In this document: positions 1 to 64,000 of the stretch, piece by piece | How positions within the stretch are numbered: the stretch's first letter is position 1 | Layout: each line of letters starts with the position of its first letter | Assembly (NCBI GenBank): GCA_025062155.1 | Contig: JANXAM010000011.1 | Location: 1 to 64,000, forward strand | DNA from: Gloeomargarita sp. SKYB120 | GTDB lineage: Bacteria; Cyanobacteriota; Cyanobacteriia; Gloeomargaritales; Gloeomargaritaceae | Length of the DNA stretch: 64,000 bases | Reading direction: 5' to 3' | Made by a program: the position numbers and the translations under genes | Notes under the pieces: model-generated | Told to the model about the DNA's origin: nothing | What the model saw: only the letters and a program-made list of their open reading frames with translations | Database searches by the model: none

Positions 1-14
1 TAAGGCTTAGACAT
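1..14 (-). CDS. IS630-type transposase, first four codons only (partial)
   Basis: The minus strand reads ATG TCT AAG CCT TA before the window ends, giving Met-Ser-Lys-Pro. This is the same N-terminus as the decayed transposase at 40996 (Met-Ser-Lys-Pro-Tyr). The in-frame start and the well-preserved upstream leader suggest a younger copy than those at 37164-41786. Whether the rest of the gene is intact cannot be judged here. Confidence 0.7.
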
Positions 15-74
15 GAAAAACCTCTATGAACTCATTAGCCCTATTCTATGCCAAGCTAAACGTTTTTAGCTATA
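1..74 (-). mobile_element. Terminus of an IS630-type insertion sequence, cut by the window edge
   Basis: Read on the minus strand, this is the left end and leader of an insertion sequence, running up to the transposase start codon. It matches the left end of the copy at 40936 with only 3 differences in the 74 bases compared, so the two belong to the same family. The element ends against TA followed by the last 12 bases of a CRISPR repeat, as expected for an IS630/Tc1-type insertion at a TA dinucleotide. The exact junction is ambiguous by 2 bp because the target contains TATA. The remainder of the element lies outside the window. Confidence 0.85.
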
Positions 75-815
75 TAAATTGGAAACACAACGGTTGTGCT
101 GACGACGGTCATAGCAATACCTCCTAAGTCCCCACTCGCTGGGGAAATCTATAAATTGGAAACAGAAAAATAAAATCCGTTCAGAGCTTAGAGAAATTAG
201 TCCCCACTCGCTGGGGAAATCTATAAATTGGAAACAAGGCAAAGGCCGCAAAGACCCCCGATAGTCTTGCTTGTCCCCACTCGCTGGGGAAATCTATAAA
301 TTGGAAACTAACTGGTACTCCAAGGCCTGTTTGCGAAAACTCTTGGGTCCCCACTCGCTGGGGAAATCTATAAATTGGAAACTGACAGGAACCTAAATCA
401 GGGGAATAGTTGATCGCAGTCCCCACTCGCTGGGGAAATCTATAAATTGGAAACCAGTTGTAGGCCGTGTCCTCGCTTAACCCTAAAACTTCGTCCCCAC
501 TCGCTGGGGAAATCTATAAATTGGAAACCCCAGAAGGGCCTGCGGGAGTGCCCCGCCTGGAACTGCGTCCCCACTCGCTGGGGAAATCTATAAATTGGAA
601 ACTCCATGCGAACGTAGTGAACCTTGTACTCTACCCTTGTCCCCACTCGCTGGGGAAATCTATAAATTGGAAACGATTACGAAAGTCTCCCCGCTGGCCA
701 GGCGGGGTTGAGTCCCCACTCGCTGGGGAAATCTATAAATTGGAAACGCAATACCCCCGCCGCCCTGAAGACCTGCGCGAACGTCCCCACCCGCTGGAGA
801 AATCTATTTGGAAAC
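73..815 (+). CRISPR. CRISPR array: nine full repeats, one IS-truncated repeat, one decayed terminal repeat, ten spacers
   Basis: Nine identical 36-nt repeats start at 128, 200, 273, 347, 419, 493, 567, 639 and 712. Each begins GTCCCCACTCGCTGGGG and ends TATAAATTGGAAAC. The repeat contains a 5-bp stem, CCCCA-CTCGC-TGGGG. The first copy (73-86) keeps only its last 14 nt because an IS630-type element sits inside it. The last copy (783-815) is 33 nt, with two substitutions and a 3-nt deletion. Spacers are 35-38 nt, apart from the first (87-127, 41 nt). A decayed repeat on the right and a GGAAAC 3' end suggest transcription left to right, with the leader to the left outside the window. No cas gene is in the window, so the subtype cannot be assigned. 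Confidence 0.97.
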
Positions 816-821
816 AAATCG

Positions 822-849
822 TTGGATTTTTGGTTAGAATCACTATAAT
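822..849 (+). promoter_or_regulatory. Probable sigma-70-type promoter of the nadD operon
   Basis: TTGGAT at 822-827 and a perfect TATAAT at 844-849 are separated by 16 bp. The predicted transcription start near 856 lies just ahead of the nadD ATG at 873. The -35 element begins only 7 bp after the last CRISPR repeat. Confidence 0.65.
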
Positions 850-872
850 TTCGAGGGCGGCCTGAACCAACC

Positions 873-1472
873 ATGACGACTCCCCTACGGCTAGCGCTGT
901 TTGGCACCAGTGCGGACCCGCCGACGCTGGCCCATGCCCAGATCATTCGCTGGCTGGCTCAGGAGGACGAGTTTGACCAGGTGCTGGTGTGGGCAGCGGA
1001 TAACCCCATGAAGCCGAACCAGACGCCCTTGCCGCACCGGATGGCGATGCTGGAGCGCTTGGTGCAGGAGCTAGGGGAACCGAAGGTGCGCTTGGCGCCG
1101 GAGTTGAGCCACCGGTTTACACGGGTGAGTGTGGCGCGGGTCAAGGAACAGTATCCCCAAGCAACAATTACCTTGGCCTTGGGAGCGGACTTGTTGCCCC
1201 AGTTGCCCCGCTGGCACAAAGCGGAAGAGTTATTTCCCCAAGTGGAGGTGGTGATTATTCCCCGCACGGGTTACACGCTGGCGCCTGCCGCCCTGGATTG
1301 GTTGCATCAACACAGCCCTCGCGTGCGCATCGCCCCGATTACGGTGCCGGACTGGTCATCGCGGGCGTTTCGGGAGGGTCAATGCTTTGAAGAACTCAGC
1401 CCCGCCGTCCGGGCCTACATCCAGGAACACGGACTCTATCAGGAGGTGCAGGTGCCTACCCCACGCCGATGA
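873..1472 (+). CDS. nadD: Nicotinate-nucleotide adenylyltransferase
   Basis: This enzyme adenylates nicotinate mononucleotide with ATP to make deamido-NAD, the penultimate step of NAD synthesis in the cytosol. The 199-residue protein has the nucleotidyltransferase fold signature near its N-terminus, GTSADPPTLAHAQ at about residues 11-23, a variant of the usual GxFDPxHxGH. A C-terminal SSRAFR at about 160 corresponds to the ISSTxIR motif. The length is normal for the family. It is the first gene of a three-gene NAD operon, overlapping the next gene by 4 bp (ATGA at 1469-1472). The final product of the operon, NadE, uses the deamido-NAD made here, which supports the assignment. Confidence 0.9.
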   Translation: MTTPLRLALFGTSADPPTLAHAQIIRWLAQEDEFDQVLVWAADNPMKPNQTPLPHRMAMLERLVQELGEPKVRLAPELSHRFTRVSVARVKEQYPQATITLALGADLLPQLPRWHKAEELFPQVEVVIIPRTGYTLAPAALDWLHQHSPRVRIAPITVPDWSSRAFREGQCFEELSPAVRAYIQEHGLYQEVQVPTPRR

Positions 1473-2140
1473 CCGAACTCCAGATCACGGTGGATGTGGT
1501 GACAGTGATTTTTTCGGTAGATACGGAGGCGCAGCGCCTGCTGGTGCTGTTGTGCATGGGAGAACCGGCGCGGTTGCCAGGAATGCCCCTCAGCCATGAA
1601 CTCACCCTAGCGGAACAGGCCTACCAAGTGCTGGCCACCAAGGTGCAAGTGGAACATCTGTACCTAGAGCAACTGTACACGTTTGGCGGACCGGGCCGGG
1701 ATGAGCGGGAAAGTCCTACGCGCCGTTGCCTGTGTGTGGCCTACTTTGCCCTAGTGCAGTACCAGGAAACGGTCTTGTTGCCAGGGCCGGAGCCGGTGCA
1801 GTGGGTGCCGTTTACGGAATTGCCGCCCCTGGCGGGAGACCACGCCGAAATCGTGCGCTATGGGTATCAACGGTTGCGCAATAAGCTGGAGTACAGTCCA
1901 ATTGCGTTTCAGGTGCTGCCGGAGTTGTTTACCCTGGGGGAACTGTATCAACTCTACACCACCATCTTGGGGGAAGATTTCAGCGATTATTCCAACTTTC
2001 GCGCCCGCCTGTTGAAATTGGGCTTTTTACAGGACACGGGCCAAAAAGTCTGTCGAGGCGCGGGGCGACCGGCGAGTTTATATCGGTTTGACCGCGAAGC
2101 GTTCTTACCCTACAAGGACAAGCCGATGGTGTTTATATGA
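1469..2140 (+). CDS. NrtR-like NUDIX-domain regulator of NAD metabolism
   Basis: The 223-residue protein has an N-terminal NUDIX-like domain (about 1-140) and a C-terminal winged-helix region (about 150-223, including a LYRFDREAF segment). This is the architecture of NrtR, which senses ADP-ribose and represses NAD genes. The Nudix catalytic box should read G-x5-E-x7-REUxEExGU; here GMPLSHELTLAEQAYQVLAT lacks the REL and EE residues, so hydrolase activity is unlikely. That loss is typical of NrtR regulators. Start and stop overlap nadD and nadE by 4 bp each, so the three are translationally coupled. I infer autoregulation of the operon; I did not identify an operator. Confidence 0.8.
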   Translation: MTELQITVDVVTVIFSVDTEAQRLLVLLCMGEPARLPGMPLSHELTLAEQAYQVLATKVQVEHLYLEQLYTFGGPGRDERESPTRRCLCVAYFALVQYQETVLLPGPEPVQWVPFTELPPLAGDHAEIVRYGYQRLRNKLEYSPIAFQVLPELFTLGELYQLYTTILGEDFSDYSNFRARLLKLGFLQDTGQKVCRGAGRPASLYRFDREAFLPYKDKPMVFI

Positions 2141-3840
2141 GCGAATTGCGGCTGGGGTTGGCCCAACTGAACCCGACGGTGGGGGACCTGGTGGGCAATA
2201 GCGAACAAATTTTGCAGGCGGCTAAACAATGCGCCTTCCAGTCGGTGTCGCTGTTGATAACGCCGGAGCTGTCCCTGTGCGGGTATCCCCCCCAAGACCT
2301 GGTGCTCGACCCCCTGTTTGTGGAGAACTGTCAAACGGCCCTGCACAATCTAGCCTTAAAAATTCCTCCCAAAATTGGCGTTTTAGTCGGGACAATTCTC
2401 CCCAATCCCGACTGGTGGCAAAAGGGCGAAAAACCGCTGTTCAACGGTGTAGCGCTCCTGCTGGATGGCCGGATTCGGTACACCTTTTACAAGCAGCTCC
2501 TACCCGATTATGACGTGTTTGACGAGCACCGCTATTTTCAGCCGGGCGCTCAGGTGAATGTGTTGCGCTGGCGGGGGGTGCGTCTTGGCATTACCATCTG
2601 CGAAGACCTGTGGAACGACGAGCAGTTCTGGAGTGGTCGCCGCTACCCCGAAAATCCGGTCACGCGCCTGATGGAGCAGGGAGTGGATGTGCTGGTCAAT
2701 CTGTCAGCGTCGCCCTACTGGCTGGGCAAAGGGGCGCTGCGGGAATCCCTGCTGGCTCACCACGCCCGCAAGTACCACGTGCCGCTGATTTACGTGAACC
2801 AAGTGGGGGCCACCGACCAGTTGGTCTTTGACGGGCGCAGCGTGATTGTAGATGAAACGGGACAGGTTATCCACCGGGGGCGGGCCTTCCAGTCGGAGGT
2901 GCAAATTGTCACCTACCGCCAGGGTCAATGGCAGGATACCCATGTCCATCCCGCGCCGGACCCCTGGGCCGAGGTCTGGCAAGCGCTGGTGCTGGGCCTT
3001 CGGGATTACGTCCGCAAAAGCGGCTTTCAGCGGGTGGTCCTCGGTCTCAGCGGCGGGATTGATTCATCGCTAGTGGCGGCGCTGGCGGTCGCAGCCTTGG
3101 GAGCCGAACAGGTCTTGGGGGTACTGATGCCGTCGCCCTACACCTCGGAGGCCTCCCTCGCCGATGCGCTGGCCTTGGCCGCTAACTTGGGGATTCAAAC
3201 CGAGAAGATTCCCATCCACGACCTCATGGCGGCCTACGACGCGGCCCTGGCACCCTTATTTGCCGGCTATAGCCCCGATGTCACCGAAGAAAACCTGCAA
3301 TCACGGATTCGCGGCACGTTGCTGATGGCCCTGGCCAATAAATTCCACGCCCTAGTGCTGGCCACTGGGAACAAGTCGGAGCTGGCGGTGGGTTACTGCA
3401 CCCTGTACGGGGATATGTGCGGCGCGCTGGCCCCCATCGGCGACCTGTACAAAACCCAGGTCTATGCCCTGGCTCGCTGGTACAACGAACAGATGCGCGC
3501 GCAGGGGAAAACCGCCCTGATTCCCGAACCTATTTTCACGAAGGCCCCCAGCGCCGAACTCAAACCCGGCCAGACCGACCAGGATACCTTGCCGCCCTAT
3601 CCCGTCCTGGACGACATCCTGCAACGGTGGCTGGAGCAACGCCAGACCCCTGAACAGATCACAGCGGCGGGCCATGACCCTGCCCTCGTCGCCCAGGTGA
3701 TGCAGATGGTGCAACAGGCGGAATTCAAGCGGTTTCAAGCAGCGCCAGTGCTCAAGGTTTCCGAGCGCGCCTTTGACCGGGGCTGGCGGGTACCAATAGT
3801 TGCCCAACCCCCCCGCCACCGACTGTCTCTCGACCCCTAG
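2137..3840 (+). CDS. nadE: Glutamine-dependent NAD+ synthetase
   Basis: This enzyme amidates deamido-NAD to NAD+ using ammonia released from glutamine. The 567-residue protein is the long two-domain form. The N-terminal nitrilase-type glutaminase domain (about 1-270) carries the Glu-Lys-Cys triad at E44, K119 and C155 (ITICEDLW). The C-terminal synthetase domain holds the PP-loop [10 protein letters not shown] at about 302-311. Its ATG overlaps the stop of the regulator gene (2137-2140). Its own stop overlaps the stop of cpcG on the opposite strand by 4 bp (3837-3840). Confidence 0.97.
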
Positions 3841-4589
3841 CGACGCCGGGGCACCGCGGCCAGGAAATCGTCAGGGATGGAAACGGTCGCCGGCGGCGTT
3901 TTGACCGTGTAGATAAGTAGGCGCGCCAACTCGCGGTAATCGGCGGGATCGCCCCCCTTGCGGCCCCGGTCGGGGATCCGTTTGGCGGGAAGACCAGCCC
4001 CCAACTGGGGAAAGCCCAGTTTCTTGCGGTAGTAGTCTCCATAGCGAGGTGTCTTCAAGTTAAAGGGCGTTTCCCCCTTCTCCCGCTGGGGCAGAATCCG
4101 CCGCCGCTGATACGGCACCGTATTGTCGCCGAAATTCTCCATGTACTCGTCGCTGTTGAGCAGAGCGTCCACAAACCCCTTGATGCCCTGGGTGCCCAGC
4201 ACAATGGACCAGGCAATTTTTTCTCGCTCATTGTAGACATCCCGCCCTAAGACCCGCTGCACCACCAGTTCCACAAACCGGTAGTTGTCGTTGCAGTCGT
4301 AGTTATTGCGCCGGAACGCCTCCGAAAGCAACAGCCCCCGGATGAAATCCCGCACTGTGATCTGGCCGTAGCGCAACTGGGACTCCAAAATCGTCTGGCG
4401 GTTGAACTTGATGATCTGGTGCTCGCTGAAAATTTGCCGGTAAGCCGCCCAAATCAAGCCATCCATGTCGCTGGGAGACAGCAAATTCTCCGTGGTAAAG
4501 ATGCGGGGCTGCTCGTCGCTCCCCACTTCGTAACCCACTACCCGCTGGTTCTGGCTGGTCGGCCCATAACTGAGCAAAGGTAACGCCAT
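3837..4589 (-). CDS. cpcG: Phycobilisome rod-core linker polypeptide
   Basis: CpcG attaches phycocyanin rods to the allophycocyanin core of the phycobilisome on the thylakoid surface. The 250-residue protein starts [17 protein letters not shown], the hallmark CpcG N-terminus, followed by a PBS-linker domain (about 25-180) with [15 protein letters not shown] and [21 protein letters not shown] chose the ATG at 4589 because GAGAGG lies just upstream and the N-terminus fits the family. The reading frame stays open a further 85 codons upstream, but that stretch looks like untranslated leader. The gene is divergent from cpcB across a 467-bp gap. Confidence 0.95.
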
Positions 4590-5056
4590 CGTGCCTCTCT
4601 CCAAAAATTGCGCGTTACTCTCGATAATACTCAAGAATCGTCGGCGTAACCCGCCAGCCCGAATTGTTAAAAAATAAGAACAAAATCCCCCCGCCGCCCC
4701 ACCCCTAAGCCGCCTACCTTTGCGTTTTACTAAGGAAAGTAAAGTTTTATTGCGGAAATAGGGGGAATTTGGTTCAGGGGCTGGGCAAGTGGAACACGGG
4801 TAATACTGGCTTGGTGTGGGTTTGCGGCGGTTTGTGCTGGGCAATACTGCCTGAGGAGCCTGTAATGATTCTTAAAAAAGTCCGTTCTAATCTTCAGTTA
4901 TAAAGGGTTTTGGGGAAGCACGGCTTCGGTGTCCCCTTGGGACTCTTCTGAGAAACCATCGCGTTTTTGAGAGGAGGGACGAGGGGAGCCAGGAGTGTGT
5001 GACTTCCGCCGTAACAACTGTCTAAAGAAGATTTCGTTAAAAGGAGATTCACATCC
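4590..5056. promoter_or_regulatory. Divergent cpcG / cpcB regulatory region
   Basis: These 467 bp separate the two divergent phycobilisome units and must hold promoters for both. The part nearer cpcB contains an AT-rich block at about 4870-4905 with TCTAAT and TATAAA hexamers. It is followed by a roughly 150-base potential leader containing an imperfect hairpin around 4913-4940. An AAGGAG ribosome-binding site lies at about 5039-5044. No single promoter can be fixed by eye, and I see no convincing gene here. Confidence 0.55.
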
Positions 5057-5575
5057 ATGTTGGACGCATTTGCCAAAGTGGTTGCCCAAGCAGATACTCG
5101 GGGGGAATTTATCAGCGCCGCTCAGATTGACGCTCTGTCGGCGATGGTGGCCGATAGCAACAAGCGGTTGGATGCCGTGAACCGGATGACCTCCAATGCG
5201 GCGACCATCGTGACCAATGCGGCGCGCGCCCTGTTTGCCGAACAGCCCCAGTTGATCCAGCCGGGCGGGAATGCCTACACCAGCCGGCGGATGGCGGCCT
5301 GCCTGCGGGATATGGAAATCATCCTGCGCTATGTGACCTATGCGACGCTGGCGGGCGACCCGAGCGTGTTGGATGACCGCTGCTTGAACGGGCTGCGGGA
5401 AACCTACCAAGCGCTGGGGGTGCCGGGGGCTTCCGTGGCGGTGGGTATCCAGAAGATGAAGGAAGCGGCGATTGCCATCATCAATGACCCCACGGGCATC
5501 ACGCGCGGCGATTGCAGCCAGATTGTCTCTGAAGTCGCCAGCTACTTCGACCGGGCGGCGGCGGCGGTGGTCTAA
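5057..5575 (+). CDS. cpcB: C-phycocyanin beta subunit
   Basis: CpcB pairs with CpcA to build the blue light-harvesting hexamers of phycobilisome rods. The 172-residue length is canonical. The phycocyanobilin-binding cysteines are present at C82 (MAACLRD) and C153 (RGDCSQI). N72, the asparagine methylated in this family, is also present (GGNAY). A strong AAGGAG lies upstream of the ATG. It is the first gene of cpcB-cpcA-cpcC. Confidence 0.99.
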
Positions 5576-5631
5576 CACCGGATGGCTCTGATTGTTGTGT
5601 TGAGTTGTTTTTCTGAAGGAGTGGATCGATC

Positions 5632-6120
5632 ATGAAAACCCCTTTGACTGAAATCATTGCGGCAGCCGACAGCGAAGGCCGTTTCCTGAGTAACACGGAA
5701 CTGCAAGCGGCGTTTGGCCGGTTTGGTCGGGCGCAAGCGGGTCTGCAAGCGGCCAAGGAACTGACGGCCAAGGCGGAGCAGTTGATCAAGGGAGCGGCCC
5801 AAGCGGTTTATAACAAGTTCCCCTACACGACCCAGATGCAAGGCCCAGAATACGCCTACGACGAGCGGGGCAAGGCCAAGTGCGAGCGGGACATCGGTTA
5901 TTACCTGCGCATGATCACCTACTGCTTGATCGTGGGCGGCACGGGCCCGATGGATGAATACCTGATTGCCGGTTTGGATGAGATCAACCGCAGCTTCAAC
6001 CTGTCCCCCAGTTGGTACATCGAAGCGCTGAAGTACATCAAGGCCAACCACGGGCTGACGGGGCAAGCGGCGACGGAAGCCAATAACTACATTGACTACG
6101 CCATCAACGCCCTGAGCTAA
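5632..6120 (+). CDS. cpcA: C-phycocyanin alpha subunit
   Basis: This is the partner of CpcB in the phycocyanin heterodimer. Its 162 residues match the family exactly, and the single phycocyanobilin attachment cysteine is C84 in [13 protein letters not shown]. The N-terminus [20 protein letters not shown] is typical. It lies 56 bp after cpcB, with AAGGAG upstream of the ATG, and is followed by a hairpin that probably reduces read-through into the linker gene. Confidence 0.99.
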
Positions 6121-6138
6121 CGTCTGAGGGCGTGAACG

Positions 6139-6171
6139 AACCCGGTGGGACAACCTGCCGGGTTTCTTTTT
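6139..6171 (+). terminator. Intra-operon terminator/attenuator between cpcA and cpcC
   Basis: A perfect 7-bp stem, AACCCGG (6139-6145) with CCGGGTT (6158-6164), is followed by the T-rich TTTCTTTTT. The position, 19 bp after the cpcA stop and 35 bp before cpcC, fits partial termination. That would make abundant cpcBA message and less linker message. Confidence 0.8.
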
Positions 6172-6205
6172 GCAGGGGCTGTTGCATTTTGGGGGAAAGC
6201 GTTTT

Positions 6206-7057
6206 ATGACCACATCCACGTCGGCGAAAAATTTGGGGATTAGCGAGTTTAACCGAGACGAACGCATCGAACTGCGCAGCAACCCGACCGAAGCCGACTA
6301 CGACCGGGTGATCCGGGCGGCGTACCGGCAAGTGCTGGGGAACGACTACGTGATGGCCTCGGAACGGTTGCGGTTTGCCGAGTCGCAACTGCGCAATGGC
6401 AATATCACGGTGCGGGAGTTTGTGCGGGCGCTGGCCAAATCGGAACTGTACAAGCGCAAGTTTTTCTATCCCCATCCGCAGGTGCGCTTTATCGAGTTGA
6501 ACTACAAGCATCTGCTGGGACGGGCGCCCTACGACGAGCTGGAAATCAGCTTGCACAATGATATTTACGCTAACCAGGGCTACGACGCAGAAATTGACTC
6601 CTACATTGACAGTCAGGAGTACGCGGATAACTTTGGTGAAAATATCGTGCCCTACTACCGGGGCTTTTGGAGTCAGCGGGGCCAGAAAACCGTAGGCTTT
6701 ACGCGCATGTTTCGCTTGTACCGGGGTTACGCCAACAGCGACCGGGCGCAGGTGGAGCAGCGCAATCCCCGTCTCATTTGGAATCTGGCCCGCAACACGG
6801 CCAATACGGTGATTCCCCCGTCGGGAGTGAGCGACGCCTGGGCGTTTCGTCCCACGCCAACGGCAGCAGGGCCAGCGCGGCAAGGGGCCTTAGTGGGCGA
6901 TAGCAGCCGGGTCTATCGGGTGGAAGTCACCGGGATTACAGGTCCACGGGTGCGGCGCAGTACCCAGACGTTACTCGTGCCCTACGAGCAACTCTCGATG
7001 CGGATGCAGCAAATCCAGCGGCAGGGAGGACGGATTGCCAGCATCACCCCGGCCTAG
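6206..7057 (+). CDS. cpcC: Phycobilisome rod linker polypeptide
   Basis: CpcC joins phycocyanin hexamers within the rod. The 283-residue protein has a PBS-linker domain at about 15-180 ([47 protein letters not shown]). A C-terminal CpcD-like domain follows from about 230 ([10 protein letters not shown] to the end). I chose the ATG at 6206 because the N-terminus [16 protein letters not shown] fits rod linkers and GGGGGAAAG lies upstream; an earlier in-frame ATG at 6170 falls inside the attenuator. It is the last gene before the terminator at 7094. Confidence 0.93.
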
Positions 7058-7093
7058 AAAGGTGCTGGAATCGCTGTAACTTCCAAATCATTG

Positions 7094-7120
7094 GACAGGC
7101 CCCCTAGGGGTCTTTTTTTC
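7094..7120 (+). terminator. Terminator of the cpc operon
   Basis: The palindromic core CCCCTAGGGG (7101-7110), with weaker flanking pairing, is followed by TCTTTTTTTC. It lies about 40 bp after the cpcC stop and before the promoter region of secF. Confidence 0.7.
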
Positions 7121-7218
7121 TGGTGTCGGTAAAATGGTGGGGTATATGGCGTAATTCCTGGTTTTCCAGTCCCCTTTTTTGGAAACGAAAGTAGCTTGGC
7201 GGTAGCAAAGAGGCGGCA

Positions 7219-8142
7219 ATGGAGACAACCTGGCGAGTCACGCGGTATCAGCAACTGTGGTGGGGCATCTCCTTGGGGGTGATCCTGGCGGGAGTGGTGG
7301 CCATGGTTCTCCTTTGGGTACAAACGGGATTCCCCCTGCGGCCCAGCATTGACTTCATCGGGGGGACGCGGTTGCAGTTGGAGCGGGATTGCTCGCAAGG
7401 GTGTCCGGAACCTCTGACGTTGCCTCCATTGCGGTCGGCGCTGACGGAATTGGGATTGGGCAGCAGCAGTCTGCAAATTGTGGGCGGCCAGGCGGTATCG
7501 GTGCGCACGCGGTTTTTGACGCCTCAAGAGCGGGAACAGGTGCAGGCCAAATTGATCCAGGTGATGGGTAAAATTGACCCCCAAAAAACGCAGATTGACA
7601 GCATCGGCCCCACGTTTGGCCGCCAGGTTTTGCTCAGGGGGTTACTGGCGCTGGCGGTGGCGTTTCTGGGAATTGGGGTTTACCTGGCGGTGCGGTTCCA
7701 GGTGGACTATTCGGTGCTGGCGTTTGTGGCCCTGCTGCATGATGTGCTGGTGACGGTGGGGGTGTTTGCGCTGCTGGGACTGGTCGCCGGCGTAGAAGTG
7801 GACAGTTTGTTTGTGGTGGCGCTGTTGACCATCGTGGGGTTTTCGGTAAACGACACGGTGGTGATCTATGACCGGGTGCGGGAATTGCTCAAGTTGCACA
7901 GCGATTGGCCCATTACCCAGGTGGTGGATACAGCGGTGGCCCAGACCCTGACCCGTTCCATCAACACGACGTTGACCACCATCTTGAGCCTGGTGGCGAT
8001 CGTGTTGTTCGGCGGAGAAACCCTGCGCTGGTTTGCCCTGGCCTTGATCGTCGGGTTTGTCAGCGGCGCCTACTCCAGTATTTTTATTGCCAGTACGTCC
8101 CTGGCCTGGTGGCGGAGTCGTCATGCAACAAACCCGGCTTAA
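7219..8142 (+). CDS. secF: Protein translocase subunit SecF
   Basis: SecF works with SecD to pull preproteins through SecYEG using the proton gradient. The 307-residue protein has one N-terminal membrane segment (about 14-36) and the SecF signature FIGGTRLQLE at about 44-53. A periplasmic domain of about 90 residues follows, then five C-terminal membrane segments with VGFSVNDTVVIYDRVRE and TRSINTTLTT. secD, usually the adjacent gene, is not in the 7.2 kb upstream, which hold complete unrelated genes. The 3' end overlaps the next gene by 20 bp. Confidence 0.95.
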   Translation: METTWRVTRYQQLWWGISLGVILAGVVAMVLLWVQTGFPLRPSIDFIGGTRLQLERDCSQGCPEPLTLPPLRSALTELGLGSSSLQIVGGQAVSVRTRFLTPQEREQVQAKLIQVMGKIDPQKTQIDSIGPTFGRQVLLRGLLALAVAFLGIGVYLAVRFQVDYSVLAFVALLHDVLVTVGVFALLGLVAGVEVDSLFVVALLTIVGFSVNDTVVIYDRVRELLKLHSDWPITQVVDTAVAQTLTRSINTTLTTILSLVAIVLFGGETLRWFALALIVGFVSGAYSSIFIASTSLAWWRSRHATNPA

Positions 8143-8446
8143 TCAGATTGCCGACCAAGTTGGGCAGTCGGTGCAGCGCTGGGTGGCCTGGCCCTTGAAC
8201 CGCTGGCTGCTCCACCTGGTTTTCCTGTTTGGAGGGGCGTTTTTAGCCGCCTCGGTTAGCACCAGTCTGGGCGCTCTAGCCCAACTCGATACAGTGGGGA
8301 TGCTGGTGCTGATAGCGGGCACCGAACTCATCAGCTGGTGGACCTACAGCCGACGGCGGGTGGGTTTACTGCTGTCGCTGCTGAACACCCTCAAGGTGGG
8401 TTTTATGGGCGGTATGTACCTGGACGCGCTCAAGCTGGGCAGTTAA
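8123..8446 (+). CDS. ycf20: Ycf20-like membrane protein (DUF565)
   Basis: The 107-residue protein has two predicted membrane helices (about 30-50 and 56-72) and ends in YLDALKLGS. It starts [14 protein letters not shown]. Both ends are characteristic of the DUF565/Ycf20 family of cyanobacteria and plastids. Relatives in green algae and plants are linked to non-photochemical quenching, but the molecular role is unknown. The ATG at 8123 lies inside the end of secF (20-bp overlap), implying coupling. The last 81 bp are antisense to the 3' end of hisG. Confidence 0.85.
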
Positions 8447-9049
8447 CTCCTGCACGCCCTGGTAGTTGAGCCGGTAGCTCAAGGGATGGGCGATCCAGCG
8501 GGCGGTGCTGTGGAACAAAACGTCGCATTCGACTAAACCGTTCTCCCGCAGGGTGCGACCTGTGGCCACCAAATCCACAATCGCTTCCGCCATGCCCGTC
8601 AACGGCCCTAGTTCCACCGACCCCGCCAAGGGCACGAGTTCTACCGGCAAATCCAAAGCCGTAAAAAATTCGCGGGCGCAGCGGGTGAACTTGGTGGCGA
8701 CGCGGGCGTAGGGAGGCAAATCCAACGCGCAGCGGTAAGGACTGTCCTGGCGCACCGCCACCGACATCCGGCAATGGCCAAAGCCTAAATCCAGTAATTG
8801 CGCCACGTCCGCCCCCGATTCCCGCAGCACGTCATAGCCGACAATGCCCACGTGGGCCTGGCCCCGCGCCACATACACCGGCACATCCTGGTTGCGCACT
8901 AGCAGGGCCTGCACGCCGGTCTGAGGGTCGCGCATTTGCAAAAGCCGGTTGTCCGCCGCCAGTAAGGGACGAAAGTCCAACCCTACCTGGTACAAGCGGT
9001 CAATGCTCTCGGCCAGCAGGGAACCCTTGGCCAAGGCAATCACCAGCAT
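8366..9049 (-). CDS. hisG: ATP phosphoribosyltransferase, short form
   Basis: HisG condenses ATP with PRPP, the first and committed step of histidine synthesis. The 227-residue protein is the short form, which lacks the C-terminal regulatory domain and in other organisms needs a HisZ partner; none is seen here. Family features include [11 protein letters not shown] at the start, [12 protein letters not shown] at about 66-77, and the PRPP-binding segment [16 protein letters not shown] at about 157-172. It begins 2 bp after a small unknown gene, so the two are probably cotranscribed. Confidence 0.93.
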
Positions 9050-9051
9050 CG

Positions 9052-9243
9052 TTACCCCAGCATTTGCCGGGAGATGAGTTTTTCCAAGTCCGCCTGGGTC
9101 TGGCTGAGCATTTGCTCCCGCCCATCTTGACTCTGGGGTGAAACTGGCGGCACGAGATTGCGAAACTGCAATGCCATGTGCACCTGGAGATGGGCGACGT
9201 AATCCCGTAAATCTTCCCTCAGCGCTGAACTGGGGGTTTTCAT
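9052..9243 (-). CDS. Hypothetical 63-residue protein upstream of hisG
   Basis: I do not recognise this protein. It is 63 residues, probably largely helical, soluble and without cysteine. It starts [15 protein letters not shown] and ends in a helix-like [10 protein letters not shown]. The stop is 2 bp from the hisG start on the same strand, so it is likely the leader gene of a two-gene transcript. A role linked to histidine synthesis is only a guess from position. Confidence 0.6.
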
Positions 9244-9302
9244 AACGGCTATCCCTCAGTTGGATACGAACGCAACAGGCTCTAGTAAGCTAACACAGAT
9301 GC

Positions 9303-9318
9303 CCGGTACTGTTACCGG
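9303..9318. repeat. Perfect inverted repeat between two minus-strand units
   Basis: CCGGTA and TACCGG form a 6-bp stem with a 4-base loop, CTGT. It lies between the end of the pedR unit (9354) and the start of the hisG unit (9243). It could end the upstream transcript or be an operator; it lacks a T-tract on either side. Confidence 0.45.
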
Positions 9319-9353
9319 CCCCTTTATCAAGCTTAACAAGCCGGTCAAAGTTC

Positions 9354-9614
9354 CTAACAGGATGTAACAGGAGGCGTTTCTTGCCAGGGGCGTTGGTAGC
9401 GGCGGGCGTAGTAGTCTAGCAGGCGTTGCAGGCGTTCACCCTGTTCTGGGGTCTGCCAGCGACAGGTAATGCCTCCCACCTGGCTGTGTTCGTAGGCAAA
9501 CGGCAGCATCTGGGGGATTAGAGTTGTGTCAATGCCAAAAATAGCGCAGTGAGCCGCCAACTCCCGGTATACCCCCAACGGCAACTCCGGCTGGTAAAAC
9601 GTCCGTTCCGTCAT
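9354..9614 (-). CDS. Hypothetical 86-residue protein cotranscribed with the PedR-like regulator
   Basis: No family is recognised. The 86-residue soluble protein is rich in aromatic residues (MTERTFYQPELPLGVYRELA, then YYARRYQRPWQE near the end) and has two cysteines plus one at the C-terminus. Its ATG overlaps the stop of the PedR-like gene by 4 bp (9611-9614), so translation of the two is coupled. Conserved pairing with pedR would suggest a shared redox or photosynthesis response, but that is inference. Confidence 0.65.
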   Translation of the reverse strand: MTERTFYQPELPLGVYRELAAHCAIFGIDTTLIPQMLPFAYEHSQVGGITCRWQTPEQGERLQRLLDYYARRYQRPWQETPPVTSC

Positions 9615-9865
9615 TCAGGCAGCAGACAGCAGTTCACCCCGTCCACGCAGACCTTCCCCGATTGCAGCGCCCACCGCACCAGGGCAACCCGGTTTTCCGT
9701 GGCGGTTTTGGTGAGGATGTTGCTGATGTGGTTGTCCACCGTCCGCTTGCTGATTTCCAAGCGCTGAGCGATTTCCTGGTTTTTCAACCCAGCAGCCACC
9801 AGCGCTACAATCTCCATTTCCCGCTCCGAAAGTAATGGCTGACGTTGAGTCGGTCGCTGTGCCAT
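9611..9865 (-). CDS. pedR: Small LuxR-type transcription regulator, PedR-like
   Basis: The 84-residue protein is almost only a GerE/LuxR helix-turn-helix domain (LSEREMEIVALVAAGLKNQE, then KRTVDNHISNILTKT), with no receiver domain. The C-terminal tail GKVCVDGVNCCLLPE holds three cysteines. This matches PedR, the small cyanobacterial LuxR-type regulator (ssl0564 in Synechocystis) that responds to photosynthetic electron transport through thioredoxin and a cysteine. The resemblance is from memory of the family and is not a computed alignment. It is the first gene of a two-gene unit. Confidence 0.75.
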   Translation of the reverse strand: MAQRPTQRQPLLSEREMEIVALVAAGLKNQEIAQRLEISKRTVDNHISNILTKTATENRVALVRWALQSGKVCVDGVNCCLLPE

Positions 9866-9893
9866 AAGCCCCTACCCATACCGCTATTTATAC

Positions 9894-11024
9894 TCAATTC
9901 CCATCATAGGGCAAAGGGGGGACGGGTTCAGGACGTTTGCTCGGTTTAGTTTTGGCGCGAGGCGGTTGGAGCTGTTGTAAAAGCGCTTCCACCTGATGGA
10001 CCCCCTGGGCGTTCTGCTGTTGATGGTAAAGGCGGCGGGCTGTCTGTAAGGCGCTCTCGGCTTCAGCGTTCCTTTTTTGCTGGTACAGGGCTAAGCCCAG
10101 TTGATGGTGAGCAAGAGCCAATTCCGGTTCCAACCGCACTACCTCCTGGTAGGCCGCCGCCGCCTGGTCCCACTGCTGCTGCTGCATGTAGAGTTGGCCG
10201 AGATGGGTATAGGCGCGGGCCGGTTGCAATGCAATGGCCTGCTCATAGGTGCGGATAGCCCCCGCCAGGTCGCCGCTGGTCTCCTGCAGGCGCGCCAGTT
10301 GGAAATAAAGCTCGACGTCACGGGGGTTGAAGGCCAAGGCCTGGAGAAGAATGCGTTTTGCTCGGGGCACGTCCCCCTGCAGGGCCCAACTCAGCGCGGT
10401 CAGCCGTTGAATCGTCGTGTCTCGGGGGGCGAGTCGAGCGGCGCGGGTGAGCACCGCCAGCGCTTGCTGAGGTTGGTTCAGGGTCAACCAAAGCCGTCCC
10501 TGGGCCTCCAGCAGCGGTACCGACTGGGGATGCTGGGCAACCCCCCGGGCCAAGGTGGCCAGCGCGGCTTGCGGTTGCCCTAACCGCTCCTGGACAGCAG
10601 CTAACCCAAGGTACGCCGTCACTTGCCGGGCATTGACCCGTAAACTGCGGGTGTAGGTGGCCGCTGCCTGGTCCCATGCCCCTAACTCGGCCTGTACCCG
10701 CGCGAGGGCATTGAGATAATCCGGGTTCTGGGGATTCAGGCGCACAGCCTGTTGGTACGCCTCCAGCGCCGCCGACCAATCCCGGCGTTGACTGTACAGG
10801 TAACCCAGCGTGGCCCATACGGCACCGTCATTCGGCGTCCGCTGGGCAATCTGCTGATAAATCGCAAGCGCCGCCGCCCAATCTCCCTGGCGTACCAACT
10901 CTCGACCTTGGCGCAGGAGAGAAGCGACGGAATTCGTGGGTTGCGCCACCACCCAATGGGGAGTTGCTGCCAGCGTTGCACCCACAACAAGCAGACTGCC
11001 CAACCCGAGCTGTTGGAGGAACAT
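9894..11024 (-). CDS. Exported tetratricopeptide repeat protein
   Basis: The 376-residue protein has a signal peptide (MFLQQLGLGSLLVVGATLAA, cleavage probably after VVAQ at about 28). About nine TPR units follow between 33 and 350, with repeated A-Y-Q and NP spacing such as AYQQAVRLNPQNPDY and TYEQAIALQPARAY. The C-terminus is basic and proline-rich. TPR arrays bind proteins, and the partner here is unknown. I chose the ATG at 11024; the frame opens further upstream only from a TTG. A run of eight C lies 1 base before this ATG where a ribosome-binding site would normally be. The gene is divergent from a GTPase gene. Confidence 0.8.
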   Translation of the reverse strand: MFLQQLGLGSLLVVGATLAATPHWVVAQPTNSVASLLRQGRELVRQGDWAAALAIYQQIAQRTPNDGAVWATLGYLYSQRRDWSAALEAYQQAVRLNPQNPDYLNALARVQAELGAWDQAAATYTRSLRVNARQVTAYLGLAAVQERLGQPQAALATLARGVAQHPQSVPLLEAQGRLWLTLNQPQQALAVLTRAARLAPRDTTIQRLTALSWALQGDVPRAKRILLQALAFNPRDVELYFQLARLQETSGDLAGAIRTYEQAIALQPARAYTHLGQLYMQQQQWDQAAAAYQEVVRLEPELALAHHQLGLALYQQKRNAEAESALQTARRLYHQQQNAQGVHQVEALLQQLQPPRAKTKPSKRPEPVPPLPYDGN

Positions 11025-11106
11025 TGGGGGGGGAGTGTACGTGGACTTTGGCAACCCAGGATACAATGACGGCCAGATTGAAAACAACCCGGTGCCAGTG
11101 TTGAGG

Positions 11107-12216
11107 ATGGAACAAACAACTTTCTGGCAAGACGTTCAACGCTGCAGCGACCGCTATTGGCAACGCTGGCAAAACCGGCTGGGTACGCCGCCGGTGGGGA
11201 CGTCTCCCTACTGGTCGGTGGTGATTATCGGACGACCGGGTGTGGGGAAGTCCACCCTGTTGCGCCACTTGATTCACCCCTTGACCCTGGCGACCGGCCC
11301 CACCTGCTGGCCGGTGAGCGTGTTAACGCCGGACCCGCCCATCCTGTGGACGGATACGCCGGGTTGGACGCCGGAACAAACCCCGGTGATTCAGCAGGCC
11401 TTGGTGGCTGCTGACCTGTGCCTGTGGCTGGTCACGCCGGGATATCCCCCGGAACTAGAGCAGCTCTTGCGGGACTGGGGACGGCCCGTGATCCGCGTGG
11501 TACCCTGGGGAGTCGGCGACCTTTCCGAGCCAGACCCGCCCTTAGCTAACTGCATCGCCACCGTTGTGGTGCGTTTATTTCCCGGGACGCAGCGGGTGCG
11601 CACTGAGTGGCCGGACGGTCGAGGGGAATGGAGCGAGCTTCCCCTGCCAGTGGACGTGAGCGCCCTACAAACCCTGGTGTCGGAGGTGCTCCAGTACCGG
11701 GTCGCCATTCGCTGTGTGAATCAGTTGCTGGTCCTAGCCCGACGGGAGCGGGAATGGGTCGCGCAGCAGCGCCAAACTCCCCTGCCCTGGGGACCGGTGG
11801 TGGTCAAGGCCCTGGCGATGGCCCTGACGCCGGGACTCCTGTTGAAGCTGGCGGTGTCCTGGTTGACTGATTTATGGACCGTGGTGTGGCTGAGCCGCGC
11901 CTATCAATTGCCCATCACCCGCCATGGGATTGAGCGGCTGGTGGTGGCCCTCGGTCTCAGCAGCGGCGCCATCGGTCTGGCAAGTTGGGCGGTGTGGGCG
12001 GACGGCGGGTTCGCCCTATTCAACGCTAGTCTATGGGGCGCACTGACCGGTTATGGGGTGCAACGGGTAACGCGCGCATACCTGCAACAGGGCCTAGCCT
12101 GGGCGCCCGACGGTCCCCGGACCCTCCTAGAGCGCATTTACCGCCAACTGCGACCAGGAAACTGGCTGCACACTTGGGTCGGCCACTGCCTGCATCTCGT
12201 GGGCGACCTGTCATAA
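11107..12216 (+). CDS. P-loop GTPase-like membrane protein with a degenerate G4 motif
   Basis: The 369-residue protein has a P-loop GRPGVGKST at about 42-50 and a DTPG G3 motif at 83-86, followed by helices. The C-terminal half has hydrophobic stretches (about 230-260 and 275-315) like the DUF697 region of cyanobacterial GTPases. No NKxD G4 motif is visible, so nucleotide specificity is uncertain. It resembles, at the level of architecture, the larger GTPase at 56194-57693. The start codon at 11107 is the ATG nearest the P-loop domain. The function is unknown. Confidence 0.7.
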
Positions 12217-12256
12217 TAAAAAACGTTGCCGCCGTAACAAATTTTGTGAATGGTTT

Positions 12257-13204
12257 ATGAATCTAGTGGTTTTGCAAGATTGGCTGGACAATGGGGCTTT
12301 TGTCCTGTTGCTGCTTACGACGGGGGTCTATTGGGTGAGCCTGGCGTTTCGCCGCAACTGGCTTGCGTGGGGTACGGCGGGCATGGTGCTGGCAAATCTC
12401 ACGACGGCGGCGCTGTTGTTGGCCCGTTGGCTGGAGGCGGGCCATTTTCCCCTGAGTAATCTCTACGAATCGTTATTTTTTCTGGCCTGGGGCCTCACGG
12501 CGTTTCACCTGCTGGTCGAACGCTGGAGCCGCAGCGCTTGGGTGGGCGCCGTAACCGCTCCCGTTGCGATGGGGGTCACGGCTTTTGCCACGTTGTCTTT
12601 ACCGCCCCAGATGCAGCGGTCAGCTCCCCTGGTCCCCGCCTTGAAGTCCAACTGGCTGATGATGCATGTGTCGGTGATGATGCTGGCCTACGCGGCATTG
12701 CTGGTGGGTTCCCTGCTGGCGATGGCGTTCCTGGTGGTGACGCGGGGACAGGAGCCACCCTTGCGGGGGAGTTCCGTTGGCAGCGGCGCTTACCGGAGAC
12801 AACCAACCGCGTTGACCTTGCCGGCGCGCCAGGAGCCTACTGCCGTACTGACCCGCCCAACCCTGGCCCTCACACCGGAGCAGTGGACCCTGGCGGAGAC
12901 TCTAGACAACTTGAGCTATCGGGTCATTGGTCTGGGGTTTCCCCTGTTGACGCTTGGGATTATCTCGGGTGCGGTGTGGGCCAATGAGGCCTGGGGTGCG
13001 CCCTGGAGCTGGGACCCCAAGGAGACCTGGGCGTTGATTACCTGGCTGGTGTTTGCCGCCTATCTGCACGCCCGTATCACGCGCGGCTGGCAAGGACGAC
13101 GGCCCGCCCTGTTGGCAACGGTAGGGTTTGCTGTGGTTTGGGTGTGCTACCTGGGGGTGAACGTCCTAGGCAAGGGGCTGCACAGCTACGGCTGGTTCTG
13201 GTGA
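12257..13204 (+). CDS. ccsA: Cytochrome c biogenesis protein CcsA
   Basis: CcsA (ResC type) carries heme across the thylakoid or plasma membrane and, with Ccs1, attaches it to c-type apocytochromes such as cytochrome f. The 315-residue protein has about eight membrane segments. The heme-handling WWD motif [19 protein letters not shown] lies at about 249-267, with conserved histidines in membrane segments. The central region, about 170-210, is a low-complexity polar loop. petA at 32121 encodes a likely substrate. It lies 35 bp before chlI. Confidence 0.93.
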
Positions 13205-13239
13205 TGGCACAATAGACCTGGAGCGTTGCGCATTGCCCG

Positions 13240-14304
13240 ATGGTCGTGACCGCTACCCGTTCTCTGACGCGCCCGGTGTTTCCCTTCAGCGCCATCGTCG
13301 GCCAGGAGGAGATGAAACTGGCGCTGTTGTTGAATGTAATTGACCCCAAAATCGGCGGGGTGATGATCATGGGGGACCGGGGCACGGGGAAATCCACGAC
13401 TGTCCGGGCGCTGGTGGACGTCCTGCCAGAGATTCGCGTGGTGGAGGGCGACCCTTTCAACTCTGACCCGGACGACCCGGAGTTGATGGCGGAAACCGTG
13501 CGCCAGGCCAAGGAGCGGGGCGAACCCTTGCGTGTTGTGTTCAAAAAAGTGCCGATGGTGGACTTGCCCCTGGGGGCAACAGAGGACCGGGTCTGTGGCA
13601 CGATTGACATCGAAAAGGCGCTCACGGAAGGCATCCGAGCCTTTGAACCGGGGTTGCTGGCGCGGGCCAACCGGGGGATTCTCTACGTAGACGAGGTGAA
13701 CCTGCTAGACGACCACCTGGTGGACGTGTTGCTGGATGCAGCGGCGTCGGGCTGGAACACGGTGGAGCGGGAGGGCATTTCCCTGCGGCACCCGGCCCGG
13801 TTTGTGCTGGTGGGGTCGGGCAACCCCGAAGAGGGGGAATTGCGGCCCCAGTTGCTGGACCGGTTTGGGATGCACGCGGAAATTCGCACCGTCAAGGACC
13901 CGGCCCTGCGGGTGCAGATTGTGGAGCAGCGGACCGCCTTTGACCGCGACCCCTGGGGATTTCTGGAGCAGTACCGGGAGCAGCAGGAGCAATTGCGGGC
14001 CCGGATTGTCCGAGCGCGGGAGTTGCTTCCCCAAGTCCAAATCGATTACGACCTGCGGGTCAAAATCTCGCAAGTGTGCGCCGCCCTGGATGTGGACGGG
14101 TTGCGGGGCGATATTGTCACCAACCGGGCCGCCAAAGCGCTAGCCGCCTGGGAAGGCCGGACGCTGGTCACTGAAGAAGACATTCGCCGAGTGCTGGTGT
14201 TGTGTTTACGCCACCGCCTGCGGAAAGACCCCCTCGAGCCGGTGGATTCGGGGTATCGGGTGATGCAAGTCGCCAAGGAGGTCTTCCAGTGGGCCGAGGC
14301 CTGA
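13240..14304 (+). CDS. chlI: Magnesium chelatase ATPase subunit I
   Basis: ChlI is the AAA+ motor that, with ChlD and ChlH, inserts Mg2+ into protoporphyrin IX, the first step specific to chlorophyll. The 354-residue protein has Walker A GDRGTGKS at 45-52. Walker B/sensor elements are [20 protein letters not shown] at about 147-166 and [20 protein letters not shown] at about 189-208. The length is normal. It follows ccsA, and its stop overlaps the GTG start of the next gene. Confidence 0.97.
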
Positions 14305-15254
14305 GACGCCGGTGGGTCTTGGGGGTGCTGGCGGCGACCGTGAGTGCCGTTCCCGCCCTAGGGCAATCAAAAGCATCTTTAACCTTGCTGACCGCGCGCC
14401 CCGGTAGCCTGTACGAACGGGCGGGCCAGGCGTTTCGTAAAGTGCTGCAACCCCAGGGCTTTGACGTGGTGGTGAAAGAATCGCCAGGTTCGATGTTTAA
14501 CCTGGAACAACTGGCTCAGGGGAAAGCGGATTTGGCGCTGGCCCAGATGGACGCCTTTGTGCTGTTCAAGCAGCAGCATACCCCCCGGCGCGCTCGCGTG
14601 GACAACCTGACCGTGATCGGCCCGGTGAACGAGGAACTGGTGCATCTACTGGTGCGTCCAGGGATTCGGTCGCTGGGGCAATTGCGGGGCAAACGGATCG
14701 GTGTGGGACCCCAGGATTCCGGCACCTACGTCAGCGCCCTGCTGGTGCTCCAGATGGCGGACTTGGACGTGACGCGCGAGCGGCTGGTCACAGGAGAGAT
14801 TCGCCAGGGCGTTCGGGAGTTGCAGGCGGGTCAGTTGGATGCCCTATTTGTGACAGCGGGCATCGGCGCGCCCCAACTCCAAGCCATCCCTGCTGGCGCT
14901 CCGGTCGAACTGCTGGCGTTGGACCAAGCGCTGCTGAACCAGGCAAAAAACAACTTCCCCGAAGCGGCGGCTCTGTACCAGCTTAGGTCTCTTCCTGCGC
15001 GCACGTATCCCTGGCAATCCCGCCCGGTCACCACGCTGGCGACCTATTCCTACTTGTTTGCGCGGCGTTCCTTGCCCCAAGCGCTGGTCTATCGCTTGAC
15101 CCAGACCCTGGCCCGACACCAACAGGCCCTGCGCCAGGCGCACCCCTTCTGGGCGTTGTTGACGCTGGACCGACGACAGGAGACCTTTGCTGCTGGTTTG
15201 ACGTATCACCCCGGCGTGCAACAGTATTTGAACGAACAAAAAGTCCCCCGTTGA
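14289..15254 (+). CDS. TAXI-family TRAP-type solute-binding protein
   Basis: This 321-residue exported protein resembles the TAXI (TRAP-associated extracytoplasmic immunogenic) receptors. It has an N-terminal arginine-rich signal ([18 protein letters not shown]), then a binding fold with [32 protein letters not shown] and [24 protein letters not shown] proteins deliver small organic acids such as glutamate to TRAP permeases, but no permease gene is adjacent. I chose GTG at 14289, which overlaps the chlI stop by 16 bp and places the signal peptide at the very N-terminus; the open frame begins earlier, inside chlI. Confidence 0.8.
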
Positions 15255-15298
15255 ACTACAGGGGACCGGCGCGTTGGACTCTGTAACTACCAACTGTT

Positions 15299-15892
15299 TT
15301 ACACCGCCGCGAAGTATTCTTTGGCCTTCGCCGGGTCAGGAATCATGGTTTTTTCGCCGGGCTTCCAGTTGGCCGGGCACACCTCGTCGGGGTGGCTTTG
15401 CACGTATTGGATTGCCTGCAGCGTGCGCAGGGTTTCGTCCACATTCCGGCCAAAGGCCAGGTTGTTGATAGTGGCGTGTTGGATGATACCCTCCTTGTCA
15501 ATGATGAACAACCCCCGCAGGGCCACCCCCTCCGGCGTCAACACGTTGTAGGCCTGGCTGATGGTTTTCTTCAAATCCGCAATCAAGGGGTATTTCAACT
15601 CGCCCACGCCCCCGTCTTTGCGGTCGGTTTGGATCCAGGCCAGGTGGGTAAATTGACTGTCTACTGACACGCCCAGGATTTCTGTATCCAACCGGGCAAA
15701 GTCCTCGTAGCGGTCGCTAAAGGAGGTCAACTCCGTCGGGCACACAAACGTGAAATCCAGGGGATAAAAAAGCAAGATCACATACTTTTTACCCCGGTAG
15801 TCCGACAGCCGGATGGTCTTGAACTCCATGTCCACCACCGCTGTCGCCTCAAAATCGGGGGCCATTTGCCCCACCTGCAAACACCCTTCCAT
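15299..15892 (-). CDS. Typical 2-Cys peroxiredoxin
   Basis: This thiol peroxidase reduces H2O2 and organic peroxides using thioredoxin as electron donor. The 197-residue protein has the peroxidatic cysteine C51 in TFVCPTE and the resolving cysteine C172 in DEVCPANW. I chose the ATG at 15892 because AGGAGG lies 8 bp before it; an earlier in-frame start adds nine residues. The C-terminus carries AKEYFAAV, the YF-type tail that makes eukaryote-like 2-Cys enzymes prone to over-oxidation. The gene is monocistronic. Confidence 0.96.
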
Positions 15893-15953
15893 GCTTTTGC
15901 CTCCTGTCACGCTGGACACCTCTGACTATATCATACTCGTAACGATTTTGAGT

Positions 15954-16988
15954 TTAGGGTTGAAGCTGGTGGAGCTGGTCGGGGCTGACCACGCCCCGTT
16001 CGGTGATGATGCCGGTGATGTAGCGGGCGGGTGTGACGTCGAAGGCGGGGTTAAACACCTCAATCCCTGGCGCGGTCAACCACTGCTCGCCAATGCGATA
16101 GACCTCGTCAATGTCCCGTTCTTCGATGGGGATTTGGGAGCCGTCGTCGATACGCCAGTCCACGCTGGACAGGGGGGCCGCCACGTAAAAGGGAATCTGG
16201 TGTTCCCGCGCCAGCACCGCCAGGGTGTAGGTGCCAATTTTGTTGGCCGTGTCCCCGTTGCGGGCGATGCGGTCGGCTCCCACCACCACCGCGTGGATGA
16301 GTCCTTTGGCCATGCAGTAACCGGCCATGTTGTCGGTAATGAGCGTGGCGGGGATGCCCTCTTGCACGCACTCCCAGGCGGTTAGGCGAGCGCCCTGCAG
16401 GCGGGGGCGGGTTTCACACACATAGACCTGGAGCAACCGTTGCGCCGCATGGGCCGCCCGCACCACCCCTAGCGCGGTTCCATAGCCCACCGTTGCCAGC
16501 GCCCCGGCGTTGCAATAGGTCATCAGGTTCAGGCGGTGGGGCTGTGCTGGAAGACAGGCCAGGCCGTGTTCCCCAATGCGCACGCAGGTGTTGTACTCGT
16601 CAACGGCTAGCCCTTGGGCTGTTTCCACCAGCTTTTCCTTGAGAAAGGCGACGGGGCCGACCGTTTGCCGCGCCGTGTTGAGCATCTGGTCAATGGCCCA
16701 GAACAGGTTAATGGCGGTGGGACGCGTGTGGCGCAGGGCTTGGGCGACGCTCTCCAGGTGTTCTAAAAATGCCTGGCGGTCGTCGGTGTCTACCTCTTGA
16801 GCGGCCAGGGCGATGGCAAACGCAGCGGCAATCCCAATGGCCGGCGCCCCCCGCACCATCATAGTTTGAATCGCCGTCACCATATCTAGCGCCCGGCGGA
16901 TTTCTACGTAGGTGAGTTCCAGAGGCAAGCGGTTCTGGTCAATCAGGCGCACGTGGTCGTAGGCCCACGCGACAGGCAGGATCGTCAT
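15954..16988 (-). CDS. mtnA: Methylthioribose-1-phosphate isomerase
   Basis: MtnA converts 5-methylthioribose-1-phosphate to 5-methylthioribulose-1-phosphate in methionine salvage. The 344-residue protein has the substrate motif RGAPAIG at 46-52, the catalytic cysteine C159 in MTYCNAGAL, and the catalytic aspartate D239 in VGADRIARNGDTANKIGTY. These separate it from the related eIF2B-type proteins. It lies 30 bp downstream of trmFO on the same strand. No other methionine-salvage gene is nearby. Confidence 0.94.
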   Translation of the reverse strand: MTILPVAWAYDHVRLIDQNRLPLELTYVEIRRALDMVTAIQTMMVRGAPAIGIAAAFAIALAAQEVDTDDRQAFLEHLESVAQALRHTRPTAINLFWAIDQMLNTARQTVGPVAFLKEKLVETAQGLAVDEYNTCVRIGEHGLACLPAQPHRLNLMTYCNAGALATVGYGTALGVVRAAHAAQRLLQVYVCETRPRLQGARLTAWECVQEGIPATLITDNMAGYCMAKGLIHAVVVGADRIARNGDTANKIGTYTLAVLAREHQIPFYVAAPLSSVDWRIDDGSQIPIEERDIDEVYRIGEQWLTAPGIEVFNPAFDVTPARYITGIITERGVVSPDQLHQLQP

Positions 16989-17018
16989 GGCACGCGCAGT
17001 TACGGTTCACTTCCCAGT

Positions 17019-18353
17019 CTAGGGGCAAGCGGCAACGCTTGTTTGCTGTCGCCAGGCGGCCAAATCCGTTAACGCCCGTTGACTGTAAGCCTGATAGCGA
17101 GCGGCTTTGTGCTTGGGTGGTGGGTCCAGCGGGGGTAAGAGGCCGAAGTTTGGCGGCATGGGTTGGAAATCGGCGGACGCTGCCGAGCTAATGAAGTGGA
17201 ACAACGCTCCCATCATGGTCGTGGGCGGCAGCGTGAGTAACGGCCATCCTTTGGCCAACCGCACGGCATTGGTACCCGCCAGCCAGCCACCTGCCACTGC
17301 TGCAGCGTAGCCTTCAGTTCCCGTGAGTTGCCCTGCGGCAAACAGGTGGGGGTAGTCCCGAAATTGCAACGTGGCCTGGAGCAGTTTCGGAGCGTTGAGG
17401 AAGGTGTTGCGGTGCATGACCCCGTAGCGGACAAATTCTGCCTGCTCCAGTCCCGGAATCATCCGAAACACCCGCTGTTGCTCGCCCCAGCGCAGGTTGG
17501 TCTGAAACCCCACCAGGTTCCACAGCCGTCCTTCTCGGTCTTCAGGGCGCAGTTGCACCACTGCATAGGCCCGCGTTTGCGGATGTCGCGGGTCGCGCAG
17601 GCCCACTGGTTTCAACGGCCCAAACCGCAAGGTGTCTTTGCCCCGGCGCGCCAGCTCCTCCACCGGCAGACAGGCTTCAAAAAATTTCCGTTCCGCCTGC
17701 TCAAAGTCCTTCAGGGGAACCTGTTCGGCGGTCACTAGCGCTTCCCAGAACCGCTCGTACTCCGCCTGGTTCATGGGGCAGTTCAGGTAGGCTGCTTCCC
17801 CCTTGTCGTAGCGGCTGGCGAGAAAGGCAATCTCCCGGTTGATGGACTCTCCCAGCACAATCGGGCTGGAGGCGTCGAAAAAGCTCAAGTAGTCCTGGCC
17901 GGTGAGCTGTTGCAGGCGCGACGCCAGGGCGGGACTGGTCAACGGGCCGGTCGCGAGTACGACGATGCCAGGAGGAAGGTCGTGCACCTCTTCACGGCGC
18001 AGGGTAATCAGGGGATGTTGGGCAATCAGGTCGGTCAACGCCCGGCTGAAGTGAACTCGGTCCACCGCGAGCGCCGCTCCTGCTGGTACCGCGTGCTCAT
18101 CGGCAACCCGGATGACGAGCGACCCCAACTCCCGCAATTCCTGGTGCAGCAATCCCGTGGCCCGGTCCACCGCCCGCGCTCCAAAGGAGTTGCTGCATAC
18201 CAACTCGGCCAATTCCCCCGTGTGATGGGCGGGTGTTTGCTTGACAGGGCGCATTTCCCACAGGGTTACCGGCCATCCCGCCTGAGCAATTTGCCAAGCC
18301 GCTTCCGTCCCGGCTAACCCGCCGCCAATCACGTGGATGGGCGTTGTCGGCAT
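17019..18353 (-). CDS. trmFO: Folate-dependent tRNA (uracil-54-C5) methyltransferase
   Basis: TrmFO makes m5U54 in the T-loop of tRNA, using methylenetetrahydrofolate and FADH2. The 444-residue protein begins with the FAD-binding [20 protein letters not shown]. It also has [12 protein letters not shown], a cysteine region ([14 protein letters not shown]) and [12 protein letters not shown], all typical of this family and not of the longer GidA/MnmG. It lies upstream of mtnA and may be cotranscribed with it. Confidence 0.94.
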
Positions 18354-18459
18354 GGTTCAACCCTGAACACCTGCTGTTCCATCGTAACAAGCGACGGCTG
18401 AGACGGGGCAAGACGCCGAGATTTGGCAAAATGTGAGTAGGCCAACCAGGAAACCAGTG

Positions 18460-18712
18460 ATGTCGTCTGCGTTTTCAAGAGCAGGTCCTGGCGGAGCTAC
18501 GGCATATCAACGCCCGATTGGACAGAAAATTAACCCGGCTGGATGCGGAAATTCGCAATCTCAACACCAAACTCGATACCGACAACGAGCAGCTGGAAAC
18601 CTATCCAAAATTCTCGGATGTGATTGTCTCAGCAACGGTTGCTTTGGCTGTCAGCGCCCTGACCTTGATTTATTCCCCTAGGGCTATCCCCAGGCGAAAC
18701 GATGCGCTTTGA
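18460..18712 (+). pseudogene. Frameshifted small coiled-coil membrane protein gene
   Basis: Reading from ATG at 18460 gives MSSAF before the frame breaks at a TTTT run (18472-18475). One base fewer there would join it to a long frame continuing FQEQVLAELRHINARLDRKL, then a heptad-like coiled coil (about residues 8-50) and a hydrophobic segment VIVSATVALAVSALTLIY. The joined product would be about 83 residues, ending at 18712 and overlapping trmD by 11 bp. If the frame is really broken, the downstream part could still start at TTG 18518. No family is recognised. This is either a young pseudogene or a homopolymer sequencing error. Confidence 0.5.
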
Positions 18713-19406
18713 CGTGGTGACCCTGTTTCCGGAATTTTTCACCAGTCCCCTGGCGACCGGCCTGATTGGGAAGGCCCTGGCCAAGGGTGTGGCGACGGTG
18801 GTGTTTACAAATCCCCGCGATTTTACCACGGACAAGCACCAGCGGGTGGATGACGAACCCTATGGGGGCGGCGTGGGCATGGTGCTAAAACCGGAACCCA
18901 TTTTCGCGGCGGTGGAATCCTTGCCCCAGTTGCAGCCGCGCCAGGTGATTTTGCTCACACCCCAGGGGGAACGTCTCACCCAGGCCCACTTCCGGGAGTG
19001 GTGCCAGTATGCCCAACTGGTGCTTATCTGCGGGGCCTACGAAGGGTTTGACGAGCGAATTCGCTACCTGGCCGACCGAGAGATTTCCTTGGGAGATTTT
19101 GTGCTCACCAGCGGGGAAATTCCAGCCCTAACCATCATCAATGGGGTGATGCGCCTGTTGCCGGGCACGGTGGGCAAGCCTGATTCCCTAGCCTCCGAAA
19201 GTTTTAGCAACGGCCTGCTGGAGTATCCCCAGTACACCCGCCCGCCGGAGTTTCGGGGGTGGCGCGTTCCCGACGTCTTACTCTCAGGCAACCACCAGGC
19301 AATTGCCCAGTGGCGCGCTGAGCAACAACGCCTGCGCACCCGTGAACGTCGCCCCGACCTATTGCCGCCCGACGACCCTCAGACCCCAACCGGTACGGCT
19401 TCCTGA
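18702..19406 (+). CDS. trmD: tRNA (guanine-37-N1) methyltransferase
   Basis: TrmD methylates G37 next to the anticodon, preventing +1 frameshifting. The 234-residue protein has the trefoil-knot SAM site: [13 protein letters not shown] at the start, [13 protein letters not shown] at about 47-59, [13 protein letters not shown] at about 108-120, and [15 protein letters not shown] at about 130-144. The length is normal. The last 28 bp overlap the 3' end of glgA on the other strand. Confidence 0.96.
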
Positions 19407-20875
19407 CGCTCTGGCGCCTGGGACGGTTGTCGTTCCTTCTGCTCCTCGAGTTTTTCTCGTTCCTCGGGGGGCAGGAATTCTGGCGGCAACCCGTGGGTGG
19501 GGGGCAACCCGTAGATGGAGTTGTACAGGGCATGGTACTGGCGCGCCGATTCTTCCCAGGTGTACCGCGCCGCCATGCCCCGCTGTTGCAACGCCCGCCA
19601 TTCCTTGGGGTGGCGATAGGCCTCCCACGCTCGCACTAAGCAAGTGTAGAAGTCTAGGGGTTCGTAGCGGTCGAAGCAATAGCCATTGCCCGTGCCCGCC
19701 GCCGGGTCGTGGTGAAACACCGTATCCACCAGACCCCCCGTCCGCCGCACCACCGGCACCGAACCGTAACGCAGGGCAATCATCTGGCTGATCCCGCAGG
19801 GTTCAAACCGCGACGGCATGATAAAGGCATCGGTTCCCGCATATATCCGCCGCGCCAGGGGGTCATTGAACAGGATTTGCACCGCTACCCGCCCCGGATA
19901 GCGCGACGCCATTTGCCACAACTGGGTCTCGTAGTAGCGGTCCCCCGTCCCCATAATCACAAACTGGGAATCCGTGTAGGCCAGGAAGCGGTCCATGATT
20001 TGCAGGAGCAGGTCAATTCCCTTTTGCTCCACCAACCGGGAGACCATCCCAATCAAAAACTTGTCCCGGCTCACCTCCAGCCCCACCTCTTCCTGCAGGG
20101 CCAGCTTGTTGGCGACCCGCTTGTCTAAAGTGTCCGCGTTGTAGTTCTGGACAATGTGGGGGTCAGTTTCGGGGTTGAATACTTCCGGGTCAATGCCGTT
20201 GAGAATCCCTGTGACTTTATCGCCCAGGTACCGCAATAGACCGTCCAGCTTTTCTCCGTATTCCGGCGAGCGAATCTGCTGGGCGTAGTTGGGAGACACC
20301 GTATTGACCCGGTCAGCGTACTGCAACGCCGCCGCCATCACGTTGTGCCCCTGCATGTACCAGGGACACCAGGTCATGCGCTCCAGCTTCCAGCGCCACG
20401 GGCCTTGGTACGCCAGGTTATGAATCGTAAACACCGTGGTGATGTCGGGGGACTGGTGCATCCACACCGGAATCATGCCCGTGTGCCAGTCGTGGCAATG
20501 GATAATGTTGGGTTTCCAGTAGTTCCAGGCAAACTCCGCCGCCCCATTGGCAAAGAGCGTAAACCGCCAGTCCTCGTCCTCCCCGTAGTAGATGCGCCGG
20601 GGCATGAACGCCGGGTGACCAAACAGGTACAAGGGGACGTCGCTATTGGGTAAACGGGTTTCATAAACGTGAAAATACTGAAACATAGCATACCCTTCCC
20701 AGATGGGGGTTTTGGGGATGTCCAGCTTTTCCGGCAAAAAGCCGTAGTAGGGCAAAAACACCCGGACATCGTGCCCCATCTTTCGGAGCACTTTCGGCAA
20801 CACCCCCACCACATCGGCCATACCGCCCACCTTAGCAATCGGGTGGGCCTCCGCAGCCACAAACAAGATACGCAT
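19379..20875 (-). CDS. glgA: Glycogen synthase (ADP-glucose type)
   Basis: GlgA extends alpha-1,4-glucan from ADP-glucose. The 498-residue GT5 protein begins [21 protein letters not shown]15-V-G-G is the ADP-glucose binding loop. The C-terminal domain has [15 protein letters not shown] and the sugar-nucleotide motif [20 protein letters not shown] chose ATG at 20875 because of AAGGAA upstream and family length; the frame extends 32 codons further. A charged, proline/glutamate-rich tail of about 35 residues ends the protein. The phosphoglucomutase at 48747 supplies glucose-1-phosphate for the same pathway. Confidence 0.94.
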
Positions 20876-20902
20876 TCTTTTATTCCTTACCGTTTGCCCG
20901 AA

Positions 20903-20931
20903 ATCATACTCCCTATTTAATACTACGTCAC
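20903..20931 (-). promoter_or_regulatory. glgA: Probable glgA promoter
   Basis: On the minus strand, GTGACG (20931-20926) and TATGAT (20908-20903) are spaced 17 bp apart. They lie about 30 bp upstream of the glgA ATG. The -35 match is weak and the -10 good. Confidence 0.5.
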
Positions 20932-20952
20932 CGGCAGCCCAACTGAAGACCA

Positions 20953-22356
20953 TCACGGGCTTTTGGTGCAAACTGTTTCAACCACCACGCAGTCGGCCCC
21001 ACCGACGCTATGACACGACGCCAAGGCCTCTTGCCGGGCAATTTCTGGGGTTGTCCCCCAACCCCCGCCGGCGTAATTGCGACTGTCACGGGCAAGCGCG
21101 CCGCAAGCATTGTGAAACCAGACCAGGACTTCGCAGGGTTTGCCGCCGGAGACCTGTTCACACTCCTGGAGCGCCCGCTTTTCCGCACTCGCCCGGTCGG
21201 GAAAGTTGTAGCCGTAGCCATACACCCCGTCTACGTTGTTGTAGGCAATTGCGCCAAAGAGTCCGGTTGGCGAGTCAGGGGTGGGTTCGGGTGGGGGCGA
21301 TTCCTGCGTGATGGGTTCGGGAGTGGATAGGTCCCCCGGCTCTTCGTAAAAAAGCGCCACCAGCACGATCAATCCCACAAACGCCGCTCCCAGCAACCCC
21401 AACCCGATAAACACCCAAGCAATACAGGGCAATCCCCGGGACGATGGGGACTTCGCCGGTGGGACGGTCGCCAGGGGAACTGTCGGAGGGATAGGGGCGC
21501 GAACGGGGGCGGTTGGTTCCAGACCAGGCGTAGCCGTCGTCAGTTCCTGAACCGCCTGCAGGGCTTCCGTGGCGCTGGGATAGCGTTGCCGCCAATCGGG
21601 ATGCACCATTTTTTCCAAGACGGCGCGAAGGGCGGGACTCACCTGAGCGTGGCGTTGCCAGTGCAATTCGCCCGTGTCAAAGTCCTCCATCTGGCTGGGA
21701 GGAAGCCCTGTCAAAGCTTGGATGGCCACCGCTCCCACGGCATACACATCGCTGCTCAGGCGCGGTTGGCCCCGGAATTGCTCGATGGGCATATAGCCCC
21801 GTGTGCCGATTTGGGTGCCAATGGCCGTCTCGCCCCGGTTATCGGCAATAAGAGTCCCTACCTCCTTCACCGCCCCAAAATCAATCAGCACAATTCGCCC
21901 GTCCGACTGCCGCCGCATCAGGTTGGCGGGTTTAATGTCCCGGTGGATGATATGCCGCTGGTGCACCTGGCTCAACACCTCCAGCACATCCAGCAGAAAT
22001 TGTTTCACCCAGCTTTCCGGGTATTTTTTACCGGGGGTGAGTTCCTGGCTCAGGTCGTGGCCCTCGATAAATTCCTGCACCAGGTAAAACTCCTGGTCCT
22101 GCTCGAAGTGGGCCAGCAGGCGGGGAATGCGGTTGACTGTCGAACCCAATTGGTAGAGCACTTCCGCTTCCCGGTTGAACAGGCGGCGGGCCACCTCCAG
22201 CACCTGGGGATTGGTGGACTGGGGTTGCAATTTTTTAACCACGCAGCGGGGATGACCGGGAAGAAATAAATCCTCTGCCAAAAAGGTCTGACCGAAGCCC
22301 CCACTACCCAGGGGTTTAAGGATGTGGTAGCGACCCACCAGGGTAATGTCGGTCAT
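20953..22356 (-). CDS. Membrane Ser/Thr protein kinase with extracytoplasmic DUF4189 domain
   Basis: The 467-residue protein is a Hanks-type kinase (about 8-270) with glycine loop GSGGFGQTF, catalytic HRDIKPANL at 138-146, DFG at 159-161 and [11 protein letters not shown] in the activation segment. A proline-rich linker follows, then one membrane helix (about 309-337). A C-terminal region of about 100 residues matches DUF4189 by its paired cysteines and [20 protein letters not shown]. The topology places the kinase in the cytosol and the cysteine-rich domain outside, as in a sensor kinase. Substrates are unknown. Confidence 0.88.
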
Positions 22357-22417
22357 GCCACCGCGCCGGAAATACTACTAGTTTAAGGCAAAGCTCCGGC
22401 CCGCCGGTTTGATGGAA

Positions 22418-24424
<2,007 letters not shown>

Positions 24425-24480
24425 AGCGTTTACCTCTCGGATGTCATCGGCGCGGTCAGTCCCATTGTGCCATAGGCGCG

Positions 24481-25326
24481 TCACAGGGAAAACCATTCAT
24501 CCAGCAATTGATTCACCTGGACAGGCGCTTCGTCCTGGGGACAGTGACCCACCGGCAGTTCCACCCACCGAATCTGGGGGAATTGTTGCGCCCAGCGACG
24601 TCCCCGGCGAACTGACACTAGCCGGTCATGGGTTCCCCAGATCAACAGGGTAGGGGTAGAGAGCGCCGCCAGTAAGGGAGCCACGCGCGGAGCATAACCG
24701 GGACGACTGCTCGCCTGAGCCAACCGGCACAGGGTCCAACCGGCGTCCACGTCGTGGGCGGGCTGGGCAAACATGCGCACAAGTTCATCGTTTACCGCCT
24801 CCTGCTGGTGATACACCTGGGCACGGCACACCCAGCGGATCACCCCTGGTTGCCGCAGCAGGTAAAACAACGGCCAGGTCACGACAGGGATGAGCGACCG
24901 TTCAATGCCCCCCAACCATGCCCAACCAGCAGGCAGGGATGGTCGTCCCTCCGGTAAGCTCAGCAAGGCTAAGCGCTGCACCATGTGGGGGTGGGCCACC
25001 GCTGCCGTCAAGGCCACCAGTGCCCCCAGGGAATGCCCCACCAGCCCCACCGGCTCGCCAATCAACGCCCGCCAGAACTCGTACAACTGGGCCACCCACA
25101 ACCGCACGCCGTAGTTAGCCGCCGCCTTTTGTGCCTCGCCAAACCCCAGCAAATCCAGGGCGTACACAGGGCGATGTTCCCCCAGTACCGGCAAGTTGTA
25201 CCGCCAATGCTCCAGCGCCGCCCCAAACCCATGCACAAACAGCAGCGGCAGGCCATCGCCCTGGCGGTTCTGGTACACGTACCGCACCCGGTAGCCCCGC
25301 CAGAACCAGTACCGCTGTCGCTTCAC
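24481..25326 (-). CDS. Alpha/beta hydrolase
   Basis: The 281-residue protein has the alpha/beta hydrolase fold: oxyanion region [19 protein letters not shown], nucleophile elbow [11 protein letters not shown], a C-terminal aspartate in WGTHDRLVS and histidine in [10 protein letters not shown]. The substrate is not predictable; similar cyanobacterial proteins are annotated as epoxide hydrolase or haloperoxidase-like. I chose GTG at 25326, which overlaps the stop of slt by 4 bp (GTGA); an ATG at 25359 is the alternative. It is probably cotranscribed with the lytic transglycosylase. Confidence 0.85.
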
Positions 25327-27443
25327 GACACACACAGGTGGGGATTGACCCGCTGGCACACCGCTGGGTCGTATAGCCGCAGGTAATTCCAGTAATTGCC
25401 GAACACCTGGCGTACATAGTCCTGGGTTTCGGGGAAGGGAATATTTTCCACAAATTCATCCCAGTCGCCCTCGCCAAAGCGTTGCACCCAGGCGTCCACA
25501 TTCCCCGGCCCGGCGTTGTAACTCGCCACCGCCAGCAGGCCGTTGTGCTGGTAAAGACTGTCCGTGTACTGCAAAAACCAGGTGCCCGCTAGCAGGTTTT
25601 CCCAAGGCTGCGTCAGTTGAAAGGGGGAACGCTGTAATTGCTCGGCGATCCATGCGCCCGTTTCCGGCAACACCTGCATCAGGCCCACCGCCCCCGCGCT
25701 GGAGACAATCGCCGGTTCAAAGCGCGACTCTTGCCGGATCAACGCCGTCACCAGCAGGGGATTCAACCCGTGTTGCGCCGACGCCTGCTGCACCTCGGAC
25801 CAGTAAGCCAACGGATACAGCGCTTGCCAATAGGCGGGGTCCCGCTGCACCTGCGCGTACTGCTGCTGGTCTTGGGGCGTTTGTACCCGTCGCTCCAGCG
25901 TGGACAGCAGGAATAGTCCCTCCAGCCGGTCGCCAATTCCCACCCGCAGCACCCCGTCGGTGAGTTGGTCAACCAAGCGAGGTTGTTGCCGCTCGGTAAA
26001 TTCCAATTGCCATTGCTCCCAGGCGTCCTGGTACTCCCCCAACCGGTACAACTCCTGCAGCGGCGGCGAACCGCTCAGCAATTGCAACGTCACCCGTTGG
26101 AACTGCACGGTGGGCTGGGTTTGCACAATGCCTGCAAAATCCCCTACCGGCCAACCCAACCGCACCGCCGACCGCCAAGCGTAGTAGGAATCGGGATAGC
26201 GCTCGATGACTTGGGTGTACAGGGTTTTAGCCCGTTCCGCTTGTCCCAGTTGTTTGGCCCAGGCCGCCAGCCAAAACCCCGCGCGAGGCGCCAGGTCACT
26301 CTGGGGCGTATGTTCCCAAATCCCTTCGGCAAAATGCATCGCTTGCCGGAGATTCCCCCGCTGCTGTTCACTGCGAGCCAATTCCCAACGCAATTGGGCC
26401 GCTGCCTGGGTCTGGGCATAACGCGCTAACAATTCGGTGCGCGCTTGGCTGACCCGCTGGGCCTGTCCCGCCTTTTCCCACAGGGGCAACCGCTCCCACA
26501 GCACCCGCGCCGCTCGCTCGCTATCTCGCTGCTGCAACTGCTGGAAATACAAATCTCGTTGGGGTGCCGGCGCCAAGTGGGACAAGTGATACAGCGCCAA
26601 GACCGCCTGGGGGCTTTCCCCGAACTGGCGCACCAAATCCTGGTAATAGCCCATGGCTTCGGTCGTTTTACCGCCCAGTTGATGCCCCCGCGCCGCGCGA
26701 TAGAGATTCTCCACTGTCAGGGGCGCCAATAGATAGGCTCGGCCCGCCTTCAGGTACTGCTCTTTTTCCCAGTAGGCAAAGGCAATCGCTTGCCACTCGT
26801 CCGGCGTCAACTGACTGCGGTACAAATGCACCAGGCGGTCCAGGTACACCGGCAAGTTGGGCAAATGCAGGCCGTGACGCGCTACATGCAATAACAATTG
26901 CCGGTCGTGGGGATGTTTCTCCAGGGCCTTTTGCACCCAGGCCACCACCTGGGGATGGGCCGGATACCGTTGTTTGGCTTCTTCCATGCGGCCCAGGGCC
27001 AACAACGCTTCGGCGGCCAACTCCTGGTCTGGGTATCGCTCGACAATGTGTTGCCACCGCCGCTGCGCCGCCGCCCGATTGCCCTGCTTCTGATAGGCCC
27101 GCGCCTGGTGCCATAACACGTAAGCCGATAGCACCGGATAGTCCCGTTCCAAACCCTGCAACAACTGCAACGCCTTTTTGGGGTCTCCCTGGTCCAACGA
27201 ATCCACCGCCAATAAATACTTGGCCCGCTGGCGCTCAACGCCTTTGCCCTGAGCGGTTAACTGGGTGAGCGCTTGCCGACGGGCGGGGGGAGACTTCGGC
27301 ACCCAGGGTTTCAAGGCACCCAAATCTGCTGCTTCAGCGACGGGTGGGGGTTCCACCTTCGACCGACCCTGGTGCCACACCCAGCCACCGACCACGAATA
27401 GGGACGCTGCTCCCACCAGCCATCGCCACCACCGACGGGTCAC
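25323..27443 (-). CDS. slt: Soluble-type lytic murein transglycosylase with helical repeats
   Basis: This enzyme cleaves the MurNAc-GlcNAc bond of peptidoglycan with formation of 1,6-anhydro-MurNAc. The 706-residue protein has an N-terminal membrane anchor or signal (WWRWLVGAASLFVVGGWVW). A long superhelix of TPR-like repeats spans about 60-500, and a C-terminal SLT catalytic domain follows. The catalytic glutamate is E572 in ALIRQESRFEP, followed by GAVGLMQVLPETG and LAVASYNAGPGNVDAW. The domain order matches Slt70. It overlaps the hydrolase gene by 4 bp. Confidence 0.92.
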   Translation of the reverse strand: MTRRWWRWLVGAASLFVVGGWVWHQGRSKVEPPPVAEAADLGALKPWVPKSPPARRQALTQLTAQGKGVERQRAKYLLAVDSLDQGDPKKALQLLQGLERDYPVLSAYVLWHQARAYQKQGNRAAAQRRWQHIVERYPDQELAAEALLALGRMEEAKQRYPAHPQVVAWVQKALEKHPHDRQLLLHVARHGLHLPNLPVYLDRLVHLYRSQLTPDEWQAIAFAYWEKEQYLKAGRAYLLAPLTVENLYRAARGHQLGGKTTEAMGYYQDLVRQFGESPQAVLALYHLSHLAPAPQRDLYFQQLQQRDSERAARVLWERLPLWEKAGQAQRVSQARTELLARYAQTQAAAQLRWELARSEQQRGNLRQAMHFAEGIWEHTPQSDLAPRAGFWLAAWAKQLGQAERAKTLYTQVIERYPDSYYAWRSAVRLGWPVGDFAGIVQTQPTVQFQRVTLQLLSGSPPLQELYRLGEYQDAWEQWQLEFTERQQPRLVDQLTDGVLRVGIGDRLEGLFLLSTLERRVQTPQDQQQYAQVQRDPAYWQALYPLAYWSEVQQASAQHGLNPLLVTALIRQESRFEPAIVSSAGAVGLMQVLPETGAWIAEQLQRSPFQLTQPWENLLAGTWFLQYTDSLYQHNGLLAVASYNAGPGNVDAWVQRFGEGDWDEFVENIPFPETQDYVRQVFGNYWNYLRLYDPAVCQRVNPHLCVS

Positions 27444-27486
27444 CCCTGCGTCACTCCCCCAACGACTTGCTAACTTTTAGTTATTC

Positions 27487-27515
27487 AGTGCTAAAGCAAA
27501 CCTAAATCTAGCACT
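27487..27515. repeat. Inverted repeat upstream of slt
   Basis: AGTGCTA (27487-27493) and TAGCACT (27509-27515) form a perfect 7-bp inverted repeat with a 15-bp spacer. It lies in the 138-bp gap between pilD and slt, about 45 bp before the slt start. It could be an operator of slt or a structure ending the pilD transcript. Confidence 0.4.
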
Positions 27516-27581
27516 AATTTCGTGAGCGAGCGGCTTATCTCCCCGGCCTTTAGTCCCATATTACCACGTTTTTCCCCAGCG

Positions 27582-28349
27582 TCAAGCCGCCTGCAACCAT
27601 TGCCAGTAGCGTTCCCACAGCGTGGCTCCCCACAGCACCGCGACCGCGCCGCCCAGCGCCAGAAACGGCCCGAACGGCATCGGTTGGCCTGCAGCTAATC
27701 GCCCTGTAACGCGCCCGCCTAACCCGACCACGGCGCCCGTCAGGACAGCAACAAAGAGCGCCACCAGCAACGCCGGCATCTGCAACCACGTGCCCAACAA
27801 AGCCGCCAGTTTCGGGTCGCCGCCCCCCAGCGCCGGTTGTCCCATGACGATAGACGCCACCCAACCAATGACATCCAACAACCACAGGCCCACGACCATC
27901 CCTAGCACGCCAGCATGGAAATCCGGCCAGCCGTGGATACCTTGCCAGAGTAAACCCGCCGCCAGCCCCGACTTCAACAGACTATCCGGCAACGTCAGGG
28001 TGTCTAGGTCAATCAGGGCCAACGCCAGCAGCCAACTCCCGAGCAGCACCGCCGCCACCAGGGAATCGCTCGTCCCAAACCGCCACCAGGCTAAAGCAAA
28101 CCACAGTGCCGTCGCCAGCTCTACCAGGGGATAGCGGGGGGAAATCGGCCTCTGGCAATACCGGCAACGTCCCCGCAACCAGAGCCATCCCAGCACCGGT
28201 ACATTCTCCCAAGGGCGCAAGGGCGTTTGACAGTGGGGACAATGGGACGGGGGATGCCAGAGCGAGAGTCCTTGGGGCAGCCGGTACACCACCACGTTGA
28301 GAAAACTCCCGACGCAGGCGCCCAGCACCAGCAGTAGCGCCAGAGTCAC
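27582..28349 (-). CDS. pilD: Prepilin peptidase / N-methyltransferase
   Basis: PilD cleaves the leader of type IV prepilins and methylates the new N-terminus, in the plasma membrane. The 255-residue protein has the N-terminal methylase domain with two zinc-binding pairs (CPHC and CRYC). The catalytic aspartates sit in LIDLDTLTLPD and GGGDPKLAALLG, and there are about eight membrane segments. The start is GTG at 28349, overlapping the ssb stop by 4 bp. No pilin gene is in the window. Confidence 0.93.
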   Translation of the reverse strand: MTLALLLVLGACVGSFLNVVVYRLPQGLSLWHPPSHCPHCQTPLRPWENVPVLGWLWLRGRCRYCQRPISPRYPLVELATALWFALAWWRFGTSDSLVAAVLLGSWLLALALIDLDTLTLPDSLLKSGLAAGLLWQGIHGWPDFHAGVLGMVVGLWLLDVIGWVASIVMGQPALGGGDPKLAALLGTWLQMPALLVALFVAVLTGAVVGLGGRVTGRLAAGQPMPFGPFLALGGAVAVLWGATLWERYWQWLQAA

Positions 28350-28705
28350 CCGATGTCGTCCTCCTCCAAGTCATTGGGGGTTTCGTCGCGACGGCCCCCT
28401 AGCAAATCCAACTGGTCCACCCGGATCAAAAACCGCTGGCGTTCTTCACCGGTATTGCGGTCGGTCCAGCGCTCGCACTTGATGGCCCCTTTGACCCCAA
28501 TCAAACTCCCTTTGCGCACGTAGTTGCCGGCCACTTCCGCCGTTTTGCCCCACATCTCTAGTTCAAACCAGTCCGGTTCCTCGCTGCGCTTGGAGCGGCG
28601 GTCGACCGCCAGGCTGAAGTTGCATTTCACGCTCCCCGATTCGAAGTATTTGATCTCCGGATCGCGCCCGACCCGACCTACCAGGGAAACCACGTTGATA
28701 CCCAT
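28346..28705 (-). CDS. ssb: Single-stranded DNA-binding protein, short form
   Basis: The 119-residue protein is almost only the OB-fold: MGINVVSLVGRVGRDPEIKY, WFELEMWGKTAEVAGNYVRK, then GVKGAIKCERW. SSB protects single strands during replication and repair. The C-terminus, NDLEEDDIG, is acidic but lacks the final Pro-Phe of the usual DDDIPF tip through which SSB recruits partner proteins. The linker is nearly absent. This could be a secondary SSB. I chose ATG at 28705 on the family N-terminus; the frame is open 31 codons upstream. It is translationally coupled to pilD. Confidence 0.88.
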   Translation of the reverse strand: MGINVVSLVGRVGRDPEIKYFESGSVKCNFSLAVDRRSKRSEEPDWFELEMWGKTAEVAGNYVRKGSLIGVKGAIKCERWTDRNTGEERQRFLIRVDQLDLLGGRRDETPNDLEEDDIG

Positions 28706-28766
28706 GACCGTCTCCCGAAATTTCTTTAGCCTAGTTTTAGCATAGCGGTTGTGACGGAGTCTCCCC

Positions 28767-29681
28767 ATGCGCCTGGTTTCCCTGTTGCCCAGCGCCACCG
28801 AGATTGTCCATGCCCTGGGCTTGACCCCTTATCTGGTCGGTCGTTCTCACGAGTGCGATTACCCGCCGGCTGTGCAGGCATTACCGGTGTGTACAGCGCC
28901 CAAATTCAATCCCCACGGCAACAGCCAGGCCATCCACGAGCGGGTCACCGCGATTTTGCAAACAGCAGTGAGCGTGTACGACCTACGCTGGGACATCCTG
29001 CGCCAATTGCGTCCGACCCACATCCTCACCCAAGCCCAATGCGACGTGTGTGCCGTGAACTTGAGCGATGTGGCATGTGCGGTGGCAACCCGCCTGGATA
29101 CGGCACCCCAGATCATTTCCCTGCAACCCCAAACGCTTGCCCAGGTCTGGCAGGACATTTGTGACGTGGGGGAACGCTTGGGGGTCAACGCCCAACCGGT
29201 AGTAGCCCACCTGCTAGGCCGAGTCGCCGCCATTCACCAATCGGTTCAGGGTTTACCTCGGCCACGAGTGTTGTGTGTGGAATGGCTGCAACCCTTGATG
29301 AGTGCGGGGAACTGGGTGCCGGAACTGGTGGAATTGGCGGGCGGCGAACCCCTCTTGGCGACGGCGGGCCAGCATTCTCCCTGGCTGACCTGGGAACAGG
29401 TGCAAGCGGTGGACCCCGATGTGATTGTCCTGATGCCCTGTGGGTTCGACCTCACCCGCACCCTGCAGGAATGGCACGATTCGCCTTACCCCTGGTCAAC
29501 GTTGCGGGCTGGGCAAACGGGCCGGATTTATGCCGCTGATGGCAACGCCTTTTTCAACCGCCCAGGTCCCCGCCTGGTGGAGTCCCTGGCCCTCCTGGCG
29601 GAAATTCTGCATCCTGGGGTGGACTGGGGCATGTCTGCTTACTACCGTGCCTGCGCCGACGTCGTTCCTGTCTTGTCTTGA
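28767..29681 (+). CDS. BtuF-like cobalamin-binding protein
   Basis: The 304-residue protein has the helical-backbone metal-receptor fold of BtuF/FecB-type binding proteins: MRLVSLLPSATEIVHALGL, then VGRSHECDYP, RPTHILTQAQCDVC and VELAGGEPLLA. BtuF binds vitamin B12 for an ABC importer. No signal peptide is visible, as in many cobalamin-binding proteins annotated without transporter genes, so it may be cytosolic. It is divergent from ssb with a 61-bp gap and overlaps the DUF3370 gene tail to tail by 40 bp. Confidence 0.82.
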   Translation: MRLVSLLPSATEIVHALGLTPYLVGRSHECDYPPAVQALPVCTAPKFNPHGNSQAIHERVTAILQTAVSVYDLRWDILRQLRPTHILTQAQCDVCAVNLSDVACAVATRLDTAPQIISLQPQTLAQVWQDICDVGERLGVNAQPVVAHLLGRVAAIHQSVQGLPRPRVLCVEWLQPLMSAGNWVPELVELAGGEPLLATAGQHSPWLTWEQVQAVDPDVIVLMPCGFDLTRTLQEWHDSPYPWSTLRAGQTGRIYAADGNAFFNRPGPRLVESLALLAEILHPGVDWGMSAYYRACADVVPVLS

Positions 29682-31198
29682 CGGAGTTGGGTCACTTGGG
29701 GGGACAGCGTCTGCACCGTTAACACCTGGGGCGGCGTGGCATCCGGCGGGTACAGGTAATCCACTTCCACCAGCCGTTGTTCCTTGGGCGCGAGATGCAA
29801 GGTGACCAGGGGTTCCCCCTGTTGCCCCCGTTGCTTGACCACATGGACGTAGCGAACTTGGGGCGTGCCGTCTTCCCCAGGAAACCGCAGGCGAATCGTG
29901 CCCCGGAAAAAGATGCGCGGTTCTGGCGGTTCGAGAAATTGCAACCCCCCGCGCGGCGCGTCATCCTTGAGCGGGCACTGGATAGAAATCGCCACTGTCT
30001 GGGGGAAATTGCTGGCGTTGTACAGGGGCAATTGCAACTCGTAGTGCACCCCGTAATTCCCGTGGGCCATGAACGCCGTATCGGGGTACCGCACCAGCAG
30101 CGGCGCGCTCTGAATCTGTCCCGTGCCAAACGTGCCCCGGTGTAAAGTGCTCAACCCGTAGGAAAAGGCCTGTCCCGGCGGGGGAATCGTTAATACATCA
30201 GGTTGGGGGGCCGGCAACCCCGCTGCTTCATCCGTCAACCGCGCCGACCAGCGAGACCCCTTGGCAACACCGGCGACCCGTCCGTAGAAAAATTGCGCGG
30301 CATTCGTAGCGTGCAACGGTGTGGGGGGAATATCCCGCGGCCCCGCCAGCCCACCGTTGGTCAGCAATTGCACCCAATCCTGCGTCGTCGGCGCCAGTTC
30401 CCGGCCATCCCAGGTGCGCGGGGCAAACATCGCCAAGCTCGCGACATGCACAGGTCCATCGCTCCGTAGGCGGGCAAAGGTAGAGCGGCCATTGGACGAC
30501 GGGTAACTGGGAGGTTCGGGCCACACGTCCCCATCCGTTTGGGCCAGGAGCGGGTTTTGCAGCGCTGCGATCATTCCCTGCGTCAGCGTCAATTCCGCTG
30601 GAACTGGCACGCGGGGTGTCACCGTGCGGGGCAGACGGGGCGCTGGAATCGGCAAATTGGCCAGCAACCGGTACTCGCCTGGTCCTAGCGTCACCTGGGC
30701 GGGCCAATTGCGCTGGCGGATGCCCCGCAACACGGCATTCATTGTGCGGCTCCCTGGCCCGGAATAGATATAGCCCCGCCCATTATCCACATAGGACGGC
30801 AAATCCACAAAGGGCGCTTCCGGCGTGCTCAAGAAACTGGCGGCTTGGCTAATTTGGACTTGCACAAACTGTTTCGTCGGATTGTACAGAATCAACCCCA
30901 GAAACAAGGTGGGCGTCGTTTCGGGATGGTTGGTGCGGAAAATGTGATGAGCAAAAAGGGTGAATTCACCCTGCAGCGGCAGATTCAGATGCGCCTGGGG
31001 CACCCGTTTACCATCCGGGGGCAGCGTCGAGAGTAGGATGCCTTCTTGCTGCACCACTTCGGGACTATTGCTGTTGAACATGGGAACATCGTCCAACTGT
31101 CCCGGCAAGGGTCGCACTGGCTGGGGGTTGAAAACGAGCCGTCGCACCACCGCCGGGGGCGTTGGGGTCGCTTGAGCCAGCCAAGGCACCATCCACAT
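29642..31198 (-). CDS. DUF3370 family protein
   Basis: The 518-residue protein matches the cyanobacterial DUF3370 family. Recognisable segments are FTLFAHHIFRTNHPETTPTL, LILYNPTKQFVQVQISQAAS, and FMAHGNYGVHYELQLPLYN. The function is unknown; the beta-rich sequence suggests a periplasmic or surface protein. The N-terminus is MWMVPWLAQATPTPP, a very short hydrophobic stretch with an in-frame stop two codons upstream, so the signal peptide appears truncated or starts in another frame. Confidence 0.8.
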   Translation of the reverse strand: MWMVPWLAQATPTPPAVVRRLVFNPQPVRPLPGQLDDVPMFNSNSPEVVQQEGILLSTLPPDGKRVPQAHLNLPLQGEFTLFAHHIFRTNHPETTPTLFLGLILYNPTKQFVQVQISQAASFLSTPEAPFVDLPSYVDNGRGYIYSGPGSRTMNAVLRGIRQRNWPAQVTLGPGEYRLLANLPIPAPRLPRTVTPRVPVPAELTLTQGMIAALQNPLLAQTDGDVWPEPPSYPSSNGRSTFARLRSDGPVHVASLAMFAPRTWDGRELAPTTQDWVQLLTNGGLAGPRDIPPTPLHATNAAQFFYGRVAGVAKGSRWSARLTDEAAGLPAPQPDVLTIPPPGQAFSYGLSTLHRGTFGTGQIQSAPLLVRYPDTAFMAHGNYGVHYELQLPLYNASNFPQTVAISIQCPLKDDAPRGGLQFLEPPEPRIFFRGTIRLRFPGEDGTPQVRYVHVVKQRGQQGEPLVTLHLAPKEQRLVEVDYLYPPDATPPQVLTVQTLSPQVTQLRQDKTGTTSAQAR

Positions 31199-31293
31199 AC
31201 ATCACACCACGTGAGCGGGGAGCGAATGACCTAAAGGCTATAATAAGGCCATTGTTTCGGCGTGTTTCAAGTCGCAAAGCGGTTTCAGACGCA

Positions 31294-31503
31294 GTGACCA
31301 CCCTTGGGTTAGCCAGTTTTTTGGCGCTGCTACTTTTATTCACGGCTTTATTTTCTGTACAAAATGCCACTTTGGTTTCCTTGCGCTGGCTGGTGTGGCA
31401 GTCTGTCCCTTTACCGCTGGGTCTGGTGTTGACCTTCGGTTTTGCCATGGGCCTGCTGCTGGGGGCAGCGATGCGTGTCGCTCGACGATTCTCCCGCCGG
31501 TGA
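31294..31503 (+). CDS. LapA-domain (DUF1049) small membrane protein
   Basis: The roughly 69-residue protein has two membrane helices around the LapA-domain core, [20 protein letters not shown]. The C-terminal helix ends in basic [10 protein letters not shown]. The domain occurs in small membrane proteins, including the lipopolysaccharide assembly protein LapA. The start is uncertain: a TATAAT at 31239-31244 argues for a start after about 31250. GTG 31294 fits the usual family N-terminus; TTG 31252 would add 14 residues. It lies directly upstream of petC. Confidence 0.7.
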
Positions 31504-31523
31504 TACACTGAAAAAGGTGTATC
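31502..31523. repeat. Inverted repeat in the lapA-domain / petC gap
   Basis: GATACAC (31502-31508) and GTGTATC (31517-31523) form a perfect 7-bp inverted repeat with an 8-base A-rich loop. It overlaps the stop codon of the upstream gene and lies 29 bp before petC. It could be an operator, an mRNA-processing stem or a weak terminator; there is no T-tract on the plus strand. Confidence 0.45.
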
Positions 31524-31552
31524 CGAAAGGTAACGCAACAGGATTGAACCCT

Positions 31553-32098
31553 ATGGCTTCCGTCTCTCCGAGCGCCGATGTGCCCGATATGGGACGCCGC
31601 CAGTTCATGAACCTGCTGATGACCGGGGGATTGACCACGGTGGCGCTAGCGGCTCTGTATCCATTTGTGAGCTTTTTTATTCCCGCCGGTTCGGGTGGGG
31701 GGGCTGCTGGTGGGGTCATCGCCAAAGACGCCCTAGGCAACGACATCAGAGTAGATGAATACCTGAAAACCCATCCCCCCGGTGACCGGTCCCTGGCCCA
31801 AGGCCCTAAGGGCGACCCGACCTACATTATCGTTACTGACGACGGGCAGATTGCCGAGTACGGGTTAAATGCGGTATGCACCCACTTGGGTTGCGTCGTG
31901 CCCTGGAACGCTAGCGAAAACAAATTTATTTGTCCCTGTCATGGTTCCCAGTACGACAAAACCGGCAAAGTGATTCGCGGCCCAGCGCCCCTATCCCTGG
32001 CTTTGGTGAAGGCGCAAGTGACCGACGATAACAAAATCCTATTTACCACCTGGACAGACAAGGACTTCCGCACGGGTCAAGACCCTTGGTGGACGTAA
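31553..32098 (+). CDS. petC: Rieske iron-sulfur protein of cytochrome b6f
   Basis: PetC passes electrons from plastoquinol to cytochrome f in the thylakoid membrane. The 181-residue protein has a Tat-like N-terminus ([20 protein letters not shown]) that stays as the membrane anchor, then a glycine-rich hinge. The [2Fe-2S] ligand motifs are CTHLGC at 109-114 and CPCHGS at 127-132. I chose ATG 31553 on family length. petA follows after 22 bp. Confidence 0.97.
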
Positions 32099-32120
32099 AC
32101 CTAGAGAGCGTGATGGAGCA

Positions 32121-33062
32121 ATGAACATCCAACGGTTTTTGCGACAACTCCTGCTGGTGGGTTTAGGCATCTTCCTGTGGTGGGGATGGACGCCAGCGCC
32201 GGCCTATGCCTATCCCTTCTGGGCGCAACAGGCTTATGAGAACCCCCGGGAACCCACCGGTCGCATTGTCTGCGCCAACTGTCACCTGGCCCAAAAACCG
32301 GTGCGACTGGAAATTCCCCAGGCGGTGTTACCCAACCAGGTCTTTGAAGCCAAGGTGAAAATTCCCTACGACACCAGCCTGCAACAGGTGTATGCCGATG
32401 GCAGTCGGGGACCCTTGAACGTAGGGGCGGTGGTCATTCTTCCTGAAGGTTTTACCCTCGCGCCGGAAGACCGCATCCCGCCGGAGCTGAAGGAAAAGAC
32501 GGAAGGGATTTATTATCAAACCTACAGCGAAGACAAACCCAACATTTTGCTGGTGGGGCCATTGCCCGGCGACCAGTACCAGGAAATCGTTTTCCCTATC
32601 CTCGCCCCGGACCCGGCGACCAACAAGAACGTGCATTTCCTGAAATACCCGGTGTACGTAGGCGGTAATCGCGGGCGCGGCCAAATCTATCCCACCGGTG
32701 AAAAGAGCAACAACACCATCTTTACGGCGTCGGTAGCGGGACAAATCACTGCGATTACACCCCAAGAAGACGGCGGCTACCAAGTCACTATTCAGCCCGA
32801 AACGGGTGACCCGGTGGTGGAAACAATCCCGCCTGGGCCGCAGTTAATCGTGTCCGTTGGGGATACGGTAGCAGCGGATGCGCCGTTAACCGATAACCCC
32901 AATGTGGGGGGATTTGGGCAAGCCCACGGGGAAATTGTGTTGCAAAGCCCCACCCGGTTGAAGTGGTTGATGGCATTTCTGGCGACCGTCGCCCTGGCGC
33001 AAATCCTACTGGTGCTGAAAAAACGCCAGTGGGAAAAAGTGCAAGCCCAAATGGAATTTTAA
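32121..33062 (+). CDS. petA: Cytochrome f
   Basis: Cytochrome f is the c-type cytochrome of b6f that reduces plastocyanin or cytochrome c6. The 313-residue precursor has a signal peptide ending APAYA at residue 30, so mature Tyr31 supplies the axial heme ligand. The heme site is CANCH at 51-55. A C-terminal membrane anchor ([18 protein letters not shown]) precedes the basic tail. CcsA, encoded at 12257, belongs to the heme-attachment machinery it needs. Confidence 0.98.
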
Positions 33063-33095
33063 GCGGGCCAATCAGCAGCTCAAACTGATGATGAC

Positions 33096-33123
33096 TAGGG
33101 GGCCTTTAACGCTCCCTATTTTT
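33096..33123 (+). terminator. Terminator of petC-petA
   Basis: TAGGGGGC (33096-33103) pairs with GCTCCCTA (33111-33118), with one mismatch, and is followed by five T. It lies about 35 bp after the petA stop. Confidence 0.8.
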
Positions 33124-33172
33124 GCGTCAAGGTCACAGGGCGCAGCTCCATCCTAGGTTTTCCCAGTCATCT

Positions 33173-33775
33173 TCAATTACAACTCACCTGTTTTTCCACC
33201 GCTTGATAGAGCGCCTTGAGCGCTGCATTTTCATCACGGGTAATCCGTTGGTCGAGCAGGGCCAACCCAATCGCTTTGGAGAGAATAAAGGCGCTCAATT
33301 CCGGTTCCAAATGCTCCATCAAGTCGTTTAGGTCAGTTGGCACTTTTAACGCAGCGTGAATCCCGGCAATCATGTCGTCTGATAACCCCAGGCGTTGGAG
33401 TTGGGGCGCCAGGGTTGGCCACTGTTCTAGGGCTTGGGGCTGACCCGCACGGATCACATTGGCGAGTATGCGTTGCACGCGACTTTGCTGAGCGGGAGTT
33501 AACTCCAGTTCCGTCATGACCGGTGTTGCCGCTGGCGTCAGTGGACTGTTTTGGAGATTGTTCAGAATCATGCGCCATTCCGCTTCGGTACACAGTTCCG
33601 GTCGGCCCACGCGCAGGGAAACCTAGATGTGTTCGCCACAGGTGGACAGTTCGGTGACGTGCGCCTGCACTCCCAGGTAACTGAGCCATTGGGACACCAT
33701 CCCCACCAATTTCGTCCCCGCCGATTGCGCCTGGGTCAACAGTTGAATTTGGGAACGCACCAATTGCGCCAGCAT
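33173..33775 (-). pseudogene. Unknown gene interrupted by a single in-frame amber stop
   Basis: The minus-strand frame from ATG 33775 runs 50 codons, meets TAG at 33625-33623, then continues in the same frame to the true stop at 33173. The whole reading is 603 nt. The first part reads MLAQLVRSQIQLLTQAQSAG and continues to TCGEHI; after the stop come VSLRVGRPELCTEAEWRMI and a helical C-terminal domain ending EKQVSCN. The downstream part could restart at GTG 33610 (145 residues). One base change (for example CAG to TAG) would explain it. No family is recognised. Confidence 0.6.
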
Positions 33776-33824
33776 AACACCCGCAAGTTGACAATCACTC
33801 TCATCCTAACAGGGCAGCGTCCAG

Positions 33825-34496
33825 TCACCGGAACCGAAGCGCAAAAACGTGCTCCCGCAACTCGCGCACACCCCGCGCTTGTAAACCAGGGTGCAGGGAA
33901 AGGGCCTCTTCATCACACCAGTGTTCAATATCGGCTGCTGCGCCGTAGAGCTGGTGGACTTCCGCTGGCGACACGCTAAAAGGGGGGCCTGGGAAATCCG
34001 TTTGGGGATAGGCAAACGTCAACAGGAGCATTCGGCTCCCGGAAGGCGCCAACGCCCGCATCTGAGCCGCATAAGCCCGACGCCTTGCGGGGGGTAGAGC
34101 CACCAGGGCAGCGCGGTCGTAGATGGCCACCGCACAACTGGCCGTTTCTCCCCATACAACGGCAGGCGTCAGGTCAAAGTAATCCCCGCACAGGAGCCGG
34201 AAGCCATCCGTTGTGTAGCACGTAAAGTCACCCTGTTGTTCTACCTGGGGGGTCATCCCGTTTTCGGCAAAAAACTGTTGCACCGCCAGGGGACTAATTT
34301 CCACCCCCACCACGGTGTGACCCTGTTGACGCAACCACACCATGTCCAGCGACTTGCCGCACAGGGGCACAAACACCATCGCTTCTGTTGGCATCTGCAA
34401 CTGGGGCCACCAGGTAAGCAAGCGTGGGTTTGGCGTGAGCAGGTGAAAGCCGATTTCCCCTTTTTCCCAACGGCTGTGCCAGTACGCCGGTTCCAT
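33825..34496 (-). CDS. tpm: Thiopurine S-methyltransferase family protein
   Basis: The 223-residue SAM-dependent methyltransferase starts MEPAYWHSRWEKGEIGFH. It has the SAM-binding VFVPLCGKSLDMVWLRQQGH at about 42-61 and an acidic VVGVEIS strand. It also has VAIYDRAALVALPPARRRAY, highly typical of bacterial TPMT. Such enzymes methylate thiols, selenium or tellurium compounds in bacteria; the true substrate here is unknown. It stands alone between two minus-strand genes. Confidence 0.88.
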   Translation of the reverse strand: MEPAYWHSRWEKGEIGFHLLTPNPRLLTWWPQLQMPTEAMVFVPLCGKSLDMVWLRQQGHTVVGVEISPLAVQQFFAENGMTPQVEQQGDFTCYTTDGFRLLCGDYFDLTPAVVWGETASCAVAIYDRAALVALPPARRRAYAAQMRALAPSGSRMLLLTFAYPQTDFPGPPFSVSPAEVHQLYGAAADIEHWCDEEALSLHPGLQARGVRELREHVFALRFR

Positions 34497-34576
34497 CCCT
34501 CTACACCAGCAACGACCCGTTGTGATTGTATAGCGAAGTCATGGATGCTCGTCACGTCTTGGGTCGCAGGGCAACT

Positions 34577-36145
34577 TTACTTCCGCAATTGACGGTGAAT
34601 GAGTTGAGCCGCGCGCCGTCCGGTTTCTGCTCCTCCGTTCATGTAACCTTGATAGTCCAGGCTCGTATGTTCACCGGCAAAGAACAATCGTCCCACAGGT
34701 GCAAATTCCGCCCCGGCAATCGTCGTGTATTGCCCCACTTTCCAGCAGGCGTAGCTTCCTCTGGTAAAAGCGTGGCTGGGCCAGTGGAAGCGGGTGACCT
34801 TCCCCGTGTATTGCTTCGTTGCTCCAGGAAACAAGCGTTCGATAGCAGGTAAAAACTGGGTTGCTTGCGTTTGGGGCGTCCCTTGGCCAAGTTGCACTCC
34901 CGGCGTCCCACCCAGAAACAGGGTCAAGCTCCCAGCCCTAGGCCGTTGCAGCCGACTGCTGTCCCAACCGCTCTGGAAGGGAGCATCGGTAAAAAAGTCA
35001 CCGTTATAGCCTGCTGAACGCCAGAAGGGCGTCTGAAAGCCCAGGATGAGTTTGGCGTTGGTCCCATATCCCAGCTCGCGAATGGCCTGTTGCTTCACCT
35101 TGGGTAGATTTACCTTGAGTTCCACCTTCCGCAAAACTGTAAACGGCAAGGTCAGGAGCACCACATCCGCTGAAACATCCACATAGCGCCCCCCTGGACG
35201 TTCAAACGTCATGCGATAGCCGGAGTCCGCTTCTCGGAGTGCGACCAAACGGTGCTCCAAGTTAACCTGCGGCGCTAGCAGGCGGGCCAGGCGGTCCACA
35301 ATTTGTTGGTTGCCCCCCCGAATCTTATAGCGCTCGTCGCTCTCGCCATACAGGTTGAAACCATCGCTCAAGTCTGTGTCAATCATCAAGACCAAATTCA
35401 GACAAGACTGTTCCCCCGCATCCAGACCGTACTCCGTGACGTAAGCGACTTCCAGTAACTCGTAGAGCCAGCCGCTCAGTCCCAACCGCTGCAGGTATTC
35501 CGATAGCGATAGCCGGTCTAGGGTGCGCGCGTGGGGCGTGTGCTGGTTATAGGTCACTGTATCCCCCACTTTCTGGGCGTCCTGGGCGATGCGACGGGCC
35601 ACGGGGCGTAGTGCCTCGATAATTTGTGCTTCTGTATAGCTCTGGCCATTAAAGACGTAACGCGTTTGCAGATTTTTCTCGGATGGGGCTTCCAAGTCAA
35701 TCAAGTCGAGCTTGAACTGGCGGGCAAACCAGAGCATATCTTCATGGGAGCTATCAATGAACTCGCCCCCCAATTCCGTGACCAGTCCCGGCGCAAATTG
35801 GCCCGCTACAGAAAAAATGCGCCCCCCGATGCGATTGCTGGCTTCGTAGAGCGTGGCGTGCCAACCCAGGCGACGCAGGTGATAGGCTGCACTCAATCCG
35901 GCGATGCCCGCTCCCACAATCACAATCCGCGGTGATGCAACTGCCCGACCGATAGAATGCCATAGACCACCAGCCAGAGCACCTGTCGCAAAAGCTCCGG
36001 CAGTTCGTAGAAATCTGCGACGGGAGCGGCGTTCCCAGACGCGCTCGAATTGGTCAGGCGTTAGGGTGGCGGCGTTGAGCCAGCGTTGAACACAGCGAAA
36101 CAGCGGAGTTCGTCCTGAGCGCCGGGATGAACGCGGATGAACCAT
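34577..36145 (-). CDS. Tat-exported flavin amine oxidase
   Basis: The 522-residue protein has a twin-arginine signal (RRSRRRFLRTAGAFATGALA at about 40-59) and the FAD-binding IVIVGAGIAGLSAAYHL at about 74-90. It shows the amine-oxidase hallmarks GGRIF near 108 and FAGEHTSLDYQGYMNGGAE near the C-terminus. These enzymes oxidise amines or L-amino acids to imines with release of H2O2. Relatives in cyanobacteria include periplasmic L-amino-acid oxidases, a plausible role here but not provable from motifs. The long pre-signal N-terminus (about 38 residues) suggests the real start may be later. Confidence 0.85.
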   Translation of the reverse strand: MVHPRSSRRSGRTPLFRCVQRWLNAATLTPDQFERVWERRSRRRFLRTAGAFATGALAGGLWHSIGRAVASPRIVIVGAGIAGLSAAYHLRRLGWHATLYEASNRIGGRIFSVAGQFAPGLVTELGGEFIDSSHEDMLWFARQFKLDLIDLEAPSEKNLQTRYVFNGQSYTEAQIIEALRPVARRIAQDAQKVGDTVTYNQHTPHARTLDRLSLSEYLQRLGLSGWLYELLEVAYVTEYGLDAGEQSCLNLVLMIDTDLSDGFNLYGESDERYKIRGGNQQIVDRLARLLAPQVNLEHRLVALREADSGYRMTFERPGGRYVDVSADVVLLTLPFTVLRKVELKVNLPKVKQQAIRELGYGTNAKLILGFQTPFWRSAGYNGDFFTDAPFQSGWDSSRLQRPRAGSLTLFLGGTPGVQLGQGTPQTQATQFLPAIERLFPGATKQYTGKVTRFHWPSHAFTRGSYACWKVGQYTTIAGAEFAPVGRLFFAGEHTSLDYQGYMNGGAETGRRAAQLIHRQLRK

Positions 36146-36350
36146 GCCTGGGATGAACCATTTGGGCTATCAGCCAGCCTTCACCAGCCTACCAGTTCTG
36201 CGTGGTACGTTGCAATTTGCCGGTGCAGACCGGTGCAATCAAAACTCAAGAATCCCCCCCGCGTAAAGGATTTACCGTTGTTGTTTGTCATCCCTTAGGT
36301 TGCAGCCCTGTTGTTGGTTCTCTCTGACAAGCTCCACAGTTTTCTATCCC

Positions 36351-37091
36351 TCAGGGCCGAAACAGGTGGCGATGGTCTGGGTGATACAGGCGGGAGCGTT
36401 GCCCCTGCGCATGAAACACGGGACTAATCACGTACAACGTGGTGCGCGTCAGGTTTTCCCGGTGGGTCAGGGGGGCCATTTCCGCCAGCGGCACCAGCCA
36501 AATCCGCTCCTGAGGCCATCCCAGGCGATGACAAACTGCTACTAGCGTATCTGTAGGGTAATGCTTTTGTAATTCAGCTTGCGCTTGGTCCACCCAGCGG
36601 GCGCTTAGGTATAGGGCCAACGTCGCGCGATGGGCGGCAAGGTCAGCCAGCTTTTCCGGCATCGGTGTTACTCCTGGGGCGCGGGTGAGAATTACCGTTT
36701 GCACCACCTCCGGCAGGGTCCACTCAGTCTGTAGCCGGGCAGCGGCCAACTGCAACGACCCAATCCCCGGCACCACTTCTACGGCAACGCCGGCCTGGCG
36801 CAACGCTTCAATCTGTTCAGCAATTGCCCCGTAAATGCTCACATCCCCTGAATGCAAGCGCACGACCAACTGGTTCGCCTGCGCTCGGGACACCATCAAT
36901 GGGACGATTTCCTCGAGCGTCAAATGTTTGGTCGGGATGCGTTCACAGTCGGGACGAGCCAAGGCTACGATGGCTGGGGGAATCAGGGAATCGGCATACA
37001 CTAGGACATCCGCCTGCTGGATCAACCGCTGCGCCCGCACTGTGAGTAATTCCGGGTCACCCGGCCCTGCACCTACCAGGTAAACCTTCAT
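36351..37091 (-). CDS. cobM: Precorrin-4 C11-methyltransferase
   Basis: CobM/CbiF methylates C11 of precorrin-4 (or the cobalt form) in cobalamin synthesis. The 246-residue protein has the tetrapyrrole methylase motifs: VYLVGAGPGDPELLTVRAQR at the start, VVRLHSGDVSIYGAIAEQ, VVPGIGSLQLAAARL, and a C-terminal LYVISPVF. No other cobalamin biosynthesis gene is adjacent. It borders the IS-rich island at its 5' side. Confidence 0.93.
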   Translation of the reverse strand: MKVYLVGAGPGDPELLTVRAQRLIQQADVLVYADSLIPPAIVALARPDCERIPTKHLTLEEIVPLMVSRAQANQLVVRLHSGDVSIYGAIAEQIEALRQAGVAVEVVPGIGSLQLAAARLQTEWTLPEVVQTVILTRAPGVTPMPEKLADLAAHRATLALYLSARWVDQAQAELQKHYPTDTLVAVCHRLGWPQERIWLVPLAEMAPLTHRENLTRTTLYVISPVFHAQGQRSRLYHPDHRHLFRP

Positions 37092-37163
37092 GACCAGGTA
37101 AGACGTACAGGCTTTTATCCTAACGAATCAAGTCAGGTTGCTCTCGTCTCTCCTGGCCATTGT

Positions 37164-38006
37164 TATAGCCAAGCTTTTTAAGGTTGTCATATAATAAACG
37201 TGTTGCTAGGGAGTGAGAAAATGCCCAGACCATATAACTATGATTTGCGTAAGAAGGCGGTAGAAGCCATCTCGAATGGCGCCACTATCATGGAAGTCAG
37301 TCGGTTCCTGAACGTCAGCTATCGAACGGTACAGCGCTGGCTCAGACAATGGTCAGAAACCGGCGACGTTCACCCCAAGGAAGGCTATCAAAAAGGCCAT
37401 AGTCATAAGCTGAAAGACCTAGAAGAATTTCAGCAGTTTGTGGATGCCAACCCCAGCCTGACTCAGCGGGAGATGGCCGCTCACTTCGGTGTGAGTTAAG
37501 GCCCTGCAAAAGATAGGCTATACCCATTTCTATCAAGAGCGAGACCCCAAAGAGCGACAGGCTTATTGTGAGTTAATCCAACAGATACCACCAGAGCAGG
37601 TGGTCTATATGGACCAATCTGGCGTAGATTACCGAGATATTGATGAATACGGTTGGGCGCCGAAAGGAGAGAGAGTTTAATCGTGGAGAACGAATTAGCA
37701 TGATGGCGGCTTACCCATCAGGGCGTGTGATGGAACCATTTACTTGGATAGGCTATTGGTTAAGTGAGAGACTTTTACCAGCGATTGGTCCTGGGAAATT
37801 TTTGGTACTGGATAATCTGCAGCGGTCAGAAAGGTGGTGGAAGCGGCTGGATGTCGCTTGGTTTATTTACCAAGATATTCACCTGATTTGAATCCGATTG
37901 ATAAAAGGTGGGTTAACCATGCGTGGAGTTTAACCAAACGGAACCTACGTTCTCTCGTGGATGAAGCTGTCTGTCTTCTATGTCAACCTTTGTCAGCTTA
38001 GCTATA
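37164..38006 (+). mobile_element. Decayed IS630-type element (copy A)
   Basis: Imperfect terminal inverted repeats bound the element: TATAGCCAAGCTTTTTAAGG on the left and, on the other strand, TATAGCTAAGCTGACAAAGG on the right, both continuing into GTTG. The element is about 843 bp. Both ends carry TA, the usual IS630 target. The internal transposase is broken in several places. Confidence 0.85.
37221..37905 (+). pseudogene. IS630-type transposase remnant, multiply frameshifted
   Basis: The first frame, 37221-37499, gives a helix-turn-helix N-terminus (MPRPYNYDLRKKAVEAISNG, RTVQRWLRQW) and ends HFGVS-stop. A second frame from 37498 continues KALQKIGYTHFYQERDP and contains YMDQSGVDYRD with the first catalytic aspartate. 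A third frame carries VLDN with the second aspartate, and the terminal NPIE glutamate region is displaced. Compared with an intact member there is a deletion near 37498 and at least two frameshifts, so the enzyme is dead. Confidence 0.85.
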
Positions 38007-38012
38007 ATAGAG

Positions 38013-38304
38013 CAGACAAAGCGCATTGTTTATATTAACCAATCCGGCGTAGACTACCGAGATATTGGATACCCAGGAAGCAAGTCAGGACGTATGATGG
38101 ATGAAGTGAGAAACTTTTGCCAGCAATAGGACAAGTGGCGGAAGCAGCTGGATGTCACTCATCGCTGGATTGGAATCTGATTGAGCAGGTCTGGCCTCAG
38201 CTGAAATAGTGGGTTAATTATGCTTGAAGTTTAATCAAAAAGAACCCATGTTACCTGGTAGGCCAAGCTGTCTGTCTTATATGTTAAGCTTTACCGGCTT
38301 AGCC
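38013..38304 (+). mobile_element. IS630-type remnant (copy B), internally deleted
   Basis: Right after copy A, a fragment encodes VYINQSGVDYRDI in one frame, the region of the first catalytic aspartate, then degenerates with stops. It ends with TTAAGCTTTACCGGCTTAGCC, similar to the right end of copies A and C. The left end is missing. Confidence 0.7.
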
Positions 38305-38546
38305 GCAACACTGGGATGGAGCACTCGACCATGATCGCTCGGGCAGCAGATGTTTCCGCATTGGTTGCTTCTCAAGGGCGGCGACCTAAAGGTTTTCTGC
38401 CGTAGAAATATTGTGGCCGCTGTTCTGGACCAGCCGAAAAACGTCTCATTTTTTGTTTTTGTAAGATATGGGTGGAGATACGTACAAAGCCGGATTACAG
38501 GCACAATAGACACGGGAAGCACCTGCCTGGCTGAATAATAGAATAT
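38305..38546. other. Gap with no recognisable gene
   Basis: These 242 bp lie between the IS remnant and archease. I see no open frame with coding character. An AT-rich stretch at 38535-38546 (AATAGAATATATGGAG) directly precedes the archease start and may hold its promoter and ribosome-binding GGAG. Confidence 0.5.
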
Positions 38547-38966
38547 ATGGAGAACTCATGGGGCCAAGGCTTCGAGGAGGTTCCCCATACGGCTGATGTG
38601 GCGTTACGGGTCTGGGGGCAAGACCTGAAGGAACTTTTTGTCAATGCAGCACGCGGGCTGGCTTGGCTGACGGCGGACCCGGCATCTGTTTGCCCTGAAA
38701 AGGAAACGTCGCTGGACCTGAGCGCGTCCGATGCGGAAACGTTGCTGGTCACTTGGCTGGGGGAACTTATTTACTTGAATGAGCGGGAGGGTCTGGTCTT
38801 TACGGAGTTTGACCTGGAAGAGGTCACGCCCATACACTTGCAAGGCGTGGTTCGCGGCGGCCGACCGACGGAAACCCGTCATCTGGTCAAGGCTGCTACA
38901 TTCAGTGGCCTGTCTATCCGCTCCACTGAGCGTGGGTTGGAGACAACCGTCACATTTGATGTGTGA
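38547..38966 (+). CDS. Archease (RtcB cofactor)
   Basis: Archease speeds guanylation of the RNA ligase RtcB and allows it multiple turnovers. The 139-residue protein has the family motifs FEEVPHTADVALRVWGQDLK at about 9-28 (with the metal-binding His-Thr-Ala-Asp), VTWLGELIYLNE in the middle, and the ending RGLETTVTFDV, where the C-terminal aspartate is conserved. The length is normal. It lies 47 bp before rtcB on the same strand, so the pair is an operon. Both genes are intact, unlike the mobile-element remnants around them. Confidence 0.92.
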   Translation: MENSWGQGFEEVPHTADVALRVWGQDLKELFVNAARGLAWLTADPASVCPEKETSLDLSASDAETLLVTWLGELIYLNEREGLVFTEFDLEEVTPIHLQGVVRGGRPTETRHLVKAATFSGLSIRSTERGLETTVTFDV

Positions 38967-38996
38967 TAGTTTCGACGCGGCCTTAGCGCTTTTGGT

Positions 38997-39005
38997 AAGG
39001 AGGTG
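38997..39005 (+). promoter_or_regulatory. rtcB: Full-length Shine-Dalgarno of rtcB
   Basis: AAGGAGGTG is complementary to the anti-Shine-Dalgarno over nine bases and ends 8 bp before the ATG. This is stronger than most sites in the window, many of which are GAGG or weaker. Confidence 0.75.
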
Positions 39006-39013
39006 AAAAAGTC

Positions 39014-40465
39014 ATGGTGGAGAAGAAGGACTTTCGCCGGCTAGACAAAGCCGTTTGGGAATTGCCAAAAGAGGCACACCCAGATATGCGAGTTCCCGCC
39101 CGCATCTTCGCCAGTGCGGAGATGTTGGATGCCGCTTTCCGCGACCGAACGGCACAGCAGTTGGTCAACACAGCTACTTTGCCCGGTGTTCTCAAATATG
39201 CGATGGTGATGCCTGATTTCCATGAGGGCTACGGTTTCCCTATCGGTGGTGTCGCAGCAATGGACGCGAAGACGGGTGTTATCTCCCCTGGCGGAGTCGG
39301 CTACGACATTAATTGCGGCGTCCGGCTGATGGCTTCCCACCTAGAGAAGGAGGAAGTCATGCCTTACCTTCGGGACTTGACCAACGCCCTCTACCGGGCT
39401 TGCCCCAGCGGTGTGGGTGAGTCTGGGCGCATTGAGGTCTCCTCACGCGAACTGGATGAACTCATGGTAGAAGGGGCCCGCTGGGCGCTGAAGCAAGGTC
39501 TAGCGCGGGAGGAAGACCTGGCCCACACCGAAGAGGAAGGTACGCTCCCCGGCGCTGACCCTAGCAAGGTGAGCGCCCGCGCTCGGGAACGGGGTGGCGA
39601 CCAGATTGGCTCGCTGGGTGCGGGCAATCATTTCCTAGAGATTGACGTTGTGGAGGAAATTTTTGATCCCGAAGTAGCGAAAGCCTTCGGCCTGCAGGAA
39701 AACCAGATTGTCGTTCAGATTCACTGTGGTTCTCGCGGCTTCGGCCACCAGATTTGCGACGACTACGTCAAAGGTTTCCAGTCATCTGTCCGCAAGTACG
39801 GCATTTCCATTCCCGACCGGGAACTGGTCTGCGCACCTATTGACTCTCCAGAAGGCCGGGCTTACTACAGCGCCATGGCTTGCGCGGTCAATTACGCCTT
39901 TGTCAACCGTCAAGTGTTAGCGATGGGTGTCCGGGAGGCCTTCCGGGATGTCCTTCGGGGCAAGGTTCGCAACTATGACCTCTACCAGGTCTACGATGTG
40001 GCCCATAACATCGCCAAATTTGAAGAACACGAGATAGATGGCAAGCAGGTGAAGGTCTGTGTCCACCGCAAGGGAGCCACGCGCGCCTTTGGTCCAGGCC
40101 GTCCTGAGGTGCCGGAGGCGTACCGAGACGTAGGCCAGCCAGTCCTTGTCCCTGGTTCTATGGGGACGGCGTCCTACGTACTAGTGGGGACCAAGAAGGC
40201 CATGGAACTCTCCTTCGGGTCCACCTGTCATGGTGCGGGGCGGGTGATGAGCCGAGCCCAAGCACTGAAGAAAATCTGGGGTCCAGACCTAAAGCAAGAG
40301 CTGGAAGAAAGAGGGTTGGTCATCCGGGCTGGAAGCACCAAGGGATTAGCAGAGGAGGCGCCAGTAGCCTACAAGGATGTCAGCCAAGTCGTGGAGGTGG
40401 TCCAGAGTGCTGGATTGGCTCGGAAAGTCGCTCGGTTGCGTCCCTTAGCTGTCATTAAGGGATAG
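39014..40465 (+). CDS. rtcB: RNA-splicing ligase RtcB
   Basis: RtcB joins RNA 2',3'-cyclic phosphate (or 3'-phosphate) ends to 5'-OH ends using GTP and Mn2+. The 483-residue protein keeps all metal and catalytic residues: D98 and C101 in GYDINCG, H206 in GAGNHF, H237 in IHCGSRG, H331 in DVAHN, and the guanylated H406 in STCHGAGR, with K482 near the end (AVIKG). The length equals that of archaeal-type enzymes. With archease upstream it forms a complete tRNA-splicing or RNA-repair module. It sits inside an IS-rich island, suggesting horizontal acquisition. Confidence 0.97.
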
Positions 40466-40543
40466 TCTGGTTTCCAAACGAGTGGGGACAGGCAAAGGCC
40501 CGCAGCGTCAGGGTCATGTTTTAAGTCCCTGAGTGCAAATGCC

Positions 40544-40647
40544 TATAGCTAAGCACATAATGCTTGACATAAGGGACGACTGAAACCTCTGCAGTTACAG
40601 GGTTGGCTGCTACTTGCGTGCGACAAATTAAGTGCTTTCTGCTCTAA
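40544..40647. mobile_element. MITE-like element 1
   Basis: This is a roughly 100-bp non-coding element. It begins TATAGCTAAGCACATAATGC and ends, read on the other strand, TAGAGCAGAAAGCACTTAAT; the inner parts of these ends match at 10 of 11 positions. The first 28 bp agree at about 21 positions with the left end of the IS630-type copy at 40936, including TTGACATA. It has TA at both ends. Confidence 0.65.
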
Positions 40648-40750
40648 TATAGCTAAGCACACAATGTTTGGCATGAGCTACAACTGGAGACCTTGACGCT
40701 TCTGCCTTGCCCGCCGTCCAAACACGCCAACTTAAATGTTTTCTGCTATG
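40648..40750. mobile_element. MITE-like element 2, directly adjacent
   Basis: A second element in the same orientation begins TATAGCTAAGCACACAATGT and ends TTAAATGTTTTCTGCTATG. The ends match element 1 while the middle has diverged. The two are abutted in tandem, sharing a TA at the junction. Confidence 0.65.
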
Positions 40751-40935
40751 GCAATAGAGCAGCGGCTATTTCGGTCTGATTGACTGCTATTTACTTGTTT
40801 AAAGTGATTGAGAAAGCACCTGGTTTCTTTGTTAAGCTTAACTACTTCCAAGTTAGACGGTAGTAAAATAAACAGGACGGGCATTAAGTAAAAATTAAAC
40901 TGAGAAAGGTCTTTATTAAACCAATCTTTAACTGC
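40751..40935. other. AT-rich gap with no recognisable gene
   Basis: About 185 bp of AT-rich DNA between the MITE-like pair and IS copy C. There are no long open frames. It contrasts with the G+C-rich coding DNA elsewhere in the window and fits accumulated mobile-element debris. Confidence 0.5.
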
Positions 40936-41786
40936 TATGGCTAAAAACGTTTAGCTTGACATAGAATAGGGCTGATGAGTTCATAGAGGTTTTTCATGTC
41001 TAAGCCTTACAGCACAGATATGCGTCAGAAAGCCATTGAAGCGGTTGTGGGGGGTGCGACACTGGTCGAAGTGAGCTAGATGTTCAACATCGGGTATCAT
41101 ATGTTACAACGCTGGCTCAAGCAATGGTCTGAAACGGGTGATTGCTTACCAGAAGGAGCATAGTCATAAATTTCGCAAGTTTGTCGAGGCGAATCCCAGT
41201 CTGACCCAGAAGGAAATGGCGGCTAGTATGACGATTTGTAGGGCGCTTAATCAAGAGCGACAGGTGTATCTAGAGAGAATGAAGGATGTGAAGCCGGAAG
41301 AAGTAGTTTATTACCAGCAAGCAGTTTATGAGTATGGCTGGGGTGTAAAAGGGGAAAGAGTTTATGGCAAAAAAGAGTGAGTATGATGGGTGGTTATTAT
41401 CTGGGGAGATTAATTGAACCATTGATATGGATAGGTAACTGCAATTTACAGCTGGTTTTAACTTGGTTATGTGAGTGGTTACTACCAGCCATTGAACATG
41501 GTAAAAAGATGATGTTGGATAATGCTAGTTTCCATCGGTCTAAGGTCATCAAGCATGTGGTGGAGTCGGCTGTGTGTGAACTGATACATTTGCCCAGATA
41601 TTCACCAGATGTGCATCCGATTGATTGAGCAAAAGGTGTATAAGCTACAGGTGAATGCAATCGAAAATCTGCAACCTTATGGTCAATGAAACTATCCGTA
41701 GATTATGTCATGTTTTGTGATTTTATCTATAGGATAACGGTAACCCAAATGCAACCGCGCTTTGAGCATTAGGTTTTACTGGCTTG
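40936..41786 (+). mobile_element. Decayed IS630-type element (copy C)
   Basis: The left end, TATGGCTAAAAACGTTTAGC followed by TTGACATAGAATAGGG, is nearly identical to the element end at the window start. The right end, TTAGGTTTTACTGGCTTGA, resembles those of copies A and B. It is about 850 bp. The right end reaches almost to the rRNA methyltransferase gene. Confidence 0.8.
40996..41627 (+). pseudogene. IS630-type transposase remnant with early amber stop
   Basis: The start MSKPYSTDMRQKAIEAVVGG is intact, but TAG at codon 28 (41077-41079) ends it. Further on, LQRWLKQWSETGD and, in other frames, MMLDNASFHRSK with the second DDE aspartate can be read. The region of the first aspartate is degraded and the final glutamate is replaced (PID then stop). 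The gene cannot make an active transposase. Confidence 0.8.
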
Positions 41787-41804
41787 ACTCCCTGCGGGTT
41801 CGAT

Positions 41805-42707
41805 ATGGTTCGATATACTGATGAGAATGTACTGACGGTGGATGACTCTCGAATGCCGGCTTCTGCTCCTGTTCCGAAACCCAAACGACGTGTCATAACC
41901 CGCCCCCGACCGGCGGCGAAACCGTCCCCTTCTAACCCGCCCGAATTGACGGACTACATTTACGGGCGGCACACGGTCTTGGCGGCATTGGAGCAAAACC
42001 AGCCCTTGAACCGGGTGTGGATCCTGCCGCAACTGCGCTATCACCACCGGTTTCAGCCCTTGCTTACCCAGGCCCAGGCGCGCGGCACCGTTATTGACCA
42101 GGTGGACGCTCAGCGGTTGGACCAGCTGACCCACGGCGCGAACCACCAGGGCGTTGTGGCGCAGGTCAGCCCCTATCAGTACTGGGATTTGGGGCAATTT
42201 CTGGAGCATATTCGTTCTCAGCCCCAGCCCTTGGTGGTTCTGGCGGAGGGCATTATGGACCCCCAAAACCTGGGAGCGATTATCCGCACGACGGAGGCCA
42301 TGGGCGGTCACGGCGTCATCATTCCCCAGCGGCGGTGTGTGGGAGTCACCAGCACGGTGGCGAAGGTAGCTGCCGGTGCGCTTAGCCATCTGCCGGTGGT
42401 GCGCGTGGTCAACCTGACGCGGGCGTTGGAGGAGCTGAAAACGGCTGGGTTCTGGAGCTATGCCCTGGTGCCGGAAGCGCCGACGCCTCTATACGACGTG
42501 CAATTTGCCAACGCCGTGGCCTTGGCGGTGGGTTCCGAAGGCCCTGGGTTGACCTTGAACCTGCGCCGCCACTGCGATGTGTCTCTGTGCATTCCTCTGA
42601 GCGGCAAAACTCCTAGCCTGAACGCAGCTATCGCCTGCGGCATGGCCCTCTACGAAGTCCGTCGCCAACACCAACCCGCTCGGCTGCTCACACCTGTCGC
42701 CAAGTGA
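41805..42707 (+). CDS. rlmB: 23S rRNA (guanosine-2'-O-) methyltransferase, RlmB/TrmH family
   Basis: The 300-residue SPOUT protein has the substrate-binding N-domain from about 40 (YIYGRHTVLAALEQN) and the three knot motifs: DPQNLGAIIRTTEA, VGSEGPGL, and CIPLSGKTPSLNAAIA. RlmB methylates G2251 of 23S rRNA; close SpoU proteins act on tRNA, so the precise target is inferred. The first 35 residues are basic and proline-rich. The frame opens at TTG 41784 inside the IS end. ATG 41805 is the first plausible start, and ATG 41853 is another. Confidence 0.87.
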   Translation: MVRYTDENVLTVDDSRMPASAPVPKPKRRVITRPRPAAKPSPSNPPELTDYIYGRHTVLAALEQNQPLNRVWILPQLRYHHRFQPLLTQAQARGTVIDQVDAQRLDQLTHGANHQGVVAQVSPYQYWDLGQFLEHIRSQPQPLVVLAEGIMDPQNLGAIIRTTEAMGGHGVIIPQRRCVGVTSTVAKVAAGALSHLPVVRVVNLTRALEELKTAGFWSYALVPEAPTPLYDVQFANAVALAVGSEGPGLTLNLRRHCDVSLCIPLSGKTPSLNAAIACGMALYEVRRQHQPARLLTPVAK

Positions 42708-42743
42708 CCCACAGCAGGCAGCATCGAAACAACCGGCCAATTC

Positions 42744-42781
42744 GCTACAAAAGTTTAAGAAGAGTTACAAAAATTTAGTAT
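42744..42781 (+). promoter_or_regulatory. Tandem HLR1-like sites upstream of the DUF1816 gene
   Basis: GTTACAAA-AA-TTTAGTAT (42764-42781) fits the RpaB-binding HLR1 consensus of two (G/T)TTACA(T/A)(T/A) units with a 2-bp gap at 14 of 16 positions. GCTACAAA-AG-TTTAAGAA, 20 bp upstream, is a weaker copy. A TAGAAT -10-like hexamer follows at 42791-42796. Confidence 0.45.
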
Positions 42782-42852
42782 CGCTTTAGGTAGAATCTAG
42801 GTAAAACGCTTTGGGGTTGGGCAACTTGCGTGTGGATGTTGCGGGTGGGATC

Positions 42853-43170
42853 ATGAGATTTAAAGATTCGTTTCGGGAACTGTATATTTCGGTGCTGGAG
42901 CGGGTCGGTTTGGCCTGGTGGGTAGAGATGCGGACAGCGCAGCCCCCTTGCCTGTACTACTTTGGGCCGTTTGCCACCCGCGCGGAGGCGGAGGCGGCGC
43001 AGCCAGGGTATTTGGAGGACTTGCTGGGGGAACAGGCTGAAGGGATTACCTGGACGATTCGCCAGTGTCGTCCATCGGTGCTGACGATTGAAAATCCACC
43101 AGGGGACGCACCTGCCAGCGTCAACGGTCAGTCAGCGGCGGCTCCCAAGCCAGAGCTGCCTTTGGGATAA
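42853..43170 (+). CDS. DUF1816 protein
   Basis: The 105-residue protein has the DUF1816 core WWVEMRTAQPPCLYYFGPF, EAEAAQPGYLEDLLGEQAEG and a conserved CRPSVLTIENPP. The family is found widely in cyanobacteria; its function is unknown. The last 25 residues are low-complexity. I chose ATG 42853 because the domain begins there. The 3' end overlaps the hpnB-like gene by 43 bp, tail to tail. Confidence 0.8.
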   Translation: MRFKDSFRELYISVLERVGLAWWVEMRTAQPPCLYYFGPFATRAEAEAAQPGYLEDLLGEQAEGITWTIRQCRPSVLTIENPPGDAPASVNGQSAAAPKPELPLG

Positions 43171-44309
43171 ACTCGGCCTTTCCAGGCGCTGCCTTTTCCC
43201 TGCCAATGACGGCGAGCGGAGTCCAGGGTCATCAAGGTGTAGAGCGCCGCCGCTAGGGGCAAGGTGAACCCCCAGTGCCAGGGTAAGTTGTACCAGCGCA
43301 GGGTGGGGGCATACAGCGCTGCCATCAGTCCCCAGGTCGCCAGGGCAAGGGCCGCCCACAGCCACTGTCCGGTCAGACCGCCCCACAAGCTTCCCACTGG
43401 CGGCCCCAGGTACACCAGGCTCATGCCCAGGACGGTGCCCAACAGCCGCCAGGGAGAGTACTGCAACTGGGTAAACGCGGTGCGGGTCACCATTTGCCAG
43501 ATGCTGGCCAGGGAACCGTAGCGGCGCACGCTCACCGTTTGGTCTGTCAAGCCTAGCCACAAGGAAAACCCCAACCCCTTGACTCGTTGCGCCAAGGTGC
43601 AGTCGTCAATCAGGGCGTTTCGCAAGGAAGCAAATCCCCCCAGCCTCCGGAGAATCTCGCTACGCAGCAAGATACAACCTCCAGCGGCAGCAGCGGTTGG
43701 ACGCTTGGAGTCGTTGACCCAGGGAAACGGGTAGAGCTTTTGGAAAAAGAACACAAACGCGGGGAGCAGCAGACGGTCCCACCAGGACACACAGCGCAGC
43801 TTCACCATCCAGGACACCAGGCCCAGGTCTTCCGTTTCCGCCTTGCTCACTAAACGCCGGAGGCCATCGGGCGCATGACAAATATCAGCGTCCGTCAGCA
43901 ACACATACTGATATCGTTCGCCTTGGGATTGGATTGCTTGCCAGCCCTGCTCCAGCGCCCAAAGTTTCCCCGTCCAACCCGTCGGCAGGGGCACCCCAGC
44001 CAGCAAGTACACCGGATGTCGGCTCGTCTGGGCGATGGATTGAATGATGCTGGCCGTCTCATCGTCACTCTGGTCATCAATGACCCAGATGGCCAAGGCG
44101 CCGGGGTAATCCTGACACCCGAGGCTAGGCAGGGTCTGGGGCAAGGTCTCTGCTTCGTTGCGCGCCGGGACCAACACGGCAACGCTCGGCCAGGCACGGA
44201 GCGTTCTCACAGCAGCCGGCAGCACCTGGTCCGCTCGCCAGAAACCGCCTCGGAACCAGGCCATCCCGAGCCAGGCCAGTCCCGCCAGTCCCACCAAAAG
44301 CGCCAGCAT
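43128..44309 (-). CDS. hpnB: Glycosyltransferase family 2, HpnB type
   Basis: The 393-residue membrane glycosyltransferase has the GT2 fold: AVLVPARNEAETLPQTLPSL, WVIDDQSDDET, and the metal-binding LLTDADI. The HpnB-specific stretches are LPAFVFFFQKLYPFPWVND, AAAAGGCILLRSE and ALIDDCTLAQRVKG. An N-terminal membrane helix and two or three C-terminal helices are visible. HpnB is named for its association with hopanoid gene clusters; the substrate is not established, and no other hopanoid gene is nearby. ATG 44309 was chosen on the family N-terminus. Confidence 0.85.
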   Translation of the reverse strand: MLALLVGLAGLAWLGMAWFRGGFWRADQVLPAAVRTLRAWPSVAVLVPARNEAETLPQTLPSLGCQDYPGALAIWVIDDQSDDETASIIQSIAQTSRHPVYLLAGVPLPTGWTGKLWALEQGWQAIQSQGERYQYVLLTDADICHAPDGLRRLVSKAETEDLGLVSWMVKLRCVSWWDRLLLPAFVFFFQKLYPFPWVNDSKRPTAAAAGGCILLRSEILRRLGGFASLRNALIDDCTLAQRVKGLGFSLWLGLTDQTVSVRRYGSLASIWQMVTRTAFTQLQYSPWRLLGTVLGMSLVYLGPPVGSLWGGLTGQWLWAALALATWGLMAALYAPTLRWYNLPWHWGFTLPLAAALYTLMTLDSARRHWQGKGSAWKGRVYPKGSSGLGAAAD

Positions 44310-44348
44310 CTTGCTATCGTCAAAGCGTCTCCCTTCATTATCCCGGCT

Positions 44349-45116
44349 ATGCGCCGCAACAATCTCGCCTACTACGACCAGCACGCCGACCAGTGGTGGC
44401 AACCTGGCAGTTCCCTAAACCTGCTGGCCCATCTCAACCCCGGTCGCTTCCAGTTTTTTGACCAGTTTGTCTCCGACTGGCGGGGCGTGCGCGTGCTGGA
44501 CGTGGGCTGCGGCGGCGGCCTGACCTGCGAATTTTTGGCCCGGCGAGGCGCCCTTGTCTCCGGCGTTGACCCGTCAGCGGCTTCGATTGCGGTGGCGCGG
44601 GAGCATGCCCAACGTCACGGGTTATCCATTGACTACCGCCTGGGGGTGGGGGAAGCCCTGCCCTATCCCGACGGCACCTTTCAAGTCGTGGTGTGTGTGG
44701 ATGTGCTGGAACACGTCCAGCGGGTGGACCAAGTGGTGCGAGAGTGCAGCCGCGTCCTGCAACCGGGCGGCCTGTTCCTTTTCGATACGATTAACCGCAC
44801 CTGGGAATCCCAGGTTTTGATGATCTGGTTGTTAGAAGATGTCCTACGCCAAATTCCCCCGGGAATTCACGACTGGGAGAAATTTATTACCCCTGCAGAA
44901 CTGACGCAATTTTTACAACAAGCCGGTTTTGAAAATATCTGCTACCGCGGGTTTGACCTGACCAACGGCGGTGACTGGCTGACCCTACTCAGGCTCCTGT
45001 TTATGGGCCTGCGACGGGTTGCTCAGCAGGGTTTATTGAAAGTACGATTTAATGACAATACCCGTGTGATGTACATCGGTAAAGCGGTCAAAGGCGCGGG
45101 TGTTCCCAAACCTTAA
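44349..45116 (+). CDS. UbiG-like SAM-dependent O-methyltransferase
   Basis: The 255-residue protein starts MRRNNLAYYDQHADQWWQPG and has SAM motif I VRVLDVGCGGGLTCEFLA, then VVVCVDVLEHV and FLFDTINRTWESQ. This is the UbiG pattern. UbiG acts in ubiquinone synthesis, which cyanobacteria lack, so a different quinone or phenolic substrate is likely here. The frame stays open far upstream, but only antisense to hpnB. The divergent hpnB start is just 39 bp away. Confidence 0.82.
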   Translation: MRRNNLAYYDQHADQWWQPGSSLNLLAHLNPGRFQFFDQFVSDWRGVRVLDVGCGGGLTCEFLARRGALVSGVDPSAASIAVAREHAQRHGLSIDYRLGVGEALPYPDGTFQVVVCVDVLEHVQRVDQVVRECSRVLQPGGLFLFDTINRTWESQVLMIWLLEDVLRQIPPGIHDWEKFITPAELTQFLQQAGFENICYRGFDLTNGGDWLTLLRLLFMGLRRVAQQGLLKVRFNDNTRVMYIGKAVKGAGVPKP

Positions 45117-45195
45117 ACCCATCTAAATTAATGCCGGTTTCCTGAGTCCCTAAAGCTAGAGTGATAGCAACGGCAATGCGCTGAGGAATTGAGTT

Positions 45196-47634
45196 ATGGT
45201 TGCGACGCCGACAAAGTCTGAAGTGAGCGATTTGAGCGCGTTTGGTCCTGCCCGTTCCACCATTACCGGCGCACCCCTGTCGCCGGTGGAGTTGCAGCAG
45301 TTACACGCCTTCTGGCGGGCGGCCAACTACCTAGCCGTCGGGATGATTTATCTCCAGGACAACCCCCTGTTGCGGCAGCCCCTGAAGCCGGAGCACATCA
45401 AAAATCGTCTGTTGGGCCACTGGGGGTCTAGCCCGGGGATTGCCTTTGTCTATACGCACCTCAACCGGGTGATCAAAAAGTTTGACCAGGATATGCTCTA
45501 CATTGTGGGGCCAGGGCATGGTGCGCCTGGATTCCTAGCGCCCTGTTACCTGGAGGGCAGCTACAGCGAGTTTTACCCCAATTGCAGCTTGGATGAAAGG
45601 GGGCTGCGGCGGTTTTTCAAGCAGTTTTCGTTCCCTGGCGGCATCGGCAGCCACTGTACTCCGGAAACGCCTGGTTCCATCCACGAGGGGGGCGAGCTGG
45701 GCTATGCCCTGTCCCATGCGTTTGGCGCCGCCTTTGATAACCCTAATCTGATTGTGGCGGCTCTCGTAGGAGATGGGGAAGCGGAAACCGGTCCCCTGGC
45801 GACTGCCTGGCACTCCAACAAGTTCCTCAACCCGATTCGCGACGGGGCGGTGCTCCCCATCCTGCACCTGAACGGTTACAAGATCAATAACCCCACGGTG
45901 CTGGCCCGCATCAGCCATGAAGAACTAGAAGCTCTGTTCCGGGGCTATGGCTACACGCCCTACTTTGTGGAGGGGTCGGAACCCGAGAGCATGCACCAGG
46001 CGATGGCAGCAACCCTGGACCACTGCATCACCGAAATCCACCGGATTCAAGCGGAAGCGCGCTCGACGGGTCGAACCGTACGTCCTCGCTGGCCAATGAT
46101 TGTGTTGCGCACACCCAAGGGCTGGACCTGCCCAGCCTATGTGGACGGCAAAAAAATTGAAGGGTTCTGGCGCTCCCACCAGGTGCCCTTGGCAGACGTG
46201 AAGCAGAATCCCGAACACCTGCGCATCTTGGAGGCATGGTTGCGCAGCTACAAGCCAGAGGAACTGTTTGACGAGCAGGGCGCGCCTCGACCGGAGGTGA
46301 TGGCTGCTGCTCCCACTGGCACCAAACGCCTAGGTTCGACGCCCTACGCCAACGGAGGACTCCTGCGGCGGGATTTGCGGATGCCGGATTTCCGCGACCC
46401 GAAATATGCCATCCAGGTCCCCAAACCAGCCACGATGGAGGCCATGAACACCAAACCCCTGGGGGCCTTCCTGCGGGATGTGATGGTCCTCAACCCCCAC
46501 AATTTCCGCGTGTTTGGCCCGGATGAAACCACCTCCAACAGGCTGGATGCAGTGTACGAGGCCAGTAAAAAATTCTGGATTGCCGAGTATTTCCCCGAGG
46601 ATGCCGACGGCGGGGAATTGGCACCCGATGGCCGGGTCATGGAATATCTCAGCGAACACACCCTTGAGGGCTGGCTCGAGGGGTACTTGCTCACGGGACG
46701 GCACGGCTTTTTCTCCACCTACGAAGCCTTTGTGCATGTCATTGACTCCATGTTCAACCAGCACGCCAAGTGGTTGGAAATGAGCAGTCACATCCCCTGG
46801 CGCCAGGCGATTTCCTCGCTCAATATCCTGATTACTTCGACGGTGTGGCGGCAAGACCACAACGGGTTTACGCACCAGGACCCAGGCTTTCTCGACTTGG
46901 TGGTGAACAAAAGTTCCAAAGTGACCCGGATTTACCTGCCGCCGGATGTGAACTCGCTGCTGTCGTGCGCAGACCACTGCCTGCGTAGCAAAAACTACGT
47001 CAATGTCATTGTCTGCGACAAGCAATTGCACCTGCAGTACATGAACATGGACGAGGCGATTCGCCACTGCACCAAGGGGCTGGGCATTTGGGATTGGGCC
47101 AGCAACGACCAGGGCAGCGAACCGGATGTGGTGATGGTCGGCTGCGGCGATATTCCCACCCAGGAGGCCCTGGCGGCCACCGCGCTCCTGCGCCAGGAGT
47201 TCCCCGACTTGAAGATTCGGTTTATCAACGTGGTGGACCTGTTCCGGCTGCAGCCCGAGAGTGAACATCCCCATGGCCTAAGCGACCGGGATTTCGACAG
47301 CTTGTTCACCCTCGATAAACCCATCATCTTCAATTTCCACGGCTATCCCTGGTTGATTCACCGCTTGGCCTACCGGCGGCATAACCATCGCAATTTGCAC
47401 GTGCGGGGCTACAAGGAAAAGGGGAGCATCAATACCCCCTTGGAGCTGGCGATTGCCAACAACATTGACCGGTTTTCTTTGGCGATGGATGTGATTGACC
47501 GGGTGCCGAAGTTGCAGGTCGCTGGGGCGCATGCCAAGGAGAAATTCCTGAACATGCAAATTGATTGCCGCAACTACGCCTACGAGCACGGGACAGATAT
47601 GCCAGAATTTGCCAACTGGCGCTGGCCGTTCTAG
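45196..47634 (+). CDS. xfp: Xylulose-5-phosphate / fructose-6-phosphate phosphoketolase
   Basis: This thiamine-diphosphate enzyme splits xylulose-5-phosphate or fructose-6-phosphate with phosphate to give acetyl phosphate. The 812-residue length is canonical. Signatures include [53 protein letters not shown], and the ThDP motif [19 protein letters not shown]. It bypasses pyruvate dehydrogenase in dark and heterotrophic carbon flow. It is followed by a strong terminator and then a lactate dehydrogenase-like gene. Confidence 0.97.
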
Positions 47635-47643
47635 TCGCTCCAC

Positions 47644-47688
47644 AAAGGGGGAGAAGTGCGTTTTGTTGCTGGCTTTTCCCCCTTTTTT
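47644..47688 (+). terminator. Terminator after phosphoketolase
   Basis: AAAGGGGGA-g-AAG (47644-47656) pairs with CTTTTCCCCCTTT, leaving one T unpaired, and is followed by further T. It lies 10 bp after the xfp stop. Confidence 0.85.
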
Positions 47689-47716
47689 GTCCTGATTAGG
47701 GGCAGGAGGAACGGGG

Positions 47717-48727
47717 ATGAAAGTGGCCGTATTTAGCACCAAATCCTACGACAGGCAATTTCTAGACGCCGCTAACCGGGAAGCGGGTCATCAACTCGTT
47801 TACTACGACGTGAAATTAGACGCGAGTACAGCAACCTTGGCGGGGGACGCCCAGGGCGTGTGTGTGTTTGTCCACGATGTGCTCGACCGGGAGACCCTCA
47901 GCATTTTGCATCGCCAGGGGGTGAAACTGATTGCCCTGCGGTGTACGGGGTTCAATAACGTGGACTTGCAGGCGGCGGCGGAATTGGGATTAACCGTTGT
48001 GCGGGTCACGGCCTATTCCCCCTACTCGGTCGCTGAACATGCCATCGGTTTGATTCTCACCCTGAGCCGGAAATATCACCGGGCCTATAACCGGGTGCGG
48101 GAGGGTAATTTTTCGTTAGAGGGATTACTCGGGTTTGACTTGCACGCGCGCACGGTCGGGGTCATCGGCACTGGGAAAATCGGCATGGTATTTGCGGAAA
48201 TTCTCCAGGGGTTTGGTTGTCGCCTGCTTGGTTACGATGTTTATCCCAACGACCGTTTTCCGCAGCTCAAAAACGCCCGCTACGTCATGCTCGACGAACT
48301 GTATGCCCAATCGGACATTATTTCGCTGCATTGTCCCCTGTTGCCAGAAACCTATCACCTGATTGACCAGAGGGCGCTGGACAAGATGAAGCCCGGTGTG
48401 ATACTGATTAACGTCAGTCGGGGGGCGTTGATTGACACGCGGGCGATGATTGACGGGCTGAAGTCGGGGAAAATTGGGGCGCTCGGTCTGGATGTGTACG
48501 AAGAGGAAGAAAATTTGTTCTTCCAGGACCTATCCACTCAAATTATCCAAGACGACTTGTTTCAACGGCTGTTGACCTTCCCCAATGTGATTGTGACTGG
48601 TCATCAAGCCTTTTTTACCCGCGAAGCATTAACGGAGATTGCCACTACGACCATTGCCAACTTGAGCGATTTTGAGGCCGGTCGTCTCTGTCCCCACGAG
48701 ATTCGCTACACTCCTAAAACTGCGTAG
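47717..48727 (+). CDS. ldhA: D-2-hydroxyacid dehydrogenase, D-lactate dehydrogenase type
   Basis: The 336-residue NAD-dependent dehydrogenase has the LdhA-like N-terminus MKVAVFSTKSYDRQFLDAAN and the Rossmann motif GVIGTGKIGMVFAE at about 149-162. The catalytic Arg lies in NVSRGALIDT, Glu in GLDVYEEEENLF and His in TGHQAFFTREAL. It most likely reduces pyruvate to D-lactate in fermentation. It lies between a terminator and pgm, with which it may share a transcript (19-bp gap). Confidence 0.93.
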   Translation: MKVAVFSTKSYDRQFLDAANREAGHQLVYYDVKLDASTATLAGDAQGVCVFVHDVLDRETLSILHRQGVKLIALRCTGFNNVDLQAAAELGLTVVRVTAYSPYSVAEHAIGLILTLSRKYHRAYNRVREGNFSLEGLLGFDLHARTVGVIGTGKIGMVFAEILQGFGCRLLGYDVYPNDRFPQLKNARYVMLDELYAQSDIISLHCPLLPETYHLIDQRALDKMKPGVILINVSRGALIDTRAMIDGLKSGKIGALGLDVYEEEENLFFQDLSTQIIQDDLFQRLLTFPNVIVTGHQAFFTREALTEIATTTIANLSDFEAGRLCPHEIRYTPKTA

Positions 48728-48737
48728 CCAACTGTGA

Positions 48738-50381
<1,644 letters not shown>

Positions 50382-50419
50382 GCGGCTACAATCGGTTTGA
50401 ACGTTTCTCCCCTGCATCC

Positions 50420-51040
50420 ATGGGCGAGCCGGGTAGCCGAAACCGACGCAGGCTTGCAGAGCCGACTTTTCCGGGGACTATCGCGGCTTCTGTTCTCCAG
50501 GAGTTGCGGCGCACCTTTGCGTTGCCATTCTACTTTTTGCTGCCGGCCTGGGGGCAACAAATGGTAGACCAGGTTGTGTTTGGGGGTCGCTGGAATCTGG
50601 TGATTCTTCCCCGGCGGCTTGCAGGGATACCGGGCATTTTTTTCTCGGTGTTTTCCCACGCTGACTTTGCCCATTTGCTCGCCAACTCGATTCCTTTTTT
50701 GCTCTTCAGTTGGCTGATTCTGGTGCAGAGCTATCGCCGTTATGGATGGGTGTTGCTGGTGGGGTGGATTGGCGGCGGCGTCTGGTGCTGGTTGCTGGGG
50801 CCGCATCCGGTGCATGGAATGAGCGGCGTGGTTTACACGCTATTTGGCTATTTGCTGTGGATCGGTTGGCAAGAGAGGCGCTTGGTTTCCCTGGCGATTT
50901 CGGTGTTGGTGCTGGTGAATTACGGCGGACTGGTGTGGGGCGTTTTACCCCAAGAACCCTACGTGGCCTGGTGGGGGCACCTGATTGGGTTTCTGCTGGG
51001 GCTGGGAACGGCCTATGTTATCGGGCGCAGCGCTTCATAA
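50420..51040 (+). CDS. Rhomboid-family intramembrane serine protease
   Basis: The 206-residue protein has about six membrane segments with the rhomboid dyad S135 in HGMSGVVYTLFGYL and H187 in WWGHLIGFLLGLG. The HADFAHLLANSIP loop at 80-92 carries the conserved His and Asn. It cleaves membrane proteins within the bilayer; the substrate is unknown. The last 6 bp overlap the SH3-domain gene on the other strand. Confidence 0.88.
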   Translation: MGEPGSRNRRRLAEPTFPGTIAASVLQELRRTFALPFYFLLPAWGQQMVDQVVFGGRWNLVILPRRLAGIPGIFFSVFSHADFAHLLANSIPFLLFSWLILVQSYRRYGWVLLVGWIGGGVWCWLLGPHPVHGMSGVVYTLFGYLLWIGWQERRLVSLAISVLVLVNYGGLVWGVLPQEPYVAWWGHLIGFLLGLGTAYVIGRSAS

Positions 51041-51868
51041 CGGTCGCGTGTAATCGCTTTTGACCCACCCTTGCTGTTGCGTGCGCACCACCATCACCTT
51101 TAGCCACTGACCATCGGCGCTGGTGTCTAAAACGAGCAGTGTTTCGTTATCCGGTAGGGTCGTGAGGGGGGTACCGTTCGGCGCTTCCCGCAAAAGCAGA
51201 CCGGTCGCAGCGTTGACCGCCACTTGTCGGCCTTCCCGTTCGGTGGGGGGAGTAGCGCGCGTGTATTCAGCCTTGACCCAACCGATGGTGCCTGTCGCTG
51301 GCACTTGCACCTGCGCCCAGCTTTTGTCGGCGTTGTATGTGAGTAGGATTAACTCCTGGGCATAGGCCAAACCGGTGACGACCGGGGCGGATGTACTAGG
51401 TTCGCGCCGGAGCATCAAACCATCCTTTGCCGTGACCCACAAGTTCGGTATGGCCGCCGGTGTGTGCGTTGCCAGGGGTTGTAAATAGCCAGCCCGCACC
51501 CACCCGATGACCTGCTGGGCCGGGAGCCGTACCCGTTCCCATTGCCGGTCGGGACTGACGTCTAACCGCTCCACCGTCTGCTGATAGGCGACGGTTCCCA
51601 CAACGCGACTGTTGGCATCCGGTTGCGCCCGCACTAGTAACCCTTGCGGTTCTGTGACCTGCATCCGCTGGCCAGCGGGAATGACATCGGTCTGGGGCGG
51701 ATTGGGCTGGAGCGTTGGCGTCTCTGGTTGGGGCATCATCGTCTGGCGCCAGTGCTGTAAACCCAGGCGCACCAGGATAAAACTGGCGGTCATGGGCAAC
51801 GTGGTGGCTAACACAAAACTGGCGACCCATGTCCATGGCGAAGTGGACTCACGCAGGCGACTCGCCAT
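51035..51868 (-). CDS. Membrane-anchored triple SH3b-domain protein
   Basis: The 277-residue protein has an N-terminal membrane helix (about 12-34: WVASFVLATTLPMTASFILV) and a short proline-rich linker. Three bacterial SH3 domains follow, at about 67-133, 140-207 and 214-277, each with a LLVR/LMLR/LLLR-type strand and an IGWV or QGWV strand. SH3b domains usually bind peptidoglycan peptides. Its 5' end overlaps the ycf46 3' end by 20 bp, so the two are coupled. Confidence 0.85.
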   Translation of the reverse strand: MASRLRESTSPWTWVASFVLATTLPMTASFILVRLGLQHWRQTMMPQPETPTLQPNPPQTDVIPAGQRMQVTEPQGLLVRAQPDANSRVVGTVAYQQTVERLDVSPDRQWERVRLPAQQVIGWVRAGYLQPLATHTPAAIPNLWVTAKDGLMLRREPSTSAPVVTGLAYAQELILLTYNADKSWAQVQVPATGTIGWVKAEYTRATPPTEREGRQVAVNAATGLLLREAPNGTPLTTLPDNETLLVLDTSADGQWLKVMVVRTQQQGWVKSDYTRPL

Positions 51869-53390
51869 AATAATCCTGGTCCTCCATTTGCTCGATCCGA
51901 CGGCTGAGACTGGTGTGGCGAGAAGCGGAACGAATTTTGCCAGTGCTGGCCCACTGTTGCAACAGTTGCACCTGTTCTTGGGCCGTGCGCGCTAACGGAA
52001 CGATCTGGCTAGCTGCTTCTAATATATCGTCGGTGGTGAACTCCCGGCCCTGGCTAAATCCGATGTGCATGGCTTCAATGATGGCCTGTTCCAGTTCCGC
52101 TCCCGAAAAATCCGGCGTTTCCCAGGCCAAGCGCGCAATGTCGTAGGTTTGCCAGGTGTGGGGCCGCAAGCGGGATAAATGCACCTGCAAAATGCTCTGG
52201 CGTTCTTCCCAGGTGGGCAACCCCACAAAGAAGATTTCGTCAAACCGGCCCTTGCGCAGCAGCTCTGGCGGCAACAACTGAATTTGGTTGGCTGTAGCGA
52301 CCACAAACACGGGCGATTCTTTTTCCGCCAGCCAAGTGAGAATCGTACCGAAGACCCGGTTGGTGGTGCCCCCGTCGGAGCGGCTATCGGTGGCGCTAAA
52401 CGCCTTGTCAATCTCATCAATCCACAGCACGCAGGGAGCCAGGGCTTCGGTGATTTGGATCATCTGGCGGGTGCGGCTTTCCGATTCCCCCACCAACCCG
52501 GCAAACAACCGCCCCACATCCAACCGTAACAGGGGTAAATGCCAGTGGTGGGCAATCGCCTTGGCTGTCAGGGATTTGCCCGTCCCCTGCAATCCCGCCA
52601 GCAACAACCCCCGTGGGTAGGGCAACCCGTATTCCCGCGCCGCCGGACTGAAGGCCTTTTGCCGCCGCTGCAACCAGAGCTTCAAATTATCCAAGCCCCC
52701 CACATCGTTCAAGGTCACCGTCGGGGTGCAAAATTCCAGAATTTGGGTCTGTTGAATAATCTGGCGTTTTTCCAGCAGCACCTCCTCCACATCAGCTTCG
52801 GTGAGTTTCCCCCGTTGCGCCAGCGCCCGGCCAATCACCCGTTGCATCCGCTCCAAGGACAACCCCTGACAAGAGCGCACCAAGTCCTCGAGTAGCTCCG
52901 GCGACGGCGGCTGCGGCAACCCCTGCACCATCTGGGTCAATTCCCGGCGCAACTCCTCAGCAGTGGGCAACCCAAACGGCAACACTGTGACAATTTCTTG
53001 TAACTCCAGCGGCAGACGCACCTCTGGCGCAACGAAAATCACACTTTTGGGCTGGGCCTTGAGCACCCGGTTGAGATTGCGACACTTGCGGGCCACCGAT
53101 ACGTCCTCCAGAAACCGGCTGTAATCCCGCAACACCAACAGCGCCGGCGCATGGGGGGGCAATTTTTCCAAAAACTCCAGCGCCTGCAGGGGATTCCGCC
53201 GCGCAAATCCCTGGTCGTTGGGATTGCCCTGGATGCCCTCCACAAAATCCCAAACATAAACGCCCCATTGCCCCAAGCGCCGCGCCACCTGGCCAATCAC
53301 GCTCTCCAGGCGCTCCTCTTCCACCGTGGGCACGTAGATGAACGGGTACCGCGCCCGAATGAGTAGGCCAAGCTCCTGGGCAAAGTCCAT
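51849..53390 (-). CDS. ycf46: AAA ATPase Ycf46
   Basis: The 513-residue protein has an N-terminal domain of about 200 residues (FAQELGLLIRARYPFIYVPT) and a C-terminal AAA+ ATPase. Walker A is GLQGTGKSLTAKA at about 270, Walker B is CVLWIDEIDKAF, and the arginine finger region is LLRKGRFDEIFFVGLP. The sequence matches Ycf46 of cyanobacteria and red plastids; the Synechocystis homologue slr0374 is known to respond to inorganic carbon. The molecular role is unknown. It lies 2 bp downstream of the DUF177 gene. Confidence 0.92.
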   Translation of the reverse strand: MDFAQELGLLIRARYPFIYVPTVEEERLESVIGQVARRLGQWGVYVWDFVEGIQGNPNDQGFARRNPLQALEFLEKLPPHAPALLVLRDYSRFLEDVSVARKCRNLNRVLKAQPKSVIFVAPEVRLPLELQEIVTVLPFGLPTAEELRRELTQMVQGLPQPPSPELLEDLVRSCQGLSLERMQRVIGRALAQRGKLTEADVEEVLLEKRQIIQQTQILEFCTPTVTLNDVGGLDNLKLWLQRRQKAFSPAAREYGLPYPRGLLLAGLQGTGKSLTAKAIAHHWHLPLLRLDVGRLFAGLVGESESRTRQMIQITEALAPCVLWIDEIDKAFSATDSRSDGGTTNRVFGTILTWLAEKESPVFVVATANQIQLLPPELLRKGRFDEIFFVGLPTWEERQSILQVHLSRLRPHTWQTYDIARLAWETPDFSGAELEQAIIEAMHIGFSQGREFTTDDILEAASQIVPLARTAQEQVQLLQQWASTGKIRSASRHTSLSRRIEQMEDQDYYGESPA

Positions 53391-53392
53391 AG

Positions 53393-53902
53393 CTATTCCG
53401 GCCAGTCCAGCGCTGCTAGCGCCGCCCAGCGGGGGTCCGTCGTCTCGCCTTCCTGCTCCACTTCACCCCCGGGCCAGTCGACCTTGCAATCAGGGCGACA
53501 CAGGGGGTCGGTCGGGAGCGCTAGGGAAATGTGTTCATACAACCACTGGCCCACATCAAACCACCCCTCCGGCGGCAAGTACTCCATCAAATCCGTTAGG
53601 GGTACCTCCTGCTCCAGCGGCCAGGCATTCGGGTCGCTCTTGACCGCATCCAACCAGATGATTTCCGACACCTGCAACGGCAGCCGGTGGTTGTACTGGC
53701 ACAAGCAGCGCCGGCAGGTCAAGGTGACAATCATGCTCACCTGTGCCTCCACCCGCAAGTGCGTCCCCTGGTGCCAAATGTCCACCACCCCCTGCGCCGG
53801 TGTCAGCAGGGGCAAACCAGCGAACTTTTGCCGCACCGTCAGGGATAACTTTTTCTCCGGCAAGCGCAACAGGCTGGGAATGGCAATCGGCTCCAGTACC
53901 AC
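53393..53902 (-). CDS. DUF177 / YceD family protein
   Basis: The 169-residue protein has the DUF177 features: LTCRRCLCQY at about 61-70, PLQVSEIIWL, and a C-terminal CRPDCKVDWPG. In most bacteria this gene precedes rpmF and has been linked to 23S rRNA maturation; in plants the homologue is needed for plastid rRNA. Here it lies ahead of ycf46 instead. The stop is 2 bp from the ycf46 start. Confidence 0.85.
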   Translation of the reverse strand: MVLEPIAIPSLLRLPEKKLSLTVRQKFAGLPLLTPAQGVVDIWHQGTHLRVEAQVSMIVTLTCRRCLCQYNHRLPLQVSEIIWLDAVKSDPNAWPLEQEVPLTDLMEYLPPEGWFDVGQWLYEHISLALPTDPLCRPDCKVDWPGGEVEQEGETTDPRWAALAALDWPE

Positions 53903-53941
53903 CTTGGGTCAACCCAAACCCTTCACACCCATCGTAGCGGG

Positions 53942-56071
53942 TTAGACCAAGGGTTGACCGTCCAGCCGCCGGATGGCCACCACTGCCGGTTTCGGGGGTG
54001 CGTTGGGCGTCTTGCTCGGCCAGTTGGACCCCTGGGGCACCACTCGCTCCTGGATGAACCGGTCGCCCTCCGTATCCTGCATCCGCACTTGCAGCACCCG
54101 TTTTGCCCCGTCTTTGCGAATTCCGAACCGCTCGCCAGGGTGCTGTACCGCCAAAAAGAGCGTTCTGCCGTCGTCGCTCAGGCACGGTCCCGTCAATTCG
54201 CACTCCATTGGCCCAATGCCAAATAGGAACGCCTGGCCCGCCTGCGGCCCGTGGGTCGGGATAAACCACATGGAGTTATTGCCGTAGCGACCGCTTCCTG
54301 GAATGTGGGCCGGACTGTTCAAGCGAGACGTACCAATGTCCGTCACCATCCACAGATGCCCCGCCGGGTCCACCATTAGGTTGTCGGGATTGCAAAAGCC
54401 CGCGCCCCCCAAAGCCGGTTCGCCTCCTGTCGCCACCATTTCCCAGGTAAACGTCAAAGCGGCGGGTTCGCCGTCTTTCTCTCGCAAGGCCATGATCCAG
54501 CCCGGCTCGTAGGAGCGCATATTGGCTGGCCCTATAAACACCCGCTCATCCGGCCCGCCATCAACTGCATTGGGACTCCCCGACGTGAAGGCAATATACA
54601 GCGTGCCATCGGCGGCAATCACTGTGTCTTCTGGCCGGGCCGTGCAAGTAGCTCCCGCCGCGCTGGCAGCATAGTGGGCATCAATCAAAATCGCGCCCTG
54701 TTTTTCCTGAGGCGTGCCGGTGTAAAGATCGCCCAAGGTCTTGAACCGCTGTTTGTACTGCTCCACTTCGGCGGTGGTCGTAACCGGCGCAAATCCCCCC
54801 TCCGGTCGCTTGGGCAAATTAATAAACCCGCCGGCGTGGACTTCTGGGGGGTCCGGATTCACCGGTGTGTCTGGGGTCAAAGGAATCCACCGGCCCGTGC
54901 CATCAGGATGAAACTTGGCCGCATAGAGCATCCCATCCGTCAACAGGCGGGAGTTGCTCTTGTCTTTAGGATTGCGCACGACCTCCCGGCTGACGAACTT
55001 GTACAGGTGTCCCCCGCGCCGGTCGCAACCGGAGTAAAACGCCAGGGGTTTGCCAGGAACCACCCGAATCCCCACCGCTTCGTGGCGAAATCGGCCCAGC
55101 CAGGTGTGTTTGGTGCCGTAGTCATTGGGGTTGGCCGGGTCGACTTCCACCACCCAACCGTACTTGTTGCCCGCCAGCCCCAGCGCGCTGCCATGCCCCG
55201 CCAAGTCCCCGTCCGCTGCAATCGTAAAAGGACGGGTTCCCGGTGCAAAGGACGTGCCATCGGGATAAACGGGTTCGGCTACCAAATCCTGAAAATTCTC
55301 CTCGCAACTCAGCACCGTGCCCCAAGGGGTCGTCCCGCCCGCACAGTTGCCAAACGTCCCGATAATCTTATCGCCCAAACCGTCGAGATAGCCCTGGCCC
55401 TGGGTTTTGGCAAAAATCAGAGTCGCTGGTCCCGTCGCCTTGAGATAGCGTCCATCTTTCCAGCCGGAAATCCCCGTAATACGACGGTCGGCGGGGCTAG
55501 GGGCTTTCACCCACCGCTGACCCTCACGCCGAATCGTCATCACCCCTATCCCCAAATCCTGCATGGCCGCCACCGCAATCTGTTCAATGGCCTGACGCAG
55601 AGGGCTGTCCCCAGGTAAGCGAGAGACATCAATCGGCCCTGATGCCATTGCCTTTTCCACTTCTGCGATGGGCAACGTCTGGCCGATTACCGGCTGGTAG
55701 GTTTCCATCCAGGTGCGGGCGCTGATGTACTCAAAATTCACCGTCAAGTAGGCTCGGTCATTGCCCGCCGAGACAAACGATACATAGTCATTGTTGTACC
55801 CAAACCGGCCATCGCCCAACGGGTCGCCCCAGGCCGCCAGCACCTCGTAGGTGTAGCCCTCCGGCAGCACCAAGTCGTCGAGCACTTCCACCTTGGCGTA
55901 GACCGTTTTCTGCTGCGCCGGCGTCAAGCCATCGGTAGGAATGGGCATCACACCTCGAACTGGCCGAAACTTCAGGGGTGATGTTGCCGCTTCCGTGCCT
56001 CGATACCCCAACGCTGCCACGCCAATCCCGCTCGCTAAAAACAGCAGAGCTTCCCGTCGGCGAATCCCCAT
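53942..56071 (-). CDS. phoX: PhoX-family (DUF839) alkaline phosphatase-like protein
   Basis: The 709-residue protein has a twin-arginine-like signal (MGIRRREALLFLASGIGVAA). The PhoX family segments are LPEGYTYEVLAAWGDPLGDG, GNCAGGTTPWGTVLSCEENF, and DNLMVDPAGHLWMVTD. PhoX enzymes are Ca2+/Fe3+-dependent exported phosphomonoesterases induced by phosphate starvation. A candidate Pho box lies just upstream, which supports a phosphatase role, though some DUF839 proteins are not phosphatases. Confidence 0.85.
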   Translation of the reverse strand: MGIRRREALLFLASGIGVAALGYRGTEAATSPLKFRPVRGVMPIPTDGLTPAQQKTVYAKVEVLDDLVLPEGYTYEVLAAWGDPLGDGRFGYNNDYVSFVSAGNDRAYLTVNFEYISARTWMETYQPVIGQTLPIAEVEKAMASGPIDVSRLPGDSPLRQAIEQIAVAAMQDLGIGVMTIRREGQRWVKAPSPADRRITGISGWKDGRYLKATGPATLIFAKTQGQGYLDGLGDKIIGTFGNCAGGTTPWGTVLSCEENFQDLVAEPVYPDGTSFAPGTRPFTIAADGDLAGHGSALGLAGNKYGWVVEVDPANPNDYGTKHTWLGRFRHEAVGIRVVPGKPLAFYSGCDRRGGHLYKFVSREVVRNPKDKSNSRLLTDGMLYAAKFHPDGTGRWIPLTPDTPVNPDPPEVHAGGFINLPKRPEGGFAPVTTTAEVEQYKQRFKTLGDLYTGTPQEKQGAILIDAHYAASAAGATCTARPEDTVIAADGTLYIAFTSGSPNAVDGGPDERVFIGPANMRSYEPGWIMALREKDGEPAALTFTWEMVATGGEPALGGAGFCNPDNLMVDPAGHLWMVTDIGTSRLNSPAHIPGSGRYGNNSMWFIPTHGPQAGQAFLFGIGPMECELTGPCLSDDGRTLFLAVQHPGERFGIRKDGAKRVLQVRMQDTEGDRFIQERVVPQGSNWPSKTPNAPPKPAVVAIRRLDGQPLV

Positions 56072-56125
56072 ACTACTCGTGGATACACAAAGTCGCCGCT
56101 ATTGTAACGACTGGCGTCATGGTTG

Positions 56126-56144
56126 GGGTTATCCCCAGGTTAAG
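56126..56144 (-). promoter_or_regulatory. phoX: Candidate Pho box upstream of phoX
   Basis: On the minus strand, CTTAACCT-GGG-GATAACCC forms two 8-bp units spaced by 3 bp. This is the architecture of the cyanobacterial SphR/PhoB box built from (C/T)TTAACCT repeats. The first unit is perfect and the second matches at 5 of 8. It lies 54 bp before the phoX ATG. Confidence 0.55.
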
Positions 56145-56193
56145 AGTGGATGATGTTCTGGCTAACGCTCGTGACACCCCGAACCACCAACGA

Positions 56194-57693
56194 CTAGGGC
56201 CGTCGCCCGGATTGCCCCGCCTGTAACCGTTGCCAGGCCATTTGCACCCAGCGGGGCAGCGTTTCCTTTTCTTGCTCCCACTGTTGTCGCACCACCGCCG
56301 CCATGCCTCCCTCGCCCCAGCTCTGGTTCTGGCGAAAGTAGGTAATGAAACTTAGACCCGCTACCCGCGTGAGATAGGCGGCACTCACACTCTGTACGGC
56401 GGATGTAAACACATAACCCGCGACCGTGGTTTTCAACGTCCGGCTCACCAAGCTGGCAATCCCCCGCGCCACACCTAGAGCCGTCAACGTTTTGGCTAAA
56501 GACAGCGCCAGTTCGCGCCCCTGCTCTAGACTCAAGCGGCAGCCATACACCTGGCCCAACTCCACCACCATTTGCGCCTGTACCGCCGCTTGCGCCAGCA
56601 AATCCACCCCCGGCAAGGGCGTCAACCACACCACCCCGGCGCCAATCCACTGAAATCGCTCCACAATGGCTTCTGCTTGGCGTCGCCGTTGTCGCTCTAA
56701 AATTGCCTGGGCTTCGGCGCCCAACTGCCGGCACTGCAAAAGCAGGTTTTCAGCGATCAACTGCTCGCCTTCGGTTTGCAAAATTGCCGCGACCCGTTGC
56801 AAGAGGGGTTCAATATTCACGGGCGGTTGATAGGGTTCCCCCGTTTCCAAGGTCACTGGCGGAGGCGCTGCGGCAATGGGCACGACATCCTCGGGCGCCA
56901 ACCAGCCCTGGAGCCGCTGGCGTAGCTGGGCGAGCAGTACCTCTTGGTCAGCAGGGAGATACAGATCGGTTTTGTTCAGCGCCAGCACCACGCGTTTTCC
57001 CAGTTGTCGCAACTGCACCAGCACGGTTATTTCTGACTGGCGCAGGTCGTTATCCGCCACCCAAATCACCAAATCCCCTTTTTGTGCCCAGGCGATGGCT
57101 TCTTGTTCCCGGCTGGCCCCGGCCACCGACCCCTCCTGCAATCCCGGCGTGTCAACTAGCTCCAGCCGGCGCGGCACGCCTTTGATACGAAAGCCATAGA
57201 CCTGCACGGTTTGTGTCGTTCCCAGCGTCGGGGCGACTTCCCCAGCGATGCGTCCTAACAACGTATTGACTAACGACGTTTTACCCGTCGAAGCGGTGCC
57301 GAGCATCACCAGGCGCAGGGGCTGGCGGTTTTGTTGGGCCAGCAGTTCCTGGTACTGGGCTTCCAGATATTGACGGGTGACCTGGTCCTCAATTTGGGCC
57401 AATTGCTGAGCGATCTGCTCCAGGTGTTGTTGGACATCCCCAGGGGGTGACGGCGGGCGTTGAGGGCCTGGACGGGCCGGCCGACCCGCCAACCAGACCA
57501 TCCGGCCAACAGTCAACACCAATCCCAACATCACCAGCAGCAGCAGCCCTAGCAACCCATTGGCGACGGTGGTCCCCGCAACGGTCAGAATTTGGGTGTA
57601 AAGGTTGACCAGATTTTGACTCAGACCCAACAGCAGCATCAGGGTCAACAGGAAAACGGCTCCATACCCAAACCAGCGCCAGCGTCGGAGCAT
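56194..57693 (-). CDS. Membrane GTPase with DUF697 region
   Basis: The 499-residue protein has two N-terminal membrane helices (about 9-28 and 43-65) and a coiled-coil stretch. A GTPase domain follows with G1 GTASTGKTS at 132-140, G3 DTPG at 181-184 and G4 NKTD at 240-243. The C-terminal half is like DUF697, with hydrophobic helices (WIGAGVVWLTPLPGVDLLAQ, VYGCRLSLEQGRELALSLAK). The function is unknown; dynamin-like or stress roles have been suggested for relatives. All G motifs are intact, unlike the smaller relative at 11107. Confidence 0.87.
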   Translation of the reverse strand: MLRRWRWFGYGAVFLLTLMLLLGLSQNLVNLYTQILTVAGTTVANGLLGLLLLVMLGLVLTVGRMVWLAGRPARPGPQRPPSPPGDVQQHLEQIAQQLAQIEDQVTRQYLEAQYQELLAQQNRQPLRLVMLGTASTGKTSLVNTLLGRIAGEVAPTLGTTQTVQVYGFRIKGVPRRLELVDTPGLQEGSVAGASREQEAIAWAQKGDLVIWVADNDLRQSEITVLVQLRQLGKRVVLALNKTDLYLPADQEVLLAQLRQRLQGWLAPEDVVPIAAAPPPVTLETGEPYQPPVNIEPLLQRVAAILQTEGEQLIAENLLLQCRQLGAEAQAILERQRRRQAEAIVERFQWIGAGVVWLTPLPGVDLLAQAAVQAQMVVELGQVYGCRLSLEQGRELALSLAKTLTALGVARGIASLVSRTLKTTVAGYVFTSAVQSVSAAYLTRVAGLSFITYFRQNQSWGEGGMAAVVRQQWEQEKETLPRWVQMAWQRLQAGQSGRRP

Positions 57694-57818
57694 ACCAGAG
57701 CATGAATGATCGCCTTTTTATTATGAGCTTTGGTGGGGAAATGTCTCGATGCGCAATTGGCAAAAGGCCACTGAAAAGTTAGGATGAAAGATACGTTTGG
57801 CCGCCTGGTATCCAAAGC

Positions 57819-58823
57819 ATGCGCTGTCTGAGCAAGTGGTGGGGCTTGGGTTTTGCGATTGGCATAGCCCTAGGGGTAACGGTTGCTCACGGTCAAACGC
57901 ATCCATCGCCGCCACGGTCACCCCGTCCCTTGCCCTTGGTTCTCATGGCTGCTGGCGTAGGCATCACGCTAGGGGTGGGTCTGGGGTGGTGGTTGTCCCA
58001 ACGGCGTCCGACCGTTCATGTCTCGTCTTCGCCACCGGTAACCCCTGTACCAGCGGTCCCGCCGCCGCCACCGGCCAAACCCCAGGCGCCACCGAGTCCA
58101 GCGACACCTTTGCTCAACCGAGGCCGCCAGAAGATGGAAAAGGGGGATTACGAAGCGGCCATCCAGGACTTTAACGAGGCGCTGGCGTTGGAACCCCACA
58201 ACCCCGAAGCCTACTACGAACGGGGCGTGGCCTACCGGCGTTTACAGCATTACGCTCAGGCGCTGGCTGATTTGGAAAAGGCCATCACCTACAATCCACG
58301 TATGGCGGAGGCCTATTACAATCGGGGGCTGATCCGGTTCAAGGTCAAGGACTACCAGCGGGCGGTTGATGACTACACCAAGGCGATAGAACTCAACCCC
58401 GACGCCGCCGAGTTTTACCACAACCGCAGTCTTGCCCGACGGAAACTGGGGGATTACGAGGGAGCCGCCGCCGACTACAAAAAGGCGCTGGATATGAACC
58501 CGAATTACCGCTACATCCATAAGGAAGTCACGACCCACAAGCGCCAGATGGGAGCCGATGACTTTTACGAACGCGGCCTGGTGAAGATGGAAAAGGGGGA
58601 CTACCGCGGGGCGCTCGAGGAACTCAATCAGGCCCTACGCATGGATACGGAGTTAGCCCCCTGCTATTTCGACCGCGCCAAGGTGCGTCTCGCCCTCGGG
58701 GATGAAGTGGGTGCGGTGGAGGACCTGCGCAAGGCCGCCGATTTGTTCTTGGAAATGGGGGATATCGAGCGCTGCGAACAGGTGACGGCGGTGTTGCAGC
58801 AACAGCGGTTTCGCAACGTTTGA
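57819..58823 (+). CDS. Membrane-anchored TPR protein
   Basis: The 334-residue protein has an N-terminal signal or anchor (about 5-25) and a second hydrophobic segment (about 40-60). A proline-rich linker follows, then six TPR units from about 97, including AIQDFNEALALEPHNPEAYY and AVDDYTKAIELNPDAAEFYH. It probably forms a protein-binding scaffold at the membrane. The partner is unknown. Confidence 0.85.
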   Translation: MRCLSKWWGLGFAIGIALGVTVAHGQTHPSPPRSPRPLPLVLMAAGVGITLGVGLGWWLSQRRPTVHVSSSPPVTPVPAVPPPPPAKPQAPPSPATPLLNRGRQKMEKGDYEAAIQDFNEALALEPHNPEAYYERGVAYRRLQHYAQALADLEKAITYNPRMAEAYYNRGLIRFKVKDYQRAVDDYTKAIELNPDAAEFYHNRSLARRKLGDYEGAAADYKKALDMNPNYRYIHKEVTTHKRQMGADDFYERGLVKMEKGDYRGALEELNQALRMDTELAPCYFDRAKVRLALGDEVGAVEDLRKAADLFLEMGDIERCEQVTAVLQQQRFRNV

Positions 58824-58855
58824 ACCTGGTGGCAATGCTAGAATAGGCGGGCGTG

Positions 58856-59977
58856 ATGTCAATTCCTATCGCCGTTGTGCTGGGGACCCGCCCCGAAGCC
58901 ATCAAGCTCGCGCCGGTGATCCAAACCCTGCGGGCCAATCCCCACTGGCGAGTGAGTGTCATCAACACGGGGCAACACCGAGACATGGTGGCCCAGGTGC
59001 TTGGGTGGTTTGGGGTGCAGTGGGACTATGACTTGGCCATCATGGAGCCAGGGCAGACGCTGGAACACATCACCTGTCGCACTCTGGAACGGCTGTCTCC
59101 CTTGCTTCAGACCTTGAAACCCCAGCTAGTGTTAGTACAGGGAGATACAACCACCGCTTTTGCCGCCGCCCTGAGCAGTTTTTACCAGCGCATTCCGGTT
59201 GGTCATATCGAAGCAGGGTTGCGCACGGATAATTTGTTTCACCCCTACCCGGAGGAAGCCAACCGTCGCTTGATTTCTCAACTGGCCCAGTTGCACTTTG
59301 CCCCGACGCCGTTGGCTGTGCAACACCTGCAGGAAGCGCGAGTAACTGGTGAAATCCATCACACCGGCAACACGGTGATTGATGCGCTGCACCAAGTGGC
59401 CCGCCAGAACCCCGCCTGTCCTGTGCCCGACTTGGATTGGTCCCGCTATCGGGTGATGCTGGCGACGGTGCACCGGCGGGAAAACTGGGGGGAACCCTTG
59501 AGCCGGATTGCCCAGGCGTTTTTGCGCCTGTTGGCCCAGGTGCCCGACACGGCCTTGGTGTTGCCCCTGCATCCCAATCCCCAGGTGCGGGACGGGTTAC
59601 GGCCTTTACTAGAGAACCATCCCCGCGTGTTTTTGACGCCGCCGTTGGACTATCCCCAGTTGGTGGGGGCGCTGCAGCGCTGTTACCTGGTGCTGACCGA
59701 TTCGGGTGGGATTCAGGAGGAGGCGCCGGCCCTGGGCAAACCAGTGCTGGTGCTGCGAGAAACCACCGAACGCCCAGAGGCTATCCTGGCTGGAACGGCT
59801 GTGTTGGTCGGGACTGACACAGACACGATTGTCGCCAAGGCAATGGAACTCCTCAGCGATGAAACAGCCTACCAGCGCATGGCCCAGGCGGTGAATCCCT
59901 TTGGAGATGGGCGGGCGGCCCAACGGATTGACCGGATTCTGATGGCGTATTTTGGGGTCCATGGCCAAGACCCGTAG
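58856..59977 (+). CDS. wecB: UDP-N-acetylglucosamine 2-epimerase
   Basis: WecB makes UDP-N-acetylmannosamine from UDP-GlcNAc for surface polysaccharides. The 373-residue protein has VVLGTRPEAIKLAPVI at the start, GHIEAGLRT at about 119-127, the hinge segment VHRRENWGEPL, and DSGGIQEEAPALGKPVLVLR near 282-301. I chose ATG 58856 over an adjacent GTG at 58853. The 3' end overlaps radA by 17 bp. Confidence 0.95.
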   Translation: MSIPIAVVLGTRPEAIKLAPVIQTLRANPHWRVSVINTGQHRDMVAQVLGWFGVQWDYDLAIMEPGQTLEHITCRTLERLSPLLQTLKPQLVLVQGDTTTAFAAALSSFYQRIPVGHIEAGLRTDNLFHPYPEEANRRLISQLAQLHFAPTPLAVQHLQEARVTGEIHHTGNTVIDALHQVARQNPACPVPDLDWSRYRVMLATVHRRENWGEPLSRIAQAFLRLLAQVPDTALVLPLHPNPQVRDGLRPLLENHPRVFLTPPLDYPQLVGALQRCYLVLTDSGGIQEEAPALGKPVLVLRETTERPEAILAGTAVLVGTDTDTIVAKAMELLSDETAYQRMAQAVNPFGDGRAAQRIDRILMAYFGVHGQDP

Positions 59978-61331
59978 CCGGTACGTCTGTCGCGAGTGCG
60001 GCGCGGAATATGCCCAGTACTTCGGCCAGTGTCGCCAGTGCGGGGCCTGGAACAGCTTGGATGAAGTGGTCATTGCGCCCAAGGGACCGTCTGCCCATCC
60101 CACTACGGCACCCCGGCAAGCGCTTCCCCTGCCTGCGGTTGCGGATGAAAACTGGCAACGCTGGTCCACCGGTTCCCCTGAATTTGACCGCGTGCTGGGG
60201 GGTGGGATCGTCCCCGGTTCCCTGGTGCTGGTAGCCGGCGATGCGGGCATTGGCAAATCCACGCTGCTCCTGCAAACGCTGGGCAAGCTAGCGCTGGACT
60301 TGCCGGTGCTCTACGTCTGCGCGGAGGAATCGGCGCAACAGGTGAAATTGCGGGCGAAACGCCTGTTTACGACGGACGACCTGGCGCAGCTTTACGTTTT
60401 GGCGGAAACGGATTTGGAGACTATCCTGCAGGAGCTGGACCGTATGCGCCCCCGCGTGGCGGTGATTGACAGCATCCAAGCCCTGATGTACGCCGCGTTG
60501 ACGTCCGCGCCCGGTTCGGTCTCCCAGGTACGGGAATGTACCGCCGCCTTGATGCGCCTGGCCAAGCAACACCACATCGCCCTTTTCATCGTCGGCCATA
60601 TTACGAAAGAAGGAGCCATCGCCGGACCTAAAGTCCTAGAGCATCTGGTGGATACGGTGGTGTATTTCGAGGGGGATGCCTTTGCCCACCACCGGTTGTT
60701 ACGCGCTGGCAAAAATCGCTTTGGCCCCAGTTACGAACTGGGCATTTTCGAGATGACCGCGCAGGGGTTGCAGGACGTTCCCAACCCGTCGGTTTTGTTC
60801 CTCAACCACCGCGAAGCGCCCGCCCCCGGTGTGGCCACCATCGTCGCCTGTGAAGCCAGTCGGCCTCTGGTCGTGGAAATGCAAGCGCTCGTGACGCCCA
60901 CCAGTTACGGTACCCCTCGCCGCAGCGCCACGGGTGTGGACTACAACCGGTTAGTGCAGATCCTGGCAGTCGTGGAAAAACAGTTGGGCCTTCCCCTGGC
61001 CAAATTCGATGTCTATGTGGCGTCAGCAGGAGGCTTGGGGGTCTCGGAACCAGCGGCGGACCTCGGCATTGCCCTGGCCGTCATTGCCAGTTTTCGCAAT
61101 TGCCTCATCCAACCCCACACCGTGCTAATTGGGGAGCTGGGTTTGAGCGGGCAAATTCGCCCCGTCCAACAGCTCGAAACCCGTCTCAAGGAGGCTGTGA
61201 AACTGGGCTTTCACCGCGCCATTACTCCCCCGCTCGAGGTCGAACCTGTGCCCGGGTTGCAGGTCGTTCCGGTGCCCCGGTTGTTGCCCGCCGTCTTAGC
61301 TGCCTTGCCCCCCGATTCCACTGCGCTTTAG
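59961..61331 (+). CDS. radA: DNA repair protein RadA
   Basis: RadA is a RecA-like motor that helps branch migration during recombination repair. The 456-residue protein has the N-terminal zinc finger with C10, C13, C24 and C27, Walker A GDAGIGKS at 93-100, the RadA-specific KNRFG motif, and a C-terminal Lon-like domain (YVASAGGLGVSEPAADLGIA). The start inside the end of wecB implies coupling. The stop overlaps the stop of the NERD-helicase gene by 4 bp. Confidence 0.96.
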   Translation: MAKTRSRYVCRECGAEYAQYFGQCRQCGAWNSLDEVVIAPKGPSAHPTTAPRQALPLPAVADENWQRWSTGSPEFDRVLGGGIVPGSLVLVAGDAGIGKSTLLLQTLGKLALDLPVLYVCAEESAQQVKLRAKRLFTTDDLAQLYVLAETDLETILQELDRMRPRVAVIDSIQALMYAALTSAPGSVSQVRECTAALMRLAKQHHIALFIVGHITKEGAIAGPKVLEHLVDTVVYFEGDAFAHHRLLRAGKNRFGPSYELGIFEMTAQGLQDVPNPSVLFLNHREAPAPGVATIVACEASRPLVVEMQALVTPTSYGTPRRSATGVDYNRLVQILAVVEKQLGLPLAKFDVYVASAGGLGVSEPAADLGIALAVIASFRNCLIQPHTVLIGELGLSGQIRPVQQLETRLKEAVKLGFHRAITPPLEVEPVPGLQVVPVPRLLPAVLAALPPDSTAL

Positions 61332-63511
61332 GGTTCTTCCTGCACATCCCACGCGATAGCAGCCAGCGCCTCCGGCAGGTCCGTTTCTCCCGCATCGGCC
61401 ACGACCCGCTGGAGCGAAGCCTGGTTAAACGCGCGGAACGTGAGCTGGGGATGCTGCTGCACCACCGCCTCCAACTCGTCAAAGATGGTGCTTTTGCCTT
61501 GCAATCCGGTGACCACGCACCAGACCCGCGCCCGCGTCAGGGCGACAAAGGCCTCGTTGCGCTTGTGGAGTTCGGATTCGTCTCGCCAGAACGGTTGAGT
61601 GGCCCAGTGGAAGCGACAGGCGTAGACCTTCCAGGCCTCGTTACCCTTGGCGCGATGGATCCCCGCCAGCGTCACATGCTCCGGCACCCGAAAGGTATCA
61701 GGGTCCGTATCGCAACCCGCAATGATGCTTCGGATGCCTAATTTTTGTAAGCGGGCTTGCAGTTGCCGGAAATAAGCGGTTTCATCACTTCCGCGCGGGC
61801 AGGTCACCAGCAGGTCCCAGGGTTGAAATCCCTGCTGCAAATCCTGGGCAATTTGCGCCGCTAGCCACTCCTGTTCGGCCCCTTCGTTGGGAAAGGTCTG
61901 GATACGCAACAGTGGCCCGAGGGCATCCTGGTGGGGAAAATCGTCCGCATCAATCGGGTGGGGGCTATGGTCCGCATCACGGGTGATGGTGACGGTATGC
62001 CCAGCCTTGACACTGGCTTCAGAAAAATCCCCTTCCAATATCTGGTAACCGAGAGCCTCCCAGTCGGCTTTAGTAGTCACCCCTTGCAGCGGTCCTTCTG
62101 GGCGCAACAGTCCCATATTCACCGCGTGGGCCGCCATCAGCAGCAACCGTGGCGTGCGGTAACAGCGGTTGAGATTGTGGGATTTCAAAATCCCGCCTGG
62201 ATAATTGCCCCGCAAGTCCACCACCAACCGACCGTCGGGATGCCGCCCGAAAATGTCCTCTGCGCGGGGAATCGTCAACGACCCAATCCCTTGCGCCTCG
62301 TCGTAGGCCCAGTACAACCGGCGGGGTTCGGCCAGGGTCTGATAAGCCAAGCGGTAAAACGCAGGCGGTAAATCCTGGCCTTCATCAATCAACAGGGCAT
62401 CGAAGAGCACCGGGAAGTCCGTCGCTTGCTTTTCCAAATCCTCACAGACGTAGGCAAACGCCTCTGCTGGGGAACAGCTACGTCGCAAACGGTGATGCAC
62501 ATCCTCAACAGTTAGGGGTTTGACCCCCAATTTCAAAGCTAAGTTGGAATAGAACCCCCGGCGCTCATGACCGCCCCACGCATGCAAAATTTGGAGTCTT
62601 TCCCAGTTGGGGTCCTGGTTTTCCCGCACCATATCCCGGTAGTAAGTTCGAATCATCCCTTCGATCTGCTCGTAAAGAGAACGAGTGAAAAACACAAATC
62701 CAATCTCCCAATCGGGATGAGCCGCGTGGATTCTGGCGGCGCGTTTTGCCAAAAGAACCGTCTTACCCGTACCGGCCAAACCCCGAATCCGCTGGGGGCC
62801 ATCGGGGACTTCAAAGGCGACCTTTTGCTGCTCGCTATCTAAAACCCGCAGCCACGCTTCGATGGCGTGAATCACCCGGACTGGGTTGTTAGCAGGTGTG
62901 CCGGTGGGAATGGGGCGCGGTTCCTGCTGGGGAAGGATGCCGCCCAAGACGCCAACGATGGCCTGCCATTGCGCATCGGTTAAAGGGCGCTGGGGTTGTT
63001 CTTGCGCCCCCCGTTGCAGTGCTTCTCGCAGCGCCGACCGCCGCAGGTCCTCCTCCAACAGTACGCACGGCAACTGCGGTAACCCCCGGCTGTGCCACGC
63101 TTGCCGATTCACCAGGGGCAAAACAACCCGGTAGTGATAGGTCAGCAATCCCCGGCTTTCACGGCGTTCCTCTAGTTTGCTTCTCACGGCGAACATTCCG
63201 TCTTCCGCTTGCAGGGCGGGGGTTTCCACCTCCCGGTGCCAGTGGGTCATCCGCCACTCGTGGCCGATAATCTGGGCAATATTCTCCACTCGACAGCCCT
63301 TGCACTCAAACACCCACAGTCCCCACTCCCGGTGCAGCAAAATCACATCCGGCTCCTTGCGCAGGTTGCCAATGCTGGTGAAGATGGGGTAACGGAAGTA
63401 GGCCACACAGGGTTCCGTTTTACAGGCTTCCTTGAGACGCTCCCAAAACAGGTGTTCAGCCGTATTGGGTGCTAAAACGGTGAAGTTCTGAAAAAGGGCG
63501 GTCGGCATCAC
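61328..63511 (-). CDS. NERD nuclease-domain / superfamily 1 helicase fusion
   Basis: The 727-residue protein has an N-terminal NERD domain (about 15-130) with a PD-(D/E)xK-like core, D55 in EPDVILL and E69-x-K71 in FECKG. A UvrD-like helicase follows, with Walker A GLAGTGKT at 244-251, Walker B LIDEGQDLPP, and C-terminal motifs such as IHRAKGNEAWKVY and VALTRARVWCVVTG. Nuclease and helicase parts in one chain suggest DNA end processing, or defence against foreign DNA; neither role can be proven here. It stands alone on the minus strand. Confidence 0.88.
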   Translation of the reverse strand: MMPTALFQNFTVLAPNTAEHLFWERLKEACKTEPCVAYFRYPIFTSIGNLRKEPDVILLHREWGLWVFECKGCRVENIAQIIGHEWRMTHWHREVETPALQAEDGMFAVRSKLEERRESRGLLTYHYRVVLPLVNRQAWHSRGLPQLPCVLLEEDLRRSALREALQRGAQEQPQRPLTDAQWQAIVGVLGGILPQQEPRPIPTGTPANNPVRVIHAIEAWLRVLDSEQQKVAFEVPDGPQRIRGLAGTGKTVLLAKRAARIHAAHPDWEIGFVFFTRSLYEQIEGMIRTYYRDMVRENQDPNWERLQILHAWGGHERRGFYSNLALKLGVKPLTVEDVHHRLRRSCSPAEAFAYVCEDLEKQATDFPVLFDALLIDEGQDLPPAFYRLAYQTLAEPRRLYWAYDEAQGIGSLTIPRAEDIFGRHPDGRLVVDLRGNYPGGILKSHNLNRCYRTPRLLLMAAHAVNMGLLRPEGPLQGVTTKADWEALGYQILEGDFSEASVKAGHTVTITRDADHSPHPIDADDFPHQDALGPLLRIQTFPNEGAEQEWLAAQIAQDLQQGFQPWDLLVTCPRGSDETAYFRQLQARLQKLGIRSIIAGCDTDPDTFRVPEHVTLAGIHRAKGNEAWKVYACRFHWATQPFWRDESELHKRNEAFVALTRARVWCVVTGLQGKSTIFDELEAVVQQHPQLTFRAFNQASLQRVVADAGETDLPEALAAIAWDVQEEP

Positions 63512-63659
63512 GTTGTAGAGAACACGTCAAGCGCAGTGTATCCACAGGGGCGGGTGGATGACTCTAGGTTTTAGACTAGCACCTGAAGCTCACGTTCCAA
63601 AGGTATTTGAAGGTATTTCCCCCGGCAAAAACGGTCGTCGCTTCCCCCACTGTAGCTCC

Positions 63660-63688
63660 TTGCATCCCCAGCGGCTCAGCAATAGAAT
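63660..63688 (+). promoter_or_regulatory. Probable sigma-70-type promoter of the small membrane protein gene
   Basis: TTGCAT (63660-63665) and TAGAAT (63683-63688) are spaced 17 bp apart. The predicted start near 63695 lies 24 bp before the ATG, leaving room for the AAGGAG site at 63705-63710. Confidence 0.65.
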
Positions 63689-63718
63689 GGGAGCCAAAGC
63701 CAAGAAGGAGAAATTTGT

Positions 63719-63946
63719 ATGTTTTTCCTGATGCCGAGAAAGCCTGATTGCTCCCCAGTTCAGCAGCTTGAGCAGTCCACCACCCAGCCTGTCACAGCGA
63801 AAAACGCAGGACTCAGGGCGGCTAAGGTAGCGCAACGGTTGCTGGTTGGGGCTGTGGTGAGTGCTGCGCTGGTGGCGGTGGGTTACACAGTCGTCGAACT
63901 GTCCAGTGGGTTTGGCGCCATGCCTACCTGCGGTCGTAAACTGTAG
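63719..63946 (+). CDS. Hypothetical small membrane protein
   Basis: The 75-residue protein is not recognised. It has one membrane helix (about 42-61: LLVGAVVSAALVAVGYTVVE) preceded by a basic polar N-terminus and followed by a short tail, SGFGAMPTCGRKL. A good promoter and an AAGGAG ribosome-binding site make it a credible gene despite its size. It may be an accessory subunit of a membrane complex, which is a guess from form only. Confidence 0.6.
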   Translation: MFFLMPRKPDCSPVQQLEQSTTQPVTAKNAGLRAAKVAQRLLVGAVVSAALVAVGYTVVELSSGFGAMPTCGRKL

Positions 63947-64000
63947 AGCACTTCTCGGCTACGTTGACTCCCTTTTTCAAACCCTAGGGTAGCTGATTCC

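Follow-up and report, generated by a model that had tools for sequence, protein, structure and literature searches.

An orphan CRISPR array next to an IS630-family insertion in a Gloeomargarita genome has probably lost its leader side

Insertion sequences (IS) within CRISPR arrays are already known from other bacteria. In Xanthomonas citri pv. citri, IS elements in the CRISPR array were seen as contig ends carrying IS inverted repeats (PMC6889575), and the occurrence of IS6110 in the CRISPR of Mycobacterium tuberculosis is cited within the same paper. The insertion of IS elements into cas genes is widespread (PMC10359306). For the IS630/Tc1/mariner family, the duplication of a TA dinucleotide is an established rule, e.g., for ISY100 (PMC2170065).

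The locus described here is one more example of an IS insertion in a CRISPR array. It is located at the left end of a stretch of 64,000 nucleotides (the window) of a draft Gloeomargarita genome, which comprises 2.48 Mb in 91 contigs and is 96.4% complete. Contigs down to 520 bp were retained in the assembly (examples 520–830 bp).

The IS630-family element and the interrupted repeat

The window starts with base 1 of its contig (C11) inside a multi-copy IS, and its left cut is therefore an assembly break. The same IS end also starts or terminates several other contigs, which have contig ends of about 77 bp in common. The 5′ end of the element occupies positions 1–72 (minus strand), and its tip is located at position 72. 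Only the first codons of the transposase gene are present in the window, beginning with the ATG start codon at positions 14–12 on the minus strand, and the open reading frame (ORF) runs leftwards off the contig, away from the array. The classification as an IS630-type element, which the initial annotation had made from the sequence, was verified by Pfam matches of the two transposase halves of the C16 copy to HTH_Tnp_IS630 (PF01710, E 9e-14) and DDE_3 (PF13358, E 2e-30). The element has terminal inverted repeats, in which 19 of 26 bases are identical between the 5′ tip and the inverted 3′ tip. The copies of the element start with TAGCTAAAAACG. Since TA precedes 11/11 copies of the IS end compared in the genome and the number of chance matches expected for the 29-nt IS end within the window is 0.00, a chance match at the array is ruled out.

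The element ends and the TA duplication were fixed independently by a second insertion. In the metagenome-assembled genome (MAG) of Gloeomargarita sp. SKYG116 the empty site GCAGCAATC-TA-TTGGCATGG is found, which is filled in the present genome, where the contigs C56 and C37 are joined by the element with TA on both sides. The flanks of this insertion are 98–99% identical to SKYG116, in which the element is absent. At the CRISPR junction, the TA at positions 73–74 marks the target-site duplication for the right-hand side, which is the only side visible there.

The element is young, since four other copies (on C16, C10, C56, and C12) match it over 72/72 bases, and the family was recently active, as the C37/C56 insertion is missing from SKYG116 despite the nearly identical flanks. 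In the initial annotation, the element was described as close to a further copy in the window (positions 40938–41729, plus strand) and as possibly still active. The difference of 3 bases was found again, and the recent activity of the family agrees with the second part of the claim; however, this copy, which is flanked by TA at either end, is a decayed pseudo-copy from the same IS family and not the nearest one, and the young age of the element does not follow from it. In the only near-full copy read (C16; L002:1505-2329), a run of 8 A divides the transposase ORF. The C18 copy has 9 A in that run and 7 A would preserve a single frame, so that a full-length transposase may require slippage or frameshifting.

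Directly after the TA, the last 12 nt of a CRISPR repeat, TAAATTGGAAAC, could be identified at positions 75–86 (plus strand), in which the hairpin half is missing and the 3′ handle is kept. The insertion of the element at a TA within a CRISPR repeat, as proposed initially, was thereby verified, and the insertion point corresponds to the first TA in the repeat (positions 23–24). The remnant is followed on the plus strand by the first remaining spacer (87–127, 41 nt), nine perfect copies of the 36-nt repeat GTCCCCACTCGCTGGGGAAATCTATAAATTGGAAAC with eight intervening spacers of 36–38 nt (128–747), the last spacer (748–782, 35 nt), and a degenerate 3′-terminal repeat of 33 nt (783–815). In total, the array contains ten spacers, all of them different, of which the first has 41 nt and the others have 35–38 nt. 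Identical direct repeats separated by unique spacers of near-constant length characterize it as a CRISPR array, and the repeats match the Rfam family CRISPR-DR58 below the gathering score. In the search for protospacers, the 22-nt cores of five spacers had no exact match in IMG/VR, and the comparison of the spacers with phages gave nothing significant.

The degenerate terminal repeat at the right end places the leader side of the array on the left, as do the leaders of two other arrays (on C19 and C55), which lie at the GTC side of the repeat. This agrees with the part of the initial annotation that placed the leader to the left of the element.

The CRISPR-Cas complement and the missing leader side

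Of the two other arrays, the one on C19 has the same repeat as the C11 array and its own leader, and the one on C55 has a different repeat and is linked to a cmr operon (Cmr2–Cmr6). The C55 leader is 88% identical to the C19 leader, although the repeats of the two arrays are quite different. Because this leader is common to the C19 array and the cmr-linked C55 array, the C11 array was assigned as an orphan array to the type III-B (Cmr) complement, an indirect assignment in which the C11 array is tied to type III-B by its repeat alone. A search of this genome for Cas1 gave no match. The Cas6 profile gave no match here, and the same profile also misses a complete relative that has arrays.

The whole assembly was searched for the other side of the insertion. 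The 20-nt repeat start (with up to two mismatches) was found only on C11, in the array itself, and on C19. The expected left half GTCCCCACTCGCTGGGGAAATCTA beside the 3′ end of the IS was not found anywhere in the draft assembly, and none of the IS 3′-end flanks that were read carries a half-repeat or a leader. Only two leader copies are present in the assembly, those on C19 and C55, and none for the C11 array. Since contigs as short as 520 bp were kept, a contig with the leader side should be visible. The initial annotation had regarded a left flank without a repeat half beyond the element as the sign of a rearrangement instead of a simple insertion; the assembly comes close to this state without fully reaching it, as the missing half may also lie in a gap of the draft.

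The possibility that the C19 array represents the missing left part was rejected, since this array possesses a leader and a truncated end of its own. Matching the IS flanks to the relatives resolved one pair only (C37 and C56). Furthermore, the left neighbor of the array could not be deduced via synteny: in this genome, psaA is not located beside nadD, and a tRNA and tadA come after it. The genes flanking that tRNA in a relative adjoin a phoU-like gene here.

To the right of the array, a synteny breakpoint is located at positions 816–827. Rightwards the sequence matches the relatives (nadD promoter), whose homology with the window starts at about 824, and leftwards the relatives carry psaA and no array. 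The ORF at positions 873–1472 (plus strand), which we take to be a nadD-like gene, has ortholog flanks in the relatives. In the two nearest relatives, G002 and SKYG116, psaA and nadD are divergent neighbors without an array. In the present genome psaA is located elsewhere, and the CRISPR array is situated where the divergent pair is broken. The identity to SKYG116 is a mosaic, with 98–99% at some loci and about 82% at nadD, which suggests exchange between species.

Fate of the leader side and of the spacers

With moderate confidence, the locus is explained as an orphan, leaderless type III-B array severed by an IS630 insertion, whose leader side was probably deleted or rearranged. A young element of the IS630 family would have transposed into the first TA of a repeat and duplicated it. 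The leader and the other half-repeat, once situated to the left of the element, were then probably lost or moved via IS-mediated deletion or recombination, and a leaderless orphan array would be the outcome. Spacers 1–10 would no longer be renewable, since there is no leader and no detectable cas1, and are probably frozen. Due to the loss of the upstream repeat hairpin, spacer 1 is unlikely to undergo normal processing. Spacers 2–10 retain repeats upstream, and these nine are expected to be functional only if another promoter transcribes them.

The initial annotation had assumed a simple insertion that leaves the leader side in place. In this case, the IS would split the array in the middle, and only the far part would be severed from the leader promoter; the half-repeat that ends in TA would lie beyond the element on an unassembled piece, together with newer spacers and the leader. 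This explanation is rather unlikely, even though it has precedents: the proven C37/C56 insertion of the same IS is simple, with a clean TA duplication, and the same contig-end pattern in the X. citri drafts proved to result from simple insertions (PMC6889575). In those drafts, however, both halves existed as contigs, whereas the present assembly, retaining contigs to 520 bp, contains no half-repeat, no further repeat, and no third leader. On the other side, the assembly, although 96.4% complete, is broken by IS copies, and the leader side may be unassembled. It is thus more likely that the leader side was lost or displaced than that it is intact but unassembled after a simple insertion, because neither a half-repeat nor a third leader is present in the assembly and a synteny breakpoint is located at the other end of the array.

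The suggestion that the IS provides a new outward promoter, which now drives the leaderless array, found no support. A -10-like motif, TATAAATT, is present in every repeat and in the remnant, but the promoter scan found no promoter-like site in 1–130 and one in 1–900, compared with 0.9 expected, and the transposase gene is oriented away from the array. Such a promoter is very unlikely, and a read-through from the IS into the array is not supported by the predicted sites. An assembly chimera, in which the IS end was joined to the array by a graph artefact or in a subpopulation (as a minority variant, if the population is mixed), is suggested by the draft state and the contig ends of about 77 bp shared at this IS, but is scarcely credible for a junction that lies at a TA target and has the correct IS tip, an in-register repeat remnant, and the TA duplication, which would be unexpected of an artefact.

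Comparison with related genomes and known systems

Further remnants of CRISPR arrays were detected in the lineage. In the window, a degenerate single-repeat remnant is located downstream of rtcB (40470–40489, minus strand); at this place, SKYG116 contains a long array with the identical repeat (about 30 repeats). The identical repeat was found 26 times in SKYG116, of which a contig matches one of genome G006 from the genus of the present genome. At the sufS locus, the present genome carries a leader and three spacers (C19, L021:9619-9890) and SKYG116 a solitary terminal repeat (L125:5130-5164). According to this comparison, a deletion in SKYG116 has taken the leader and the other repeats and left the last one, so that leader-side loss has occurred at least once more in the Gloeomargarita lineage. 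Solitary or near-solitary CRISPR repeats are scattered across several Gloeomargarita genomes (L126–L130), some of them adjoining leader-like sequence. A general scheme, in which IS insertions or deletions erode the arrays of the lineage step by step, beginning at the leader side, so that leaderless arrays and lone terminal repeats remain at several loci (nadD, rtcB, and sufS), with stranded spacers maybe expressed as frozen memory in a genome without cas1, is speculative and quite doubtful.

The locus is a clear example of a mobile element stranding immune memory, with a young IS at a known TA target in a repeat and with arrays of close relatives that are long, or reduced down to a single repeat, at comparable sites. 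It also calls for caution, as an array that begins a contig and seems to be an orphan may represent an IS break and not the natural end of an array. The general view of CRISPR biology is unchanged.

Among the known systems, X. citri is similar in that an IS is located in the array and separates its leader side from its terminator side; it differs in that the IS belongs to the IS21 family and both halves were recovered, whereas here only the terminator side is present (PMC6889575). In another known case, an IS is located in a repeat or spacer of the CRISPR locus and masks or removes spacers, as here, but the IS and the CRISPR type are different and the population is well-sampled. ISY100 of Synechocystis has the TA target and its duplication, a transposase with HTH and DDE domains, and a cyanobacterial host in common with the present element (PMC2170065). 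The likeness concerns these features; a difference is that the ORF of the C16 copy is split at the eight A. The insertions into cas genes have in common with this locus that IS transposition harms CRISPR immunity; there the cas genes are struck, and here it is a repeat of an orphan array (PMC10359306).
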